Shown piece after piece: positions 1 to 64,000 of a DNA stretch of 64,000 bases; position 1 is the first letter of the stretch; every line of letters starts with the position of its first letter. Below the pieces are notes generated by a model that saw only the letters and a list, made by a program, of their open reading frames with translations, was not told the origin of the DNA and did not search any database. Source of the stretch: Gammaproteobacteria bacterium (lineage in GTDB: Bacteria; Pseudomonadota; Gammaproteobacteria; Burkholderiales; Gallionellaceae). The translations under genes and the position numbers were made by a program. The stretch lies in contig JAHIZO010000010.1 of assembly GCA_018814405.1 (NCBI GenBank), positions 1 to 64,000 on the forward strand, given 5' to 3'.

Positions 1-187
1 CTTCAAGCAGGTGCAGGAGGTTCTTGCTCAGACGCAGGAGGGGACGGTAGCGTTCGGCGGGCTGGGGCAGTTCCGGATAAGGCAAGTGCAGAAGGAAGTG
101 GAAGGGAAGCAGATCGCGCGTACGCAGATCGTATTCAAGGGAGCAGAGGCTGGCAAAGGCAAGCAAAAGGGCGGCGGGCAAGCCTGA
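1..187 (+). CDS. HU-like DNA-binding protein, 5'-truncated by window edge
   Basis: Only the last 61 codons are in the window, read in the frame beginning at base 2 and ending with TGA at 185-187. The piece contains GGLGQFRIRQV, matching the GFGxFxVR turn of HU/IHF proteins, and ends in a Lys/Gly-rich tail (KGKQKGGG). It aligns without gaps to the second HU-like gene at 2750 over the segment from EGTV to the end of the strand after the turn. Both lack the long beta-arm with the R-N-P tip that canonical HU uses to clamp bent DNA. The assignment to the HU superfamily is fairly sure. Retention of DNA bending is not, because the arm is missing. Confidence 0.7.
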   Translation, partial: FKQVQEVLAQTQEGTVAFGGLGQFRIRQVQKEVEGKQIARTQIVFKGAEAGKGKQKGGGQA

Positions 188-322
188 GGATTTAACCGGC
201 CGCTGGCCACTGGTAGACGGGAGGCTTTCGGGTCTATTCCAAAATGACTGAGCTATCAGTTGTTATTGGAGCAGCGCCTGTTCCTTATTAATGAACCAAG
301 CAAGAATCACCGGAGATATTAG

Positions 323-2041
323 GTGTCTGATTTAAGCCTACTTAAGAATACAGGCGTGCTCACGCTGAATAAACCACAAAGCCATTCGACCGAAAAGACA
401 GTGGTGGTTCTGGGCGTTGCGCGTGGAGGAACCACCATGGTGGCCAGCGTTCTGGAAACACTTGGCGTTTACATGGGGGATAAACTGGGCCCGGTTAAGG
501 AAGATGTGACGCTGAGTGCTGCGGTGGAACGTGGCGATATCGAGCAAATCGAAAAGATCGTAGCGCAGCGTAACGCAGCGCATCCGATATGGGGCTGGAA
601 GCGTCCTTCCGCGATCGAGCACAACGGTATATGGAAGGGCAAATTCAGGAATCCCTACATCATTGCTGTCTTTCGGGATCCCTTCGCGATTGCAAATCGC
701 AATCGCATCTCTATGCTGTCTGATGTATTTCAGAACATGAGTCGTGCAGTCCAATACCTCGATTCCCTAGTTCGGTTTCTGCAGGAACAGCATTGTCCAG
801 TTTTGTTGTGTTCCTATGAAAAAGTGCTTGCGTCGCCGGAGGATTTTGTCCAGGCAGTGGACGAATTTCTGGGTCTAAACGTCAGCGAGCGCTGGAATGA
901 TGCCGTCCTCCAGATCAACCCTGCCTCCAAGGAATATCTGGAGTCATCGCGCATCACGAATTCTTTGGGTTCTCTGGATGTGGCGAATACGCGCTTTTGC
1001 AGCGGCTGGGCTTTCTACCCCAAGCAGCCGAAGCGGCAAGGGAAAGTGCAGATTCTGGTTAATGACAAGCTGGTTCATGCCGCTATCGCAAAGCTGCCGC
1101 GTGCCGATCTCAAGGATGGCGGGATACACCCCACGGGCCTATGCGGCTTCAAATTTGAATGGCCTGCCGGAATAAAGATTGCGGAGGGAGACCGCATTTC
1201 AGCTCAGCTTGAAGGCGATACACAGCCATTGAAGGGTTCGCCCAGAGAGGCCAAAGCTGGCAGAGATGTGTCGTTGCCGCGTAGCGCTGCCAGTGCAGGC
1301 AGTACGGGTGCTTTGCCATCATTCTATGGCATTGGTGCTCAGGCGGCCGGAACCGCATGGCTGCATGAGATGCTTAAGGCACACCCCAAGATTCATCTGC
1401 CAACGTGCAAGGAAGTGCATTACTGGGACGTGCACAGCGAACGGCCTTTACGCTGGTATCGGAATCACTTCGTGCCGGAACAAATCAATGGCGACATCAC
1501 ACCTGCCTATGGGGTTTTGCCGGAGGCCAAAGTAGTCGAGATTCATCAGCTCACGCCCCAAGCGAAGCTGCTGCTCTCGATGCGCCACCCAATCGATCGA
1601 GCTTGGTCATTTGTAGAGATGGAAGTTGCTCGTAAGTTCGGGCAATGCCCGCATGATTTGATGGCTGGCAATCCTCAGGGCGAGATACTGGATTTTGTGC
1701 GTAGAAAATTATTCAAGCCCAATTTTCTGATGCAAAGCGACTATGCGACGTCGATCCGACGTTGGCGCAAGCATTTCGGAGACGATGCGCTCATGTATTA
1801 CAGGTATGAACGCATAGCCCAAGATCCACGCGGCCTACTGGTCGATATCTGCCGGCATATCGGTGCGGATCCGGCATGGGCGGATGGCCTGAAGACTGAT
1901 GCGCTGGGACAGATGTTATCCACATCGGAAAAGATCCCCTTCCCGCCCGCATTGAGGGCAGAGTATGTCGAGCTCTGTGCACCGTACATTGACGATCTGG
2001 AACAGTTGCTGGGCCAGCGCTTCGATGATTGGCGTGCGTAG
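323..2041 (+). CDS. Two-domain sulfotransferase family protein
   Basis: 572 aa, GTG start with GGAG at 312-315. The N-terminal domain begins with a P-loop-like GVARGGTTMV (residues 31-40), typical of sulfotransferases binding the 5'-phosphosulfate of PAPS. A middle region (about 210-300; FCSGWAF, then GICxxGxCGFKFEWP-like pattern) resembles beta-rich modules found in large bacterial glycan-modifying enzymes. A second sulfotransferase domain starts near residue 333 with GIGAQAAGTAWLHEML and has a 3'-phosphate-binding-type segment LLLSMRHPIDRAWS. It probably transfers sulfate to a sugar of the exported glycan. It precedes a methyltransferase. The PAPS-supply gene cysC lies 9.7 kb downstream. 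The acceptor is unknown, and one of the two domains may be non-catalytic. Confidence 0.75.
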   Translation: MSDLSLLKNTGVLTLNKPQSHSTEKTVVVLGVARGGTTMVASVLETLGVYMGDKLGPVKEDVTLSAAVERGDIEQIEKIVAQRNAAHPIWGWKRPSAIEHNGIWKGKFRNPYIIAVFRDPFAIANRNRISMLSDVFQNMSRAVQYLDSLVRFLQEQHCPVLLCSYEKVLASPEDFVQAVDEFLGLNVSERWNDAVLQINPASKEYLESSRITNSLGSLDVANTRFCSGWAFYPKQPKRQGKVQILVNDKLVHAAIAKLPRADLKDGGIHPTGLCGFKFEWPAGIKIAEGDRISAQLEGDTQPLKGSPREAKAGRDVSLPRSAASAGSTGALPSFYGIGAQAAGTAWLHEMLKAHPKIHLPTCKEVHYWDVHSERPLRWYRNHFVPEQINGDITPAYGVLPEAKVVEIHQLTPQAKLLLSMRHPIDRAWSFVEMEVARKFGQCPHDLMAGNPQGEILDFVRRKLFKPNFLMQSDYATSIRRWRKHFGDDALMYYRYERIAQDPRGLLVDICRHIGADPAWADGLKTDALGQMLSTSEKIPFPPALRAEYVELCAPYIDDLEQLLGQRFDDWRA

Positions 2042-2061
2042 CGGTTAATGGAGGGGGCGTT

Positions 2062-2733
2062 TTGACACAATCGATAAACATTTATGACCAACAACTGTCA
2101 GATGATGAGATCAAGCATGGCCTGCACCGGGATATGGTGGGGGGTATGTGGGAGGAGTTGGGTACGTTGCAGCTTGATTTTTTGAAAGACGAGGGCTTGC
2201 TACCGACTGATGCTTTTCTGGATGTGGGATGTGGATCGCTGAGGGGAGGCTTGCGATTCGTAGAATATTTACATGCAGGTAACTACTGCGGTATCGACAT
2301 CAATCATTCGTTGGTTTTGGCAGGGAAGCATGAGCTGGAGCAGGCGGGACTTTCTGAAAAACAGCCGCATTTACTCGTTGATGACAATTTCGCATTCGAT
2401 CGTTTCGGCACGAAGTTTGATTTTGCAATTGCGCAATCAGTGTTTTCACATTTGCCAAAGGGTCATATCGTCAATTGCCTGCTTGGCATAAGCCGCGTGC
2501 TGAAACCGCAAGGTGAATTCTTTGCGACTTTCTTTGAAGCGCCATCTCCAGCATATAGCGAACCGCTCCTGCATGAGCCGGGTGGGGTTGTGTCTTATTT
2601 CGATCGGGATCCCTTCCACTATTCGGCGGATGAGTTCGATGAGATAGCGCATCAGGCAGGCCTGTCGATGCGCTATATTGGTAACTGGGGTCACCCGCGC
2701 GACCAGAGGATGCTAGGTTTTAGATTAAGATAA
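2062..2733 (+). CDS. Class I SAM-dependent methyltransferase
   Basis: I choose the TTG at 2062, preceded by GGAGGGGG at 2050-2056, giving about 223 aa. An in-frame ATG at 2029 would overlap the sulfotransferase by 13 nt and has no clear ribosome site. The SAM-binding motif I is FLDVGCGSLRGG, followed by the acidic loop YCGIDINHS and a motif IV-like region DFAIAQSVFSHLP. The C-terminal part (ISRVLKPQGEFFATFFEAP) is typical of small-molecule methyltransferases. The position suggests sugar O-methylation or methylation of an acyl substituent. The substrate cannot be read from the sequence. Confidence 0.75.
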   Translation: MTQSINIYDQQLSDDEIKHGLHRDMVGGMWEELGTLQLDFLKDEGLLPTDAFLDVGCGSLRGGLRFVEYLHAGNYCGIDINHSLVLAGKHELEQAGLSEKQPHLLVDDNFAFDRFGTKFDFAIAQSVFSHLPKGHIVNCLLGISRVLKPQGEFFATFFEAPSPAYSEPLLHEPGGVVSYFDRDPFHYSADEFDEIAHQAGLSMRYIGNWGHPRDQRMLGFRLR

Positions 2734-2749
2734 ATATCAGGAGAAATAG

Positions 2750-3031
2750 ATGAAGCCCGATGAAATAGTTGAACAGATCAAGAAAAACAAACCGGCTCTG
2801 TTCGAGAAGGTGCCGGAGAAGCAGGCAGTGGTGTTGATCCGGCTTGCGTTGGCGCAGATCGGCAAGCAGATCGAAGCAACGAATGAGGGTGTGGTCAAGG
2901 TGCCGGGTTTCGGCAATTTCCGCGTTCGCGTCGTCGAGACAGAGAAGGACGGCGAGAAGGTGGCCGTCAAGCGCGTGCTGTTCAACACCGCGAAAGCCGG
3001 GGCAGGAAAAAAAGAGCAGGCTTCGAAGTAG
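2750..3031 (+). CDS. HU-like DNA-binding protein lacking the canonical arm
   Basis: 93 aa, ATG with AGGAGAAA immediately upstream. The N-terminal helices (about 1-45) lead into VPGFGNFRVRVV (51-62), the HU/IHF signature turn. The following hairpin, ETEKDGEKVAVKRVLF, is about seven residues shorter than in E. coli HU and has no R-N-P arm tip. The C-terminus is basic (KAGAGKKEQASK). It is paralogous to the truncated gene at the start of the window, and the two bracket the sulfotransferase/methyltransferase pair. HU proteins are nucleoid architectural factors; this arm-less form may act in dimerisation or local regulation. That role is inference. Confidence 0.75.
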   Translation: MKPDEIVEQIKKNKPALFEKVPEKQAVVLIRLALAQIGKQIEATNEGVVKVPGFGNFRVRVVETEKDGEKVAVKRVLFNTAKAGAGKKEQASK

Positions 3032-3134
3032 TTCGGTAGCCTGAACGGTTTGAGCGGAGCGAGTGCTTCCGGGAGGCGCGCCTTTAATCGGGCGGCGTTC
3101 GTATTTCACCGAGACAGACGAAAGGCAAGGCAAT

Positions 3135-3377
3135 ATGGTCAGGGCACAGGTACTCGAAATCATCCGGAACAATTTAGTGGAAATTTTGGATAACGACCAA
3201 TTGCAGGTCGGCGAACAAACTTCGGCAAACGAAGTAGAGGATTGGGACAGCTTGAATCACGTCAGGCTGTTGATTTCGCTGGAGGCGGTGCTGAACATTC
3301 GCTTTGAACCCGAAGAAACGGCGAGTGCGGGGAACATCGGCGAATTGATCGATCTAATCCTGACTAAGCGGCAATGA
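3135..3377 (+). CDS. Acyl carrier protein
   Basis: 80 aa from ATG 3135 (AAGGCAAGG upstream). An in-frame GTG at 3063 would add 24 residues unlike any ACP N-terminus, so it is rejected. The phosphopantetheine attachment site is EDWDSLNHV with Ser39, in the expected position before helix II. Length, acidity and the four-helix pattern all fit. The next gene encodes an FkbH-like protein. ACP/FkbH pairs are known to form a glyceryl-type thioester on the carrier from 1,3-bisphosphoglycerate in tetronate and polyketide extender-unit pathways. This ACP is therefore probably a dedicated carrier and not the fatty-acid one. Confidence 0.88.
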   Translation: MVRAQVLEIIRNNLVEILDNDQLQVGEQTSANEVEDWDSLNHVRLLISLEAVLNIRFEPEETASAGNIGELIDLILTKRQ

Positions 3378-3401
3378 TCAAGCACTGATCTGTCGACTGA
3401 A

Positions 3402-5318
3402 ATGGGCGTGCTTCGAACAACCTTGCCCTGGCTACCGTCGCCGCCAGCCGATTTCCTCGCGCAATGCAGGGCCTTGGCTGCGAACGCGGACTATCCCGGC
3501 AATGCGATACAGTATCTTGCCGGACACCGTCTTCAACCGGTCGAGTATTCGGCCCTGACGCGCGCAATCAGGAAAGCAGTCTTGGCGCAACGTTCGTTCA
3601 GCCCGTTGTCGGGCTTCCGGCTAGGGATACTTTCTAATACAACCTTCGATCTGCTGGCGGATTACCTGCCAGCCGCCGCTGCGAGGCACGGCGTCGCGCT
3701 TGATGTCCTGCTTGCGCCTTACGACCAGGTTGTGCAGCAGGCCGTCGATCCAGGTTCGGCGATCAACACGGGAAGACTCGATGCCTGCCTGATTGCCGTC
3801 GATCATCGCTGGTTGAAACTGGATCGCCCGTGCCTCGCTTCCGACCCGCGGGAGCAGGTGGAGGCCGCCATCGAACAACTGCGAATGGTGGTCCGGTCCA
3901 TCTCTGGGGGGGGCGGGATACCGGTCATCCTGCAACTGGTCCCCTCGCCGCCGCAATCGCTCTTTGGCAATTACGATGGGCAAGTCGCAGGGACAGTGCG
4001 CTCCATGCTCGGAATTGCGAACGAGCTAATATCGTCCCTTGCGAAAGACACCGGCAGTTTTATCCTCGACGCGCGAGCCCTCGCCGAGAGCGTCGGCACT
4101 GACCACTGGTTTAATCCTTCGCAATGGGTCTCGTACAAGTTTCCTTTTTCGTCCGAATGTTTCCCGATCTACGCTGACAATCTAGGCCGCCTGCTCGGGG
4201 CGATACGCGGGAAGGCTCGCAAATGCTTGGTGCTCGATCTGGATAATACGATCTGGGGCGGGGCGATAGGAGACGACGGAATAGAAGGGATAGTTCTTGC
4301 GGAAGGTAGCTCAAAGGGGGAAGCGTTTCTCTCGGTACAGCGCGCGGCACTCGAATTAAGGGAGAGGGGGATTATCTTAGCTGTCTGCTCGAAGAATAAC
4401 GAAGATGTCGCACGCAGCGCCTTCCGCGAACACCGTGAAATGCTCCTGAAGGAGGAGCACGTTGCAGCCTTCCGGGCGAATTGGACGGACAAGGCGAGCA
4501 ATCTTGAGGCGATCGCCCAACAACTGAACATCGGGCTGGATGCCCTAGTATTGCTGGATGACAACCCGGTGGAAAGGGAATTCGTGCGCAGGACACTGCC
4601 GATGGTCGCCGTTCCAGAATTGCCGACCGATCCGAGCTGGTTCTCCTGGTATTTGAGCAGCGCCGGATATTTCGAGGCCGCCGCCTATTCCGCCGAAGAC
4701 CAAGGCCGAGCTGGGTTCTATTCGGCAGATACCCGGCGAAACACCGAAATGACCAAAGCCGCGAATTTGGAAGACTATCTGCTTGCACTCGATATGAGCC
4801 TAGCGGTTGCGCCATTCGACCACAAGGGGCGGCAACGGATTGCGCAGCTTATCAACAAGACCAACCAGTTCAACCTGACGACTCGTCGTTATACCGAGGC
4901 GGAGATCGCAGCCATGGAAAACGGGGCCGCAGCTTTCACTTTACAGGCCCGCCTGCATGACAAATTTGGCGATTTGGGGATGATTGGCGTACTGATATGC
5001 AAATCCCACGGGCAGGATGAGGCCGCCTGGGAGATCGATACTTGGCTTATGAGTTGCCGCGTGCTGGGTCGAAAAATAGAGGAAGCCATGCTGGCCCACT
5101 TGGTACGCATGGCGAGGGAAAGCGGGGTGGCAAAATTGATCGGCACCTACGTTCCCTCACAAAAAAATGGCATGGTGCAGAACCATTACGGAAATTTGGG
5201 ATTCAGCAAGATTGAACCGGCTGCTGCAGGCAACTATTGGGCGCTGGATCTGAACACTTACGTCGACAGGCCGATACCGGTACGGATTATTCCCGTAGCC
5301 GGGCAAGCTGCAACTTAA
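3402..5318 (+). CDS. FkbH-like HAD-family acyl-loading protein
   Basis: 638 aa. Residues about 75-260 form an SGNH-like N-terminal region (LGILSNTTFDLLADYL). The HAD core starts at CLVLDLDNTIWGGAIGDDG, with the catalytic DxD at Asp279/Asp281 and a second motif AVCSKNNED. The C-terminal part has a GNAT-like fold pattern (FGDLGMIGVLI, then IDTWLMSCRVLGRKIEEAML and QNHYGNLGF). This is the full FkbH architecture at the usual length of about 600-640 aa. Characterised FkbH proteins dephosphorylate 1,3-bisphosphoglycerate and load the glyceryl group onto ACP. The adjacent ACP, acyltransferase and methyltransferase suggest that a glycerate-derived acyl group is made and moved to a sugar. Confidence 0.88.
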   Translation: MGVLRTTLPWLPSPPADFLAQCRALAANADYPGNAIQYLAGHRLQPVEYSALTRAIRKAVLAQRSFSPLSGFRLGILSNTTFDLLADYLPAAAARHGVALDVLLAPYDQVVQQAVDPGSAINTGRLDACLIAVDHRWLKLDRPCLASDPREQVEAAIEQLRMVVRSISGGGGIPVILQLVPSPPQSLFGNYDGQVAGTVRSMLGIANELISSLAKDTGSFILDARALAESVGTDHWFNPSQWVSYKFPFSSECFPIYADNLGRLLGAIRGKARKCLVLDLDNTIWGGAIGDDGIEGIVLAEGSSKGEAFLSVQRAALELRERGIILAVCSKNNEDVARSAFREHREMLLKEEHVAAFRANWTDKASNLEAIAQQLNIGLDALVLLDDNPVEREFVRRTLPMVAVPELPTDPSWFSWYLSSAGYFEAAAYSAEDQGRAGFYSADTRRNTEMTKAANLEDYLLALDMSLAVAPFDHKGRQRIAQLINKTNQFNLTTRRYTEAEIAAMENGAAAFTLQARLHDKFGDLGMIGVLICKSHGQDEAAWEIDTWLMSCRVLGRKIEEAMLAHLVRMARESGVAKLIGTYVPSQKNGMVQNHYGNLGFSKIEPAAAGNYWALDLNTYVDRPIPVRIIPVAGQAAT

Positions 5319-5343
5319 CAGTCGGATGGAGAAAGGGGAATGC

Positions 5344-6549
5344 ATGAAGCGGCGACCGCAAGTGATGCTTAAATTGTTGGACGAGAACCTGGGCGGCATG
5401 AACTACGAACAAGTCCGCTGCATATTCCGGGAGCTCGCAGCAGCCACGCCGCAGCTACGGAGACATTTGAAGGAATTGAGGCGCATTTTCACCCAGCATG
5501 CGCAGCAACCCTTACTTCTGGATTTATTGCTTTCCGTAAAGGACCAGGCATTCACCCAATTGGCAACTATCGGGGACATGCTGAGCATGGGACGGTCATA
5601 TGGACGAGACGATGAACTCGTATCCGGGCTGGCGGATTTTCTTAACCGGATGCCGGACGACGCAATTCGCTGGCCTGCCAATATTTCAATAGTTCGTTGG
5701 GTGGGGCTACTGGACGAGGCGAGCGCGGAGCAATATATCAGCTTGAAATATCGTGGCATACCAGCGCCGGTAGATCTGAACAGCCTGTTGTGCAGCGCCG
5801 ATCTCGCTGCCTTGAGAATAGACCTGCCGAAATTCTTTCTGGAATTTTTGTTCAGACAGTACGTGGGGCCGGCTCTTCATCGCCTGGAGTGGGAAAGAAG
5901 GGTGCGCATCGCTATCGCTACAAACCACCTCATCCAGGATTTTCCTATGCCGCAAGCTGTCCTTGAGGGATACGTGAACCATGAGGTGTCCTCAAAGACT
6001 TTTGCAAAAATGGATTTGGCTAAAGGGGTACTTCTTCTTACCTATCACGGAGGGTTCGTCCGTTTGACTAGAGCGTTGTTTGAAAATCAATGCCGAGATG
6101 GATTTACGCTGGCACGGCTAAGTGCAGAAGAGGAAGGCAATGAAGAAAAGGCAGGATACAGGGACGCGCTATTCAAGGCATTCAGGACGTTGCAAGCAGG
6201 AAAATCTGTGCTGATGGCACCCGACGGTCCCCATGGGAGCCGTGGCTGTATGACCACGGTTTGTTCAAAGCCTATCGAGATTGGGGCCGGTGCGGCATTC
6301 CTCGCCTACGAGACTGGTTGCAGTACTGTATGGTATACGATGATGCGTGACGGGGGTGGTTTCGCGCCAGTGGTAGTTCCCGGCCCAAGGAGGGAGACCG
6401 GGGAAAGCTATGATCATTTTGAAGCAAGATTGAGCGCGTTCTATGGCGATAGGGTCACGGATGCGTTATGCGGTGACCCTCAGAATATTGCTGTGGGCAA
6501 CCGGCTGATGAGGTTATTGAACGAAAAACCGGGCAACCCACCCCAGTGA
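5344..6549 (+). CDS. LPLAT-like acyltransferase
   Basis: 401 aa from ATG 5344, which GGAGAAAGGGG directly precedes; the ATG at 5326 lies inside that ribosome site. The C-terminal half has the lysophospholipid/lipid A acyltransferase layout: LLLTYHGGFVRL (His235 as the likely catalytic base, though the HxxxxD spacing is not canonical), then LMAPDGPHGSRG and IEIGAGAAFLAYETGC. The N-terminal 200 residues are helical and unrecognised. No membrane segment is evident. It lies between FkbH and a methyltransferase, so it could transfer the ACP-bound acyl group to the glycan or its lipid carrier. The family assignment is moderate, and the substrate is inference. Confidence 0.6.
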   Translation: MKRRPQVMLKLLDENLGGMNYEQVRCIFRELAAATPQLRRHLKELRRIFTQHAQQPLLLDLLLSVKDQAFTQLATIGDMLSMGRSYGRDDELVSGLADFLNRMPDDAIRWPANISIVRWVGLLDEASAEQYISLKYRGIPAPVDLNSLLCSADLAALRIDLPKFFLEFLFRQYVGPALHRLEWERRVRIAIATNHLIQDFPMPQAVLEGYVNHEVSSKTFAKMDLAKGVLLLTYHGGFVRLTRALFENQCRDGFTLARLSAEEEGNEEKAGYRDALFKAFRTLQAGKSVLMAPDGPHGSRGCMTTVCSKPIEIGAGAAFLAYETGCSTVWYTMMRDGGGFAPVVVPGPRRETGESYDHFEARLSAFYGDRVTDALCGDPQNIAVGNRLMRLLNEKPGNPPQ

Positions 6550-6563
6550 AACGAGTACACAGT

Positions 6564-7460
6564 ATGAATCACTACAGCAAGATTGAAGAAACGGTATTAA
6601 GCATTTGGCCGACACATGCTGCTGCTCTTTCCAGAGCGCAGCCCGACAGCGATAGCAAGAAAAAGCTTCGGGAGGAAATCTCGAAGCTGATCTTGGAATT
6701 GACCGGCGACAACCTTGCGAAGTATGTCCATGGGTACCACTGGATGTGCCGAATGGTATTGGAAGAGGAGATGGTTTTTCGCCGAACGGGGCGTTATCGT
6801 CTAGCTAGCTTCGCTGAAACCGACCAACTGGTTTATGCGGATCCAGAGCTTATGTCGAAGTACATGGACGGACTGCTACTCTCGCAAGTGCTCTGGGCGA
6901 ACCACATCGAGATGCTGGATTACTACATCAACGATTTTCTGGGAACGGGCGCAGGTGTGGGCTCACATCTGGAGGTTGGACCAGGGCACGGTCTGCTCTT
7001 GTATCTTGCAGCCCGCGTAATTAAGGGGCGCGTAACCGCCTGGGACATCAGTGCGACCAGCATCGAGCAAACCCGGGCCGCTTTGAGTGTTCTGGGAGCG
7101 CCGGCTAGTATCCGGCTCGACAAGCAAAACCTGTTCGACTGCCCAGATGATGGGGAGACTTTCGACAGCGTGGTAATCAGCGAGGTGCTCGAACACCTTG
7201 AGCAGCCGCAGTTGGCACTCCACGCGCTAAGGAAGAGGATGGAAAGCGGGGGGCGAATATTCGTCAATGCCCCGGTAAACAGCCCCGCGATCGACCACAT
7301 TTATCTCTATCGCAGCCCCGAAGAGCTTGTTGAAATGGTCAAGGAATGCGGATTCGAGGTGGAATCTGTGCGCATCGCGCCGGCGTCAGGCTACACGGAA
7401 GCACGCGCGCGAAAGAGCGACGTTTCGATTTCATGCGGGGTGATTGCAAGGTGTCCTTGA
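6564..7460 (+). CDS. Class I SAM-dependent methyltransferase
   Basis: 298 aa from ATG 6564. A GTG at 6546 overlapping the previous stop is possible, and neither start has a strong ribosome site. SAM-binding motif I is HLEVGPGHGLLLYLA (about 135-149), followed by VTAWDIS and VVISEVLEHLEQP, the usual motif II and motif IV/post-I pattern of Methyltransf_11/23 proteins. A tail IFVNAPVNSPAIDH leads to a C-terminal helix pair. The gene overlaps the next start by TGATG, so the two are translationally coupled. In this cassette it may methylate the ACP-bound glyceryl unit or the sugar that receives it. Confidence 0.75.
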   Translation: MNHYSKIEETVLSIWPTHAAALSRAQPDSDSKKKLREEISKLILELTGDNLAKYVHGYHWMCRMVLEEEMVFRRTGRYRLASFAETDQLVYADPELMSKYMDGLLLSQVLWANHIEMLDYYINDFLGTGAGVGSHLEVGPGHGLLLYLAARVIKGRVTAWDISATSIEQTRAALSVLGAPASIRLDKQNLFDCPDDGETFDSVVISEVLEHLEQPQLALHALRKRMESGGRIFVNAPVNSPAIDHIYLYRSPEELVEMVKECGFEVESVRIAPASGYTEARARKSDVSISCGVIARCP

Positions 7461-7876
7461 TGAGCGGCCTTGAATTCCATCATGTCGGAGTCGGTACGGT
7501 CTTGTTCGAAGCGGCCATCGCGACCTATGTGGATTTGGGCTATAAGCTGGTCACGTCTGTTGACGACGAGGCGCTGGATGTCCGCATCGCATTTCTGTCT
7601 GGCCCGAGTGGGCCGCTTTTGGAAATAGTATCTCCGTTGGGCCCCGATGGCCCCTTGCGCGCTCTGCTGAAGAAACAGGCGCTACCGAGCCCTTACCATA
7701 CCTGTTATGCGACCAGGGACTTGCTGTTAAGCGGGGAAATGTTGCGGAGCAAGGGCTTTTTACAACTTGGCCCGCCACGCCCTGCCGCAGCGCTGGGGAA
7801 CGCTCCGATCACATACCACTATCATCACGCTATCGGACTGCTCGAACTGGTCGAAAATCCCCGCCTAGGTCAGTGA
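7460..7876 (+). CDS. VOC-superfamily (glyoxalase/epimerase-like) protein
   Basis: 138 aa. The ATG at 7460 overlaps the preceding TGA as TGATG; an in-frame GTG at 7346 inside the methyltransferase gene is not needed. Two betaalphabetabetabeta modules are visible. Likely metal ligands fall where the vicinal-oxygen-chelate family places them: His7/His8 (FHHVGVG), Glu55 (LLEIVSP), His80 (YHTCYA) and Glu129 (LLELVEN). The nearest characterised relatives by pattern are methylmalonyl-CoA epimerase-type enzymes. As the last gene of the FkbH cassette it may epimerise or isomerise the acyl group. The precise reaction is unknown. Confidence 0.7.
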   Translation: MSGLEFHHVGVGTVLFEAAIATYVDLGYKLVTSVDDEALDVRIAFLSGPSGPLLEIVSPLGPDGPLRALLKKQALPSPYHTCYATRDLLLSGEMLRSKGFLQLGPPRPAAALGNAPITYHYHHAIGLLELVENPRLGQ

Positions 7877-8369
7877 GGCGGCAATCCGCCAACAGCAGCG
7901 AAGCCCCTTGAGTGCGGTAGTGGAGCAGGCGCAAGAGGTTGGTTACACTCATCCGCGACATTCCTAGTGCTGAAAGGGGCTATTTGCTGCCACAAACAGG
8001 AATGCATGATTGACGTGTCGTAGGCCGCTGGCTATTCTGAAGGCATTGGCAACAGGCCGCGTCAATGTCGGCGTGATGGTTAATACAGCGGGCTTTGAAG
8101 CGGGCGCAAGCATTCGTTGCAAACCCAGCCTCGCCAGATTGTGGTGGCGCAGCATTGCCATACTTGCCTCTTTGACCTTCCATGATCCATTCCCGACTTC
8201 GGTGAAGTGTCGCCTGATGATTTTGTGATTGGTGGAATCAAGCAAGTGGTCGGACACACGGGAGGCAATCCAGATTTATGAAAACAACAAACGTATCGTT
8301 GTGTCACTGCGGGGCTCGCGATGAGTGGCAACTGTTCAGTGCAACTTGCATGATCGGAATTGAAGCGCC
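7877..8369. other. 493-bp gene-poor gap between acyl cassette and glycosyltransferases
   Basis: No convincing full gene is seen. A 97-codon minus-strand ORF (7964-8257) has no recognisable domain and is not called. The gap holds a candidate sigma70 promoter at 8010-8038 and, at its right end, a 31-codon ORF with a strong ribosome site. It may be the boundary between two transcription units. Confidence 0.5.
8010..8038 (+). promoter_or_regulatory. Candidate sigma70 promoter
   Basis: TTGACG at 8010-8015 and TATTCT at 8033-8038 are separated by exactly 17 nt. They match the consensus hexamers at 5/6 and 4/6. The site lies in the only large gap of the early + strand region, upstream of the glycosyltransferase at 8370. 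Found by eye; no transcript evidence. Confidence 0.3.
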
Positions 8370-8373
8370 TTGA
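8278..8373 (+). CDS. Possible 31-aa leader ORF coupled to the downstream glycosyltransferase
   Basis: ATG 8278 is preceded by GGAGG at 8261-8265 (12-nt gap, slightly long). The 31-codon frame ends with a TGA at 8371-8373 that overlaps the TTG start of the next gene as TTGA. The peptide begins MKTTNVSLCHCGARDEW and contains three cysteines, but no known domain. The arrangement resembles a short upstream ORF that would deliver ribosomes to a weak TTG start. It could equally be chance; confidence is low because there is no homology evidence. Confidence 0.25.
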   Translation: MKTTNVSLCHCGARDEWQLFSATCMIGIEAP

Positions 8374-10622
8374 ATCAGAATTCGTCTCGAAAAATGAACG
8401 CCCAGAAAATAAGACTGTTGCCTTTGCAGCTAGTTAACGTCAGTCAGACTGAAGTTACTAACGGGTGGCGGATGACCGGCTTGCCCGGGTATGTAGAGCT
8501 CTCGGCGGCTCCCTCCCCGATACCGGCCGGCTGGGTGCTGCTCAGGGGGGTGCTGCATCGTCACGGACAGGATTTCTCGGCGAGAATCATCGCCGAAATG
8601 CAGGACGCGGACAATCAGCGCCGTTTATTCTCGCTCCCAGTCACCCGCAAGGGCACCATCAATGAGTTGATCCGCTTACCCGAGGGCGTGACCAGGCTGA
8701 TGCTTGAGCCTATGCAGTCGCAGGGTGATTTCGAGCTGGAGCAGTTCTCCCTGATGCCGGTCGGACATGCGGTACGCATCGTGCGCATGTTGCGGCGCGT
8801 GATCCCGATATTCTTCAAGCAACCGCGTTCGCGCAGACACCGGGCCGGGCTGCGCATCTATACATTGTTCGCCGATTTGCAGAAGGCATACCGCATCGCT
8901 GGACGCTTCAGGGCGTATGCGCCCGCGCCGGGCTACAAAAAGTGGATCGAGAAGTTCGATACGATCACCAAGTTCGACAGGCAGTTGATGCGGCAGAGCA
9001 TCGCCACTTGGCGTGACCAACCCCGTTTCGAGATCATCGTGCCAGTCAACAGCCGAGAGGCCGAAAGACTTGAACAGACGTTGCAGTCGCTACGCAAACA
9101 GGTATTCCGCCGGTTCCAAGTAAAGCTGCTGGTTGCTCCTGAGCAGGAACTGTCGAAGCAGGAACTTCCCGCATGGGTTGAGGTGCTCAGGTCTGTTTGT
9201 GACTCCGAGCGTGTCGAAATGGCCAATGCAGTTCTGAAAGAGGCGGATCCCTCGACTTGGATCATTGTGCTGCGCCCTGGTGATTTGCTGGCGCAGCATG
9301 CACTCTATTGGTTTGCCGAAAAGGCCATTAGAGGGCGAAAGACGCGTTTCATTTATTCGGATCACGACAGCATCGACCCGATGGGCAAGCGGATCGGCCC
9401 TGTTTTCAAGCCGGACTGGTCGTTCGAGTTGCTGCGTTCGACCAACTACATCGGCATTTCCGCGGCGGTGCGATCCGATGTGTTGCTCAGGGCTGGCGGG
9501 TTGTCATGGCGCGATATCTTTGACTTCGACCATCACGATCTGTTTCTGCGTGTGACCGAACAAATACAGCCGACGGCTATTCGCCACATCCATGCCGTAC
9601 TTTGCCATCACTTGCCAAGCGTGAGGGAGATGGACGAGGGCGGTGAGGGCGGCAGTGGCAGCCCGGTCGCTGATCACCTGCTGCGCCTCGGCGTGGACGC
9701 ATCGGTCGACCGAACGAACGCCGGGCATTTCAGGATAAGGTATGCCTTGCCTGAGAACCCGCCAATGGTCAGCATCGTGGTGCCTACCCGTGATGCCTTG
9801 GCGCACTTGCGACCGTGCGTCGAGAGCGTGCTGGGCAAGAGCAGTTATCCGAATTTCGAGCTGATCGTGGTGGATAACCAGAGCAGTGATCCAGAGGCGC
9901 TGGCTTATCTGGAGGCGCTAGCGCAGCGGGGGCGGGTGCGCGTTCTGCGATACGCCCAACCTTTCAATTATTCAGCTATCAACAATTTTGCGGCCGCACA
10001 GGCCGGTGGCGACATTCTTTGTTTGCTGAACAACGACACCGAAGTGATTTCCACAGATTGGATGGAGGAGATGGTCGGCCATCTGCTGCAGCACGAGGTG
10101 GGAGTGGTGGGGGCCAAATTACTTTATGCCGACGGCCGCGTGCAGCACGGGGGAGATACGGTGGGGCCGGGCGGCTGCGCGCATCATCTGCATTCGCTGC
10201 TCGAGCGCGACGCACCCGGTTATTGCAACCGAGCGATCCTGGCGCAGGATCTCTCTGCAGTCACTGCCGCCTGCCTGATGACTTGGCGCGGACTGTATGC
10301 CGATCTGGGAGGACTGGATGCGGCCAATCTGCCGGTGGCGTTCAACGATGTCGATTATTGTCTAAGGGTGCGCGAGGCGGGCAAACGGGTAGTGTGGACG
10401 CCCCATGCCGAGCTGTATCACTACGAATCGGTCTCGCGCGGTAAGGACGTGACCCCGCAGCAGGTTCGGCGTGCTCGGCGTGAGGGGGCTTACATGCGCA
10501 AGCGCTGGCGGATGGTGATGCGTCACGATCCGTTCTATAACCCGAATCTGAGTTACGAGCGGGCGGATTTTTCTCTGAGTAATGCGCCAATGGCACGGCT
10601 TCCATGGCTCAATCACCGCTAG
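8370..10622 (+). CDS. Large GT2-family glycosyltransferase (rhamnosyltransferase-like)
   Basis: 750 aa with a TTG start; ATG 8394 is an alternative. The first 140 residues form a beta-rich N-terminal module. A first GT-A-like domain starts near residue 220 (FEIIVPVNSREAERLEQTL) and lacks a clear DxD. The second, complete GT2 domain starts near 465 with MVSIVVPTRDALAHLRPCVESV and has VVDNQSSD, LLNNDTEV (about 552-559) and AFNDVDYCLRVREAGKRVVWTPHAELYHYES, the usual pattern of bacterial O-antigen and capsule rhamnosyltransferase-type enzymes. The first domain may be degenerate. Donor and linkage cannot be read. The start of the next gene lies 54 nt downstream. Confidence 0.85.
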   Translation: MNQNSSRKMNAQKIRLLPLQLVNVSQTEVTNGWRMTGLPGYVELSAAPSPIPAGWVLLRGVLHRHGQDFSARIIAEMQDADNQRRLFSLPVTRKGTINELIRLPEGVTRLMLEPMQSQGDFELEQFSLMPVGHAVRIVRMLRRVIPIFFKQPRSRRHRAGLRIYTLFADLQKAYRIAGRFRAYAPAPGYKKWIEKFDTITKFDRQLMRQSIATWRDQPRFEIIVPVNSREAERLEQTLQSLRKQVFRRFQVKLLVAPEQELSKQELPAWVEVLRSVCDSERVEMANAVLKEADPSTWIIVLRPGDLLAQHALYWFAEKAIRGRKTRFIYSDHDSIDPMGKRIGPVFKPDWSFELLRSTNYIGISAAVRSDVLLRAGGLSWRDIFDFDHHDLFLRVTEQIQPTAIRHIHAVLCHHLPSVREMDEGGEGGSGSPVADHLLRLGVDASVDRTNAGHFRIRYALPENPPMVSIVVPTRDALAHLRPCVESVLGKSSYPNFELIVVDNQSSDPEALAYLEALAQRGRVRVLRYAQPFNYSAINNFAAAQAGGDILCLLNNDTEVISTDWMEEMVGHLLQHEVGVVGAKLLYADGRVQHGGDTVGPGGCAHHLHSLLERDAPGYCNRAILAQDLSAVTAACLMTWRGLYADLGGLDAANLPVAFNDVDYCLRVREAGKRVVWTPHAELYHYESVSRGKDVTPQQVRRARREGAYMRKRWRMVMRHDPFYNPNLSYERADFSLSNAPMARLPWLNHR

Positions 10623-10675
10623 ATTTGGGCCGAAAAGTGAGACAATCTGCTTATCCCGTAGGAGAAAATGAACTG

Positions 10676-11623
10676 ATGAGAAGACCTCTAGCGTTGATTC
10701 TTTCCGGCGGCGAGACAGCGACTACGGATTATTTTCTGCTGCCACAGTTGGAGAGTCTGGGCTACGAAGTCATCCTTGCTGGTTCCGGTGCGCATCTGGC
10801 AGCACTCGAGGGTTGCCGACTGGCGGTGATCTCCCGTTATGTATCAGGTAGCTGGTTCCCCGCGCTTGAGCGGTTGAGGCGGCAGGGGGCGAAGCTGGTC
10901 TATTTCATGGATGACGACCTGTTCGATCTGACAGCCTTGCAGGGGCTGCCTTGGCGCTATCGCTGGAAGATATTCAGCCGAGCCTGGATGCATCGCTCAC
11001 GGCTACTGCGGCTGTGCGACGAGTTCTGGGTTTCTACCCCTTATCTGGCTGAGAAATATGCGGGTTTCAATCCCATATTGCGGGGTCCGCTTCCTTCGGA
11101 TTTGACGCTTGCGCAAAAGCCCTGCGTTCGCGTTTGTTATCACGGCACGGCATCTCATCCGTGCGAGATCGAGTGGCTGTTGCCGATCATCCGCGAGGTA
11201 CAGGCGCGAACAGACGATGTGCATTTCGAGCTATTCGGCGGCCGCGAGGTGGCGAAGCGCTTCGGCGGTCTGCCGCGTGTCTCCGTGTTGCATCCTATGG
11301 GTTGGCAAAACTATCTCGCCTACACGGCCAGTCATCGCTGTGACATTGCGTTGGCCCCGCTGCTGCCGGGCGCTTTCAACGCCGCACGCGGGCCGACCAA
11401 GTTCTACGATTACACGCGCATGGAGGCGGCAGGCTTGTATTCCGATGTGACACCTTATCGCGGTTTTGTGCGCGAGGGGGTGGATGGGCTGCTGCTCGAT
11501 AACGATCCGGAAAGGTGGATCGAGGCGATTCTGGCGTTGACGCTGGATGCGGAAAAAAGGGCTGCGTTGGCGGTAGCGGCGAGACAACGGCTGCTCAATG
11601 TGATACATACCGATTCAAAATAA
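10676..11623 (+). CDS. GT-B glycosyltransferase (GT1/GT4-like)
   Basis: About 315 aa from ATG 10676, with GGAG at 10661-10664. An in-frame ATG at 10604 overlaps the previous gene but lacks a ribosome site. The N-terminal half reads PLALILSGGETATTDYFLLPQLESLG; the middle has KLVYFMDDDLFDL and DEFWVSTPYLAEKY; the C-terminal half has VCYHGTASH, ELFGGREVAKRF and a terminal TKFYDYTRMEAAGLYSDVTPYRGFVREGVDGLLL, the donor-binding and retention pattern of GT-B enzymes. The exact GT family is uncertain. It likely acts together with the upstream GT2 in chain assembly. Confidence 0.7.
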   Translation: MRRPLALILSGGETATTDYFLLPQLESLGYEVILAGSGAHLAALEGCRLAVISRYVSGSWFPALERLRRQGAKLVYFMDDDLFDLTALQGLPWRYRWKIFSRAWMHRSRLLRLCDEFWVSTPYLAEKYAGFNPILRGPLPSDLTLAQKPCVRVCYHGTASHPCEIEWLLPIIREVQARTDDVHFELFGGREVAKRFGGLPRVSVLHPMGWQNYLAYTASHRCDIALAPLLPGAFNAARGPTKFYDYTRMEAAGLYSDVTPYRGFVREGVDGLLLDNDPERWIEAILALTLDAEKRAALAVAARQRLLNVIHTDSK

Positions 11624-11770
11624 GCGGGGCAGGCGGTACAGGTCGGAATAAAGCAAGGTGTCTGTGCGGGCAATACCACTCGGCACATACTCATTCCGGC
11701 ATGCACTGATTCATGTCTCCTACCTCGGAGGGTGGGGTTCTTGAATAATTTACTGGAGAGACTTTCATAG

Positions 11771-12388
11771 ATGCAGAGCAGTGAGCAGAAATCAAGCAAC
11801 GTGGTGTGGCATAACGCCACGGTGACGCGCAAGCGTCGCGAGGAGATGAACGGGCATGGTGGGGTGATCCTGTGGTTCACCGGGTTGTCCGGTGCCGGTA
11901 AGTCATCGCTATCGCATGCGGTGGAAGAAGCGTTGCACAGCATGGGTTGCCATACCTTTGTGATGGACGGCGACAATGTGCGCCACGGCTTGTGTGCCGA
12001 TCTGGGGTTTTCCTCGGAAGACCGGGTGGAGAACATCCGCCGGGTGGGCGAGATGTCGAAACTGTTCATCGAAGCGGGTGTGATCGTGCTGACGGCATTT
12101 ATCTCTCCGTTCCGCAGTGATCGCGAGCGCGTGCGTTCGCTGGTGCCGCACGGGGATTTTATGGAGATCTTTTGCAGTACGCCTCTGGAGGTGTGCGAAG
12201 AGCGCGATGTGAAGGGCTTGTACAAGCGTGCCCGCGCCGGGGAGATCAAGGAGTTCACCGGCATCTCTTCTCCCTATGAGGCGCCGGTAGACCCGGAGCT
12301 TGTTGTGGAGACCGGAAAGCTCTCCATCGAAGATTCTGTGGCGAAGGTTATGGAATTGCTGCGCGAGCGCGGCATTGTGCGGGAATAG
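11771..12388 (+). CDS. cysC: Adenylylsulfate (APS) kinase
   Basis: 205 aa, full length. Walker A is GLSGAGKSS (38-46). The APS-binding motif is [20 protein letters not shown] (66-85), followed by [11 protein letters not shown] and the lid region [12 protein letters not shown]. It phosphorylates APS to PAPS, the sulfate donor for sulfotransferases. There are no cysN/cysD sulfate adenylyltransferase genes here, so APS must come from elsewhere. It is 4 nt from cysQ, and the pair forms a sulfation-support unit directly before the capsule genes kpsC/kpsS. This fits donor supply for the sulfotransferase at 323 and the sulfotransferase-like protein at 45005. Confidence 0.95.
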
Positions 12389-12392
12389 CACG

Positions 12393-13229
<837 letters not shown>

Positions 13230-15200
13230 TTGGCGGTTGGTGTCTTTTCCGGCGGGATGCTGCGCATCCCGCATTTGGAGAAGCTCCTCGGTTCAGCTGT
13301 CATGCCGAGCCGGCTCGGCAAGTTGTTCCACCCGGTTACAGCGGTGGCTGGTTGGGGACGCAAACCAACTTCATTGCATGCGCGCCGCTATGCGCAACGA
13401 CACGGGTTGCCCTATCTCGCGGTGGAAGACGGATTCCTCCGCTCGGTCGGGTTGGGCAGCCAGGAGCCGCCGCTGTCTGTGGTGGTGGACGATCTTGGGA
13501 TCTATTACGACGCCACCCGCCCTTCGCGCCTTGAAGCGCTGATCCCCCGTTCTCTTTCCGATGAAGAATCTGTTCGCACGCACGAGCTGATCGCTGCCTG
13601 GCGGGCGGGTCGTGTGTCCAAATATAACTCTCTGCGTGAGTATGTCGGTGATCTGCCGCAACGCTATGTGTTGGTGGTGGATCAGACTTATGGTGATGCC
13701 GCGATCGAGTATGGCCTAGCTGGAGCGGACAGTTTCCAGCGGATGCTGCAGGCCGCACTGGAAGAGCACCCGGATTGCACGGTACTGGTGAAGGTGCATC
13801 CCGATGTGTTCGCGGGGAAGAAGCGCGGCTACTTTGATGTGGCAGCATTGTCTGCAATGCCGCGCGTGCAGGTGCTGGCGGTCGATGCGCACCCGGTGCG
13901 TTTACTTGAGTCGGCGCAGGCGGTCTATGTGGTGACTTCGCAGATGGGTTTCGAGGCGCTGTTGTGGGGGCGGCCGGTGCGCGTCTTCGGCATGCCGTTC
14001 TATGCGGGCTGGGGCCTGACACAAGATGCGCTGGCTGCACCGTCGCGTCGCGAAACAGTGAAGTTGGAACAATTGGTGTTTGCCGCGCTGGTCGCTTATC
14101 CGCGCTATATCGATCCCGAGACGGGGGAGCGTTGCGAGGCGGAGACTTTGCTGGCGCATATCGCGCTGCAGCGGCGCATGCGCAGCCGCTTCCTAGCTAT
14201 CGTCTATGCGGCCGGTTTTTCCCCTTATAAGAAGCCCATCGTGCGCGACTACCTGCAGGGGAGCGAAGTGCGCTTTCTACGCCGTCCGCAGGACGTGCCC
14301 CCGGGCAGCGTGCTGGCGCTGTGGGGCAGGCAGGAGCGGGTCGGTCACGATGTCCGATTGCTGCAACTGGAAGACGGTTTCCTACGCTCGGTCGGATTGG
14401 GGGCGGATCTGATTCGTCCGGTCTCCTGGGTGATGGATGGGCGCGGCATGTATTTCGATGCCACGTCGCCTTCAGATCTGGAGGTGCTGCTGCAGAACGA
14501 GGAATTCGGCGAGGGGTTGTGTGCGCGGGCGAAGCAGCTGCGCGAGCGCATCGTCTCGGCCGGGTTGACCAAATACAACGTCGGCGCTACGCACTGGCAA
14601 CGCCCGACCGAAGCCGGCACGGTGATCCTGGTACCGGGCCAGGTCGAGACGGATGCCTCGATCGCCTACGGCGCGCCGGGTATCCGGCGCAACATCGATC
14701 TGCTACGCACGGTGCGCGAAGCCAACCCGGATGCCTATGTGCTGTACAAGCCACATCCCGATGTGCTGGCGAAGTTGCGGGCGCAGGGACAGGGCGAGGC
14801 GGAAGCGTTGCGCTGGTGCGACGAGGTGGTGACCGATGCCGCGATGGGCGAGCTGCTGCAACAGGTGGATGCGGTGCATGTGCTGACGTCGCTGGCCGGG
14901 TTCGAGGCGTTGTTGCGCGGCAAGCTGGTGACTTGTCACGGTCAGCCTTTCTATGCGGGCTGGGGCCTGACCACTGATGTGGTGCCGGTGACGCGCCGTA
15001 CCCGGCAGCTGACACTGGACGAGCTGGTGGCCGGTGTGTTGATACGTTATCCAGTGTATCTGAGCCGGGTGACGAACCGCTATACCAGTCCGGAGAGGGT
15101 GCTGGATGAATTGCGGGCATGGCGGGATAGGGACACCGGTGTGAGGTGGTGGAGTCCTTTCTATCGCTGGATCAGGGGTGTTCTCGCGAAGGTGCACTGA
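13230..15200 (+). CDS. kpsC: Capsule poly-Kdo linker glycosyltransferase KpsC
   Basis: 656 aa with TTG start at 13230; the resulting N-terminus VGVFSGGMLRIPHLEKLLG matches the usual KpsC opening. Two homologous halves are obvious: HGLPYLAVEDGFLRSVGLG in the first and VRLLQLEDGFLRSVGLGAD in the second, each followed by a VKVHPDV or YKPHPDV box and a GFEALLxGxxVxxxGxPFYAGWGLTxD box. Characterised KpsC enzymes carry alternating beta-2,4 and beta-2,7 Kdo transferase modules that extend the poly-Kdo linker on lysophosphatidylglycerol of group-2 capsules at the inner membrane. KpsS, the initiating enzyme, follows after a 253-nt gap. Confidence 0.95.
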   Translation: MAVGVFSGGMLRIPHLEKLLGSAVMPSRLGKLFHPVTAVAGWGRKPTSLHARRYAQRHGLPYLAVEDGFLRSVGLGSQEPPLSVVVDDLGIYYDATRPSRLEALIPRSLSDEESVRTHELIAAWRAGRVSKYNSLREYVGDLPQRYVLVVDQTYGDAAIEYGLAGADSFQRMLQAALEEHPDCTVLVKVHPDVFAGKKRGYFDVAALSAMPRVQVLAVDAHPVRLLESAQAVYVVTSQMGFEALLWGRPVRVFGMPFYAGWGLTQDALAAPSRRETVKLEQLVFAALVAYPRYIDPETGERCEAETLLAHIALQRRMRSRFLAIVYAAGFSPYKKPIVRDYLQGSEVRFLRRPQDVPPGSVLALWGRQERVGHDVRLLQLEDGFLRSVGLGADLIRPVSWVMDGRGMYFDATSPSDLEVLLQNEEFGEGLCARAKQLRERIVSAGLTKYNVGATHWQRPTEAGTVILVPGQVETDASIAYGAPGIRRNIDLLRTVREANPDAYVLYKPHPDVLAKLRAQGQGEAEALRWCDEVVTDAAMGELLQQVDAVHVLTSLAGFEALLRGKLVTCHGQPFYAGWGLTTDVVPVTRRTRQLTLDELVAGVLIRYPVYLSRVTNRYTSPERVLDELRAWRDRDTGVRWWSPFYRWIRGVLAKVH

Positions 15201-15453
15201 ACAAGGCGCTGGTTCAGTCCTGCGGAATGGGGGATAATTCTTCCCGCTCAAGACGGCCAGCTGGGCGGTCTTCGAAGTGCATACCGTAGGCGATAGCTGT
15301 GATTTACACTGGAATGGCGCATCTCGGTCTGGATGCGCTGCTTGATACATTCGCTCATCGGCGTATGTTTCACCGTGACCTGACAGTTCGGGTCAAGCTT
15401 TCTTGCTGTGGGACTTCGCGATGCCTTCCAACCACGGCCAAAGGGATATTTGA
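15201..15453. other. 253-bp kpsC-kpsS intergenic region with imperfect hairpin
   Basis: At 15250-15272, AAGACGGCC and GGCGGTCTT can pair as a 9-bp stem with one G-G mismatch and a 5-nt loop. No T-run follows, so it is not called a terminator. I see no gene and no clear promoter in the rest. Confidence 0.3.
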
Positions 15454-16728
15454 ATGATCAAGAGTGGGCTGTCAGCCTTCAAAGACAAACGGATATTGTT
15501 GTTGCAGGGGCCGGTGGGGCCGTTCTTTCGACGTCTGTCTCGAGACCTCACTCAAGCGGGCGCTCAAGTGTTCAAGGTCAATTTCAACGGCGGTGACTGG
15601 CTGTTCTACAACGACAGTGCCTTCAACTACCGTGGACATCCGCAAGACTGGCCGGCTTATTTCGAAAAACTGCTCGATCAGTTACATGTCGATATGGTCA
15701 TGCTGTTCGGCGATTGCCGGCGGATTCACCGCGTTGCGCACGGGATCGCACATCGCCGCGGTGTAGAGATCGGGGTATTCGAGGAAGGATATATCCGTCC
15801 GCATTACATCACGCTGGAGCGATTCGGCGTCAACGACAATTCGCCGCTGCCACGATTGCCGCTCTTTTATCTGAATAACACCCCGCCCCAAGTAGAAGAA
15901 CCTTTGCAGCTGGGCAAGACTTTTTGGTATGCCACACTGTGGGCGATGCTGTATTACTTTGCAGCGGGCTTGTTGAAGCCGTTCTTCAGGCATTATGAGC
16001 ATCATCGTCCCCTGAACTGGCTGGAATGTTTGCCCTGGTTGCGCTCGGCTTGGCGCAAGTGGTATTACGCAGTCAAAGAATATGGCACCACAAAGATGCT
16101 GACCCAAAGGCACGCCGGAAGGTATTTCCTGGTGCCGTTGCAGGTGCATAACGATGCGCAGATCAAACGGCATTCAGGGTACGCCAGCATCCAGAGTTTT
16201 ATCGATGATGTGATGATGTCATTCGCCCATCACGCACCGCGTGGCAAGGTATTGGTCATCAAGCACCATCCTATGGATCGTGGCTATCGCGACTATGCCG
16301 CTTTCATCGAACAGCGTGCGAACGCGCTTGGATTGCAGGGGCGCTGTTTCTATATCCACGACCAACATCTTCCTTCACTGCTGGATCATGCGAGTGGTGT
16401 GGTGGTGGTCAACAGCACGGTGGGGTTGTCAGCCATCCTGCATGGAGCACCTGTCAAAGTTTGCGGGAATGCGCTCTATGATATGAAAGGGCTGACCTTC
16501 CACCGCCCCCTGAACAAGTTCTGGCGCGAGGCGCAACATGCCAAGCCCGACCCGAAACTGCTTAAGAATTTCCACGATTTTCTAGTGGTGCATTCGCAAG
16601 TGAACGGAAGTTTCTATAAACGGCTACCCATCGTGGCTTCCGCCTCGGGACTGCGTTGGACCTGGCTGAACGAACAGGTTGCAGAGGAGATAGCCGCCCC
16701 GGGCAAGAAGGCCGCAAGCGGGGGCTGA
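15454..16728 (+). CDS. kpsS: Capsule poly-Kdo linker initiating transferase KpsS
   Basis: 424 aa, ATG after AAAGGGATATTTGA. It opens with ILLLQGPVGPFFRRLSRDL and the segment VFKVNFNGGDWLFY, both characteristic of KpsS. A further GVEIGVFEEGYIRPHYITLE box and a late VLVIKHHPMDRGYRDY, with VVVVNSTVGLSAILHGAPVKVCG, form the GT-B-type donor site. KpsS adds the first Kdo to lysophosphatidylglycerol, and KpsC extends it. Together they indicate a phospholipid-anchored, ABC-exported capsule. The adjacent waaA on the opposite strand also uses CMP-Kdo. Confidence 0.93.
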   Translation: MIKSGLSAFKDKRILLLQGPVGPFFRRLSRDLTQAGAQVFKVNFNGGDWLFYNDSAFNYRGHPQDWPAYFEKLLDQLHVDMVMLFGDCRRIHRVAHGIAHRRGVEIGVFEEGYIRPHYITLERFGVNDNSPLPRLPLFYLNNTPPQVEEPLQLGKTFWYATLWAMLYYFAAGLLKPFFRHYEHHRPLNWLECLPWLRSAWRKWYYAVKEYGTTKMLTQRHAGRYFLVPLQVHNDAQIKRHSGYASIQSFIDDVMMSFAHHAPRGKVLVIKHHPMDRGYRDYAAFIEQRANALGLQGRCFYIHDQHLPSLLDHASGVVVVNSTVGLSAILHGAPVKVCGNALYDMKGLTFHRPLNKFWREAQHAKPDPKLLKNFHDFLVVHSQVNGSFYKRLPIVASASGLRWTWLNEQVAEEIAAPGKKAASGG

Positions 16729-16757
16729 AGCCGGGTGGCAGGTGCAGGCTCTGGCGA

Positions 16758-18041
16758 TTACTGTTCCGGCGCCTTTTCTTTCAGGTTCTGTTCGATGAGT
16801 GTCATGGCACGTTCGGTGGCCCCTTGGCCGCCGCTGACGAAACGCTCCCCCTGTTGCCCCATCTCCTGCATGCGTCCCGCATCGTGCATCAGCATGCGTA
16901 ACTGATGCACCAGATCGTGTGCATCGCGCACGCGTAGTGCGGCGCCACATGTGAGCGCCGATTCTGCGACTTGGTCGAAATTGAAGGTGTGTGGTCCCAG
17001 CAGCACTGGTTTGCTGGCCGCGCAGGCTTCGATCAGGTTCTGCCCGCCCAACGGTAACAGGCTGCCACCGATGAAGGCGATATCGCACGCGCGGTAGTAG
17101 GCGAACAGTTCGCCCATGCTGTCGCCCAGCACCACCTGTGTCTCGGCAGCAACGGCTTCATTGGCGCTGCGGCGTTGCAGTCGGAATCCGTGTTGCTCGA
17201 CCAGTGAGGCGACTGCGTCGAAGCGTTGCGGGTGGCGCGGTACGATCACGGTGAGCAAGTGTTCAATGTCGGCATGCTTCAGCGCTTCCAGCAGCAATGC
17301 TTCTTCCCCCTCACGTGTGCTGGCGGCGAGAAACACCGGGCGCGTTTCGCCGAAGCGTGCACGCAGGTGCTGGCCGAGTTCGAGCTGTGCGGGCGGCGGG
17401 GCGATGTCGAACTTGAGGTTGCCCATCACTGTCACCGAGCGGCCGCTCAGTGAAGTCAGGCGCAGGGCGTCGTCCTCGGTCTGCGCGGCGATGAGCTTGA
17501 GTGCATGCAGGCCGTCGTGGGTCAGTTGCGGGTAGCGCGCATATTTACGCGCGGATCGCTCGGACAATCTTGCATTGAGCAACAGCAGCGGTGTATTTGT
17601 ACGCTGACAGGCGTGGATGAGGTTGAACCATACCTCAGTCTCCAGCAAGACGCCGACCTGAGGCCGGAAATGCTGCAGGAATCGGCGCACCGCAAAGGGG
17701 TAGTCGTAGGGCAGGTAGGCGCGCAGCACATCGTCGCCATAGAGTTGTTCACTGGCGGTGCGCCCGGTGGGGGTGGTGTGGGTGAGCAGGATCTGATGTT
17801 GCGGATAGCGTTCACGCATTTCGCGCACAAGCGTGGCGGCGGCGCGCGTCTCGCCCACCGAAACGGTGTGCAGCCAGATCACCGGTTTGTCGCTGCGAAT
17901 ACGGTAGTGTCCGAAGCGTTCGCCGATGTGTCGCAGGTATTCCGGTTGCTTGCGCGCGCGCCACAGCAGGTGCAGCAGGGCGTATGGCAGCAGCAGCCAC
18001 AGCAGCAGGGTGTAGGCGTGGCGGGTATCGAAGATCTTCAT
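16758..18041 (-). CDS. waaA: Kdo transferase
   Basis: 427 aa, start codon at 18041. The N-terminus has a single hydrophobic anchor (YTLLLWLLLPYALLHLLW, about 10-27). It is followed by HIGERFGHY, with the expected catalytic Glu41, and IWLHTVSVGET. The middle has LLETEVWFNLIHAC and ARLSERSARKY, and the C-terminal half has NLKFDIAPP and FIGGSLLPLGGQNLIEACA. WaaA transfers Kdo to lipid IVA at the cytoplasmic face of the inner membrane. Its ATG overlaps the stop of the GIY-YIG gene (ATGA at 18041-18038), so a mobile-element gene is now its upstream translational partner. Confidence 0.95.
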   Translation of the reverse strand: MKIFDTRHAYTLLLWLLLPYALLHLLWRARKQPEYLRHIGERFGHYRIRSDKPVIWLHTVSVGETRAAATLVREMRERYPQHQILLTHTTPTGRTASEQLYGDDVLRAYLPYDYPFAVRRFLQHFRPQVGVLLETEVWFNLIHACQRTNTPLLLLNARLSERSARKYARYPQLTHDGLHALKLIAAQTEDDALRLTSLSGRSVTVMGNLKFDIAPPPAQLELGQHLRARFGETRPVFLAASTREGEEALLLEALKHADIEHLLTVIVPRHPQRFDAVASLVEQHGFRLQRRSANEAVAAETQVVLGDSMGELFAYYRACDIAFIGGSLLPLGGQNLIEACAASKPVLLGPHTFNFDQVAESALTCGAALRVRDAHDLVHQLRMLMHDAGRMQEMGQQGERFVSGGQGATERAMTLIEQNLKEKAPEQ

Positions 18042-18379
18042 GCGCGCTCTTTTGTGTCGTCATTCCCGCGCAGGCGGGAATCCAGGAGTTCGCCCGTGAT
18101 TGCCGGCCAAAGGTCGCTCCATTCTGGATTCATCTCTTCAATCAACTTGATTTTCCACGCCCGATTCCATTTTTTTATCGCCTTCTCACGGGTGATGGCG
18201 GCCAACATCGTGCCATGTTGTTCAAACCAAACCAGCGAATCGACATCGTATCGATCTGAGAACCCTGCCACGAAGTGGTTTTTATGTTGCCATACACGTT
18301 TGATGAGGTCACTCGTGACGCCCAGATAAAGCGTGCCGTTCTTTTGACTTGCCATAAGGTAAACAGCGGGCTGCTTCAT
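18038..18379 (-). CDS. GIY-YIG nuclease-like protein inside an inverted-repeat element
   Basis: 113 aa. The N-terminus shows the GIY-YIG pattern as VYLMASQKNGTLYLGVTSDLIKRVWQHKN, where Tyr-Leu-Met and Tyr-Leu-Gly replace the namesake triplets, with conserved Arg (KRVWQHK). Further on, YDVDSLVWFEQHGTMLAAITREKAIKKWNRAWKIKLIEEMNP carries the conserved Glu. This is the small stand-alone YhbQ/UPF0213-like group. The C-terminal residues LLDSRLRGNDD are encoded by the left 29-bp inverted repeat, so the gene reads out through the element's end into the waaA start. Function is presumably DNA cleavage linked to element mobility or repeat processing; that is inference. Confidence 0.8.
   Translation of the reverse strand: MKQPAVYLMASQKNGTLYLGVTSDLIKRVWQHKNHFVAGFSDRYDVDSLVWFEQHGTMLAAITREKAIKKWNRAWKIKLIEEMNPEWSDLWPAITGELLDSRLRGNDDTKERA
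18057..18085. repeat. Left inverted repeat, internally palindromic
   Basis: Contains ATTCCCGC-GCAG-GCGGGAAT, an 8-bp stem with a 4-nt loop, so each end can form its own hairpin like a REP/Y-REP unit. The repeat encodes the C-terminus of the GIY-YIG protein. Confidence 0.85.
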
Positions 18380-18394
18380 GATGCGAGGGGCTTT

Positions 18395-18423
18395 CTGGAT
18401 TCCCGCCTGCGCGGGAATGACGA
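18395..18423. repeat. Right inverted repeat, internally palindromic
   Basis: Perfect reverse complement of the left repeat; it carries the same GCGGGAAT hairpin. It lies in the 64-nt gap between the stop of the heptosyltransferase and the start of the GIY-YIG gene, where it could also act as an mRNA-stabilising hairpin. Confidence 0.85.
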
Positions 18424-18443
18424 GCTTGGTGAAAATTTCGGTC

Positions 18444-19496
18444 TCATATGCGGTCGCCCAGTGCGCGTGACAATTGCTGCATCACGTCTTCGACCTCGAT
18501 CAGGGCCATCGCGCCGGGATGGTGTACGCGGGTGTTCCACTGCAGCCGGGCCGGGTCTTTATCGAGGAATTCGCGCACTGCTTCGTCGTAGCGGTCCACG
18601 CAATAGCTGGTGCGCTGGTACGGGCCGGTGAGACGCGCCGGCGCGACGGCATAGAGACCGACGACCGGCGTGTCGACGGCGCGCGCAAGATGCACGGCGG
18701 CGGTGTCGGGGGCGATCAGCACATCCGCCTCGGCGAGCACGGCGGCCAGCTGTTTCGGGGTGGTTTGGCCGCACAGGTTCAAGGTATGCGCGGGAGCGAC
18801 CTGCGCCAGACGTGCGCAAATCGCTCGCTCGTCGTCGGCGTGCCCACCGGTGATGACGAAGCCGCAGTCGAAGAATTTGACCGCCAATTCGATCACCTTG
18901 GCATAGCGCGGCGAGAGCCAGTTGCGTTCGATCTTGCTGGAAACGGGGTGCAGGGCGATCAGTGGGCGTGGCAGCGCGGCGAGCTTCTTCTGCGCCCATG
19001 CCTGTTCGGTATGCGTGATCGGCAGCGTCCATTCTGCATGCGCAGGTGTGCCGGTCAGTTCGGCCACGAAGGCGAGGAAGCTGTCGACGAGATGGTCGTT
19101 CTTGAACGGGATGCTGCGGTTGCAGAACAGCCATTGCAGTTCGCGTGCGCGGGTGCGGTCGAAACCGATCTTGAGGGGTGCGCGCAGGGCCGGATAAAGC
19201 AGGTTGATGCGCAGATTGGCCTGCATCGCCAGCACGGCATCGAAGCGGCGTGCGCCGAGCAGTCGATAGAAAGCGCGATAGTCGGACAGGCTGCGCGGTT
19301 TGTCTGTCACCAGGAAGTTCACGCCCGCCATACCTTCCAGCATGTTGTGACCGAGTGGACTGGTGATCCAAGTGATCATGGCATCCGGCAGCGCCTGCTG
19401 CAGTGCGCGCACTGCAGCGGCGGCCATGACCACATCGCCCAGCGCGGAGAAGCGGACGATGGCGATGTGCGGCGAAGAGGGGAGCGGAGCGGTCAC
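18444..19496 (-). CDS. GT9 heptosyltransferase (WaaC/WaaF-like)
   Basis: 350 aa. The N-terminus IAIVRFSALGDVVMAAAAVRAL is diagnostic of ADP-heptose:LPS heptosyltransferases, with the catalytic-type Asp21. The C-terminal donor site includes LIALHPVSSKIERNWLSPRYAKVI, CGFVITGGHADDE and DVLIAPDTAAVHLARAVDTPVVGLY. It would add heptose to the inner core at the cytoplasmic face of the inner membrane. The gene is first in a minus-strand unit that originally may have been directly followed by waaA. WaaC cannot be told from WaaF by eye. It is divergent from the EPS regulator, 116 nt away. Confidence 0.88.
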   Translation of the reverse strand: MTAPLPSSPHIAIVRFSALGDVVMAAAAVRALQQALPDAMITWITSPLGHNMLEGMAGVNFLVTDKPRSLSDYRAFYRLLGARRFDAVLAMQANLRINLLYPALRAPLKIGFDRTRARELQWLFCNRSIPFKNDHLVDSFLAFVAELTGTPAHAEWTLPITHTEQAWAQKKLAALPRPLIALHPVSSKIERNWLSPRYAKVIELAVKFFDCGFVITGGHADDERAICARLAQVAPAHTLNLCGQTTPKQLAAVLAEADVLIAPDTAAVHLARAVDTPVVGLYAVAPARLTGPYQRTSYCVDRYDEAVREFLDKDPARLQWNTRVHHPGAMALIEVEDVMQQLSRALGDRI

Positions 19497-19524
19497 GAGC
19501 GATATTCTGAGAAGTCAGGGCGGC

Positions 19525-19530
19525 ATTGTA
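19525..19530 (-). promoter_or_regulatory. Possible -10 element for the heptosyltransferase unit
   Basis: TACAAT on the minus strand matches the sigma70 -10 consensus at 5/6 and lies about 30 nt before the start at 19496. I see no good -35 at the proper distance, so confidence is low. Confidence 0.25.
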
Positions 19531-19552
19531 GCCAAATCCCCGGTCGCTTGGC

Positions 19553-19582
19553 TTGACACCGCTTGTCGGGGCCTGTTGTAAT
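19553..19582 (+). promoter_or_regulatory. Strong sigma70-type promoter of the EPS regulator/man operon
   Basis: Perfect -35 TTGACA at 19553-19558 and -10 TGTAAT at 19577-19582 with an 18-nt spacer. Predicted transcription start is near 19589, inside the palindrome at 19583-19609. It would drive the regulator and, because the genes overlap, manC, manB and possibly gmd/fcl. Confidence 0.7.
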
Positions 19583-19609
19583 GCATGCGTTCAATGATTG
19601 AACGCATGC
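19583..19609. promoter_or_regulatory. 27-nt perfect palindrome, probable operator
   Basis: Arms of 13 nt (GCATGCGTTCAAT and its exact reverse complement) flank a single central G. The palindrome begins directly after the -10 hexamer, spans the predicted +1 and ends 3 nt before the regulator's ATG. This is the classic position for an autorepressor that blocks polymerase. A dimeric wHTH protein encoded immediately downstream is the obvious candidate ligand. An RNA hairpin over the start region is an alternative. Confidence 0.7.
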
Positions 19610-19612
19610 GAT

Positions 19613-19954
19613 ATGCTCGACGAAACTACCCATTACTCCATGCTCAAAACGCTGGAAGAGAATCCCGGCCTTTCCCAGCGAGATCTGGCAAAGAAGCTGG
19701 GCATCAGTCTCGGCAAGGTCAACTATTGTTTGAATGCGCTGGTCGAGAAAGGCAGTGTGAAGATCAACAACTTTCGCAACAACAACAATAAACTGGCCTA
19801 TGCTTACTTGCTGACCCCAAGCGGGATCGAGCAGAAAGCGCGCATGACCGTTGATTTTCTGAAGTACAAAATGCATGAATATGAGCGGCTCAAGGCCGAG
19901 ATCGAAGCATTGCAGCGTGAAGCGGAACAACAAAATCAGGTGAGCAAACAATGA
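19613..19954 (+). CDS. MarR-type EPS-associated transcriptional regulator
   Basis: 113 aa from ATG 19613; a TTG at 19598 lies within the palindrome and is less likely. A winged helix-turn-helix occupies about residues 8-70 (TLEENPGLSQRDLAKKLGISLGKVNYCLNALVEKGSVKI). It is followed by a helix rich in Glu/Lys (75-108), likely a dimerising coiled coil. The pattern matches the small MarR-family regulators found at the head of exopolysaccharide loci. Its stop overlaps the manC start (ATGATGA), so it is the first gene of the operon. A perfect palindrome over its own transcription start suggests autoregulation. The absence of a strong ribosome site would keep levels low. Confidence 0.85.
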   Translation: MLDETTHYSMLKTLEENPGLSQRDLAKKLGISLGKVNYCLNALVEKGSVKINNFRNNNNKLAYAYLLTPSGIEQKARMTVDFLKYKMHEYERLKAEIEALQREAEQQNQVSKQ

Positions 19955-21387
19955 TGAAATTGATACCGACCATCTTGTGCGGCGGAGCCGGTTCACGGCT
20001 ATGGCCCGTTTCCAGAGAGACACACCCCAAGCCTTTCATTCGCTTGGCAGACGGGCAAAGCCTACTGCAAAAAGCCTGGCTACGCGGGGCAGTGTTGCCG
20101 CATGTGACAGAGATGTTGACCGTTACCAATCGCGAATTGTTCTTCAAGACCGAAGATGAATATGGCGAGGTGTCGGGTGCGGTGGGCAAAGCAGGACTGC
20201 CGAACCGCTATATCCTTGAGCCCTTTGGACGCAATACCGCGCCGGCGATCGCTGCAGCCGCCATGCAGGTCGCGGAGAAACATGGCGAGGATGCTTGTCT
20301 GCTGATCTTGGCGGCGGATCATCTCATCGCCGATCAGCCCGCTTTTGCTGAAGCGGTTGGCAGTGCTTTGAGTCTAGCGGAACAGGGTAAATTGGTGACG
20401 TTCGGCATCCGTCCTGATCGGCCCGAGACAGGCTTCGGCTATATCGAAGCGGAGGCCAACGAGGTCAAGCGCTTCGTCGAGAAACCCGACTTGAAAACTG
20501 CGGGCGAATATCTGGCTTCCGGCCGTTTTCTGTGGAACTCGGGCATGTTCTGTTTTCAGGCTGGAGTGATGCTGAAGGAATTGCAATTGCACTGTCCGAG
20601 GGTACTGGATGCCGTTAGGCATAGCATCGCATCCTCCAAGACGTTGGAAGGGGATGCCGTGAGCCAGCTGGATCTGGATGCCAGCACCTTCCAGGAAGTG
20701 CCGGATGACTCCATCGACTATGCCGTAATGGAAAAGTCATCCAACGTCGCAGTCGTCGCCTGCGAGATCGGTTGGAGCGATATCGGTTCGTGGACTGCTC
20801 TGGGAGATCTGACAGCTGCCGATGCAGCGGGCAACCGCGTTGACGGCGAGGCGATACTGTATGAAGCGAGCAACTGTTTCATTCAGAGCGCTGACCGTCT
20901 AGTTGCCGCCGTCGGGGTGAAGGATCTGATCATCATCGATACGCCGGATGCGCTGCTGGTAGCGGACCGCAACAGCTCCCAGAACGTCAAGCATGTCTTC
21001 ACCAAGCTCAAGACGGAGGGGCACGAAGCGCACCGTTTACATTCGACCGTTCACCGTCCTTGGGGGACTTACACCGTATTGGAAGAAGGTCCTCACTTCA
21101 AGATCAAACGCATCGAAGTGAAATCCGGTGCCAGCCTAAGCCTGCAGATGCACCACCATCGCAGCGAACACTGGATCGTTGTCAGCGGCATGGCCAAAGT
21201 GGTCAACGGCCAACAGGAGTTGTATGTGCAGACCAACGAATCGACCTATATCCCGGCTGGCCACAAGCACCGTTTGGAGAACCCCGGCATGTTGCCGCTG
21301 GTGATGATCGAGGTGCAGAGCGGTGAATATCTGGGTGAGGACGACATCGTGCGTTTCGACGACAAGTACGGCAGGGCCCCGCAATGA
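19951..21387 (+). CDS. manC: Mannose-1-phosphate guanylyltransferase / mannose-6-phosphate isomerase
   Basis: 478 aa bifunctional type II enzyme. The nucleotidyltransferase signature is [23 protein letters not shown] (8-30), with FVEKPD and WNSGMFCF further on. The C-terminal cupin isomerase domain (about 365-475) contains [28 protein letters not shown] and [14 protein letters not shown] with the expected metal-binding His/Glu. It makes GDP-mannose, the precursor of GDP-fucose and GDP-perosamine in this window. It overlaps manB by 4 nt. Confidence 0.96.
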
Positions 21388-22745
21388 CGCTTAGCTGCTT
21401 TAAGGCCTATGACATCCGCGGCAAACTCGGCGAAGAACTCAACGATGACATCGCCTACCGAATCGGCCGAGCCTATGCACAGCATCTTGGTGCGAAACGT
21501 GTGGTGGTCGGTGGTGATGTGCGCCCAACCAGCGCCACGCTCAAGCAGGCCTTAGCCGATGGGCTGATGGATGGTGGCGCGGATGTCATCGATATCGGTA
21601 TGGTTGGCACTGAGGAGATCTATTTCGCTGCTTTCCACTTGGATGTGGACGGCGGCATCGAAGTCACTGCCAGCCACAACCCGATGGACTACAACGGCAT
21701 GAAGCTGGTGGCGCGCGGCGCGGTGCCCATCAGCGGAGATACCGGCCTCAAGGCCATTCAGGCGTTGGCTGAAGCCAACCAATTCGCGCCCGCTGCAAAG
21801 CGAGGCACGAAGCGCGAAAGCTCGATCCTGACCGCTTTTGTCGATCACCTGCTGACCTACATCGAGCCATCGGCTATCAAACCACTCAAGTTGGTTGTGA
21901 ATGCAGGCAACGGTGCCGCGGGCCATGTGATCGACGAGGTCGAAGCGCGTTTCAAAGTACTTGGCATCCCCGTCTCCTTCATCAAGATTCACCACGAAGC
22001 GGATGGTAGTTTCCCCAACGGCATTCCCAATCCCCTGTTGCCGGAGAATCGAGCGGCCACCGGCGATGCCGTCAAATCGCACAGCGCTGATATGGGCATC
22101 GCCTGGGACGGCGACTTCGACCGCTGTTTCCTGTTCGACGAGCGGGGCGAGTTCATCGAAGGCTATTACATCGTCGGATTATTGGCGGCGGCATTCCTGG
22201 TCAAGCATCCGGGCGAGAAAATCATCCATGACCCGCGCCTGACCTGGAACACAGTCGATGTAGTTAAGGATGCCGGAGGACTTCCCATTCAGTCCAAGAC
22301 CGGGCATGCCTTCATCAAGGAGCGTATGCGCTCTGAGAACGCCATCTACGGCGGCGAGATGAGCGCGCACCATTACTTTCGTGACTTTGCCTACTGCGAC
22401 AGCGGCATGATCCCGTGGTTGTTGGTGACTGAACTGTTGAGCCGTAGCGGCAAACGACTATCGCAGCTGGTAGACGAGCGCATCGCCGCCTATCCATGCA
22501 GTGGCGAGATCAACTACCGCGTGAACGATGTTAAGCAAACCATCGAGCGAATCTTGTCGCATTACCTGCCACAGAACCCAATCATCGACCGAACGGATGG
22601 CGTGAGCGTTGAATTCCCAATGTGGCGTTTCAATCTGCGTGGTTCTAATACCGAGCCGCTGCTGCGCTTGAATGTCGAGACGCGCGGGGATGCGGCTTTA
22701 ATGCAAGTGCGTACGGACGAGATCGCCCGCCTGATCACAGGCTAG
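21384..22745 (+). CDS. manB: Phosphomannomutase
   Basis: 453 aa. The phosphoserine loop is [12 protein letters not shown] with Ser97. The metal loop is DGDFD (242-246). The sugar-binding loop is [10 protein letters not shown], and the C-terminal phosphate-binding loop is [14 protein letters not shown]. It interconverts mannose-6-phosphate and mannose-1-phosphate for ManC. It belongs to the ManB/AlgC group and could also act on glucose phosphates, as AlgC does. A 51-nt gap with AAGGAG precedes gmd. Confidence 0.93.
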
Positions 22746-22796
22746 GCCCGAGTTCTAGCATACGAATCTATCGATATTTTTGTTAAGGAGAGCAAC

Positions 22797-23891
22797 ATGA
22801 GTAACCCCAAAGTCGCACTGATCACCGGCATCACCGGCCAAGATGGCGCCTATCTGGCCGAGTTGTTGCTGAAGAAGGGTTACATGGTGCACGGCATGAA
22901 GCGTCGCTCATCCTTGTTCAACACCGACCGTATCGACCATCTGTATCAGGACCCGCATGTGGACAACGCCAAGTTCAAGCTGCATTACGGCGACCTGACC
23001 GACTCCACCAATCTGATCCGCATCATCCAGCAGACCCAACCGGACGAGATCTACAACCTTGCCGCCATGAGCCATGTGGCCGTTTCCTTCGATACGCCGG
23101 AATACACTGCCAATGCCGACGGTATCGGCACGCTGCGTATCCTCGAGGCCATCCGTATCCTCGGCTTGGAGAAGAAGACCAAGTTCTATCAGGCTTCCAC
23201 CTCCGAGTTGTACGGACTGGTGCAGGAGACCCCGCAGAAGGAGACCACCCCGTTCTACCCGCGCAGCCCCTATGCCGTGGCCAAGATGTACGCCTACTGG
23301 ATCACCGTCAACTACCGCGAAGCCTATGGCATCTATGCCTGCAACGGCATCCTGTTCAACCACGAATCCCCGATCCGCGGTGAGACCTTCGTCACCCGCA
23401 AGATCACCCGCGCGCTGGCGCGCATCAAACTGAACCTGCAAGACTGTCTGTATCTGGGCAACATGGATTCCCTGCGTGACTGGGGCCATGCCAAGGACTA
23501 CGTCGAGATGCAATGGCTGATGCTGCAACAGGACCATCCTGAAGACTTTGTCATCGCCACCGGCGTGCAATACAGCGTGCGTGACTTCGTCAACGCTGCA
23601 GCAGAAGAACTGGGCATCAAGGTGCGCTGGGAAGGTAAAGGCGTGGACGAGAAGGGCTACGATGATTCCACAGGCAAGTGCATCGTGCAGGTCGATCCGC
23701 GATATTTCCGCCCCACCGAAGTTGAGACCCTGTTGGGTGACCCGACCAAAGCTAAAGAGAAATTGGGCTGGACACCCAAGGTCACCTTTAAGGAGTTGGT
23801 GGCAGAGATGGTGCGCGAAGACCTGAAATCCGCCGAGCGCGACGAACTGGTCAAGAAGCACGGCTACCAGGCCATGGATTACCACGAGTGA
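22797..23891 (+). CDS. gmd: GDP-mannose 4,6-dehydratase (copy 1)
   Basis: 364 aa. NADP-binding motif [14 protein letters not shown] (9-22). The extended SDR catalytic residues are Thr/Ser in ASTSELYG (133-140) and Tyr159/Lys163 in [14 protein letters not shown]. The body is highly typical of Gmd ([34 protein letters not shown]). It forms GDP-4-keto-6-deoxymannose, used next by Fcl for fucose and, from the second copy, probably by the perosamine synthase. It is 7 nt from fcl. Confidence 0.97.
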
Positions 23892-23898
23892 TTTCAGC

Positions 23899-24861
23899 GT
23901 GATGCAGAAAGACAGCAAGATATACATCGCAGGCCACCGTGGTTTGGTGGGGTCTGCGCTTGAGCGTTGTTTGCGGGCCAAGGGATACGCTAACCTTGTG
24001 ATGCGTTCGCATGCCGAACTGGACCTGACCGACCAAGCGGCAGTGGCCACTTTCTTCGCACAGGAGAAGCCGGATTATGTGCTGTTGGCCGCGGCTAAAG
24101 TTGGGGGTATCCATGCCAACAATACCTATCCGGCCGAGTTCATCCAGCAGAACCTGGCCATCCAGACCAACGTCATCCATGAAGCTTGGCGCAACGATGT
24201 GCAGCGGCTGCTGTTTCTGGGTTCAAGCTGCATCTATCCCAAGGATTGCCCGCAGCCGATCAAGGAAGACTACCTGCTGACCAGCCCGCTGGAACCAACC
24301 AACCGTTCCTATGCGCTGGCCAAGATCGCCGGTGTGGAGATGTGCCATGCCTACAACCGTCAGTATGGCACCAAGTACATGGCAGCCATGCCGACCAATC
24401 TGTACGGCCCCAACGACAACTATGACCTGAACAACTCGCATGTTCTGCCCGCACTCATCCGCAAGATGCATGAAGCGAAGCAGGGCGGGGCGAGGGAGGT
24501 GGTGGTGTGGGGCACGGGTATGCCGAAACGCGAGTTTCTGTACAGCGATGACATGGCAGATGCCTGTCTGTATCTGCTGGAGCAGCCGGAAGCCAAGCTC
24601 AAGAGCCTGTTCAATGACGAGAAGCCGCCGCTGGTGAACGTGGGCTGCGGTGAAGACTTGACCATCCGCGAGCTGGCCGAACTGGTGAAGGGAGTTGTTG
24701 GCTTCAAAGGTGAGCTGGCCTTCGATACCAGCAAGCCGGATGGCACCATGCGCAAACTGATGGATGTGTCACGGATGGCGGAGTTGGGATGGCGAGCGCA
24801 CATCTCGCTGCGCGATGGGGTTGCCATGGCATATCAGAGTTACTTAACAACGCGCGCGTGA
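23899..24861 (+). CDS. fcl: GDP-L-fucose synthase
   Basis: 320 aa from GTG 23899; ATG 23902 is one codon on and equally possible. The Rossmann motif is [13 protein letters not shown] (10-22). The typical GMER segment is [19 protein letters not shown]. The catalytic pair is Tyr138/Lys142 in [11 protein letters not shown]. It epimerises and reduces GDP-4-keto-6-deoxymannose to GDP-L-fucose. A GT10-type (fucosyltransferase family) gene lies at 61329. The gene ends the GDP-sugar unit, just before the ABC exporter. Confidence 0.96.
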
Positions 24862-24913
24862 ATATCGCAGCCTACAAGTCGCGTGGCACATTCAGCGCAC
24901 GCAGGAGTCAAGC

Positions 24914-25735
24914 TTGAGCCAAGTACTGATCATTGAGGCTGGCCGAACCGAACGCCATTACTGGCGTGACCTATGGCGCTACAGGGAATTGTTCTATTTT
25001 CTGGCTTGGCGCGACATCCTAGTGCGCTATAAACAGACTGCGATCGGCATACTGTGGGCATTGCTGCGTCCGCTGCTGATCATGCTGGTGTTCACGCTGG
25101 TGTTTGGTAAGCTGGCCAAGCTTCCGGCTGGCGATGTTCCATATGCGATTCTGGTCTTTGTTGGGTTGCTGCCATGGCAGTTTTTCGCAGGTGCCTTCAG
25201 CAGCGCGGGCGAAAGCCTTGTTTCAAATTCCAGCATGATCTCAAAAGTGTATTTCCCGCGTTTGGTGATACCAGTCAGCGCGGTAATTACCAACCTAGTA
25301 GATTTCTTGATCTCATTCGCCATCCTCGCCGGGCTTATGGCATGGTATGGATTCATGCCGGATTGGCATCTGTTCACATTGCCATTATTTGTGTTGATGG
25401 CGGTCATCGCTGCGCTGGGTGCGGGGCTATGGATTGCAGCACTGAACGTCAAATATCGAGATTTCCGCTATATCGTTCCTTTCGTTGTGCAGATCGGTCT
25501 GTACATTTCGCCGGTTGGATTCAGCAGTGCAATCGTGCCGGAACAATGGCGTCTGCTCTATTCACTCAATCCAATGGTCGGGGTGATCGACGGTTTTCGC
25601 TGGGCCATATTGCGAGGGGAAGCGCAGCTATACGTTCCGGGATTCCTGCTTTCCCTTGTGTTGGTGACGCTGATCCTTATTAGCGGCATCTGGTATTTCC
25701 GCAAGACGGAAAAGAGTTTTGCCGACGTCATATAG
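24914..25735 (+). CDS. wzm: Polysaccharide ABC exporter, permease
   Basis: 273 aa with TTG start after AGGAG. It is an ABC-2-type permease. The N-terminal coupling segment is YRELFYFLAWRDILVRYKQTAIGILWALLRPL. Six hydrophobic segments follow (for example LLIMLVFTLVFG, LVDFLISFAILAGLMAWYG, LFVLMAVIAALGAGLWIAAL). The conserved ISPVGFSSAIVPEQWRLLYSLNPMVGVIDGFRW of Wzm/KpsM proteins comes next. With Wzt it moves the completed lipid-linked glycan across the inner membrane. It is 5 nt upstream of wzt. Confidence 0.92.
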   Translation: MSQVLIIEAGRTERHYWRDLWRYRELFYFLAWRDILVRYKQTAIGILWALLRPLLIMLVFTLVFGKLAKLPAGDVPYAILVFVGLLPWQFFAGAFSSAGESLVSNSSMISKVYFPRLVIPVSAVITNLVDFLISFAILAGLMAWYGFMPDWHLFTLPLFVLMAVIAALGAGLWIAALNVKYRDFRYIVPFVVQIGLYISPVGFSSAIVPEQWRLLYSLNPMVGVIDGFRWAILRGEAQLYVPGFLLSLVLVTLILISGIWYFRKTEKSFADVI

Positions 25736-25740
25736 CCTTT

Positions 25741-27045
25741 ATGTCTAGCGTCATCTCCGTAGAGAACCTTTCCAAGAAATACATCATCGGCCACCAGCGG
25801 CCCGAACGATATACGGCACTGCGCGACGTGCTGGCAAACGGCGCTAAGCGGGCATTCGGAAAGCTTCTGCATCCGAACACGGGGCTGGATATTGCAGAGC
25901 AGGAGGAATTCTGGGCACTCAGTGATATCAGCTTTGAGATCAAACAGGGTGACCGAGTCGGCATCATCGGGCGCAACGGCGCAGGCAAATCCACGCTGCT
26001 CAAGATATTGAGTCGCATCACCGAGCCGACCTCGGGCAGGGTGGCGATCAAGGGGCGCGTGGCCAGCCTGTTGGAAGTCGGCACTGGCTTCCATCCGGAG
26101 CTCACTGGGCGCGAGAACATCTTTCTCAACGGAGCCATCCTCGGCATGAGCAAGGCAGAGATCCGCCGCAAATTCGATGAGATCGTATCCTTTGCCGAAG
26201 TTGAGAGATTTCTCGACACGCCAGTCAAGCGCTATTCCAGCGGTATGTATGTTCGGCTCGCATTTGCCGTGGCCGCGCACCTGGAGCCCGAGATTCTTAT
26301 CGTGGATGAGGTGCTGGCGGTGGGGGATTCTGCATTCCAGAAGAAGTGCACCGGCAAAATGGACAGTATCAGTGGCGAGGGCCGCACAGTGATATTCGTC
26401 AGTCACAATCTTGTATCTGTCGCCATGTTATGCAACAGAGCGATTCTGCTGGAGCGAGGCACGATAGTGGCGGAAGGGCGGTCTGAAGACGTCATCGACC
26501 GATATCAGTTTGACTCGCAAGAAAAGCTGGATGTACAAGGGGCTCAATTCAACTTCAAGCAGGATATCTCTACGCCAGCACAAATTTCTGCGATCCGTAT
26601 CAAAAAGCCCGATGGGAAGTTGGCGCAGGTTTTCGATGTGTCAACTGAAGGAATTATTGAGGTGGATTTCATCCTCAAGCAGGATTTTCCGACTTTTCTG
26701 CTGAGTCTGCATATATGGACGGCCAACAATGCGCTGGCATTGGCATCAGTCGATTCAGATTATATGAACTATCTGAATCCTACCGACATGCAGGGGACCT
26801 TCCCACGTAAAGCGGGCACGTATACCGCCACAATCAAGATTCCTGCACCTTTGCTGAATTCTGGCACATACGAATTGGAGATATTCCTGACAACTGGGCC
26901 AGCAAGAATCGATACGCAGCGGGGCATCTTCATGGAGATTAGGGATAACGGTAGTTTTCTCTCCTTTGTCTCCAAAGCTCACCGTGGTGGGACACTGGCT
27001 GTGCCGTTGCAATGGGATATTGTTGGGGGCCCCGATGGGGTTTGA
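25741..27045 (+). CDS. wzt: Polysaccharide ABC exporter, ATPase with C-terminal glycan-binding-type domain
   Basis: 434 aa. Walker A is GRNGAGKST (77-85), the ABC signature YSSGM about 166-170, and Walker B ILIVDEV about 184-190. The ATPase ends near residue 250. The remaining 180 residues form a beta-rich Wzt_C-type domain (FDVSTEGIIEVDFILKQ, ALASVDSDYMNY, GTYTATIKIPAPLLNSGTYELEIFL). In studied O-antigen systems this domain recognises the capped chain end, whereas KpsT of group-2 capsules lacks it. Finding it beside kpsC/kpsS is a mixed arrangement. Confidence 0.94.
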   Translation: MSSVISVENLSKKYIIGHQRPERYTALRDVLANGAKRAFGKLLHPNTGLDIAEQEEFWALSDISFEIKQGDRVGIIGRNGAGKSTLLKILSRITEPTSGRVAIKGRVASLLEVGTGFHPELTGRENIFLNGAILGMSKAEIRRKFDEIVSFAEVERFLDTPVKRYSSGMYVRLAFAVAAHLEPEILIVDEVLAVGDSAFQKKCTGKMDSISGEGRTVIFVSHNLVSVAMLCNRAILLERGTIVAEGRSEDVIDRYQFDSQEKLDVQGAQFNFKQDISTPAQISAIRIKKPDGKLAQVFDVSTEGIIEVDFILKQDFPTFLLSLHIWTANNALALASVDSDYMNYLNPTDMQGTFPRKAGTYTATIKIPAPLLNSGTYELEIFLTTGPARIDTQRGIFMEIRDNGSFLSFVSKAHRGGTLAVPLQWDIVGGPDGV

Positions 27046-27078
27046 AGGACATTGGTCGCCAAATTACTGGAGAGAGAC

Positions 27079-28077
27079 ATGTTAACGAATGGATCCATAC
27101 TTATCACCGGCGGCACAGGCTCCTTTGGTCATGCCTTTGTTCCGCTCACGTTGGCCAAGTACAACCCGCGCCGTTTGGTCATCCTTTCACGGGACGAGAT
27201 GAAGCAATGGGAAATGGCCAAACTATATAGCGGTGATGACCGTGTTCGCTTCTTTATTGGCGATGTGCGCGATAAGGACAGGCTCGCTCGCGCACTTAAC
27301 GGTATAGATTATGTAGTGCATGCTGCCGCCACCAAGATTGTTCCTACTGCGGAATACAATCCCTTTGAATGCGTCAAAACCAACATTATCGGCGCGATGA
27401 ACCTTATCGACGCATGCATTGATAAGGGCGTGAAGCGCGTCGTTGCCCTGTCAACAGATAAGGCAAGTAGTCCTGCCAATCTGTATGGCGCTACTAAACT
27501 TGCTTCGGACAAACTCTTTGTCGCAGGGAATTCGTACTCGGGAGATGGAAATACCAGTTTCGGAGTGGTGCGCTATGGCAATGTCATGGGGTCCAGAGGA
27601 TCTGTGATCCCACACTTCCAATCACTTGCCGGCAAGGGCGTGCTTCCAATAACAGATGAGCGAATGACTCGCTTCATGATCACTCTTGAGCAGGGGGTCG
27701 AGCTGGTCTGGCATGCATTCGAGGATATGGTGGGCGGGGAAATATATGTGAAGAAGATCCCGTCCATGAAGGTCACCGATATGGCCCATGCGGTCTCACC
27801 CGATGCGCGCCATGAAGTGGTCGGGATCCGTCCTGGTGAGAAATTACATGAACAGATGATAGGTTACGAAGATGCCGCGAATACCTACGAATATGACGAC
27901 CACTACAAGATACTCCCGGCGATCCATAACTGGAATAATGATCCTGAGCGTATAAAAAATGGCCGTAGGGTCGCGCCTGACTTCACTTACTGCTCAGATA
28001 GCAATACAGAGTGGATGAGTGTCGACTCGCTTCGAAAATGGCTGGAACAGAATCGTGACAAGGTTGGCAGGGTCTGA
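27079..28077 (+). CDS. pseB: UDP-GlcNAc 4,6-dehydratase (inverting), pseudaminic acid pathway step 1
   Basis: 332 aa from ATG 27079 behind GGAGAGA; the earlier TTG at 27052 is unlikely. The nucleotide motif is SILITGGTGSFGHAF. Other PseB features are KIVPTAEYNPFECVKTNIIGAMNLI, STDKASSPANLYGATKLASDKLF (Tyr136/Lys140) and VRYGNVMGSRGSVIPHF. It makes UDP-4-keto-6-deoxy-L-AltNAc from UDP-GlcNAc. The five following genes supply most of the rest of the CMP-pseudaminic acid pathway in order C, F, G, formyltransferase-like, I. Confidence 0.94.
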   Translation: MLTNGSILITGGTGSFGHAFVPLTLAKYNPRRLVILSRDEMKQWEMAKLYSGDDRVRFFIGDVRDKDRLARALNGIDYVVHAAATKIVPTAEYNPFECVKTNIIGAMNLIDACIDKGVKRVVALSTDKASSPANLYGATKLASDKLFVAGNSYSGDGNTSFGVVRYGNVMGSRGSVIPHFQSLAGKGVLPITDERMTRFMITLEQGVELVWHAFEDMVGGEIYVKKIPSMKVTDMAHAVSPDARHEVVGIRPGEKLHEQMIGYEDAANTYEYDDHYKILPAIHNWNNDPERIKNGRRVAPDFTYCSDSNTEWMSVDSLRKWLEQNRDKVGRV

Positions 28078-28082
28078 TAACG

Positions 28083-29243
28083 ATGATTCCGTACGGACGA
28101 CAGGATATTTCCGAAGCAGATATCCAAGCTGTGGTGGAGGTGTTGCGTTCTGATTTTCTTACGCAGGGGCCAGCCGTGCCTGCGTTTGAGGATGCCGTCG
28201 CAAACTATTGTGGTGCCAAGTTTGCGATAGCCGCCAACAGTGCAACATCATCTTTGCATCTTGCTTGCCTAGCATTGGGTGTGGGGAAGGGCGATATTGT
28301 CTGGACCAGCCCGATCACTTTCGTGGCGAGTGCAAATTGCGCGCTGTATTGCGGTGCTGAGGTGGGGTTCGTTGATGTTGATTTGCGAACCTGCAACATG
28401 AGCGCGGATCTTCTGGCAGAGAAGCTTGCCGAAGCGGAAAGTAAGAATGAACTGCCCAAAGTGGTTATTCCGGTACATATGGGTGGCCAGTCGAGCGATA
28501 TGGCCGCGATCCATGCCTTGAGCCAGCGGTACGGATTTAAGATTATTGAGGACGCTTCGCATGCTATCGGCGGAAGGTACGGGAGTGGAATTATAGGCGG
28601 CTGTCGCTACAGCGATATCACCGTATTCAGTTTTCATCCGGTCAAGATCATCACCACGGGCGAGGGGGGGATGGCGCTGACCAATGACGAGCATCTGGCT
28701 AAACGAATGCGCTTGCTAAGAAGCCACGGTATTACACGCGACCCGGCAGATATGACCCATGAGCCGGATGGTCCTTGGTATTACCAGCAAATAGCACTAG
28801 GTTTTAATTACCGTATGACGGATATGCAGGCAGCTCTGGGGCTGAGCCAAATGCAGCGGCTTGATGAGTTCGTCGCGAGACGTCACGTCTTGGCGAAGCG
28901 ATATGACCTGTTGCTATCAGATTTGCAAGTGACGCTTCCATACCAACATCCTGAAAGCTATTCAGGGATGCATCTCTACGCGATCCGGTTGAACCTGAAC
29001 GAGATTCGCGCTACTCAGCGTGAGGTATTCGAGGCATTGCGAGCAGCTGATATTGGCGTGAATCTGCATTACATCCCGGTATATGCCCAACCCTATTTTG
29101 CAGCACTGGGCTTCAAGGCCGGTCTTTGCCCAGAAGCTGAACGATATTACTCTGAAGCTATTAGTCTGCCGATGTACACAGGATTGCAGGAGAGCCAGCA
29201 AGACCAAGTGGTGGCGGCATTGCGAAAGGCCATCAGCATATGA
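28083..29243 (+). CDS. pseC: Pseudaminic pathway aminotransferase
   Basis: 386 aa DegT/DnrJ/EryC1/StrS-family PLP enzyme. It opens with IPYGRQDISEADIQAVVEVLRSDFLTQGP, the hallmark of PseC. The PLP lysine is Lys188 in SFHPVKIITTGEGGM. EDASHAIGGRYG supplies the PLP-binding Asp. It transfers an amino group to C4 of the PseB product. Its stop overlaps the pseF start. Confidence 0.93.
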   Translation: MIPYGRQDISEADIQAVVEVLRSDFLTQGPAVPAFEDAVANYCGAKFAIAANSATSSLHLACLALGVGKGDIVWTSPITFVASANCALYCGAEVGFVDVDLRTCNMSADLLAEKLAEAESKNELPKVVIPVHMGGQSSDMAAIHALSQRYGFKIIEDASHAIGGRYGSGIIGGCRYSDITVFSFHPVKIITTGEGGMALTNDEHLAKRMRLLRSHGITRDPADMTHEPDGPWYYQQIALGFNYRMTDMQAALGLSQMQRLDEFVARRHVLAKRYDLLLSDLQVTLPYQHPESYSGMHLYAIRLNLNEIRATQREVFEALRAADIGVNLHYIPVYAQPYFAALGFKAGLCPEAERYYSEAISLPMYTGLQESQQDQVVAALRKAISI

Positions 29244-29944
29244 AAATCGCCGTTATTCCAGCAAGGGGCGGCAGCAAGCGCATCCCACGTAAAAATATCA
29301 AGGAGTTTTTTGGCAAACCGATGATCGCTTGGTCGTTGGAAGCGGCAAGGAGCTCGGGTGTATTCGATCGCATCATCGTTTCCACCGATGATGCTGAGAT
29401 CGCTGAAGTGGCGAAAGCCTGGGGCGCAGAGGTCCCTTTTAGCCGCCCGGATGCGCTTTCCAATGACTATGCAGGGACTACGGAAGTCATTGCCCATGCG
29501 ACACAGTGGATGCTGAGCCAAGGGGTGAGTGTAGACGCCGTTTGCTGTATCTATGCAACGGCACCATTCATTCGCGGGGAAGATATCAGGCTCGGTCTGG
29601 ATGCACTGCAATCGGGAGATTGGGCTTATGCGTTCACCGTGACCGATTTTGCTGCTCCGATATTTCGCTCATTCAGGCAGACGGAAAAGGGTGGGCTTGA
29701 GATGTTTTTCCCGGAACACTTTGCGACCCGGTCGCAAGATCTGCCGACGGCATTGCATGATGCCGGACAGTTCTACTGGGGGCGTCCCTCGGCATGGATA
29801 GAAGGGCTGCGAATCTTTGGTCATCAGTCAACGCCGTTGTTCATACCGCGCTGGCGCGTTCAAGATATTGATACGCAGGAAGACTGGGTCAGAGCCGAGA
29901 TATTGGCTCCTGGTATCGTGGGGCAGGGCGAGAAACATGCATGA
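29240..29944 (+). CDS. pseF: Pseudaminic acid cytidylyltransferase
   Basis: 234 aa. The CMP-nonulosonate synthetase signature IPARGGSKRIPRKNIKEFFGKPMIAWSLEAA lies at the N-terminus. Further motifs are IVSTDDAEIAEVAKAWGAEVPFSRPDALSNDYAGTTEV, DAGQFYWG and DIDTQEDWVRAE. It activates the nonulosonate with CTP. Its length fits PseF (about 230 aa). It overlaps pseC by 4 nt and is 3 nt from pseG. Confidence 0.93.
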   Translation: MKIAVIPARGGSKRIPRKNIKEFFGKPMIAWSLEAARSSGVFDRIIVSTDDAEIAEVAKAWGAEVPFSRPDALSNDYAGTTEVIAHATQWMLSQGVSVDAVCCIYATAPFIRGEDIRLGLDALQSGDWAYAFTVTDFAAPIFRSFRQTEKGGLEMFFPEHFATRSQDLPTALHDAGQFYWGRPSAWIEGLRIFGHQSTPLFIPRWRVQDIDTQEDWVRAEILAPGIVGQGEKHA

Positions 29945-29947
29945 GTC

Positions 29948-31027
29948 ATGCAGAACCGAATGAATGTCGCTTTTCGTACGGATGCTTCGGCCCAGATCGG
30001 AACTGGCCATTTCATGCGTTGTATGACGCTGGCGGGCGCTTTGCAACGTCGAGGCGCTTCTATCAGCTTCATCAGTCGCAAGTTGCCGGGGTATCTGCAC
30101 GAAATGCTGAAAGAAAAAGGGATGGAATATGTAGCACTGGATGCCTGTTCGGCTCCTTTTCCTGCGGACGAATTGGCTCACGCGAGTTGGCTCGGGGCCA
30201 GCCAGACTCAGGATGCGATAGCTACAGTTAAGGCGTCCGCTGGCCGGATATGGGACTGGCTCATCGTAGATCACTATGCACTGGATAGTAGATGGGAGTC
30301 CATGCTCTGCGATGTCGCCAAGAAATTGCTGGTTATCGACGACATCGCCGATCGTCAGCATCAATGTGACGTACTGCTCGACCAGAATCTTTTTTCAGAT
30401 ATGGATCGACGCTATTCAGGCAAAGTGCCCGCGAATGGCCGAATATTACTTGGTCCTGGCTATGCATTGTTGCGGGACGAATTCAAGAATCTGCATGGGC
30501 AGGTCAGTATGCGCACGGGGACTGGCAGAAGGGTGTTGGTATTCTTTGGTGGGGCAGATAAGGAAGATTGCACAGGACGTGCTATTGAGGCGCTGAAAGG
30601 TATCGGTGATCTGGAGGTGGATGTGGTGATTGGAGCATTGCATCCTTTCCGTGAGCAGATCGAGATGGAATGTGCGCGGCACGGATACGTGTGCCATGTT
30701 CAGACGGACAGGATGGCAGAACTCATGGCAATAGCTGATCTGGCGATCGGGGCGGGAGGGTCGGCCAGTTGGGAACGCTGTTGTATGGGATTGCCCACAG
30801 TGCTTGTGGCGCTGGCGGACAACCAAGTCGATATCGCAAAGGCATTGGATGAGTTTGGTGCCAGCATTTATGTCGGGACGCTGAAAGTGGCCGATGTTTC
30901 GGCGCTACGTTCTGTGATCACTGAACTGCTACGCACTCAGGAAAAACTGGCAGCGATGTCTGAGAAAGCCTATTCGCTAGTGGATGGTTTGGGGGCTGAA
31001 CGTGTTTGCCAAGTGATGGAGGCCTGA
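29948..31027 (+). CDS. pseG: UDP-2,4-diacetamido-2,4,6-trideoxy-L-altrose hydrolase
   Basis: 359 aa GT-B-fold hydrolase. The opening FRTDASAQIGTGHFMRCMTLA contains the catalytic-type His21. A central WLIVDHYALDSRWESML and a C-terminal AIGAGGSASWERCCMGLPTVLVALADNQ are typical of PseG. It cleaves UDP to release the free 6-deoxy sugar for PseI. ATG 29948 is 3 nt after pseF; the Met at codon 5 is an alternative start. Confidence 0.92.
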   Translation: MQNRMNVAFRTDASAQIGTGHFMRCMTLAGALQRRGASISFISRKLPGYLHEMLKEKGMEYVALDACSAPFPADELAHASWLGASQTQDAIATVKASAGRIWDWLIVDHYALDSRWESMLCDVAKKLLVIDDIADRQHQCDVLLDQNLFSDMDRRYSGKVPANGRILLGPGYALLRDEFKNLHGQVSMRTGTGRRVLVFFGGADKEDCTGRAIEALKGIGDLEVDVVIGALHPFREQIEMECARHGYVCHVQTDRMAELMAIADLAIGAGGSASWERCCMGLPTVLVALADNQVDIAKALDEFGASIYVGTLKVADVSALRSVITELLRTQEKLAAMSEKAYSLVDGLGAERVCQVMEA

Positions 31028-31028
31028 A

Positions 31029-31682
31029 ATGAATATTTCCATCTTGAGTAGCGACATCAAGCATCCAGTTATCGACGACCTAAAGGGCTGGATGAGAGAC
31101 ATGACCTCCAAAGGGCACTCAGTAGAGCTTGTATTCGATAAGGCGAGCTTGCGAGGTGGGGACATTCTGTTTCTGATCTCTTACCAGCAATTGATCGGAG
31201 AAAAAGAACGGGCTCAATACGGTGCCACACTGGTCCTGCATGCAAGTGACCTCCCCAAGGGCAGGGGATGGTCTCCGTACATCTGGTCTATTCTGGGTGG
31301 AGCAAATCAGATCACGGTTTGCTTGCTTGAGGCAAGCGAGCCTGTAGATAGTGGTGCCGTATGGTTGAGAAATAGCTTCAAACTCGAGGGGCACGAACTT
31401 CTTCCGGAGATACATGAGAAATTGTTCATGGCAGAGCTGAAACTTATGACGCAAGCGGTCGAACAGTTCGGTGCCGTCACCCCTGTCGAACAGGTCGGAG
31501 AAGCGGGAGTTTTTCTTCCGAAAAGGTCGCCGTCTGATAGTAGGCTGGACCCGGACAAGACGATCGCAGAGCAATTCGATCTTTTGCGTGTCGTCGATAA
31601 CCAAAGATATCCGGCATATTTTGATCATTGCGGAAAGCGCTATGTGATCCACATTGAGAAGGTAGGGCAAGATGAGCGATAG
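31029..31682 (+). CDS. Formyltransferase-family protein of the pseudaminic operon
   Basis: 217 aa. It resembles the N-terminal formyltransferase domain of Fmt/ArnA. TLVLHASDLPKGRGWSPYIWSILGG carries the catalytic-type His71, and EASEPVDSGAVW supplies Asp107. The Asn two residues before the catalytic His in Fmt and ArnA is Val69 here, so the Asn-His-Asp triad is incomplete. HxSDLPKGxGWSP-like versions recur in nonulosonate loci in my recollection, so this may be a family trait. It lies exactly where the PseH acetyltransferase step is needed and may N-acylate C4 with formyl or another group. Confidence 0.65.
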   Translation: MNISILSSDIKHPVIDDLKGWMRDMTSKGHSVELVFDKASLRGGDILFLISYQQLIGEKERAQYGATLVLHASDLPKGRGWSPYIWSILGGANQITVCLLEASEPVDSGAVWLRNSFKLEGHELLPEIHEKLFMAELKLMTQAVEQFGAVTPVEQVGEAGVFLPKRSPSDSRLDPDKTIAEQFDLLRVVDNQRYPAYFDHCGKRYVIHIEKVGQDER

Positions 31683-32730
31683 GACTGAAATAAGGATCGC
31701 CGGAAGAGTCGTTGGGCGGGGCCATCCCCCTTTCATCATTGCCGAGATGTCCGGCAATCATAACCAGTCACTGGAACGTGCACTGGAGATCGTAGAGGCT
31801 GCAGCAAAGGGTGGTGCACATGCGTTGAAGCTGCAGACCTATACGCCGGATACCATGACGCTCGATCTGGATGAGCGAGAATTCCATATCAGTGACCAGA
31901 ACAGTCTATGGGCGGGCACATCGTTGTATAAACTTTATGCAGAAGCCTGCACGCCGTGGGAGTGGCACAAGCCGATCTTTGCGCGTGCGCGCGAACTGGG
32001 CATGATTCCGTTCAGCACGCCTTTTGATGATAGTGCGGTGGACTTTCTCGAGGGTATGGACGTGCCCTGTTACAAGATCGCTTCATTTGAAAATACCGAC
32101 CTGCCCTTGATACGCCGCGTGGCGGCGACCGGGAAACCCCTGATCATTTCTACCGGCATGGCTAAGCTGTCTGAGCTGGATGAGACCGTTCGGGCTGCAC
32201 GTGAGGCAGGTTGTAATGAGTTGGTATTGCTCAAATGCACCAGCAGCTATCCGGCTTCGGCGGTGAATAGCAATATTCTTACTTTGCCACACCTGCGAGA
32301 GTTGTTCGGCTGTGAAGTAGGACTTTCAGATCACACTATGGGCATAGGTGTGGCAGTAGCGGCAGTCGCAGTGGGTGCCAGTGTCATTGAAAAACATTTC
32401 ACCCTGGATCGTTCAGCAGGTGGTGTGGATAGCGCCTTTTCTATGGAACCTGCAGAAATGGGGCAGCTGGTGGTTGAAACAGAACGTGCTTGGCAGGCGC
32501 TCGGAAAGGTGAGTTACGGGGTCACAGAGACAGAAAAAGCTTCTATCCAATTCCGCCGCTCTTTGTATGTGGTGCAGGATCTCAAGGTGGGAGAAGTGCT
32601 GACGCATGAGAATGTGCGTGCGATCCGGCCAGGCTTGGGCTTGCCGATAAAATATCTTGATCAGGTGCTGGGCCGGGCAGTGAAGCAGGATGTGAGACGG
32701 GGCACGGCCCTTAATTGGGACATGTTCTGA
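31672..32730 (+). CDS. pseI: Pseudaminic acid synthase
   Basis: 352 aa NeuB-family enzyme. The N-terminal TIM-barrel region includes FIIAEMSGNHNQSLERALEIVEAAAKGGAHALKLQTYTPDTMTL, with further motifs LISTGMAKLSELDE, LLKCTSSYPA and GLSDHTMGIGVAVAAVAVGASVIEKHFTLDRS. The C-terminal SAF (antifreeze-like) domain is VVQDLKVGEVLTHENVRAIRPGLGLP. It condenses the 6-deoxy-AltdiNAc product with PEP. The start overlaps the formyltransferase-like gene by 11 nt. Confidence 0.94.
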   Translation: MSDRTEIRIAGRVVGRGHPPFIIAEMSGNHNQSLERALEIVEAAAKGGAHALKLQTYTPDTMTLDLDEREFHISDQNSLWAGTSLYKLYAEACTPWEWHKPIFARARELGMIPFSTPFDDSAVDFLEGMDVPCYKIASFENTDLPLIRRVAATGKPLIISTGMAKLSELDETVRAAREAGCNELVLLKCTSSYPASAVNSNILTLPHLRELFGCEVGLSDHTMGIGVAVAAVAVGASVIEKHFTLDRSAGGVDSAFSMEPAEMGQLVVETERAWQALGKVSYGVTETEKASIQFRRSLYVVQDLKVGEVLTHENVRAIRPGLGLPIKYLDQVLGRAVKQDVRRGTALNWDMF

Positions 32731-32731
32731 G

Positions 32732-33754
32732 ATGGAGCTGCTGCGCGTCCTTATCGTTGGCTGCGGGAATATTGCGGGCACCTTTGATCAGGGGCGAGCC
32801 GGGAATGAACTTCCGTATACCCATGCAGGTGCATTCTTGCGCGATGGGCGTTTCATCCTATCTGCATGTGTCGAACCTGATACCGAAAAGCGCAAAGCAT
32901 TTATGGCCGCGTGGGGTATCAATAACGGGTATTCATCGCTGGAGCAGGTGGCAGAAACGGAAGACGGTTTCGATGTCATCAGCATCTGCTCTCCGACGCC
33001 AATGCACGCACAAAACCTTGAGTTGGCATTGAAATTGAAGCCACGGCTGATTTTCTGTGAGAAGCCCGTTACAACATCGCTCACGGAGTCCGAACGTTTG
33101 GTTGCTGCGTGCCGTGATGCCAATATATTGCTTGCAGTAAATCACACCCGTCGCTGGGCACCCGATGTCGCTGAGTTTCAGGCGGATATGCGAACAGGCA
33201 GATGGGGGCAGTTGCGTTCAGTGGTCGGTTTCTACAACAAGGGGATATTGAACAATGGTTCACACCTGATCGATCTCTTGCATCTGTTGCTTGGAAAGAT
33301 GGAGATCGAGAAGGTAGGAGAGCCGCTCCATGATTTCTTCCCGAATGATCCTACGGTCCCTGTCTGGCTAAAGGCCGCACAAGGTGTGCCTGTTCATCTG
33401 GTGTGTGGAAATGCAGCAGATTACGCACTATTTGAAATTCAGATGATCTTTTCGAAAGGCATGGTGACTATGGAAGACGGTGGATTCTTCTGGCGTGAAC
33501 GTCGTGCAGTTGCTAGCAATGCATTCAAGGGCTATCAAGTGTTAGGCGAGGGCGTTCGCCGAGACGGAGAATATCGCTTGGCCATGCAGAATGCTGCGGA
33601 CAATATTTTTCGTGCAATCACGTCGGGTGCTGCACTTGCGAGTACGGGAGAAACAGCGATTGCCACACAGCGCGTGTGCGAAGAGATCGCACGACTGGCT
33701 TGCACAAATCCGGAAAAAGTACGAGTACATTCCACTGGCGAAAAATCAGTATGA
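32732..33754 (+). CDS. Gfo/Idh/MocA-family sugar oxidoreductase
   Basis: 340 aa. The NAD(P)-binding opening is VLIVGCGNIAGTFDQ (7-21). The family catalytic motif EKP is Glu110-Lys111-Pro112 in LIFCEKPVTTSLTESE. It probably oxidises or reduces a nucleotide-sugar or free-sugar hydroxyl to give the keto substrate for the next gene's aminotransferase, with which it overlaps as ATGA. The order oxidoreductase, aminotransferase, acetyltransferase parallels WlbA-WlbC-WlbB/WbpB-WbpE-WbpD, but no UDP-GlcNAc dehydrogenase or epimerase is present. Confidence 0.85.
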   Translation: MELLRVLIVGCGNIAGTFDQGRAGNELPYTHAGAFLRDGRFILSACVEPDTEKRKAFMAAWGINNGYSSLEQVAETEDGFDVISICSPTPMHAQNLELALKLKPRLIFCEKPVTTSLTESERLVAACRDANILLAVNHTRRWAPDVAEFQADMRTGRWGQLRSVVGFYNKGILNNGSHLIDLLHLLLGKMEIEKVGEPLHDFFPNDPTVPVWLKAAQGVPVHLVCGNAADYALFEIQMIFSKGMVTMEDGGFFWRERRAVASNAFKGYQVLGEGVRRDGEYRLAMQNAADNIFRAITSGAALASTGETAIATQRVCEEIARLACTNPEKVRVHSTGEKSV

Positions 33755-35043
33755 CGAATATCAATAAAAACGAAATGCTGGCGCTATTTGGCGGAAACAA
33801 AACCATTCAGCGGCCATTCAAGCGCTACAACCCTATTGGAGAAGAAGAGGTGAATGCCGCCAAGCAGGTCGTCGAAAGCGGGGTCCTGTCGCAGTTTCTG
33901 GGTGTCTGGCACGAGGACTTTTATGGCGGCCCAAAAGTGCGGGAATTCGAGCAGGCGTGCGCGTCATACTTTGGCGTCAAGCATGCGATTACAGTGAATT
34001 CAGCGACATCGGGATTGATCGCAGCAGTCGGCGCGATCGGAATTGAGCCTGGTGATGAGGTCATCGTCAGTCCGTGGACAATGTGTGCCAGCGCCACTGC
34101 GATCTTGCATTGGAATGCTATCCCTGTATTTGCTGATATCGACCCGGAAACATTCAATCTTGATCCTGTTTCTGTTGAAGCAAATATCACCCCCTACACC
34201 AAGGCAATCATGGCAGTGGATATCTTTGGACACTCGGCCGATATGGATGTCCTCATGGAGATCGCCGCAAAACATGGTTTGAAAGTGATTTCAGATGCTG
34301 CTCAGGCACCGGGTGCTTTGTATGGGAATAGATATGCAGGAACACTGGCTCACGTCGGCAGTTACAGTCTCAATTACCACAAGCACATTCACACTGGTGA
34401 GGGCGGGGTACTGGTTACAGATGATGACGATATCTGCGAGCGCCTGCAGCTGATCCGTAATCATGCCGAGGCGGTCGTTGGCGGCAAGGGAGTTGCGAGT
34501 CTGTCCAATATGATCGGATATAACTTCCGCTTGGGCGAGATCGAATGTGCGATCGGTATCGAACAGCTCAAGAAGCTGAAGACACTGGTCGCATCGCGAC
34601 AGAACTCGGCAGCAAGACTATCTGCCGGACTAGAGGGATTGAAAGGCCTGCGCACGCCAGTTGTCAGGCCAAGTTGCACGCATGCCTATTACATCTACCC
34701 TCTGGTGCTGGACGTAGATGGTTTGGGGGTGAGCCGTGATCGCATTTGGGAAGCCTTGGTCGCAGAAGGAGTCGAGGGTCTGTCGCCAAGCTATGTCAAC
34801 TTGCACATGCTCCCTATGTTTCAGAAAAAGATCGCGTATGGGTCGGGGGGCTTTCCGTGGACATCCGAGATATGCAGGCGCAATGTGGACTATCGGCATG
34901 GCATTTGTCCGGTAGCGGAGGAGTTGCAGGAAAAGAGTTATCTGGGCTTCGCCATGTGCCTGAACGATTTGAGTGATCCGGATGTGGATTTGATCATAGA
35001 AGGATTCCGGAAAGTATGGCATCAAATGGAGAGCCTGAAATGA
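33751..35043 (+). CDS. DegT/DnrJ/EryC1/StrS-family aminotransferase
   Basis: 430 aa from ATG 33751, overlapping the previous stop; the longer frame from 33676 lies within the oxidoreductase gene. The PLP lysine is Lys211 in YSLNYHKHIHTGEGGVLV, with ISDAAQAPGALYG giving the PLP-contacting Asp. It is longer than WbpE/PseC-type enzymes (about 360-390 aa) and starts with LALFGGNKTIQRPFKRYNPIGEEEVNAA. This variant is also seen in aminocyclitol-like or unusual sugar aminotransferases, so the product is uncertain. Confidence 0.85.
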   Translation: MTNINKNEMLALFGGNKTIQRPFKRYNPIGEEEVNAAKQVVESGVLSQFLGVWHEDFYGGPKVREFEQACASYFGVKHAITVNSATSGLIAAVGAIGIEPGDEVIVSPWTMCASATAILHWNAIPVFADIDPETFNLDPVSVEANITPYTKAIMAVDIFGHSADMDVLMEIAAKHGLKVISDAAQAPGALYGNRYAGTLAHVGSYSLNYHKHIHTGEGGVLVTDDDDICERLQLIRNHAEAVVGGKGVASLSNMIGYNFRLGEIECAIGIEQLKKLKTLVASRQNSAARLSAGLEGLKGLRTPVVRPSCTHAYYIYPLVLDVDGLGVSRDRIWEALVAEGVEGLSPSYVNLHMLPMFQKKIAYGSGGFPWTSEICRRNVDYRHGICPVAEELQEKSYLGFAMCLNDLSDPDVDLIIEGFRKVWHQMESLK

Positions 35044-35582
35044 TTTACCAGTTGAATAAGGACTACTTTGTCAGGGCGCTTTCGGAAAGCGATCTGGAAG
35101 GTGCATATCCGGGGTGGTTCGAAGATCAAGAAGTATGCCGATACAACTCGCACGGAAAGTTCTTTCAAGCGCGGGAATATTTCCGGGAGTATTTGAACGA
35201 TTCGAACCGAAAGGATCGGATCGTCTGGGCGATCTGTCATGTCGTAGATGGGCATATCGGCAACGTATCCCTGCAGGATATCTCCTTGATCAACCGCACA
35301 GCAGAGTTCGCCATTCTGCTGGGGGATAAACGGCACTGGGGAAAAGGAGTGGGGACGCTGGTAGGAAGGAAGTTGCTGGAACATGGTTTCGAAAAACTGG
35401 GTCTGGAACGTATCCACTGCGGGACTGCAGCGACGAACAAGGGTATGAAAAAGCTCGCAGCAACTCTGGGCATGAGTCTTGAAGGTACGCGGCGCAAGCA
35501 CTTATTCCTTGAAGGAGCTAGGGTGGACATGCTGGAATATGGCATTTTGCGCACAGAGTTCGAGGAGAACGCGGCTCCATGA
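35040..35582 (+). CDS. GNAT-family N-acetyltransferase (PseH/RimJ-like)
   Basis: 180 aa from ATG 35040, which overlaps the previous TGA. The acetyl-CoA-binding motif A is LLGDKRHWGKGVGTLVGRKLLEHGFEKLGLERIHCGT, and the C-terminal LEGTRRKHLFLEGARVDMLEYGIL closely follows the PseH pattern. Two roles are plausible: it may be the PseH of the upstream pseudaminic operon, displaced by 2.3 kb, or it may acetylate the amine installed by the adjacent aminotransferase. Confidence 0.8.
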   Translation: MIYQLNKDYFVRALSESDLEGAYPGWFEDQEVCRYNSHGKFFQAREYFREYLNDSNRKDRIVWAICHVVDGHIGNVSLQDISLINRTAEFAILLGDKRHWGKGVGTLVGRKLLEHGFEKLGLERIHCGTAATNKGMKKLAATLGMSLEGTRRKHLFLEGARVDMLEYGILRTEFEENAAP

Positions 35583-36490
35583 TCGCAGTGATTTCCTGTG
35601 ACGCAGGAGGGGCTGAGATTGTCAGTAGCTACGTCCGCAGACAGAATTTGACTGCACGCTTCGTTTTGGAAGGGCCTGCATGCAAGATATTCGAGCGTAA
35701 GTTGGGCCGACTGGAAATATGCCCCTTGGAGGAAGCTATTCTGCAGTCGTCTTCGATACTTTGCGGAAGCAGCTGGAAGTCCGATATCGAGGTGGATGCC
35801 ATCAGGCTGGCGCGCTTGCATGGCAAGCGTTCCATTGTGTTCATTGATCACTGGGTCAATTACCGGGATCGATTCGTCCGCTCTGGAGAGACTGTATTCC
35901 CTGATGAGATATGGGTCGGGGATGATATGGCTCGGGAACTGGCGCAAGAAGCCCTTCCCGGTTTGCCCATCACATTGGTAGAGAACCCCTACCTTCTGGA
36001 TGTCAGAGAAGAACTGAAAGGAATTAAAAAGCGGCAAGTGGCTTCATTAGGTTCTGCCTCCATACTTTATGTCTGCGAACCGATCGGCGAACATGCGCTG
36101 CTGAGATATGGAGATAGGCGTTACTGGGGATACGATGAAGAAGAGGCATTGCGATATTTTTTGAATAATTATCAGTCTCTGGGTATGCCGATAGAACGCA
36201 TCCTGATTCGTCCGCATCCTTCAGAGTCGGTAGAGAAGTACTTTTGGGTGCAGAAGGAGTTCGATCTGCCTATTGAGATAGGCGGGGCCCTCACCCTGCT
36301 GGAGGAGATTTCAGAAAGTGATGTAGTGGTCGGCTGCGAGTCGATGGCGATGGTCGTCGCCCTGGCCGCTGGTAAAAAAGTGTTCAGTTGCATTCCACCC
36401 GGTGGTCGGGAGTGCTCTTTGCCGCACAAGGATATAGCTATGCTACGCGATGTATTGAAGATCAAGAGGGGCAGCCAAGATGAAAGTTGA
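35579..36490 (+). CDS. Unassigned GT-B-like protein
   Basis: 303 aa. It opens IAVISCDAGGAEIVSSYVRRQ. The C-terminal half has ERILIRPHPSESVEKYFW and DVVVGCESMAMVVALAAGKKVFSCIPPGG, which resemble the second Rossmann domain of capsule and sialyl-type transferases and UDP-GlcNAc 2-epimerase-fold proteins. SIVFIDHWVNYRDRF in the middle is distinctive. I do not recognise a specific family. It overlaps the acetyltransferase upstream (4 nt) and the amidotransferase downstream (11 nt), so it belongs to the same modification unit. Confidence 0.5.
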   Translation: MIAVISCDAGGAEIVSSYVRRQNLTARFVLEGPACKIFERKLGRLEICPLEEAILQSSSILCGSSWKSDIEVDAIRLARLHGKRSIVFIDHWVNYRDRFVRSGETVFPDEIWVGDDMARELAQEALPGLPITLVENPYLLDVREELKGIKKRQVASLGSASILYVCEPIGEHALLRYGDRRYWGYDEEEALRYFLNNYQSLGMPIERILIRPHPSESVEKYFWVQKEFDLPIEIGGALTLLEEISESDVVVGCESMAMVVALAAGKKVFSCIPPGGRECSLPHKDIAMLRDVLKIKRGSQDES

Positions 36491-37706
36491 TGAGAAATCT
36501 CCCCAGCCCATTGAAGGAATCAGGTATTGCGTCAGATGTTGCGTTCCCGAGACGCAGGAAGGTGTGCAATTTGACGAAATGGGTATATGCACGGCCTGCC
36601 GATCTTCGGAAGAGAAGATGCATATCAACTGGGTCGAGCGCGAGAAGCAACTGAGAAAAATTCTGGAAGAAGCAAAGGCAAAGGCAGGAACTGGCTATGA
36701 CTGTGTTCTCCCGATATCGGGCGGGAAGGACAGTTTTTTTCAGGCGCATGTCCTAGTCAAGGTTTATGGGATGAAGCCTTTGGCCGTGACCTTTAACCAG
36801 AACTGGGTTTCCGAGACTGGTTTTTATAATCTGCAACGTTGTCTGGAGGTTTTCGATCTGGACCATCTCCAGTTCACCCCGGCGCGAGGGTTGGTCAATC
36901 GTTTGGCCAAGAGGTCGTTATCGGCAATTGGTGATTCATGCTGGCATTGCCATGCTGGCGTAGGTGCATTTCCGTTACAGATTGCGACCCGCTTCAAGAT
37001 ACCGCTATTGGTCTGGGGTGAGTCGATTGCAGAAAATGCCGGCCGAGCATCCTATAGCTGTCCCGGAGTTAAATTCGACAGGGATTATTTCACCAAGGTT
37101 TCTGCCAAGCTGACGGCTCAAGAAATGACAAGCGGAGAGCTTAGCGCCAAGGATCTTTACCCTTTCGAACTTCCCAGTTATGAGGAGATTGAGAAGACTG
37201 GCGTTTGGGGGATCCATTTGGGAGATTACATGTTCTGGGATGACGAGCGTCAGACGGAATGGATACGAGATACATATGGTTGGCGCGAGACTGAGATGGA
37301 GGGCGCATATAAAGGATATAAGAGCGCCGAGTGCATCATGGCGGGCGTACATGATTTCACCTGTTATTTGAAGCGTGGTTTTGGAAGGTCGACTGCGCAA
37401 GCCTCAGTTGATGTGCGTAACGGGCTTCTGACCAGACAAGAAGGATTCGACCTGATTCGGCAGCATGATCAGGAGCGCCCTGAAGCGCTTGACTACTATC
37501 TCAAGATCACCGGGATGAGTGAGGCGGAGTTCTACGATACGATGAGGGAAAAGAAGTTGGATGTGCTTAAGGAAATCGATCTGCCGGTCCATCCCAAGGA
37601 GAGACCGAATGCCGAACGATTGGTGCCGTTTGTAGAACAGGTCATCAATAAGCATCTCAACCAACCAGACCCCCGTGTCGCCCGAGATGAGAAGGAGGGG
37701 GGCTGA
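36480..37706 (+). CDS. N-acetyl sugar amidotransferase (PseA/WbpG-like)
   Basis: 408 aa. A zinc-type set of cysteines is present: Cys17, Cys20 and Cys37/Cys40 (CVRCCVPET and GICTACR). The ATP-pyrophosphatase loop is PISGGKDSFF (78-87). The family's DSCWHCHAGVGAFPLQIATRF and VWGESIAENAG segments follow. Family members convert an N-acetyl group on a sugar to an acetamidino group using ATP and ammonia. In Pseudomonas O-antigen loci the ammonia comes from HisH/HisF-like partners. None is present here; an amidase-signature gene follows immediately (TGATG overlap). Confidence 0.88.
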   Translation: MKVDEKSPQPIEGIRYCVRCCVPETQEGVQFDEMGICTACRSSEEKMHINWVEREKQLRKILEEAKAKAGTGYDCVLPISGGKDSFFQAHVLVKVYGMKPLAVTFNQNWVSETGFYNLQRCLEVFDLDHLQFTPARGLVNRLAKRSLSAIGDSCWHCHAGVGAFPLQIATRFKIPLLVWGESIAENAGRASYSCPGVKFDRDYFTKVSAKLTAQEMTSGELSAKDLYPFELPSYEEIEKTGVWGIHLGDYMFWDDERQTEWIRDTYGWRETEMEGAYKGYKSAECIMAGVHDFTCYLKRGFGRSTAQASVDVRNGLLTRQEGFDLIRQHDQERPEALDYYLKITGMSEAEFYDTMREKKLDVLKEIDLPVHPKERPNAERLVPFVEQVINKHLNQPDPRVARDEKEGG

Positions 37707-39067
37707 TGCGCACTCTTTTTCTGGAACGATCTATCCCTGAATTGAGGCAAAGTCTAGAGCGAGGCGAGCTCTCGTTTGGAGATATCGTCGACGCTTCAGT
37801 TCAAACGATAGAGGCCAAAGAAGTCAAGACACGGGCGTGGGTAGACTTTGATTTGGATCGCCTCCAGCTTGAATCGCAGCAGAGCTTTACGAGATACAAA
37901 GCACGCGGGTATTTACTCGGTATGGAGGGCATCCCGTTTGGCGTCAAGGATATCTTCAATACAAGGGACTTTCCCACGCAAATGGGCTCTCCTCTATGGA
38001 AGGGGTTCACTCCGGGCAATAACGCTAGAGCAGTGGACTCTTTGGTTTCAGCCGGCGGATTGGTCGTTGGCAAGACGGTGACCGCTGAATTTGCAGTGCA
38101 TGCACTCAATGAGACGCTGAATCCGCATGACCCTTCGAAGACGCCTGGCACTTCCTCCAGTGGTTCAGCCGCGGCAGTTGCGACCGGGATGGTTCCGTTT
38201 GCACTTGCTACTCAAACCGCAGGGTCTATCGTGCGCCCAGCCAGTTTTTGCGGAATATGGGGGATGAAGCCTTCTTTTGGCCTGATTCCCCGTACCGGCG
38301 TATTGAAGACTACAGATTCACTAGACACTTTGGGTTTCGTGGCATCGCATGGGAAAAGCCTAAGGAGCATTCTTGATCTATTGAGGGTGAAGGGGCCTGA
38401 TTATCCTTTCGTCTATACCAATGTGGATAAGCGGAGTGCTTATCCAAAACAAAAGGATCGTCCTTGGCGAGTCGGTTTTGTGAAGACGCATACTTGGGGA
38501 ACGGCTGCTCCATATGCTCAGCAGGCACTGGAGGAGTTGGCCGCCAAGATAGGGCGGCAGACGGGATTCGAAGTTGAAGAGATCGAGTGGGAGCGCGCAT
38601 TGTGCACTTCGCATGATATCCATACGACTATCTACAATAAATCCCTCTCATATTACTTTCAGCATGAAATGCAGATGGATTCCCAGATTACGCCACTCAT
38701 GAAGAAGATGATCGAGGCAGGTGTTTCCATAAGTCCAGAAGCCTTCAGGCGGGCACTCGAAGAGCAGGCTAGATATTGCGAGACATTGGATTCGCTTCTT
38801 TCTCCATATGATCTGGTCCTTTCTCTGGGGACCTCTAGCTCCGCACCATTACGAGGAGTGGAGGAATCACCAGATCCGTCATTAGCGTGGACATTGGGGC
38901 ATATCCCGGCGGTAGCTGTCCCCACATTCCGCTGTCCAGAAGGACTTCCGTTTGGAGTTCAGTTCGTATCTCGCAGGTGGAATGACTATTTGCTGCTGCA
39001 AGGGGTAGAAGAGCTGATCGATTGCGGCGTTCTTCCGGCGGGTAGTCAGTTGATTCGCGAGATGTGA
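37706..39067 (+). CDS. Amidase-signature family protein
   Basis: 453 aa. The Ser-cisSer-Lys catalytic set is visible: Lys81 in IPFGVKDIFNT, the serine stretch 150-154 in PGTSSSGSAAAVA, and the nucleophile Ser174 in QTAGSIVRPASFCG. Relatives include GatA, acetamidase and urea-derivative amidases; GatA releases ammonia from glutamine for a partner amidotransferase. Here its start overlaps the stop of the PseA/WbpG-like gene, so an ammonia-supply role is attractive. Alternatives are removal of an N-acyl group from a sugar or trimming of an amidine. It is not fused to any other domain. Confidence 0.85.
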   Translation: MRTLFLERSIPELRQSLERGELSFGDIVDASVQTIEAKEVKTRAWVDFDLDRLQLESQQSFTRYKARGYLLGMEGIPFGVKDIFNTRDFPTQMGSPLWKGFTPGNNARAVDSLVSAGGLVVGKTVTAEFAVHALNETLNPHDPSKTPGTSSSGSAAAVATGMVPFALATQTAGSIVRPASFCGIWGMKPSFGLIPRTGVLKTTDSLDTLGFVASHGKSLRSILDLLRVKGPDYPFVYTNVDKRSAYPKQKDRPWRVGFVKTHTWGTAAPYAQQALEELAAKIGRQTGFEVEEIEWERALCTSHDIHTTIYNKSLSYYFQHEMQMDSQITPLMKKMIEAGVSISPEAFRRALEEQARYCETLDSLLSPYDLVLSLGTSSSAPLRGVEESPDPSLAWTLGHIPAVAVPTFRCPEGLPFGVQFVSRRWNDYLLLQGVEELIDCGVLPAGSQLIREM

Positions 39068-39149
39068 TGGGGGCGAGCTACTTGATACCTCGTAACTATC
39101 GGCGCAAGAGGCGCGATGTAAATGTAAGGCTGCGCCAATCAGGAATCAC

Positions 39150-40820
39150 ATGAAAGAAACTATTCAGCGTATCAGCATGGTAATTAAGGCCACACTTTCT
39201 CGTTGGAGGAAATATTTAAGACGATATTTCCAGCGTTCTGCCATGCAGCGGCTATACCGGCTCGGGAAAAGTCGTAATAAAGATTCTGATTTGACCTTGT
39301 TCTGGGTGCCGGGTGGTATGCCGCTCATGTTGCATGTGGAGAGTACGGTCGCTACGGCACTAAAATTGCGTGGCACTGACGTTCATGCTGTGATTTGTGA
39401 CGGTGCATATATTGCATGTGTGAAACGCGAGATGAAAGCAGACCAAACAATAGACCGTTGGCAGCTATCTTGCGCCGCCTGCAAAAGCGCATGCGCTGCT
39501 GTACTGGAGGATATGGGTATAGCTTATTCCTACATCGGTGATTACGTTTCCGAGCAGACCACGAAAGAATTGAAGCAGGTGGCGGCCGAAAGTACGTGGC
39601 AGAACCTTGATGGATTGAGCTACGGAGGTGTCAATGTCGGGCGCAATGCTCGGTCAGCCATTCTGCGATACCTGCAAGGAAACAGTTTCCAAAATGACGT
39701 ATCGGTCGTTCGTGAGTATGCTTTCAGCGCCCTGCTATGTGCGGCTGCTTCGGCAGAGGCATTCGAGCGATTGATGCCGGCTCGGGTCTTGACGTCACAT
39801 GGGACATACGTGGACTGGGGCCCAGCACTTCATACTGCACTGGCAAAGCAGATACCTGTGGTGGCGTGGATGGCTTCGTATCTTCCGGTGCGCTTCTATT
39901 TGCGTCATATCGAAGACGGTTTGCGGCTTGATTTTCATAATTTAAGTGCGCACGCATGGGATGAATGCAGCCATCTTGAACTTGCGGATAACCAGTCGGC
40001 CAGATTAGATCAATTTTTGCAAAACCGGTATTTGAAGGACGCCAGTTTTGATATGAAGCGATTCAAGGAATACACGGGACAAGCAAATCTAGTAAGGCGC
40101 AAATACGGCCTTGATGCGGTGCGGCCTGTTTGGGGAATCATGACTCATATCAATTGGGATTCTGTGAGTGATTTTTCTCCAATGGTTTATGAATCCTTTG
40201 ACGAATGGGTCGTTGATACGATCCAACAGATAATCGATGTCTCGGAAGTTCAATGGATAGTAAAGGTCCATCCAGCCGAGGCGTGGGAAAACCCGGATAG
40301 CGGGGTGGCAAGTCTCATCAAGCGGCATTTTCCTGTATTGCCAGAGCACATTCGTGTGATCGCTGCAGAGGAGGAATTGAGCCCCCTTGATTTCTTCCAG
40401 CTGATAGATGGAGGCATTACCGTCTATGGCACCGCGGGTCTGGAATCTGCGCTGCAGGGCAAGCCGATCATCCTGGCAGGTGAAGCGCACTACGGGAATA
40501 AAGGCTTTACTTATGATTCCAACTCTCAAAAGGAATATAGGGAATGGCTTCAAAGGGCTTCCGCTCTCCCCCCGTTGAATATTGAACAAATCGAATTGGC
40601 TCGACGTTATGCCTATTGCTACTTCATCCAGCGACAGATACCACTTTCGGTTCTCCGGGATCCGCAGTCAAAGTGGTGGAGCTTTCAGTTCGCCAAGAAA
40701 GAAATGCTCTTGGAGGGGCGAGATCCCGTTGTTGATTTTGTGTGCGAAAGGATAATGGATGGCAAGGACTTCATCATGGATGAGAGGCTATTAAGCTTGG
40801 TGGAGAGCGGGGATGAATAA
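39150..40820 (+). CDS. Capsule-type GT-B glycosyltransferase
   Basis: 556 aa. The N-terminal 45 residues are basic. The Rossmann half begins LTLFWVPGGMPLMLHVESTVATAL. A cysteine-rich stretch CAACKSACAAVL lies at about 113-124. The C-terminal half holds VQWIVKVHPAEAWENP and GGITVYGTAGLESALQGKPIILAGEAHYGNKGFT, the Capsule_synth/KpsS-like donor-site pattern. It probably transfers a CMP- or UDP-activated acidic sugar such as the nonulosonate made by the pse genes; the donor is inference. It overlaps the next gene by 8 nt. Confidence 0.65.
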   Translation: MKETIQRISMVIKATLSRWRKYLRRYFQRSAMQRLYRLGKSRNKDSDLTLFWVPGGMPLMLHVESTVATALKLRGTDVHAVICDGAYIACVKREMKADQTIDRWQLSCAACKSACAAVLEDMGIAYSYIGDYVSEQTTKELKQVAAESTWQNLDGLSYGGVNVGRNARSAILRYLQGNSFQNDVSVVREYAFSALLCAAASAEAFERLMPARVLTSHGTYVDWGPALHTALAKQIPVVAWMASYLPVRFYLRHIEDGLRLDFHNLSAHAWDECSHLELADNQSARLDQFLQNRYLKDASFDMKRFKEYTGQANLVRRKYGLDAVRPVWGIMTHINWDSVSDFSPMVYESFDEWVVDTIQQIIDVSEVQWIVKVHPAEAWENPDSGVASLIKRHFPVLPEHIRVIAAEEELSPLDFFQLIDGGITVYGTAGLESALQGKPIILAGEAHYGNKGFTYDSNSQKEYREWLQRASALPPLNIEQIELARRYAYCYFIQRQIPLSVLRDPQSKWWSFQFAKKEMLLEGRDPVVDFVCERIMDGKDFIMDERLLSLVESGDE

Positions 40821-42294
40821 GGTGGCGGGATTGCAGAAGATGGCAAGTTGCGATGCCATGGCGACAGTCTATATCTCGCATGATGCCGTTTACAGGGTGA
40901 TCGATTCCGCCAGTCAAAAAAGTGTCGAAGAAATGCTGGAGGTCATCAGGCAGTTGGGCGAGGGGAGCATAGTGCATACCGAGGTATGTTCTGAAATAGA
41001 TGTTCCTGACGGGATAGATGATTCCCTGTTCGTCCTTAAGCATAAGAAAGTGATGTTCATTTCATATCCACATGAATGGTGTGCTGCCATGCTGAAGGAT
41101 GCAGCGTTATGCCAGACGGCGCTTTCGAAGAGCTTACTGCGACACGGACTGTTCCTTAAGGACGCGCACCCGTGGAACATACTGTTTGAGAAAGGGCGGC
41201 CGATATTCGTGGATTTCACATCCATCGTAACGCGAGAGCAACTTTTCTCTGAAGAGTATTTGCGTGCGAACCAGTGCTATGCAGGGGCTACGGATGATAT
41301 TCGACTTGCGCAGGTGCTGAAGGAGATTGCCGAGAGGATGTATTTGCCATATTTCTTCAATCCCCTCTGCGCCTACGCATTTGGACACCGTCCATACGTT
41401 GCGAATGAGATTGAAAGGTCGACACTGAATGCTTCCAGGTCGAAGTTCTCTATTCGGAGTTGTTTGCCGGTATTCCGTTTGCGCCCTTCGGCCATCATTT
41501 CGTCCATCAAGTGGCTGATAGCGCGACTTCGATTCAGCAGCTCTATCAGGCTGCTGGAAAAATCTGCGAGACCGGAGAGATTTTTCCAGAGAGTAGAAGA
41601 CATAACGCAGGGGCTGGAAGTGCAAACCAGCGGGAGTGCATATTCGAATTATTATCAGCTTAAGGGAGAAGATCAAAGCTGGGATTTTTCGCAAGATTGG
41701 AACGGAAAGCAAAAGGCGGTGTATGAAGCGCTCAACACACCGAAGATCACCACAGTGCTGGATGTCGCGTGCAATACCGGGTGGTATTCCATCTTGGCTG
41801 CAAAGTTGGGTAAGCAGGTTGTTGCTTTCGATATCGACGAAGCTTGCATTGAGGCGCTGTATGGCCGGGTCAAGGCGGAGAATTTGAACATCTTGCCGCT
41901 GGTGATGAATTTTTCCCAGTTGAGCGTCAGACGCGATTCAATATATGACGGGAAAACCATCCTGATCGATTCCAGTGATCGGCTGAGCTGTGATTCGTTG
42001 ATGGCGCTGGGGATCTTTCACCATTTAACCCTAGGTGCAGGGATGAGCTTTGAGAAGGTCTTGGAACATTTGATCTCGCTTTGTAAACACCAGATGATCA
42101 TTGAGTTTGTGGATGCGGAAGATGCGATGATTAAGAACGAGCCGGAGTTCTTCCCGGCATATTTCAAAAACAAAGAGTTATTGGCGGACTATAGTGTTCG
42201 GAGGCTGGTTGCGCTTTGTGAGGAGCGCGGCTTCAGGGTGCGGCAGGAAAGTTCGCATCCCGCCACGAGAAGTATATTGATTTGTGAAAGATAG
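40813..42294 (+). CDS. Kinase-like/methyltransferase fusion (NoeA-like)
   Basis: 493 aa. The first 200 residues contain HGLFLKDAHPWNILFEKGRPIFVDFTSI (about 110-138), which mimics the catalytic loop and metal-binding Asp of APH/LPS-kinase folds. The class I methyltransferase domain starts near 315 with TVLDVACNTGWYSILAAKLGKQVVAFDID, then LGIFHHLTLGAG. This two-part architecture is reminiscent of the rhizobial nodulation protein NoeA and similar proteins in O-antigen loci. Whether the kinase-like half phosphorylates anything is unknown. It likely methylates a sugar. Confidence 0.7.
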   Translation: MNKVAGLQKMASCDAMATVYISHDAVYRVIDSASQKSVEEMLEVIRQLGEGSIVHTEVCSEIDVPDGIDDSLFVLKHKKVMFISYPHEWCAAMLKDAALCQTALSKSLLRHGLFLKDAHPWNILFEKGRPIFVDFTSIVTREQLFSEEYLRANQCYAGATDDIRLAQVLKEIAERMYLPYFFNPLCAYAFGHRPYVANEIERSTLNASRSKFSIRSCLPVFRLRPSAIISSIKWLIARLRFSSSIRLLEKSARPERFFQRVEDITQGLEVQTSGSAYSNYYQLKGEDQSWDFSQDWNGKQKAVYEALNTPKITTVLDVACNTGWYSILAAKLGKQVVAFDIDEACIEALYGRVKAENLNILPLVMNFSQLSVRRDSIYDGKTILIDSSDRLSCDSLMALGIFHHLTLGAGMSFEKVLEHLISLCKHQMIIEFVDAEDAMIKNEPEFFPAYFKNKELLADYSVRRLVALCEERGFRVRQESSHPATRSILICER

Positions 42295-42331
42295 CCTGCA
42301 ATATGATGAAGTGTAATTACTTGGAGTGGTG

Positions 42332-43300
42332 ATGAAGCGAGCCTTGATTTGTGGGATTTCTGGTCAGGATGGCCCGTATCTTGCGAAGTTACTGCTGGAG
42401 AAAGGGTATGAGGTCTGGGGGACTTCGCGTGACGCCCAGATATCTGCCTTCTCCAATCTTGGGCGGCTGGGTATTCGCGAAGCAGTCAGGCTGGAGTCCA
42501 TGGCATTGAACGATTTTCGCAGCGTATTGCAGTGCCTGATCAAGGTGCAGCCGGATGAGGTGTATAACCTTGCTGGGCAGAGCTCCGTAGGGTTGTCTTT
42601 TCAGCAACCGGTGGAGACGCTGGAGAGCATCAGTGTCGGGACAATGAACCTGCTCGAGGCTATCCGCTTCATAGACAAAAAAGTACGTTTCTATAATGCA
42701 GGATCCAGCGAATGCTTTGGTGATACCGGGGATGAGCCGGCACATGAATTGACATCTTTCCGCCCTAGGAGTCCCTATGCTGTTGCCAAGGCGGCAGCAT
42801 TTTGGGAAGTGGCGAATTTTCGAGAGGCGTATGGTATTCATGCATGTTCGGGCATCCTCTTCAATCACGAATCCCCTTTGCGCCATCCTCGCTTTGTTAC
42901 CCGCAAGGTGGTGTCAGCGGCATGTCGCATCGCAGCGGGGAGCAGTGAGAAGCTGGCACTAGGCAATATTTCTATAGTGCGCGATTGGGGCTGGGCACCA
43001 GAGTATGTAGAAGCAATGTGGCGCATGATGCAACTTGACCAGCCCGAAGATTTTGTTGTGGCCACAGGCACTAGCCATTCGTTGCAGGAATTTGTGGCGT
43101 GTGTCTTTGATTGCTGTAGTTTGGATTGGCAACAACATGTGGTGGTGGATGAGACCTATTTGCGGCCTACTGATATTTCCGCCAATCGCGCGAATCCGGG
43201 GAAGATATATACCAAGCTTAACTGGAAAGCTGTAAGTGGAATGCAAGAGGTCGCCAGGATGATGGTGGCGGCAGAAAGCATCGCCGCTGTAAATGGATGA
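42332..43300 (+). CDS. GDP-mannose 4,6-dehydratase-like (copy 2)
   Basis: 322 aa from ATG 42332 with GGAG just upstream; GTG 42326 would add two codons. NAD(P) motif ICGISGQDGPYLAKLL, catalytic Ser in NAGSSECFGD and Tyr/Lys in [16 protein letters not shown], then NHESPLRHPRFVTRKV. It is about 40 residues shorter than copy 1 and clearly divergent from it. With the perosamine synthase 2.6 kb downstream it would provide GDP-4-keto-6-deoxymannose; a separate GDP-sugar branch may explain the second copy. Confidence 0.88.
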   Translation: MKRALICGISGQDGPYLAKLLLEKGYEVWGTSRDAQISAFSNLGRLGIREAVRLESMALNDFRSVLQCLIKVQPDEVYNLAGQSSVGLSFQQPVETLESISVGTMNLLEAIRFIDKKVRFYNAGSSECFGDTGDEPAHELTSFRPRSPYAVAKAAAFWEVANFREAYGIHACSGILFNHESPLRHPRFVTRKVVSAACRIAAGSSEKLALGNISIVRDWGWAPEYVEAMWRMMQLDQPEDFVVATGTSHSLQEFVACVFDCCSLDWQQHVVVDETYLRPTDISANRANPGKIYTKLNWKAVSGMQEVARMMVAAESIAAVNG

Positions 43301-44562
43301 GCGACGTTCCCATGAAAAGGTCCCCCTCCGTATTGTTTGTCACTCCCATCCTCGGCCACCCGCCCAAAGGGGGCCCCGAACTGAGGATAGAGAATTCGAT
43401 CAAAGCGCTGTCCAAAATCTCGACCTTGTCAATTTATAGCCGGACCCCTTGTGCGGCGATGGGCGGGGCGCGCGCGGTCAATTTTTTCAAACAACATGCG
43501 GTGAATTTTAACTTCGCGCCATTCTGCCGTCAGCACGAGGGGTTGACGGGTCTTCTTCGGCGCATGATCAATCGTCTTGCACGCGCCGTAAGCGGGCGGA
43601 ATCTAATGTCCGCCGTGGCAGAAACGGAATCGGATTATGGGGATGTAGTCAAGACTGCGCTTGCGCAGAAGGCTGATGTTATCTGGTTGGGCTACGGGAA
43701 TATTTCGTACCCCTTGTTGCGCTACATCAAACAGCATTGCGACCTTCCCGTTGTACTTGACACCGATAGCGTATGGTCGAGGTTCGTAGAGAGGGAATTG
43801 CCGTTCGCTCACGATGAAGCTGAACGTGCCCGGATTATGGAAAAAGCCGCCAAAAAAACAGAAGAGGAGCAATGGGGAACCCAGCTTGCAGATGTAACCA
43901 CAGGGGTATCCAAAGTGGATATGGAGTATTACCAAGAATTGGTCGCTGACCCTGCTCGAGTTCGACTGTTCTCTAACGTAATTGATCTGGATTCCTATGA
44001 ACCAGTACCTGCTCCAAAAGGTTTCAAGAAACCCTGTATGTACCTCGCTGGAACATTTTGGCCGGGCAGTCCAATGGAAGATGCGGCGCGCTGGACGCTG
44101 GATAATGTATTGCCGCTATTGAAGCAAGAAGTACCCGACATCCATTTTTATATTGCAGGACGCGCTTCAAACTCAGTGCTCGCGGATGTGAACGACGCGA
44201 GCGTCACAATAACAGGAGAGCTGCCCTCAGTGCTGCCCTATTTGTGCAATGCCTCCGTCGTGATTGTCCCGCTGCGCTTTGAGTCTGGGACGCGTTTTAA
44301 GATACTAGAAGCTGGTGCCTGCGGCACTCCGGTTGTTTCTACTAGGCTCGGAGCTGAAGGCATTCCGGTAGAACATGGACAAAGTATTCTGCTTGCCGAT
44401 ACACCGGAGGATTTCACACAGGCCATCATTAAAGTTCTTCAAGATCAGGCATTGGCGAACAGTTTGGGAGCTAATCTACGGGAGCTGATCGTCAATGGCT
44501 ATTCTCTGGAGACGCTGGCAGATGAAGGAAGAAAAATCATCAATTACGCGGTGAAGGGGTAA
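43297..44562 (+). CDS. GT4-family glycosyltransferase
   Basis: 421 aa. The opening VLFVTPILGHPPKGGPELRIENSIKAL is the acceptor-binding loop type of GT4 enzymes. The C-terminal domain has PCMYLAGTFWPGSPMED, HFYIAGRASNSV and the donor-contact FKILEAGACGTPVVSTRLGAEGIPVEHGQSILLAD. It overlaps the upstream dehydratase by ATGA, which could mean use of the GDP-sugar made there (for example perosamine). Linkage is unknown. Confidence 0.85.
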   Translation: MSDVPMKRSPSVLFVTPILGHPPKGGPELRIENSIKALSKISTLSIYSRTPCAAMGGARAVNFFKQHAVNFNFAPFCRQHEGLTGLLRRMINRLARAVSGRNLMSAVAETESDYGDVVKTALAQKADVIWLGYGNISYPLLRYIKQHCDLPVVLDTDSVWSRFVERELPFAHDEAERARIMEKAAKKTEEEQWGTQLADVTTGVSKVDMEYYQELVADPARVRLFSNVIDLDSYEPVPAPKGFKKPCMYLAGTFWPGSPMEDAARWTLDNVLPLLKQEVPDIHFYIAGRASNSVLADVNDASVTITGELPSVLPYLCNASVVIVPLRFESGTRFKILEAGACGTPVVSTRLGAEGIPVEHGQSILLADTPEDFTQAIIKVLQDQALANSLGANLRELIVNGYSLETLADEGRKIINYAVKG

Positions 44563-44565
44563 GTA

Positions 44566-45012
44566 ATGCTTGAAGCAATCGTGCACTCCGACGTGATGCA
44601 AGCATATATTTTGCGCTCTGATTATCACGCTGATGGGATCCAATTTTTTACACCGAATGATTTTTCCCAGCAGCTGGGTTATATGAATCGTCCGCAGGGT
44701 TATGTCATTCCGCCACATGTACACAATCCGGTGGCTCGAGAAGTACAGTTTACGAAAGAGGTCCTAGTCATCCGTTCTGGCAAGGTACGCGTGGATTTCT
44801 ATGACGATGACCGGAACTATCTTGAGAGCCGCATATTGCACGCTGGCGACATCGTGCTGCTGGCACACGGCGGTCATGGCTTTGAGATGCTAGAGGACAG
44901 CGAGATCGTCGAGATCAAACAGGGGCCCTATGCGGGAGAGGGAGACAAGACGCGGTTCGAGCCGGTATCGGCGGACAACATCCGAGTGTCAGGTGAGAGG
45001 GAGAATGGGTGA
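44566..45012 (+). CDS. Small cupin protein
   Basis: 148 aa single-domain cupin. Motif 1 is PPHVHNPVAREVQFTKEVLVIRSGKVRVDFYD with His51, His53 and Glu59; motif 2 is LHAGDIVLLAHGGHGFEML with His104. A metal site is therefore likely. It is not an RmlC/FdtA-type epimerase or ketoisomerase by length or motifs that I recognise. Sitting between GT4 and the sulfotransferase-like gene, it may isomerise a sugar ring or sense a ligand. No defined function is claimed. Confidence 0.65.
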   Translation: MLEAIVHSDVMQAYILRSDYHADGIQFFTPNDFSQQLGYMNRPQGYVIPPHVHNPVAREVQFTKEVLVIRSGKVRVDFYDDDRNYLESRILHAGDIVLLAHGGHGFEMLEDSEIVEIKQGPYAGEGDKTRFEPVSADNIRVSGERENG

Positions 45013-45907
45013 ACTTCGTAGGGTGTTGAAAGGCCTTCTTCCGTTAAACGGACTGAAGCGTATCGCACTCTCATTGCGCGATTTCGACCGCACGCCTCCC
45101 ATCCTTGTCTTCCAGATGGGCAAGGTCGGCTCGACAGCCGTTTATCGCTCGCTACGTACAGCAGCGCAGGGTGCCCCCGTCTATCACGCGCATTTCCTTT
45201 CGTATCGCGGGCTGGATGAGGTTGAAGGTTTCTACCGGGCGAAAGGTGCCACCCGGCTGGTCGATGAGTTGCACTACTGGCGCGCAATCCGGCGCAAGCT
45301 TGATCGCAGCAAGCGGCGTGCTTGGGTGATATCGATGGTGCGGGATCCGGTCGCACGCGATATTTCCGACGTATTCCAGAATATGCCGATCCATCACGCA
45401 AGCCTATTGGTGCCGGGAGGAGAAGTCCAAATCCGTAAGACGCTCGACGCGCTCGCGGAGAATTTTTCCGCATTCGATGAATCGAGCGACTATGCCTGTA
45501 CATGGTTCGACCGCGAGATGAAGGAAGTGTTTGGCATCGATGTCTTTGCAACACCATTCGACCGCGCGCGTGGATATTCGATTCTGGAGAACGAACGAGC
45601 CAGGTTGTTACTGCTGCGTATGGAAGACATGGATGACATATTCTGCGATGCGATGCAGGCGTTCATGGGTTTATCAGTACAGCTGGGACGTTTCAACGAC
45701 GCCTCGGACAAGGGATACCATGCCGCATACAAGGCCGTCACCGGACAGGTGAGGTTGCCTCGCACCGTTGCGGAAAAGATCTACGCCTCGCGTTATGCGC
45801 GGCATTTCTACAGCGATACCATGATCGAAGCTTTCCTGAACAAATGGACAGGGATCCCTTCCGCATCAGTGGGACGGGGCGACACGCACGATATGGAGGT
45901 TGCATGA
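45005..45907 (+). CDS. Sulfotransferase-like capsule protein (NKWYS-type)
   Basis: 300 aa from ATG 45005 behind GAGAGGGAG, overlapping the cupin gene by 8 nt. The P-loop-like segment is LVFQMGKVGSTAVYRSL (34-50), resembling the PAPS 5'-phosphosulfate loop. ISMVRDPVARDISDVFQN (about 119-136) is the 3'-phosphate-binding type region. A late AFLNKWTGIP recalls the putative capsular polysaccharide synthesis family named after NKWYS. It is a second sulfotransferase candidate in the locus. Acceptor unknown; biochemical proof for the family is thin. Confidence 0.7.
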   Translation: MGELRRVLKGLLPLNGLKRIALSLRDFDRTPPILVFQMGKVGSTAVYRSLRTAAQGAPVYHAHFLSYRGLDEVEGFYRAKGATRLVDELHYWRAIRRKLDRSKRRAWVISMVRDPVARDISDVFQNMPIHHASLLVPGGEVQIRKTLDALAENFSAFDESSDYACTWFDREMKEVFGIDVFATPFDRARGYSILENERARLLLLRMEDMDDIFCDAMQAFMGLSVQLGRFNDASDKGYHAAYKAVTGQVRLPRTVAEKIYASRYARHFYSDTMIEAFLNKWTGIPSASVGRGDTHDMEVA

Positions 45908-47022
45908 TGGATTTCATCCCAGTCAACGAGCCACTGCTGGACGGCAACGAGGAGAAATACCTGACCGAATGCATACGCAGCGGTTGGATATCTTCGGAAG
46001 GTCCGTTCGTCAGGCAGTTCGAAGAACAATTCGCGGCACGCATGGGGCGCGAATACGGTGTGGCGGTTTGTAACGGCTCGGTCGCTCTGGATGCCGCGGT
46101 GGCCGCCCTGAATCTGGGGCAGGGGGATGAGGTCATTCTGCCCGCGTTCACCATCATCTCCTGCGCTGCCGCTGTGGTGCGCGCCGGTGCCACGCCCGTG
46201 CTGGTAGATTGCGATGCGGCGACCTGGAACATGGATGCTGCCCAGGTTGAGACGCGCATCACGTCTCGTACGCGTGCCATTATGGTGGTGCACATTTTCG
46301 GCCTGCCTGTAGATATGGCACCGCTATTGGCGCTTGCGGAGAAGCACGGGTTGAAGATCATCGAGGATGCTGCCCAGATGCACGGACAGACTTATTGCGG
46401 CAAGCCTTGCGGAAGTTTCGGCGATATCAGCACGTTCAGCTTCTATCCCAACAAACACATCACCACGGGCGAAGGCGGCATGATCCTGACGGACGACCCG
46501 GAGCTCGCCGCAAGATGCCGATCACTGCGCAATCTGTGCTTCAAGCCGGAACAGCGGTTCATACATGACGAACTGGGCTGGAACTTTCGCATGACCAATC
46601 TGCAGGCCGCGCTGGGTGTTGCGCAACTGGAGCGTCTGGATGACTTCGTTTTGCGCAAGCGGCGCATGGGCGAACGCTACACCGCGTTGCTTCATGGAAC
46701 GCCGGGGCTGCAGCTGCCGCTTGCCAAAACTGCATATGCGGACAATATCTATTGGGTGTTTGGCCTGGTGTTGGACGATAAGGCGGGCTTCGACGCAAGG
46801 GAGGCGATGGAAAGATTGGGGAAACTGGGCATTGGCAGCAGGCCGTTCTTCTGGCCCATGCACGAACAACCCGTATTCAGAAAGATGGGGCTGTTCGCGG
46901 ACGATCACCATCCCGTAGCCGAACGTATCGCGCGCCGCGGCTTCTATATTCCGAGCGGCATGGCGCTTACCACCGGGCAGCTGGAGCGTGTGGTTGCAGC
47001 CGTGAAGGATATCTTGCGATGA
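45904..47022 (+). CDS. per: GDP-perosamine synthase
   Basis: 372 aa. The start at 45904 overlaps the previous TGA; ATG 45907 is equally possible. It opens IPVNEPLLDGNEEKYLTECIRSGWISSEGPFVRQFE, close to the perosamine synthase consensus. The PLP Lys is Lys184 in FYPNKHITTGEGGM, and IIEDAAQMHGQTY supplies the PLP Asp. It transaminates GDP-4-keto-6-deoxymannose to GDP-perosamine. Together with Gmd copy 2 this gives a complete branch from GDP-mannose. The amine may later be acylated. Confidence 0.85.
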   Translation: MMDFIPVNEPLLDGNEEKYLTECIRSGWISSEGPFVRQFEEQFAARMGREYGVAVCNGSVALDAAVAALNLGQGDEVILPAFTIISCAAAVVRAGATPVLVDCDAATWNMDAAQVETRITSRTRAIMVVHIFGLPVDMAPLLALAEKHGLKIIEDAAQMHGQTYCGKPCGSFGDISTFSFYPNKHITTGEGGMILTDDPELAARCRSLRNLCFKPEQRFIHDELGWNFRMTNLQAALGVAQLERLDDFVLRKRRMGERYTALLHGTPGLQLPLAKTAYADNIYWVFGLVLDDKAGFDAREAMERLGKLGIGSRPFFWPMHEQPVFRKMGLFADDHHPVAERIARRGFYIPSGMALTTGQLERVVAAVKDILR

Positions 47023-47789
47023 GCCAGGTGTTCGACGCCTACGCCCGCTATTACGATCTTTTGTACCGGGAAAAGGACTACGCAGCAGAGGCGGAATATG
47101 TCGCATCTATCATCCGCCGGCATGTACCCCATGCAAAACGAGTCCTCGAACTTGGCTGCGGCACTGGAGTTCACGCGGAATTTTTAGCACGCATGGGCTA
47201 TAGCGTGCATGGTGTGGACTTGAGCCCCATCATGCTGGCACGCGCCGAGGCGCGTAAGGCTGAACTGCCAGCCGAGATCGGCGCGCGTCTGACGTTCGGC
47301 CTTGGCGATGTGCGAACCGTAAGAACGGGAGAGCGATATGACGCGGTGGTTTCCTTATTTCATGTCATGAGCTACCAGACAAGTGATGCCGACCTAGCTG
47401 CGTCAATGGAAACAGCCGCCCTGCATCTGTCTGAGGGGGGTGCCTTCCTGTTCGATTTTTGGTACGGCCCCGCCGTACTTGCACAGCAGCCGGAACTGCG
47501 CATCCGGCGATTGGAAGATGATCAGGTCAGCGTGACGCGCATCGCAGAGCCGGTGATGCACGAGCGAGAACATGTGGTTGATGTAAATTACGATGTATTC
47601 ATCGAGAACAAGATGGAGAAGACGATAGCGGAAGTGCGCGAGAACCATCGCATGCGCTATCTCTTCATTCCGGAAACGCAGCGCATGTTGCAGGCGGTCG
47701 GTCTTGAAATGCTTGGGCAGTGCCGATGGATGGGCGTCGAGGCGCCGGATGAGAGTACATGGGCGGCGCTTGTGGTTGCCGGAAGATGA
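47019..47789 (+). CDS. Class I SAM-dependent methyltransferase
   Basis: 256 aa. It opens FDAYARYYDLLYREKDYAAEAEYV, then motif I RVLELGCGTGVHAEFLA (41-57), VHGVDLSPIMLARA, and FHVMSYQTSD. This is the WbdD/TylM-like small sugar methyltransferase pattern. It overlaps the perosamine synthase by 4 nt and the next GT by 4 nt, so it may methylate perosamine or a chain-terminal sugar. In Wzt_C-type systems chain caps are often methyl groups. Confidence 0.78.
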   Translation: MSQVFDAYARYYDLLYREKDYAAEAEYVASIIRRHVPHAKRVLELGCGTGVHAEFLARMGYSVHGVDLSPIMLARAEARKAELPAEIGARLTFGLGDVRTVRTGERYDAVVSLFHVMSYQTSDADLAASMETAALHLSEGGAFLFDFWYGPAVLAQQPELRIRRLEDDQVSVTRIAEPVMHEREHVVDVNYDVFIENKMEKTIAEVRENHRMRYLFIPETQRMLQAVGLEMLGQCRWMGVEAPDESTWAALVVAGR

Positions 47790-48892
47790 GCCGCACAGCA
47801 CTGCATGTTCTGGTAGGGAATCGCAAACTGGATACCTATCCCAGTGTGTATAACGCCATGCACATTCTGGCCGAGCGTGGCTGGAAGAACCAGATTATCA
47901 CCAGTTGCGGTATCGAAGGTTTTGAACACCTTGTGCAGCGTCATTACTGTTTTTCCGGTGGGTACATGAAACGTGCGAGGCAGCTCTCGTGCATCGCGGA
48001 CTCATTCGGTCTGGCGATCCTCTATGAGCCCCGCGATGTCGAGATATTGCAACTTTCCAGATGGCTGGGGGGGAGGTTGCACGCTGAATGTCTGGTACAT
48101 CATTCTCTCGAGATACCAACCGATCAAGTATCGATACCGCTATGGAAGCGACTTGCACATCGGGTTCTTTATCGCGGATACCGGCTTGTAGACCGGCTGA
48201 TCATTCAGGATGTTGACCGATACCGGCTGTTGGTGAAACATGTTCCGGCCATGGCGGACTTGCCGAGAAAATATGTGCCGAACGCCTATCTGGCCGACAT
48301 GGAGCCAATGGCCGCATCGCTCCCGTGGTTCGATGTCCTGCGCAAGCGCAGTCAATGCATTGTGACTTATACCGGCGCACTGGAACGATGGGCATTGTCG
48401 CCGGAGCTTTTCATGGCGATCCGTGAACTGAAGGACGTTGGCTTTGTGTTCAGCGGATGGTCGGAGGATGGTTTTGCTGAGGAGGCGATGGCACTTTGTC
48501 GTGGAGCAAGTCACATCCATTTCGATCTTGGTCACAAAGGGCGTGCAGAATTTAACTACATGGTCAGCCATTCGGATATCGGTCTGGTTTTCTACGACTC
48601 AGCCGATCCCAATATCGCCGAGATGGGCCTGTCATCCGGCAAACTCCACAAATTCTTGTCCTATGGCAAGCCGGTACTGTCCAATGAGGTTCCCACATTG
48701 AAGCAGTTCCTGGAAGGGAACGGCTTTGGCCTTGCAGTTGAGCCGAAACTCATTCCGGCAGCCATCCGCAAACTCGTGCAGGAGCATGATAGATTCAGTA
48801 CGAACGTGGCGACCGGCTACCCGGCGCTCGTCAACTTCCGCACTTCCTATGGGGAATTCATTGAATCATTGGATTCAGGGTTAGGCAAATGA
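47786..48892 (+). CDS. Glycosyltransferase, GT-B type
   Basis: 368 aa from ATG 47786 (ATGA overlap). It opens ALHVLVGNRKLDTYPSVYNAMHILAERGWKNQIIT. The C-terminal half has CIVTYTGALERWALSPELFMAI and FVFSGWSEDGF, then EMGLSSGKLHKFLSYGKPVLSNEVPTLKQF, a GT4-like donor site. Followed after 42 nt by a GT2 gene. Specificity unknown. Confidence 0.7.
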   Translation: MSRTALHVLVGNRKLDTYPSVYNAMHILAERGWKNQIITSCGIEGFEHLVQRHYCFSGGYMKRARQLSCIADSFGLAILYEPRDVEILQLSRWLGGRLHAECLVHHSLEIPTDQVSIPLWKRLAHRVLYRGYRLVDRLIIQDVDRYRLLVKHVPAMADLPRKYVPNAYLADMEPMAASLPWFDVLRKRSQCIVTYTGALERWALSPELFMAIRELKDVGFVFSGWSEDGFAEEAMALCRGASHIHFDLGHKGRAEFNYMVSHSDIGLVFYDSADPNIAEMGLSSGKLHKFLSYGKPVLSNEVPTLKQFLEGNGFGLAVEPKLIPAAIRKLVQEHDRFSTNVATGYPALVNFRTSYGEFIESLDSGLGK

Positions 48893-48934
48893 ACACGACA
48901 GCCCTGTCTCAGTCTGGATAAACCCGCGTATCAG

Positions 48935-49771
48935 ATGCCGAATAAACCACAAATCACCGTGATCGTTGCTGTGCTTAACGGAGCTAAGACTCTGCCGCGC
49001 CTGCTCGGAAGTATAGCTTCGCAGACGTCCCGGAACTTTGAGCTGGTTGTGATTGACGGCGGCTCGACTGATGGTACGGGCGAAATCATGGAGGCTTATT
49101 CCTCGGAGATCGCATACCGTGTTTCAGAACCCGATGAAGGAATCTATGACGCATTCAACAAGGGTTTGCTGCAAGCCCGTGGCGAATGGATCTGTTTTCT
49201 GGGTGCTGACGATTATCTCTGGAGCAGAGACGCGCTAGACAAGGTGTCACCCTACCTGTCTGCACAGGAGCATGGATTGGTTTACGGGCAGGTAGCACTC
49301 GTTTCGCAGCAAGGAGAGGTACTGCTGCATGCTGGAGAGCCTTGGGATAGCGCGAAACAAAAGATGCCGACCGCCATGTCAGTCCCCCACACAGGCATGT
49401 TTCAGCATCGGTCCTGGTTCGAACGATACGGCTTTTTCGATTCCGCCTATCGCATTGCAGGTGATTACGAATTGCTGCTACGTGGATGGAAGGAAGAACC
49501 CGTCACACACGTTCCCGGACTGACCGTTGCCGGAATGACGCATGGAGGTGTCAGCAGTCGGCCGCTGCACGCTCTTCAGCATCTTAAGGAAGAACGTTGC
49601 GCTCAGCGAAAATGGATCGGCGGGCCACCGGGATTGCGATTTCTTGCAGCCGGATTGCGCGTGTATATCAGGCTGCTGTTGCAAGCATTGTTGGGGGAAC
49701 GATTGACTTATCGTCTGCTCGATCTTGGCCGACGGTTATCCGGCAAACCGGCATACTGGACTCGGATATGA
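48935..49771 (+). CDS. GT2-family glycosyltransferase
   Basis: 278 aa. The GT-A opening is ITVIVAVLNGAKTLPRLLGSIASQTSRNFELVVIDGGSTDGTGEIM, with NKGLLQARGEWICFLGADDYLWSRD as the DxD-bearing region. The C-terminal helices end near YIRLLLQALLGERLTYRLLDLG, probably membrane-proximal. Overlaps the next GT2 by ATGA. Confidence 0.85.
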   Translation: MPNKPQITVIVAVLNGAKTLPRLLGSIASQTSRNFELVVIDGGSTDGTGEIMEAYSSEIAYRVSEPDEGIYDAFNKGLLQARGEWICFLGADDYLWSRDALDKVSPYLSAQEHGLVYGQVALVSQQGEVLLHAGEPWDSAKQKMPTAMSVPHTGMFQHRSWFERYGFFDSAYRIAGDYELLLRGWKEEPVTHVPGLTVAGMTHGGVSSRPLHALQHLKEERCAQRKWIGGPPGLRFLAAGLRVYIRLLLQALLGERLTYRLLDLGRRLSGKPAYWTRI

Positions 49772-50610
49772 GCCTAGATACAAGACACATGGCTCAAGTG
49801 AGCGTCATTATCCCCTGCTATTGTTGCGCGGATACGATTGCCTATGCAGTCGAATCTGTTCTTGCGCAAACTTTGCTGCCTTCGCAACTGGTACTGGTGG
49901 ACGATTGCAGTCCGGATCATGGGGCCACACAGACTGTTCTGCATAAACTGAAAAGCAGATACAGCGACAGGCTGGAGATTGCCCTCGTCACTAATTCCGT
50001 CAACCTCGGCGCTGCCAGTGCTCGCAATGCTGGTTGGGACATGGCAACGCAGCCATATGTGGCCTTCCTAGATGCGGACGACGCGTGGCATCCGGAGAAG
50101 ATTCGCATTCAGTACCGCTGGATGGAGGATCATCCTGAATACGGCTTATCCGGACACCAATACTCGGTTCATATGGATCGGGGGTCACAATGGCCACAAT
50201 TAAGCGAAGAGATCAATGTCAGAACCTTGACCCGGTTCAGGGCCTTGCTGTCAAATCCGTTCGCCACGCCAACGGTGATGCTGAAGAGGGAAGTGCCATT
50301 CCGGTTTGAAAAAGGTAAAAGATATACAGAAGACTATTTGCTTTGGTTGCTGCTCATATTATCCGGCACGCGCTCGGTAAGATTGAATGTAGCGTTGGCA
50401 GCAACTTTTAAGGCTAGCTTTGGTGCCAATGGCCTGAGCTCGGATTTGTGGAAGATGGAATGGGGCGAACTGGAAGCATACTGGAAGACATACAGATGCA
50501 AGCTGATAGGTCTTTCGACTATCTTGTTGCTGATACCATTTTCATTGGCGAAATATATTCGCAGGGAGATCGTTGTAGTCATTCGGCGCGTTACTCGCAG
50601 AGGGGACTGA
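49768..50610 (+). CDS. GT2-family glycosyltransferase
   Basis: 280 aa from ATG 49768; an in-frame upstream ATG at 49597 would run 171 nt into the previous gene and gives a non-homologous N-terminus. The GT-A domain starts at VSVIIPCYCCADTIAYAVESVLAQTLLPSQLVLVDDCSPD, with the acidic motif VAFLDADDAWHPEK. A hydrophobic C-terminal segment LIGLSTILLLIPFSLAKYIRREIVVVIRR suggests membrane attachment. Confidence 0.85.
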   Translation: MSLDTRHMAQVSVIIPCYCCADTIAYAVESVLAQTLLPSQLVLVDDCSPDHGATQTVLHKLKSRYSDRLEIALVTNSVNLGAASARNAGWDMATQPYVAFLDADDAWHPEKIRIQYRWMEDHPEYGLSGHQYSVHMDRGSQWPQLSEEINVRTLTRFRALLSNPFATPTVMLKREVPFRFEKGKRYTEDYLLWLLLILSGTRSVRLNVALAATFKASFGANGLSSDLWKMEWGELEAYWKTYRCKLIGLSTILLLIPFSLAKYIRREIVVVIRRVTRRGD

Positions 50611-50660
50611 AGTTTCTCTTTGGATGGAAGGTGAAGTTGATCGAATAAGGAACCGAATAC

Positions 50661-51608
50661 TTGGCAAGGTTAATTGCAATTACTGGCGGGACAGGATTCA
50701 TCGGTCGACATCTGGCCGCGCGACATGTTGCGCAGGGTGACAAAGTGCGCTTCTTAACCAGAAAGAAATCAGTTGCTGGTATTTCGGGCGCTGAGGCGTA
50801 CGTAGGTGATCTTGCTGAGTCAGAGATATTGCGCCGCTTTGTCCATGGCGTAGATGTGCTATACCACTGCGCGGCCGAATTGCATGAAGCAGCCAATATG
50901 GAGAGAACCAACGTGTTGGGTACGGCAAACCTGCTTGATGCAGCTGTAGGCGAGGTAGGGCGCTGGGTGCAGCTGAGCAGTACCGGGCTGTATGGCGCTG
51001 TGCGCAACGGCACTGTGCGCGAGGAAGCCGAGATGTTGCCGAACAACCCGTATGAACGCAGCAAGGCGGCGGCGGACGCGCTGGTACTCGCGGCGGCGGA
51101 GCGACGAGGATTATCTTGTGTGCTGCTACGGCCCTCCAATGTCTATGGCGCGGACATGCCCAACCAGTCGTTGTTCCAGCTCATCCGCATGATCGACAAA
51201 GGATTGTTCTTTTTTATTGGGCCGCCCGGTGCGATGGCGAACTACATCCATGTGGAGAATGTCGTGGATGCTTTGTTGCATTGTGCAGAGACTGCGCTGT
51301 CTGCCAATGGGCGCAGTTACATCGTCTCCGATCATTGCACTCTGGAAGAGCTGGTGTGCAGCATCGCGGCCCATCTGGATAAGGAGGCGCCGCGTCTGCG
51401 CCTGCCGGAATTGCCGGTACGCGCACTGGCTCAGGCCTGCAGCTGGATATCAGGCTTTCCGCTGAAGACGTCCAGAGTCGACGCGCTGACCAATCGTGTG
51501 GTGTACTGCAGTGAGCGCATCGAAGCGGAAATGGGCCATCACAATCTTGTATCAATGGACACGGGCATGGGCGAACTCGTCAGGTGCTGGCAGCATGGTG
51601 CAAACTGA
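50661..51608 (+). CDS. NAD-dependent epimerase/dehydratase (extended SDR)
   Basis: 315 aa with TTG start. Nucleotide motif IAITGGTGFIGRHLAARHV (5-23). Catalytic Ser in QLSSTGLYG and Tyr131/Lys135 in NPYERSKAAADA. LRPSNVYGADMPN is the usual substrate-loop position. It is of the UDP-glucose-4-epimerase-like group; the exact substrate is open. Its 3' end overlaps the next glycosyltransferase start. Confidence 0.75.
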   Translation: MARLIAITGGTGFIGRHLAARHVAQGDKVRFLTRKKSVAGISGAEAYVGDLAESEILRRFVHGVDVLYHCAAELHEAANMERTNVLGTANLLDAAVGEVGRWVQLSSTGLYGAVRNGTVREEAEMLPNNPYERSKAAADALVLAAAERRGLSCVLLRPSNVYGADMPNQSLFQLIRMIDKGLFFFIGPPGAMANYIHVENVVDALLHCAETALSANGRSYIVSDHCTLEELVCSIAAHLDKEAPRLRLPELPVRALAQACSWISGFPLKTSRVDALTNRVVYCSERIEAEMGHHNLVSMDTGMGELVRCWQHGAN

Positions 51609-52794
51609 AAAAGCTCGGCTCAAGATCGTTCGTATCGTCACGGCCTCCTACGTTGTGCCCTGGCATATGGCCAATACCCTTCAACGTTTGCCGCAGGATT
51701 TCGAGGTGACAGTAGTTGGGCAGGGCGTCTCCGTCTATCGCGACACGTATCCCGGCATCCGCTGGATCGACCTTGATCTGGATCGCAAGGTGAGTCTGTT
51801 CTCAGACTTGCGGGCGCTGCTCGTGCTATGCCGCATATTCATCGCCATCAAACCGGATATTGTGCACTCGATCATGCCCAAGGCCGGTCTGCTGACCGCC
51901 GTCGCCGGATTCCTGTGTCGCGTCCCGGTACGCTTGCACACGTTTACCGGTCAAGTGTGGGCAACAAGGGGCGGTCTGGCATGGGGCTTCTATTACACCC
52001 TTGATCGGCTGATCAATACACTGAACTCCGTCTGCCTGACAGACAGCCCGTCACAGTCCGCTTTTCTGCTTGAGCATGGCATCGCGCATGAGGGAAAGGC
52101 GCTACCGGTGTTGTCGAAGGGGTCTCTGTCCGGTGTTGACCTCAGGCGTTTCGATAGGGCGGTTTTGTCGGCAGGTGCAGCTGATCTGCGTCGTCAGTTG
52201 GGCTTGCATGAGGCTGACTTTGTGTTTGCCTTCATCGCAAGGAAGACGCGGGATAAAGGTGCCATCGATATACTCAGAGCTTTTGCGAAGGTCGCCGCTG
52301 TCACTCCGAGTGTTCGCCTGCTGTACGTTGGTCCCGACGAGTCGGAAGGCGAGGTAAGGAAGATGCTCGATGCAGACAGGATACTTTCAGAGGCAGTGCT
52401 GGAGATCGGTCAGGTGGGGAATCCAGAACTGTATCTGGCGATCAGCGATGTGCTATGTCTGCCCAGTCATCGTGAAGGTTTTGGTAGCATCGTGATCGAT
52501 GCCGCAGCGCTGGGCATTCCTGCCATCGGCACGCGCATCCCAGGTCTGGTCGATGCTATTGCGGATAATTTCAGTGGTGTGTTGTTCCCGCAGGGTGATA
52601 TTGAAGCACTGGCGACCATCATGCGAGAGGCTCTGGAAAATCCGGAGAAATACAGACGGATGGGTGCGAATGCAAAGAGCAGGGTGGTGCAGATGTTCAG
52701 TGCGCAAGTCCTGTACGACGCGCTAAGAACCTTGTATTGCGATTTGGTCCACATGCGTGAGGTGAAGCGGTGCGATCCGAGCAGGGTGCAATGA
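51595..52794 (+). CDS. GT4-family glycosyltransferase
   Basis: 399 aa from ATG 51595. Acceptor domain: IKPDIVHSIMPKAGLLTAVAGFLCRVPVRLHTFTGQVWATRGG, the WbpH/WcfN-like opening for polyprenol-linked sugars. Donor domain: FVFAFIARKTRDKGAIDILRAFAKV and LCLPSHREGFGSIVIDAAALGIPAIGTRIPGLVDAIADNFSGVLF, with the canonical ExFG-type motif as EGFG. It overlaps the following SDR by 4 nt and may add the second sugar onto the WbpL-type lipid product. Confidence 0.88.
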   Translation: MVQTEKARLKIVRIVTASYVVPWHMANTLQRLPQDFEVTVVGQGVSVYRDTYPGIRWIDLDLDRKVSLFSDLRALLVLCRIFIAIKPDIVHSIMPKAGLLTAVAGFLCRVPVRLHTFTGQVWATRGGLAWGFYYTLDRLINTLNSVCLTDSPSQSAFLLEHGIAHEGKALPVLSKGSLSGVDLRRFDRAVLSAGAADLRRQLGLHEADFVFAFIARKTRDKGAIDILRAFAKVAAVTPSVRLLYVGPDESEGEVRKMLDADRILSEAVLEIGQVGNPELYLAISDVLCLPSHREGFGSIVIDAAALGIPAIGTRIPGLVDAIADNFSGVLFPQGDIEALATIMREALENPEKYRRMGANAKSRVVQMFSAQVLYDALRTLYCDLVHMREVKRCDPSRVQ

Positions 52795-53744
52795 GAATAC
52801 TTGTCACTGGCGCGAATGGTTTTGTGGGCAGCGCGCTTGTCGCACAGATGTGCGCGCGCGAACTTGCAGTCAGATGCGCAGTGCGTGTGGCAGGACAGAT
52901 AGATGATTGCGCTGACTCGGTGGCGGTAGGCGGCATCGATGCCCAGACGAACTGGCGTGTAGCTTTGCACGATATTGATGTCGTCATCCACCTAGCCGCG
53001 CGCGTGCATGTCATGCATGAATCGGCAGTCGATCCGCTGGCCGAATTCCAAATCGTGAACGGGCAGGGTACGGAGAACCTAGCACGCCAGGCGGCAGAGA
53101 TGGGCGTGAAGCGGCTGGTGTATGCCAGTTCTATCAAGGTGAACGGCGAGGAGACGGTGAACGGTCACGTCTATCGCGAAACAGAACTGCCTGTGCCGCA
53201 GGATGCCTACGGTATTTCGAAGTGGGAGGCGGAGCAGGCATTACACCGTGTTTCTGCTGAGACCGGACTTGAGGTCGTCATCGTGCGCCCGCCGCTGGTG
53301 TATGGGCCGGGCGTGAAGGGCAACTTCGCGCAGATGCTTAAGGTGTTGGCGCACGGTATCCCGCTGCCGCTAGCATCGGTGGACAATCGGAGAAGCCTCA
53401 TCTATAGCGGTAATCTGGTCGATGCACTGATTGCCTGCGCCACGCATCCGGTGGCTGCAGGCAGGACTTATCTGGTCAGCGACGGCGAGGATATCAGCAC
53501 GCCGGAGTTGCTGCGCAGTCTGGGAAAGGCGCTGCGACGACCGGCTCGACTACTGCCCTTTTCGCCTGCCCTGCTGCGCTCGCTGGGAAGGCTCGCCGGT
53601 AGGGCGGGACAGGTCGAGCGTCTGCTGGGCTCGTTGCAAATCGATAGTGGTAAAATCCGCCGCGAACTCGACTGGAAGCCGCCGTTCACATTGCAGCAGG
53701 GCTTACAGGAAACCGCCGCGTGGTATCAAAGCAAGGATCTATGA
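52791..53744 (+). CDS. NAD-dependent sugar epimerase/reductase (WbpV-like SDR)
   Basis: 317 aa from ATG 52791. Motifs: RILVTGANGFVGSALV (2-17), YASSIKVNGEETVNG and Tyr140/Lys144 in DAYGISKWEAEQAL. RPPLVYGPGVKGNFAQMLKVLAHGIPLPLASVDNRRSLIYSGNL is typical of the group that acts on UDP-4-keto-QuiNAc. Located directly before the WbpL- and WbpM-like genes, it most likely completes UDP-QuiNAc or UDP-FucNAc synthesis from the WbpM product. It overlaps the next gene by 4 nt. Confidence 0.82.
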   Translation: MRILVTGANGFVGSALVAQMCARELAVRCAVRVAGQIDDCADSVAVGGIDAQTNWRVALHDIDVVIHLAARVHVMHESAVDPLAEFQIVNGQGTENLARQAAEMGVKRLVYASSIKVNGEETVNGHVYRETELPVPQDAYGISKWEAEQALHRVSAETGLEVVIVRPPLVYGPGVKGNFAQMLKVLAHGIPLPLASVDNRRSLIYSGNLVDALIACATHPVAAGRTYLVSDGEDISTPELLRSLGKALRRPARLLPFSPALLRSLGRLAGRAGQVERLLGSLQIDSGKIRRELDWKPPFTLQQGLQETAAWYQSKDL

Positions 53745-54718
53745 ACCAATATTCCCCGATAGTCGCCGTATTGGTCACCTTGTCAGTCATCGTGTTCATA
53801 TTGCACAGCCGATTCGGCGGCTGGTTGCAGGATGTTCCCAATGCTAGGTCATTACATGCGGTACTTGTTCCGCGCAGTGGCGGTATCGCTATCTGGGCGG
53901 GTATCCTGTCCGGCTGGGCACTGGTGTCCCACGCGGTGGCATGGTGGCTGCTGTCACCCCTGATTATCCTGTTCTGTGTGTCATTACTGGACGATGTGCG
54001 CGGCTTGCCTGTCCGCCCGCGGTTGTTGTCACAGTTCATTGCGGCCTCGCTCATGCTCGCCGGTTCCGGCTTCCTTGCCCAGCAGGGGCTGATGAGTGCG
54101 CTCGTCATGTTGCTGTTTACAGTGTGGTTGACCAATCTCTACAACTTCATGGATGGCGCGGACGGACTGGCCGGCGGCATGACATTGTTTGGTTTCTCTT
54201 GTTACGGGGCTGCTGCGCTGCTCGCGCAGAACGATGCGATGGCGATGCTGAGCCTGAGTGTCGGCGCAGCCGCGCTCGGTTTCCTGTGTTTCAACTTCCC
54301 GCCTGCAAAAATGTTCATGGGCGATGTCGGCTCCATTCCGCTCGGTTTCCTCGTCGCGGCACTGGGGTTGTGGGGCTGGCAGCAGGACTGCTGGCCGGTA
54401 TGGTTCCCGTTGCTGGTGTTCTCGCCCTTTCTGGTCGATGCCAGCGTCACGCTGGCAAGGCGTACTTGGCGCGGTGCAAGGATCACAGAGGCGCACCGTG
54501 AACATTATTACCAGCGCGCCATCCGTATGGGCCGGACACATCGCGAGGTCGCACTGGTGGAATATATGCTGATGCTGGGCTGCGGCGGCACGGCACTATT
54601 GGCACTGCATGGTGGATATGTCTGGCAGGTGATGGCGGTGTGGGTCTGTATCTATACATCGCTGATGCTGCCGCTGGATGCCGCCTGGAAACGGCATGAA
54701 CGGGAACAGCATGCATAG
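53741..54718 (+). CDS. Polyprenyl-phosphate N-acetylhexosamine-1-P transferase (WecA/WbpL type)
   Basis: 325 aa integral membrane enzyme from ATG 53741. About ten hydrophobic segments are present. Signature motifs are SLLDDVRGLPVRPRLLSQ, LYNFMDGADGLAGGM, FNFPPAKMFMGDVGSIPLGFL and the late HREHYYQRAIRMGRTH. It initiates a glycan by transferring sugar-1-phosphate to undecaprenyl phosphate. With the flanking SDR and WbpM-like genes, UDP-QuiNAc or UDP-FucNAc is the likely substrate. Its presence implies a polyprenol-linked chain beside the Kdo-linked capsule. Confidence 0.92.
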   Translation: MNQYSPIVAVLVTLSVIVFILHSRFGGWLQDVPNARSLHAVLVPRSGGIAIWAGILSGWALVSHAVAWWLLSPLIILFCVSLLDDVRGLPVRPRLLSQFIAASLMLAGSGFLAQQGLMSALVMLLFTVWLTNLYNFMDGADGLAGGMTLFGFSCYGAAALLAQNDAMAMLSLSVGAAALGFLCFNFPPAKMFMGDVGSIPLGFLVAALGLWGWQQDCWPVWFPLLVFSPFLVDASVTLARRTWRGARITEAHREHYYQRAIRMGRTHREVALVEYMLMLGCGGTALLALHGGYVWQVMAVWVCIYTSLMLPLDAAWKRHEREQHA

Positions 54719-56549
54719 ACCGAGTGCGTACACCCTGCTGGCGATAACGCATGATCTAGTGGCAGCGGCTCTGGCATGGAGTTGCGCTTATCTGTTGCGT
54801 TTCAATTTCGACCTGCCGCCGAGCTTTCAGGAGGAGATGCTGGGTACCCTGCTCTGGGTCGCGCCGCTACAGTCGCTCATATTCTGGCGGATGGGCTTGT
54901 ATCGCGGCATCTGGCGCTATGCCAGCATGGCCGACCTGCGCCGCATCTTTCTCGCGGTGATGTTGGCCGCGATCATGATCCCGCTGGTGTTGTGGATGTT
55001 TCGTGTCGATGCGGTGGTGCCGCGTTCGGTACTGATCCTAGACCCTATCCTGTTGCTGCTGGCGATGGGCGGTGACCGCCTGCTCTATCGATTGTGGAAG
55101 GAGCGGGGCCTGCTCGGTGACTTCAGCCTGCGCGGCGAGCCAGTGTTGGTCCTTGGTGCCGGCGGTGCCGGGGTGAGTTTGTCCAAGGATCTGTTGCGCA
55201 GCCGGGAGTGGCACCAGGTCGGTTTCCTTGATGATGACCGCGACAAGCAGGGTTGCCTGCTCAATGGCATCAAGGTATTGGGCACGTTGGACAGCCTGCC
55301 CTATTGGTCGCAGCGGTTGGGTGTCAGTCAGGTCATCATCGCCATGCCATCGGCCTCGCATCAGGTGCGAAAGCGCGTGATCGACTTGGCTAACCGCAAT
55401 GCGATCAAGGCGCTCACGGTGCCTACGTTCGACGATCTGTTGAGCGGGCGTGTGTCGGTTTCGCAATTGCGTGCAGTCGAGCTGGACGACCTGCTCGGGC
55501 GCGATGCGGTGCATCTGGACACGGGCGGTCTGCAAGATCTGCTGGCGGGCAAGACGGTCATGGTGACTGGTGCAGGGGGCTCCATCGGTGCCGAACTGTG
55601 CCGCCAGATAGCGCGCTTCTCACCGGCCAAGCTGGTGCTGTATGAACTCGGTGAACTTGCTCTGTACAACATGGAACAAGAGCTTGGCGCGTCCTTTCCC
55701 GATCTTTCCATTGAGTATCTTGTCGGCGATGTGCGCGATGAGGCCAGGCTGGATCAAGTATTCGCCGAATACCACCCGAATGTTGTTTTTCATGCTGCAG
55801 CCTACAAGCACGTACCGCTGATGGAGTGCGGCAATGCATGGCAAGCAGTGCGTAACAATGTGTATGGGACATGGCAGGTGGCACGCTGTGCACAGAAATA
55901 TGGAGCAGGGACGTTTGTCCTGATCTCAACCGACAAGGCGGTCAATCCGACCAACGTGATGGGGGCGAGCAAGCGGTTGGCAGAAATCGTTTGTACGGGG
56001 CTTCAGCAAGAGGCCGGCACACGTTTCGTTACCGTGCGTTTTGGCAACGTGCTGGGCAGCAACGGCAGCGTGATCCCGAAATTCCGCGAACAGATCGCCA
56101 AGGGCGGTCCAGTCACAGTGACGCATCCTGACATCACGCGCTATTTCATGTCCATCCCCGAGGCCGCGCAACTGGTGATGCAGGCGGGCTGCATGGGCCA
56201 AGGGGGGGAGATATTCGTACTCGAGATGGGCGAACCGGTGAAGATCGTCGATCTGGCGAAGGATATGATCCGTCTGTCCGGATTGGATCCGGAAGAAGTG
56301 ATGATCGAATTCACCGGACTCCGGCCTGGAGAGAAGTTGTATGAGGAATTGCTGGCGGATAGCGAGCAGACATTGCCGACGCCGCATCCAAAATTGCGCA
56401 TCGCTAAAGCACGGCGAGTGTCTGATGGTGAGATGAGGACGATCGAGTCTTGGTCATCAGCCACCATAACGATGTCTGATGAACAGGTGCGGGAAGCAAT
56501 GAGACAATGGATGCCGGAATATAAGCCTAATCCCAATGGCTTTGCGTGA
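54711..56549 (+). CDS. WbpM/CapD-type nucleoside-diphosphate-sugar 4,6-dehydratase
   Basis: About 613 aa; starts at 54711 or 54696 cannot be separated. Four membrane segments lie in the first 140 residues (for example LLAITHDLVAAALAWSCAYLL, AVMLAAIMIPLVLWMF). A first Rossmann domain follows (PVLVLGAGGAGVSLSKDLL). The C-terminal catalytic domain starts near 280 with VMVTGAGGSIGAELCRQIARFSP and contains AAYKHVPLMECG, STDKAVNPTNVMGASKRLAEIV and VRFGNVLGSNGSVIPKF, including the Met-for-Tyr replacement and SDK/SMK-type residues of WbpM. It forms UDP-4-keto-QuiNAc from UDP-GlcNAc. Confidence 0.93.
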   Translation: MHRPSAYTLLAITHDLVAAALAWSCAYLLRFNFDLPPSFQEEMLGTLLWVAPLQSLIFWRMGLYRGIWRYASMADLRRIFLAVMLAAIMIPLVLWMFRVDAVVPRSVLILDPILLLLAMGGDRLLYRLWKERGLLGDFSLRGEPVLVLGAGGAGVSLSKDLLRSREWHQVGFLDDDRDKQGCLLNGIKVLGTLDSLPYWSQRLGVSQVIIAMPSASHQVRKRVIDLANRNAIKALTVPTFDDLLSGRVSVSQLRAVELDDLLGRDAVHLDTGGLQDLLAGKTVMVTGAGGSIGAELCRQIARFSPAKLVLYELGELALYNMEQELGASFPDLSIEYLVGDVRDEARLDQVFAEYHPNVVFHAAAYKHVPLMECGNAWQAVRNNVYGTWQVARCAQKYGAGTFVLISTDKAVNPTNVMGASKRLAEIVCTGLQQEAGTRFVTVRFGNVLGSNGSVIPKFREQIAKGGPVTVTHPDITRYFMSIPEAAQLVMQAGCMGQGGEIFVLEMGEPVKIVDLAKDMIRLSGLDPEEVMIEFTGLRPGEKLYEELLADSEQTLPTPHPKLRIAKARRVSDGEMRTIESWSSATITMSDEQVREAMRQWMPEYKPNPNGFA

Positions 56550-56618
56550 TGAGAGCAGTATTGCGAATTACTCTATCCTTGTTGCATCAAGGGTGGTCAA
56601 CAAACAGTTAGGAAAGTC

Positions 56619-57416
56619 ATGAATCAGGAGCAAACTGCAAGGCCAAAACTGTCCGTCTATATCATCGCCTACAACGAGGCGGACAAGATCGCCGACGCGG
56701 TGGATAGCGTGACGTGGGCTGATGAAGTACTGGTGTTAGATTCCAATAGCACCGATGACACCGTGCGCATCGCGAGCGAGCACGGCGCGACGGTGAAGCA
56801 ATTGCCGTTCAGCGGCTTCGGAAAGTTGCGCAATGATGCCATCGCCGCCTGTGCGCATGAGTGGGTGTTCAGTCTTGATGCGGATGAGCGTTGCACCCCG
56901 GCTGCGCGGGACGAGATCTTGCAGATACTGTGCGCGCCTCAGGCCGACGCTTATTACGTACCGCGCCGCAATTGGTTCATGGGGCGCTGGATCAAGCATT
57001 GCGGCTGGTATCCTGATTATCGTCAACCGCAATTGTTCAGACGTCAGGCACTGGTCTTTGACGAACAGGAAGAGGTGCATGAGTCGTTCGAGATCCACGG
57101 CAAACTTGCGTATCTGCGTTCCGCCATCATCCAAGTGCCTTTTCAGGATTTGGGGCAACTGGTACACAAGATCCAGCGCTACTCAACGCTTGGTGCCGTC
57201 AAGATGGAACGCAAGGGTAAGCACGCAACGATGGGGAAGGCGCTATCGCACGGGCTGTGGGCATTCTTTCGGATATATATCCTGAAACGCGGCTTCCTCG
57301 ATGGGTGGGCAGGTTTCATGCTGGCGCTTAGCAGCTTCGAATCCACTTTCTACCGCTATGCAAAAAGTGCCACCAGCCGCCTCAATTGGACAAAGCCTCC
57401 CGTCTTGCCCAAGTGA
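56619..57416 (+). CDS. GT2 transferase, WaaE/KdtX-like
   Basis: 265 aa. The opening LSVYIIAYNEADKIADAVDSVTWADEVLVLDSNSTDDTVRIA, then WVFSLDADERCTP and CGWYPDYRQPQLFRRQALVFDEQEEVHESFEI, matches LPS-core beta-1,4-glucosyltransferase-type (WaaE/KdtX) enzymes. It is preceded by a 69-nt gap and overlaps the next gene by TGATG. Confidence 0.85.
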   Translation: MNQEQTARPKLSVYIIAYNEADKIADAVDSVTWADEVLVLDSNSTDDTVRIASEHGATVKQLPFSGFGKLRNDAIAACAHEWVFSLDADERCTPAARDEILQILCAPQADAYYVPRRNWFMGRWIKHCGWYPDYRQPQLFRRQALVFDEQEEVHESFEIHGKLAYLRSAIIQVPFQDLGQLVHKIQRYSTLGAVKMERKGKHATMGKALSHGLWAFFRIYILKRGFLDGWAGFMLALSSFESTFYRYAKSATSRLNWTKPPVLPK

Positions 57417-58549
57417 TGGAAGGGAATGTCACGCAAGGCAGAGATGGTGGGGCGCATATGAGCAAGGACGAGTCATTCATGCAGCCGATCAACATCATCG
57501 AGCCGACACTGAGTTCTCAGGCCGGGCACTGTTACAGTTTTGTGAGCGCACTGATCAGCGCCAGCTCCGGGAATGCGCCAATACGACTCTGGGTCAATAA
57601 ATACGCACAGCTCGAGCTTCAGCCGGATCGTATCGAGATACAGCGATATTTCTATCGCTGGGCGCGCCGTTTCCAGGCCTACCGATTGTTCCGCAAGCTG
57701 TTGTCCGAGCCCGGCAAATTGTTCGTCTCGACGGCGTCGTATACCGATCTTCGCCTGTTCGATTGGGCAGCGCGCGAAACCGTTCCTCAAAACAAAGCGT
57801 ACTTCTACGTGCACTGGTTCCGGCCTAGCGAATCAAAGTTACAGCACCTCCGACGCATCGCCCAACGCCAGCCCAATCTGGTGATCTTCGGGCCGACTCC
57901 GACCGTGGTGGATGTGTTCAGGTCAGCGGGATTCGCTGCTGCGCGAGTCGTCCCTTATCCGATCTCGGCTCGCCAGTATTCAGTTGCAGTGCAGCCTTTC
58001 CAGCATCTGCTGTTCGCCGGGGCAGCGCGGCGAGACAAAGGGTTCGCGCGCATCGTGGACCTTGTCGAGTTGCTGAATGCGCAACAGGCTTCGATTCCTT
58101 TCACTGTACAGATATCCGCCGAGCACTTCGGCAAATATGATGTCGAAACGCTTGCCGACATCAAACGTCTACAGAGCATCCCCTATCCGCATCTGCGCCT
58201 TTTGACCGACACTTTGAGCGTGGAGCAATACGAGGCGTTGTTCCCCGGGGCGATTGCCATGCAGCTCTACGACGTGAACGATTTCTCGGATCGCGTCAGC
58301 GGCGTGACGCTGGATGCCTTCTCGGGCGGATGCCCGGTGTTGACCACCGGCGGAACCTGGATCGCCCGCATGGTGCAGCGCTTTGACGCCGGCCGGGCGG
58401 TCGAAATGGTCGAGTCGCCGCACTTGCTGGAAACGATCCATCTCATAATCGCGGAATACGGGCGGTATGCCGAAAATGCCTCCAAGGCCGGAATCATCCT
58501 GCAACAGGAGCACAGTGCGGGCGCGCTCCATGAGGCTTTGACGGCATGA
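57416..58549 (+). CDS. Putative glycosyltransferase
   Basis: About 377 aa from ATG 57416 (overlapping the previous TGA); ATG 57458 and ATG 57479 are other candidates. No strong motif identifies the family. It has a Rossmann-like second half (HLLFAGAARRDKGFARIVDLVELLN) and an ADTLSVEQYEALFPGAIAM-type region followed by GVTLDAFSGGCPVLTTGGTWIARMV, where a GT-B donor site would be. Flanked by GT2 and GT4 genes. Confidence 0.6.
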   Translation: MEGNVTQGRDGGAHMSKDESFMQPINIIEPTLSSQAGHCYSFVSALISASSGNAPIRLWVNKYAQLELQPDRIEIQRYFYRWARRFQAYRLFRKLLSEPGKLFVSTASYTDLRLFDWAARETVPQNKAYFYVHWFRPSESKLQHLRRIAQRQPNLVIFGPTPTVVDVFRSAGFAAARVVPYPISARQYSVAVQPFQHLLFAGAARRDKGFARIVDLVELLNAQQASIPFTVQISAEHFGKYDVETLADIKRLQSIPYPHLRLLTDTLSVEQYEALFPGAIAMQLYDVNDFSDRVSGVTLDAFSGGCPVLTTGGTWIARMVQRFDAGRAVEMVESPHLLETIHLIIAEYGRYAENASKAGIILQQEHSAGALHEALTA

Positions 58550-59601
58550 GCCAGCCGCTCCGCATTCTTCATGTGGTCCGCCGCTATGGCCCGGTCGGCG
58601 GCATGGAGCGCTACGTTTGGGAAGTGGTGCGCGAATTGGCAACACTGGGTCACCATGTTGAAGTGTTATGTGAACGCTGTCATGCGGAGCCGCCAGCTGG
58701 CATCGTGGTATACGAGCTGGGCGAGATCGCAAAACGACCACGCTGGCTCTCGCTGCTGCGCTTCGGTGCACGTGCAGAAAATTGGCTGAAAAAGAACCCG
58801 CGTCCCGGGTTTGTGATCCACAGCAATGAGCGTTTGGGCTTCCATCACATCACTACTTTTCATGGCCCGCCATTCGCCACAGTGCGCGATAAACCGTGGT
58901 GGAAAAAACTCTCGTTGCGCATTGCGATGCAGTTCTGGTTGGAGCGAAGGGAACTGGCAACGGCGCGTCATATCGTGCCGAACTCCATCCATATAAGGAA
59001 GCAGTTGGCGCACTACTACCCGGAATATGCGCACAAACTGGCAGCCCCGATCGTTCCCGGTGTCGCACCCATACAGGTGCGCGAGTGGCGGCCAGCACCC
59101 TCTGATGGGGGTGTCGTCGGTTTTGTGGGGGTGGAGTGGCAGCGCAAAGGTCTGCCCTTTGCAGCCGAGATAATTAAATTATTGCGCAGAGAACGTCCGC
59201 AAATTGAACTGTGGGTCGTCGGGCCCAAACCTGCAGAAGTCTCGCATCTGTTCGAGGGATGGCAAGGCGGTTACAAATTGCTCGGCTGGCGCGATGATGC
59301 AGAACATTTGCTCCAGATGGATGTATTGCTGCACCCGGCACGCGCAGAGCCGTTCGGTATGGTAATTTCCGAAGCGATGGCTGGTGGAGCACGCGTCGTG
59401 GTGTCGGACGTGTGCGGTGCAGTTTCGGAGATCAAGTCGGAGGCGGGTGCCGCCATGCCGCTCGGTGCACAAGCTGAAGTGTGGGCGAAGGCGATAGATG
59501 CGCAACTGTGCAAGACGCAATCTCCGCCGCCATATGCACATGCGTGGCGGGAGGTGGCGCAGGAATACGTGAATATCTACCGGCAGATAACTGATATTTG
59601 A
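58546..59601 (+). CDS. GT4-family glycosyltransferase
   Basis: 351 aa. Acceptor-loop opening RILHVVRRYGPVGGMERYVWEVVREL, then GFVGVEWQRKGLPFAAEIIKLLR, ELWVVGPKP and the donor-contact LLHPARAEPFGMVISEAMAGGARVVVSDVCGA. A standard retaining GT4. Overlaps the previous gene by ATGA. Specificity unknown. Confidence 0.85.
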   Translation: MSQPLRILHVVRRYGPVGGMERYVWEVVRELATLGHHVEVLCERCHAEPPAGIVVYELGEIAKRPRWLSLLRFGARAENWLKKNPRPGFVIHSNERLGFHHITTFHGPPFATVRDKPWWKKLSLRIAMQFWLERRELATARHIVPNSIHIRKQLAHYYPEYAHKLAAPIVPGVAPIQVREWRPAPSDGGVVGFVGVEWQRKGLPFAAEIIKLLRRERPQIELWVVGPKPAEVSHLFEGWQGGYKLLGWRDDAEHLLQMDVLLHPARAEPFGMVISEAMAGGARVVVSDVCGAVSEIKSEAGAAMPLGAQAEVWAKAIDAQLCKTQSPPPYAHAWREVAQEYVNIYRQITDI

Positions 59602-59635
59602 CCAACAGTTTCAACATGAAGGGCAAAGGCGAAAG

Positions 59636-60427
59636 ATGAAAGACGCATTCTGGTTAAGGAAGTTGAGGCAGCTGGGAAAGAAGTTCGGTTATCGGCTGAT
59701 AGATGGCGAGAGTCCGGAAGCGCTTTTTTCCGAACTGATGAAGTTCCGTGATGGGGGAGAATCGACGGCGAAGAGCAGGAAGCATGAATTCCTTGCCTAT
59801 GTATTGCGTAATATAAATCTTTCCAAAGCACAGCTGTGTCAGGACTTGTTTGCGCTGTTCATGACCGGAGACAAGCGCGAGGGGTACTTCGTGGAATTCG
59901 GCGCAACAAACGGAATCTTGCTAAGCAACACCTACCTGCTTGAGACGGCGTATGGATGGAACGGCATTCTGGCAGAGCCTGCCAAGAGTTGGCATGAAGC
60001 ACTGCACAAGAACAGGCGCTGCGCTATCGATGAGCGGTGTGTCTGGAAAAGAAGCGGGGAGCAGTTGGAGTTCAACGAGGTTCATGAAGGCGAGCTTTCT
60101 ACCATAGCGGAATTCTCGGAATCCGATGGGCACGAGCAATCGCGCAAAAACGGGATGCGCTACATGGTTGAAACGATCACTTTGAATGAACTGCTACGGT
60201 CCCATGGGGCGCCCGGAGTGATCGACTATATGTCCGTGGATACCGAGGGTTCGGAATTGGAGATCCTCAGTCATTTTGATTTTTCGCAGCACGATATCCG
60301 GATCATCAGCGTCGAGCATAATTTCACACCGGAGCGCGAGAGGCTATACGCACTCTTGAAGTCCAAAGGATATGCCAGAGTCTTTGAAAAGTTCTCCCAA
60401 TGGGATGATTGGTATGTAAAGGAATGA
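59636..60427 (+). CDS. FkbM-family methyltransferase
   Basis: 263 aa. Typical FkbM features: SKAQLCQDLFALFMTGDKREGYFVEFGATNGILLSNTYLLE, WNGILAEPAKSWHEAL, and ELLRSHGAPGVIDYMSVDTEGSELEILSHFDF, ending with the EHN motif in VEHNF. It probably O-methylates a sugar. Overlaps the next GT2 by 4 nt. Confidence 0.88.
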   Translation: MKDAFWLRKLRQLGKKFGYRLIDGESPEALFSELMKFRDGGESTAKSRKHEFLAYVLRNINLSKAQLCQDLFALFMTGDKREGYFVEFGATNGILLSNTYLLETAYGWNGILAEPAKSWHEALHKNRRCAIDERCVWKRSGEQLEFNEVHEGELSTIAEFSESDGHEQSRKNGMRYMVETITLNELLRSHGAPGVIDYMSVDTEGSELEILSHFDFSQHDIRIISVEHNFTPERERLYALLKSKGYARVFEKFSQWDDWYVKE

Positions 60428-61332
60428 GTGCGCTAAGTCTATTTGTCCTCAGCCATGATCGCCCCGACTTTCTGCGGCAAACGTTGCATTCGATCCAGAA
60501 TCAACAAGACGGGGATTATGAGCTGATCGTTTCGGACAATTCCAGCAACGATGAGGTGGAGCAGATGATGCGGGCCGAATTCCCGCAAGTGGAATACCGG
60601 CGCAGACAGCCGATGTTGTTCCACATCGCACACTTCAACCGTTGCATCGAAGAGGCTCAGGGAAATTACTTCTGCCTGTTCCATGATGATGACCTGATGC
60701 ACCCGGAATTCGTCGGACATATGAAGGCGGCTATGGATGCCGATCACCGGCTGGTCGCCTGTGGCTGCAATGCGCTGATTGAAACCATGGGCCGGATAGA
60801 ACCGCGCACTTCGTTTCGCGCCCTCGGCAAGCTGGAACATATAGGGTCGGCCCGCGATCTGGCCAGTCGATATTTCGCGCGTGCGCAGTCAGGCTTTGCA
60901 CCTTTCCCTTGCTATGTATATCGACGCAGCGCCGTGGGGGAGTTGCGTCTGGATGTGGAGGGCGGCAAGTACACCGATGTTGCATGGTTATTGCGGTTGG
61001 CGATGAAAGGGCCGATGGCCTGGGTCAACGAGCCGTTGTTGACCTACCGTATCCATGGCGGCAACGATGGCAAGGTGGAGTCGCCGCGCGACCGTCTGCG
61101 CTTCATGGCTTTTCTCAAGCGCTATCCCGAACAATTCGGCAAGGCGCTGTTGGCAGACTACCGCTGTTCGTTCATCTATAAGCCGCTGGTCAAGAACGAG
61201 GCTGCGACGCCGGCGCGGCGCGCAGCAGCGCGACGTTTCCTGAGGTGCCATGGCTGGTCGCGGTATGCGGATCCTGTTTTGTACCGCTCGCTGGCGAAGC
61301 GTTTCTTTATCAAGAGGCTGGTCGAGAAATGA
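60424..61332 (+). CDS. GT2-family glycosyltransferase
   Basis: 302 aa from ATG 60424. GT-A opening LSLFVLSHDRPDFLRQTLHSIQNQQDGDYELIVSDNSSND, with NYFCLFHDDDLMHPEF as the DxD region. GGKYTDVAWLLRLAMKGPMAWVNEPLLTYRIHGGN is the conserved C-terminal acceptor-side pattern. ATGA overlaps both upstream and downstream. Confidence 0.88.
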   Translation: MSALSLFVLSHDRPDFLRQTLHSIQNQQDGDYELIVSDNSSNDEVEQMMRAEFPQVEYRRRQPMLFHIAHFNRCIEEAQGNYFCLFHDDDLMHPEFVGHMKAAMDADHRLVACGCNALIETMGRIEPRTSFRALGKLEHIGSARDLASRYFARAQSGFAPFPCYVYRRSAVGELRLDVEGGKYTDVAWLLRLAMKGPMAWVNEPLLTYRIHGGNDGKVESPRDRLRFMAFLKRYPEQFGKALLADYRCSFIYKPLVKNEAATPARRAAARRFLRCHGWSRYADPVLYRSLAKRFFIKRLVEK

Positions 61333-62366
61333 TCTACGCGAATGTGCATGCGGCGGGCCATGCTAACAATTCCATGTTCGCCGAGGAAGATGCGGTACAT
61401 CGTTTCAATCCGACCTACACGCCGCGATTATTGCGTGCAGCCTTTCACGAGCACGGTATCGAACTGAACACGCCGGATATCAATCAGGGGCGTGATATCG
61501 TTTTCGACCTGTTCTTTGAAGGGCACGAATTCGCCGACGACGGCACCCCGAAATACCTTATCGCGCAAGAGAATCCGTACATCAATCACCTGAACGCGAA
61601 TCGGGAATATTGCTTGCGATTTCGCAAGGTGTTCGCTTGGGACAAACGTTTGCATGATCTGCCCAATGTGGTGCCGATAATGGTGCCGAACAGGCTGGTT
61701 TTCGACTCATTCCCGACTTTCGCGGAGCGAGATATATTCAGTTGCCTGATCAACGCCAACAAGGCCTTCCGCGAGCCGTTGCCCAACGATCTGTACCAAG
61801 AGCGCATCAAGACCATACGCTGGTATGAGCGCCACGCACCGCAGTATTTTGAGCTGTACGGACTGGGGTGGCAGAAGCCGGCACCTGCCTTCACGCCATG
61901 GAGCAAGCTTAAGAGGAGTGCCAGCAGCCTGCGTACCAAGGCATTCGGTCACAAGCCCTTCCCAAGCTGGCGCGGTGAAGTACAGGACAAGGCAGCAGTG
62001 ATGCGGCGTAGCAAGTTCGCATACTGTTTTGAGAACACTCTAGGGCCGGATAACTACATCACGGAAAAGATATTCGATAGTTTCCTGAGCGGGTGTGTGC
62101 CAGTGTACTGGGGTGCTGAGAACGTGCTGGAGCACATCCCGGAAGATTGCTTCATAGATCGCAGGGACTTTGAAGGCACAGCGGGAGTTCACCATCACTT
62201 GCTGCAGATCGGGTCTGAGCGGTATGCAAGTTATCAAAAGGCGATCACGAACTATTTGCACAGTGACCAGGCACAACGATTCAGCGCCGGCCAGTTCGTG
62301 TCGCGTATCGCAGAACATATAATGCAGGACTTGAAACAGCATCCTGACTACGAGACGGACCAATGA
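61329..62366 (+). CDS. GT10-type (alpha-1,3/4-fucosyltransferase family) protein
   Basis: 345 aa from ATG 61329. The donor site FAYCFENTLGPDNYITEKIFDSFLSGCVPVYWG (about 229-262) is the GT10 fucosyltransferase signature. The N-terminal part holds no recognisable domain but fits a GT-B fold. GDP-L-fucose would come from gmd/fcl at 22.8-24.9 kb. Some GT10 relatives transfer other GDP sugars, so perosamine is a less likely alternative. Confidence 0.8.
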   Translation: MIYANVHAAGHANNSMFAEEDAVHRFNPTYTPRLLRAAFHEHGIELNTPDINQGRDIVFDLFFEGHEFADDGTPKYLIAQENPYINHLNANREYCLRFRKVFAWDKRLHDLPNVVPIMVPNRLVFDSFPTFAERDIFSCLINANKAFREPLPNDLYQERIKTIRWYERHAPQYFELYGLGWQKPAPAFTPWSKLKRSASSLRTKAFGHKPFPSWRGEVQDKAAVMRRSKFAYCFENTLGPDNYITEKIFDSFLSGCVPVYWGAENVLEHIPEDCFIDRRDFEGTAGVHHHLLQIGSERYASYQKAITNYLHSDQAQRFSAGQFVSRIAEHIMQDLKQHPDYETDQ

Positions 62367-63235
62367 GCGACATCGTCATCTTTTGCAAAAGCTACCACCG
62401 TGACCTTGAGCGCGCAGTGGTCATGGCGGAGAGTGTGCGTCGCTACAACCGGGAAGGATTGCCGCTATATATCTCGGTGCCGCAGTGCGACCTTAATTTG
62501 TTTCAGCGACGCATCGGCACGCAGGGAATCAACTGGCTGTGTGACGAAGACGTCATCCGCGCTAATCCCTCTCTTGATATGCAGGCCTATCTTGCCTTGC
62601 CGGGACACATTTCCCAGCAGGTGGTGAAGGCGGAGTTCTGGCGCGTCAATCCCGCGCCCAATAGTGTTTGTATCGATTCGGACTCGCGTTTCATCCGTGA
62701 TTTCTTTGCCAGCGATTTCCTGGCACCTGACGGCACGCCATACACCATATTGCATGAGGGAAAGCCCTTCATCGAATTTTGCCTGACGCACGGCATACGC
62801 GAGACGGAACGGCATTTCGAGGCCTTGTGTGAAGATATGCGCAAGGTGTTCGGGCGGGTAGGTCCCTCCTACGCATTCAATCCCTTTCCGGTGATCTGGA
62901 GTCGCAAGGTGTGGCAGGATTTGCAGGTGCAGCTGGAAGAAGAGGGCAGCGATATCATGCGCGCCATCGTCGCCCACCCCTATGAGTCTTCCTGGTATGG
63001 CGAGGCGCTACTGAAACATCGTTCTATACCACTGCTGCCAAAAGAGCCGATCTTCAAAGCGTATCTGTACTTCGAGGAATACGAGCGCGACAAGCGCGAC
63101 GGTATGACAGAGGAGATGCTCGCGCGCTTCTATCTGGGCGTGGTCTACCAGTCGAACTGGTATCCTCACCGCCTGAAGTTTCTGAAACGTATTGCCTATA
63201 AGTTGAAGCGGCGTATGCAACGCTATCGCAACTGA
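62363..63235 (+). CDS. Glycosyltransferase-like protein (DUF6492-type)
   Basis: 290 aa. The opening [26 protein letters not shown] and the acidic [11 protein letters not shown] (Asp105, Asp107) suggest a GT-A fold with a DxD-like metal site, as in the unclassified DUF6492 proteins. The C-terminus is basic ([16 protein letters not shown]). It overlaps the GT10 gene by ATGA and precedes the cytidylyltransferase by 20 nt. Confidence 0.6.
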
Positions 63236-63255
63236 CAAGTACACAGAGGTATCCA

Positions 63256-64000
63256 ATGAAAGCAGTCATTCTTGCAGGGGGTCTAGGCACACGCATCAGC
63301 GAAGAGACTTCGCTGCGCCCCAAGCCCATGGTGGAGATCGGCGGCAAGCCGGTGCTGTGGCATATCATGAAGATGTATTCGGCCCATGGCATCAACGAGT
63401 TCGTCGTTTGTTGCGGCTACAAGGGCTATCTGATCAAGGAGTATTTCGCCAATTACTTCCTGCATACATCCGATGTCACCTTCGATATGCAGCACAATCA
63501 GATGGAGGTGCACCAGCGCTTTGCCGAGCCGTGGAAAGTGACGCTGGTCGATACCGGCGAGAACACCATGACCGGTGGGCGGTTGAAGCGGGTGCGCGAC
63601 CACCTTGGCGAAGAAGATTTCTGTTTTACCTACGGTGATGGCGTGAGCGACGTGGACATCACGGAATCACTTTCCTTCCACCGCCGCCATGGCCGGTTGG
63701 CGACGCTGACGGGTGTACAGCCGCCGGGACGCTTTGGCGTGCTCAACATCACGGGTGATCATGTGACGAGCTTCGAGGAGAAGCCGCACGGCGATGGAGG
63801 CTGGGTGAATGGCGGATTCTTTGTGTTATCCCCCAAGGTGATCGACCTGATCGAGAACGATACGACTGTCTGGGAGCGCGGCCCGATGGAGCAGCTGGCA
63901 CGGGAAGATCAGCTCTCGGCCTACCTGCACCATGGATTCTGGCAGCCCATGGATACGTTGCGTGACAAGAACCATCTCGAAGAGCTGTGGCAATCCGGCA
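63256..64000 (+). CDS. rfbF: Glucose-1-phosphate cytidylyltransferase, 3'-truncated by window edge
   Basis: Open from ATG 63256 (AGAGGT upstream) to the window end; 248 codons are present, nearly the full length of about 257. The nucleotidyltransferase loop is [27 protein letters not shown] (6-32). Further RfbF/DdhA hallmarks are [40 protein letters not shown] and [17 protein letters not shown]. It makes CDP-glucose, first step to CDP-linked 3,6-dideoxyhexoses. The remaining genes of that route should lie just beyond the window. Confidence 0.93.

Follow-up and report, generated by a model that had tools for sequence, protein, structure and literature searches.

An amidase-signature gene adjoins one branch of WbuX-type sugar amidotransferases, suggesting a GatA-like ammonia feed

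The locus studied here lies in a 64,000-nucleotide stretch of Gallionellaceae DNA (the window) and raises the question of where an N-acetyl sugar amidotransferase (NASAT) obtains its ammonia. The nitrogen source of these enzymes has been little studied, and the NASAT structure paper names no donor protein (PMC10607449). Compared with the WbuXYZ and HisH2-HisF2 systems, the window carries an amidase-signature gene, AMID, in place of HisH and HisF, neither of which is found in the window. Literature searches able to show a WbuX–amidase pairing returned nothing on point, though their coverage of full texts was partial. The comparison described below reveals that one branch of the putative bacterial enzymes converting an N-acetyl group of a surface sugar to an amidine adjoins an amidase gene, not the customary ammonia suppliers HisH and HisF, which suggests a different, GatA-like feed of ammonia.

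The WbuX–AMID pair and its surroundings

The initial annotation had described an amidotransferase with an SGGKDS loop and a four-cysteine set, overlapping by TGATG a 453-residue protein with Lys81, Ser150 and Ser174. Open reading frames, profile matches and residue positions confirmed both halves of this description (Table 1). In a profile search, WbuX scores 336.9 bits against NCBIfam TIGR03573, above the curated cut-off of 203.2. Its closest structure is PDB 8WEX (E 1.5e-43), beyond which the PDB profile search returned weak matches only. The tetracysteine comprises C17, C20, C37 and C40, and the PP-loop spans residues 80–85, in keeping with the NASAT motifs CxxC...CxxC and SGGxDS (PMC10607449). 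These motifs, together with the TIGR03573 match and the adjoining pseudaminic-acid genes, are shared with the WbuX-WbuY-WbuZ, WbpG-HisH2-HisF2 and PseA or PtmG systems. The predicted activity of WbuX is the formation of an acetamidino group on a sugar. A plasmid search with WbuX identified no close relative among 20 records (best 34.8% identity).

Table 1. Features of the locus in the window
Feature	Coordinates	Strand	Evidence
Pseudaminic-acid set: PseB, PseC, PseF, PseG, formyltransferase-like protein, PseI	27052..32730	+	NCBIfam
Gfo/Idh/MocA dehydrogenase (Gfo)	32732..33754	+	PF01408, 4.7e-17
DegT-family sugar aminotransferase (AT2)	33748..35043	+	PF01041, 3.2e-92 (scan from 33676)
GNAT N-acetyltransferase, distantly PseH-like	35016..35582	+	PF13302, 2e-23
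U303, possibly GT-B-like	35579..36490	+	Without Pfam family; weak TIGR04396
WbuX/NASAT-type N-acetyl sugar amidotransferase	36480..37706	+	408 aa; TIGR03573, PDB 8WEX match
AMID, amidase-signature enzyme	37706..39067	+	453 aa; PF01425; Lys81, Ser150, Ser174

The TGA stop codon of WbuX (37704-37706) and the ATG start codon of AMID (37706-37708) have one base in common, and such a start/stop overlap is present in 7 of 9 directly adjacent WbuX–AMID pairs. AMID scores 203.1 bits against the Pfam Amidase family, with a cut-off of 27, and reaches the curated cut-off of none of the listed NCBIfam amidase models (the best 25 of 26 matching). Identity with GatA was rejected on score (171.6 bits against the NCBIfam gatA cut-off of 481.1), and the nearest solved relative in a PDB search is not GatA but malonamidase E2 (E 8.4e-57), a free-standing hydrolase, whereas the AMID gene is tied to WbuX. 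In the alignment, both enzymes have an arginine at nucleophile +3 (Arg177 in AMID). They differ at position 149, where AMID has a threonine and the malonamidase E2 chains shown have glycine or alanine. This threonine belongs to the clade signature GTS at 148-150, which reads GGS at the corresponding site of GatA. The region of GatA that holds glutamine is not matched by similar residues in the alignment with AMID; given this and the proximity to malonamidase E2, glutamine is perhaps not the amide donor. A plasmid search with AMID returned 1458 records, all below 60% identity, the best 20 of the 1458 lying at 32-37%.

Upstream of the pair, PseB, PseC, PseF, PseG and PseI exceed their NCBIfam cut-offs, while the formyltransferase-like match is weak. 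Relatives of Gfo (26-32%) lie directly upstream of AT2 in loci L015, L016 and L018. AT2 itself is 73-83% identical in L014, L016 and L018 and 44% identical in L015, and was not seen in L017. The GNAT protein scores 37 bits against the PseH model, below that model's cut-off, and is 71-80% identical in four of the five close relatives. U303 (51-64% identity in L014-L018) adjoins WbuX in four of the five and has moved in the fifth.

Distribution of AMID and HisH/HisF beside WbuX

We built a tree of 88 WbuX rows and scored neighbouring genes within 6 kb. A single clade of 14 rows (support 100/99) contains all 11 AMID-linked rows; its remaining three (L153, L187 and L190) end at a contig edge and were not counted, and two similarly cut rows outside the clade (L111 and L169) were also left out. 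AMID is no more than 6 kb away from WbuX in 11/11 uncut clade rows versus 0/71 uncut outside rows (Fisher p 7e-14); for the 25 outside rows with less than 6 kb of sequence on one or both sides, the absence applies to the stretch available. Four of the 11 linked rows came from the WbuX query alone. Without the window and the six loci fetched by the AMID search, the counts are 4/4 versus 0/71 (p 8e-7), and 4/4 versus 0/46 (p 4e-6) against outside rows with 6 kb on both sides; because the rows are kin by descent, all three p values overstate independence. With linkage confined to one clade, we rejected a chance neighbourhood: the WbuX–AMID pairing is not due to chance. Rarity of the pair had been named beforehand as a point against the coupling, and the search gave a divided answer, the pair being scarce overall but constant in the uncut rows of this clade.

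The records of the AMID clade are labelled Spirochaetota, Chlorobiota, Pseudomonadota and Bacteroidota, and gene arrangement varies among them, with two ORFs between WbuX and AMID in L099 and AMID preceding WbuX in L019. The 11 linked AMIDs form one group (100/99) in a tree of 21 amidase-signature proteins. In locus L188, roughly 3 kb separate AMID from an additional WbuX that belongs to a different clade; this copy was treated separately and does not figure among the 71. Rows excluded before counting were L138 (a duplicate of L015), L123|2490 and L057|2899 (matches shorter than 250 aa), and L165|2529 (160 bits, below the 190-bit limit), whose locus has no HisH, HisF or AMID match.

Outside the AMID clade, HisH, HisF or both lie within 6 kb of WbuX in 63 of the 71 uncut rows (both in 61), and eight rows have neither. 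No amidase-signature gene was found beside any HisH/HisF-linked WbuX, and no HisH or HisF lies within 6 kb of any AMID-clade WbuX. As the eight uncut rows lack either partner within 6 kb, a linked donor is perhaps unnecessary.

In the window genome, HisH, HisA and HisF are confined to one his operon. No second HisH/HisF was found in this genome, which is 98.7% complete, so that a stretch may be missing. Its class I glutamine amidotransferase (GATase) matches number six, of which five are in or like TrpG, CarA, GuaA, PyrG and the his-operon HisH; the sixth stands alone on contig C1 and counts against our proposal. Among five HisF-family matches are HisF and HisA beside HisH, two below the cut-off, and a weak match at L011 (24.7 bits, with neighbours; cut-off 23.6), which presumably resembles a Dus enzyme. 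Overall, these matches gave no support to a hidden HisH2/HisF2 pair. Three of six related genomes (G399, G400 and G402) do carry a HisH/HisF set distinct from a his operon, which speaks against exclusivity. In G399, this set has its own WbuX and shares a contig with the WbuX–AMID pair at a distance of 22 kb; in G400, it is likewise on the contig of the pair, about 20 kb away; in G402, it has its own WbuX on another contig. The initial annotation had asked for a genome check and had named a HisH/HisF set linked to the amidotransferase elsewhere as a point against the coupling: this does not apply to the window genome, but these three relatives do carry one.

Proposed ammonia supply and rival readings

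We consider it probable that AMID hydrolyses a small amide and passes the ammonia to WbuX, replacing HisH/HisF. In this scheme, the PP-loop of WbuX would use ATP to activate the N-acetyl carbonyl on a nonulosonic or related sugar. The Ser-cisSer-Lys triad of AMID would split a small carboxylated amide, be it glutamine, asparagine or a malonamate-like compound, and the released ammonia would pass from AMID to WbuX, presumably within a complex, to yield the acetamidine. AMID alone would thus do the job performed in most WbuX systems by HisH, the glutaminase, and HisF, its partner barrel. The analogy is with GatA, which serves GatB with ammonia on tRNA. As in GatCAB, an amidase-signature subunit would be the presumed ammonia source for an ATP-dependent amide- or amidine-forming enzyme, the partner here being a PP-loop sugar enzyme and not GatB. 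GatA is, to our knowledge, the only amidase-signature enzyme acting as an ammonia donor; if our proposal is correct, AMID would represent a second such role.

The cysteine content of WbuX adds a further distinction from known NASAT systems, as the window's WbuX clade and its sister carry the extra C154, C157 and C285. These residues are present in 13/13 aligned clade rows (the 14th, the fragment L190, was left out), and the full set occurs in 0/66 rows outside the AMID clade and its sister. The CxxC lies at +74/+77 from the PP-loop serine, compared with +75/+78 in the TtcA-like protein of the window genome, a position hinting at a putative Fe-S cluster in AMID-clade WbuX. These cysteines could mean a different chemistry. 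It is conceivable, though doubtful, that this clade represents Fe-S enzymes that receive their ammonia from a dedicated amidase-signature subunit in contact with them, HisH/HisF having been displaced in otherwise conserved pathways. If true, the amidase-signature fold would serve as an ammonia donor beyond the tRNA amidotransferase, for a reaction on a sugar and in partnership with a PP-loop enzyme.

AMID might instead edit or remodel the sugar, acting on an N-acyl, amidine or amide group, with the ammonia for WbuX coming from the cell or another source. Hydrolysis of substrate amides is the usual activity of amidase-signature enzymes, and both the proximity to malonamidase E2 and the eight partnerless WbuX rows fit such a role. 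We nevertheless regard it as unlikely, since AMID is limited to a WbuX clade whose members have no HisH/HisF next to them, and two relatives argue against it. Genome G710 (locus L127) keeps the same cassette, with AT2 at 74%, U303 at 52% and PseI at 76% identity, and carries WbuX-HisH-HisF-WbuX. Its HisH exceeds the cut-off, and its HisF is matched best by the WbuZ model, below the cut-off (247.0 of 299.7). No AMID was found in this genome, whose sole amidase-signature match resembles GatA. With HisH/HisF occupying the place in G710 that AMID takes in the window, this swap points to ammonia supply more than to editing or hydrolysis of a sugar intermediate. Together with the his-operon-only copies in the window genome and the absence of HisH/HisF within 6 kb throughout the clade, it also upholds the original suggestion of an amidase instead of HisH/HisF. 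Conversely, G1211 (L186) has WbuX and AMID without the cassette: the pair is opposite in strand to flanking PseB/PseC/PseG/NeuB-like genes, and no Gfo, AT2, GNAT or U303 match was seen at E 1e-10 within the 19 kb fetched. The swapped-partner clade and the same-cassette HisH/HisF relative offer a ready comparison for asking what HisF contributes and whether NASAT enzymes depend on a dedicated supply of ammonia.

A greater departure from ammonia supply would place AMID-clade WbuX nearer TtcA/TtuA, inserting sulfur to form a thioamide, with AMID in another step. The extra cysteines and the CxxC spacing point that way, and PMC7138817 and PMC6225789 describe a [4Fe-4S] cluster held by three cysteines in TtuA and the requirement of TtcA for such a cluster. 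We judge this very improbable: this CxxC recurs in 7/7 rows of the sister clade, three of them HisH/HisF-linked, so these cysteines also accompany ammonia partners, and the third cysteine lies at +205 in WbuX versus +163/+166 in the TtcA-like protein. Least credible of all is that AMID is a passenger on a mobile polysaccharide cassette. The GNAT-U303-WbuX-AMID block, mostly with AT2 and Gfo, does occur in distant phyla, but the divergent loci L019, L099, L186, L188 and L189 keep the pair amid different surroundings, and Lys81, cis-Ser150 and Ser174 are intact in 11/11 WbuX-linked AMIDs.

The WbuX–AMID gene pair and its neighborhood

The initial annotation described a sugar amidotransferase gene coupled to an amidase-signature gene, and this pair is indeed present. 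WbuX, an N-acetyl sugar amidotransferase of the PP-loop type, and AMID, an amidase-signature protein of 453 residues, are encoded by genes that share one base, and the two are linked (within 6 kb) in 11 rows of a single WbuX clade. AMID falls under every NCBIfam amidase cut-off among the 25 matches listed, as does each of the linked AMIDs of loci L186, L188, L099 and L019, with 25 listed per protein. A pseudaminic-acid set lies 5′ of WbuX, in which PseB, PseC, PseF, PseG and PseI each score over their own cut-off, together with a Gfo/Idh/MocA dehydrogenase (Gfo), a DegT aminotransferase (AT2), a GNAT protein and U303, for which no Pfam family was matched. The Gfo–AT2–GNAT–U303 cassette, complete or partial, also adjoins nonulosonic-acid genes in distant phyla (L014–L018, L127). 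A formyltransferase-like protein sits between PseG and PseI, where the PseH acetyltransferase might be expected, and may point to an N-formyl group.

Coordinates of features in the window
Feature	Position	Strand	Match
WbuX	36480–37706	+	TIGR03573, 336.9 bits, over cut-off
AMID	37706–39067	+	Pfam Amidase, 203.1 bits, over cut-off
Formyltransferase-like protein	31029–31682		
Gfo–AT2–GNAT–U303 cassette	32732–36490		
WbuX residues 154–285	36939–37334		

Using AMID as a query against genome contigs, we obtained 13 loci. WbuX is the adjacent gene in all six loci with 43–74% AMID identity (L014–L019), and none of the seven with 26–37% identity (L020–L026) has a WbuX match above 60 bits in the stretch examined. 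The order GNAT–U303–WbuX–AMID is repeated in L014–L017, and AT2 lies 5′ in L014, L015, L016 and L018, with Gfo 5′ in the last three. In L017 the 0.8 kb that the contig extends beyond GNAT contains neither AT2 nor Gfo; in L018, U303 precedes Gfo and the GNAT before WbuX is unmatched to that of the window.

Stop and start codons overlap in seven of the nine adjacent pairs: by one base in L014 as in the window, by four in L015, L188 and L189, and, depending on the start codon, by 8 or 11 (L016) and by 8 or 14 (L017). The other two have gaps of 6 bases (L018) and at least 23 (L186). The order is reversed in L019, with AMID 13 bases before WbuX, and two ORFs separate the genes in L099, all on the same strand.

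Partners of WbuX across the tree

A phylogeny built from 88 WbuX rows places the protein of the window in a clade of 14 (100/99; AMID clade), comprising 11 AMID-linked rows and three whose contigs end too soon; four of the 11 (genomes G030, G1211, G1404 and G1135) came purely from WbuX searches. Branching inside this clade is poorly supported (86–92/56–61). Outside it, HisH and/or HisF, the usual glutaminase and barrel partners, lie within 6 kb in 63 rows (both in 61) and neither in 8; 46 of these 71 uncut rows have 6 kb of sequence on each side, and the further rows are the extra WbuX of L188 and two that are cut. Loci outside the AMID clade that were scanned with the amidase profile gave no match. 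The sister clade of seven rows is mixed, with three linked to HisH/HisF, three with neither and one cut. The WbuX–AMID pairing is real and old enough for divergence, and AMID occupies, in its WbuX clade, the position held by HisH/HisF for other WbuX proteins. The best reading is that AMID would be the ammonia supplier for WbuX.

Two genomes separate AMID from the cassette. In G710 (L127), a single strand runs from PseG (49%) through formyltransferase-like stretches, PseI (76%), U303 (52%), Gfo (26%) and AT2 (74%) to GNAT (28%), followed by WbuX–HisH–HisF–WbuX. Its HisH scores 221.5 bits (cut-off 105.4), while its HisF has WbuZ as best model yet does not reach the WbuZ threshold (247.0 against 299.7 bits). 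A single amidase-signature match occurs in the genome at E 0.001 (35% over 170 residues) and looks like GatA, and both of its WbuX proteins are placed in clades other than the AMID clade. In G1211 (L186), PseB-, PseC-, PseG- and NeuB-like genes are encoded opposite WbuX–AMID, and the 19 kb examined contain no Gfo, AT2, GNAT or U303 match at E 1e-10. These arrangements indicate that AMID tracks WbuX rather than the cassette, and that HisH/HisF can occupy the place of AMID.

Among minor arrangements, one HisH/HisF pair is flanked by two WbuX copies of different clades in L125, L127 (1–3617) and L128, and precedes two such copies in L106, as if a single ammonia source served two amidotransferases. 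The sister-clade WbuX proteins of L119–L121 have SFGKDS instead of SGGKDS in the PP-loop, and no HisH/HisF or AMID within 6 kb.

Occurrence of the pair and of separate HisH/HisF sets

With the window WbuX as query at E 1e-20, matches were found in 25 of 398 genomes of the window's phylum, 25 of 394 in that of G399 and 14 of 296 in that of G398 (source genome included in each), and in 10 of 48 in the order of G030, none of them new. At E 1e-80, six of 337 genomes matched in the class of G403 (G403 included), and of 257 in the class of G400 only G400 itself. Neighborhoods were scored with custom profiles for HisH, HisF, WbuX and amidase. Since so few genomes per phylum, class or order match WbuX, the pair is scarce; the neighborhood search proposed at annotation found it recurring across the AMID clade, but rare overall.

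A second HisH/HisF set had also been named as a point to check. In the window genome (2.38 Mb, completeness 98.7%), HisH and HisF were found only beside HisA, on contig C3; a third HisF-family match (L011), barely over the cut-off at 24.7 bits, falls in a protein resembling a Dus enzyme. HisH was further sought in six relatives (G398–G403). The only HisH over cut-off in G398 sits between HisB and HisA, and G401 and G403 have none over cut-off. G399 has two, one adjoining HisA and one in a WbuX–HisH–HisF set 22 kb from the WbuX–AMID pair on the same contig. The sole HisH over cut-off in G400 and in G402 belongs to a HisH/HisF set outside any his operon, about 20 kb from the pair on the same contig in G400, and accompanied by WbuX on a different contig from the pair in G402. 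The argument from exclusivity is therefore weaker for G399, G400 and G402.

Residues of AMID and extra cysteines of WbuX

The 11 linked AMIDs form a single group (100/99) among 21 amidase-signature proteins, and all retain K81, S150 and S174. They share GTS, in contrast to GGS in all ten other proteins compared. An arginine at nucleophile +3 is found in all 11, in five of the ten others and, by alignment, in malonamidase E2, the best solved relative of AMID (8.4e-57, with GatA behind at 3e-36), where it binds the substrate carboxylate.

Excerpts of PMC10607449 present the LpNASAT structure, with its zinc tetracysteine and PP-loop, and mention ammonia while naming no donor protein. The acetamidino step is assigned to PseA and/or PtmG in excerpts of PMC13317340 and PMC3766260, and acetamidino sugars are named in those of PMC7371886 and PMC3068675. 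The word “amidase” is absent from PMC13317340, PMC3766260 and PMC7371886, excerpts of PMC11237513 hold nothing on the pairing, and our search of open-licence papers found no report of it.

WbuX of the window carries C154, C157 and C285, which are present in all 13 aligned AMID-clade rows (the fragment L190 being left out). All seven sister-clade rows have C154 and C157, and six have C285, the seventh ending before that site. According to excerpts of PMC7138817 and PMC6225789, three cysteines hold the [4Fe-4S] cluster of TtuA, and TtcA requires such a cluster. The CxxC of WbuX lies at +74/+77 from the PP-loop serine, compared with +75/+78 in the TtcA-like protein that this genome also encodes, and the third cysteine at +205, compared with +163/+166. 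An Fe–S cluster in this sugar amidotransferase is possible, though only hinted at, because the third cysteine is more distant than in the TtcA-like protein. Among the 66 rows beyond the two clades, C154 is found in none, while cysteines occur at 157 and 285 in L125_9606 and L127_3, and at 285 in L128_9188.
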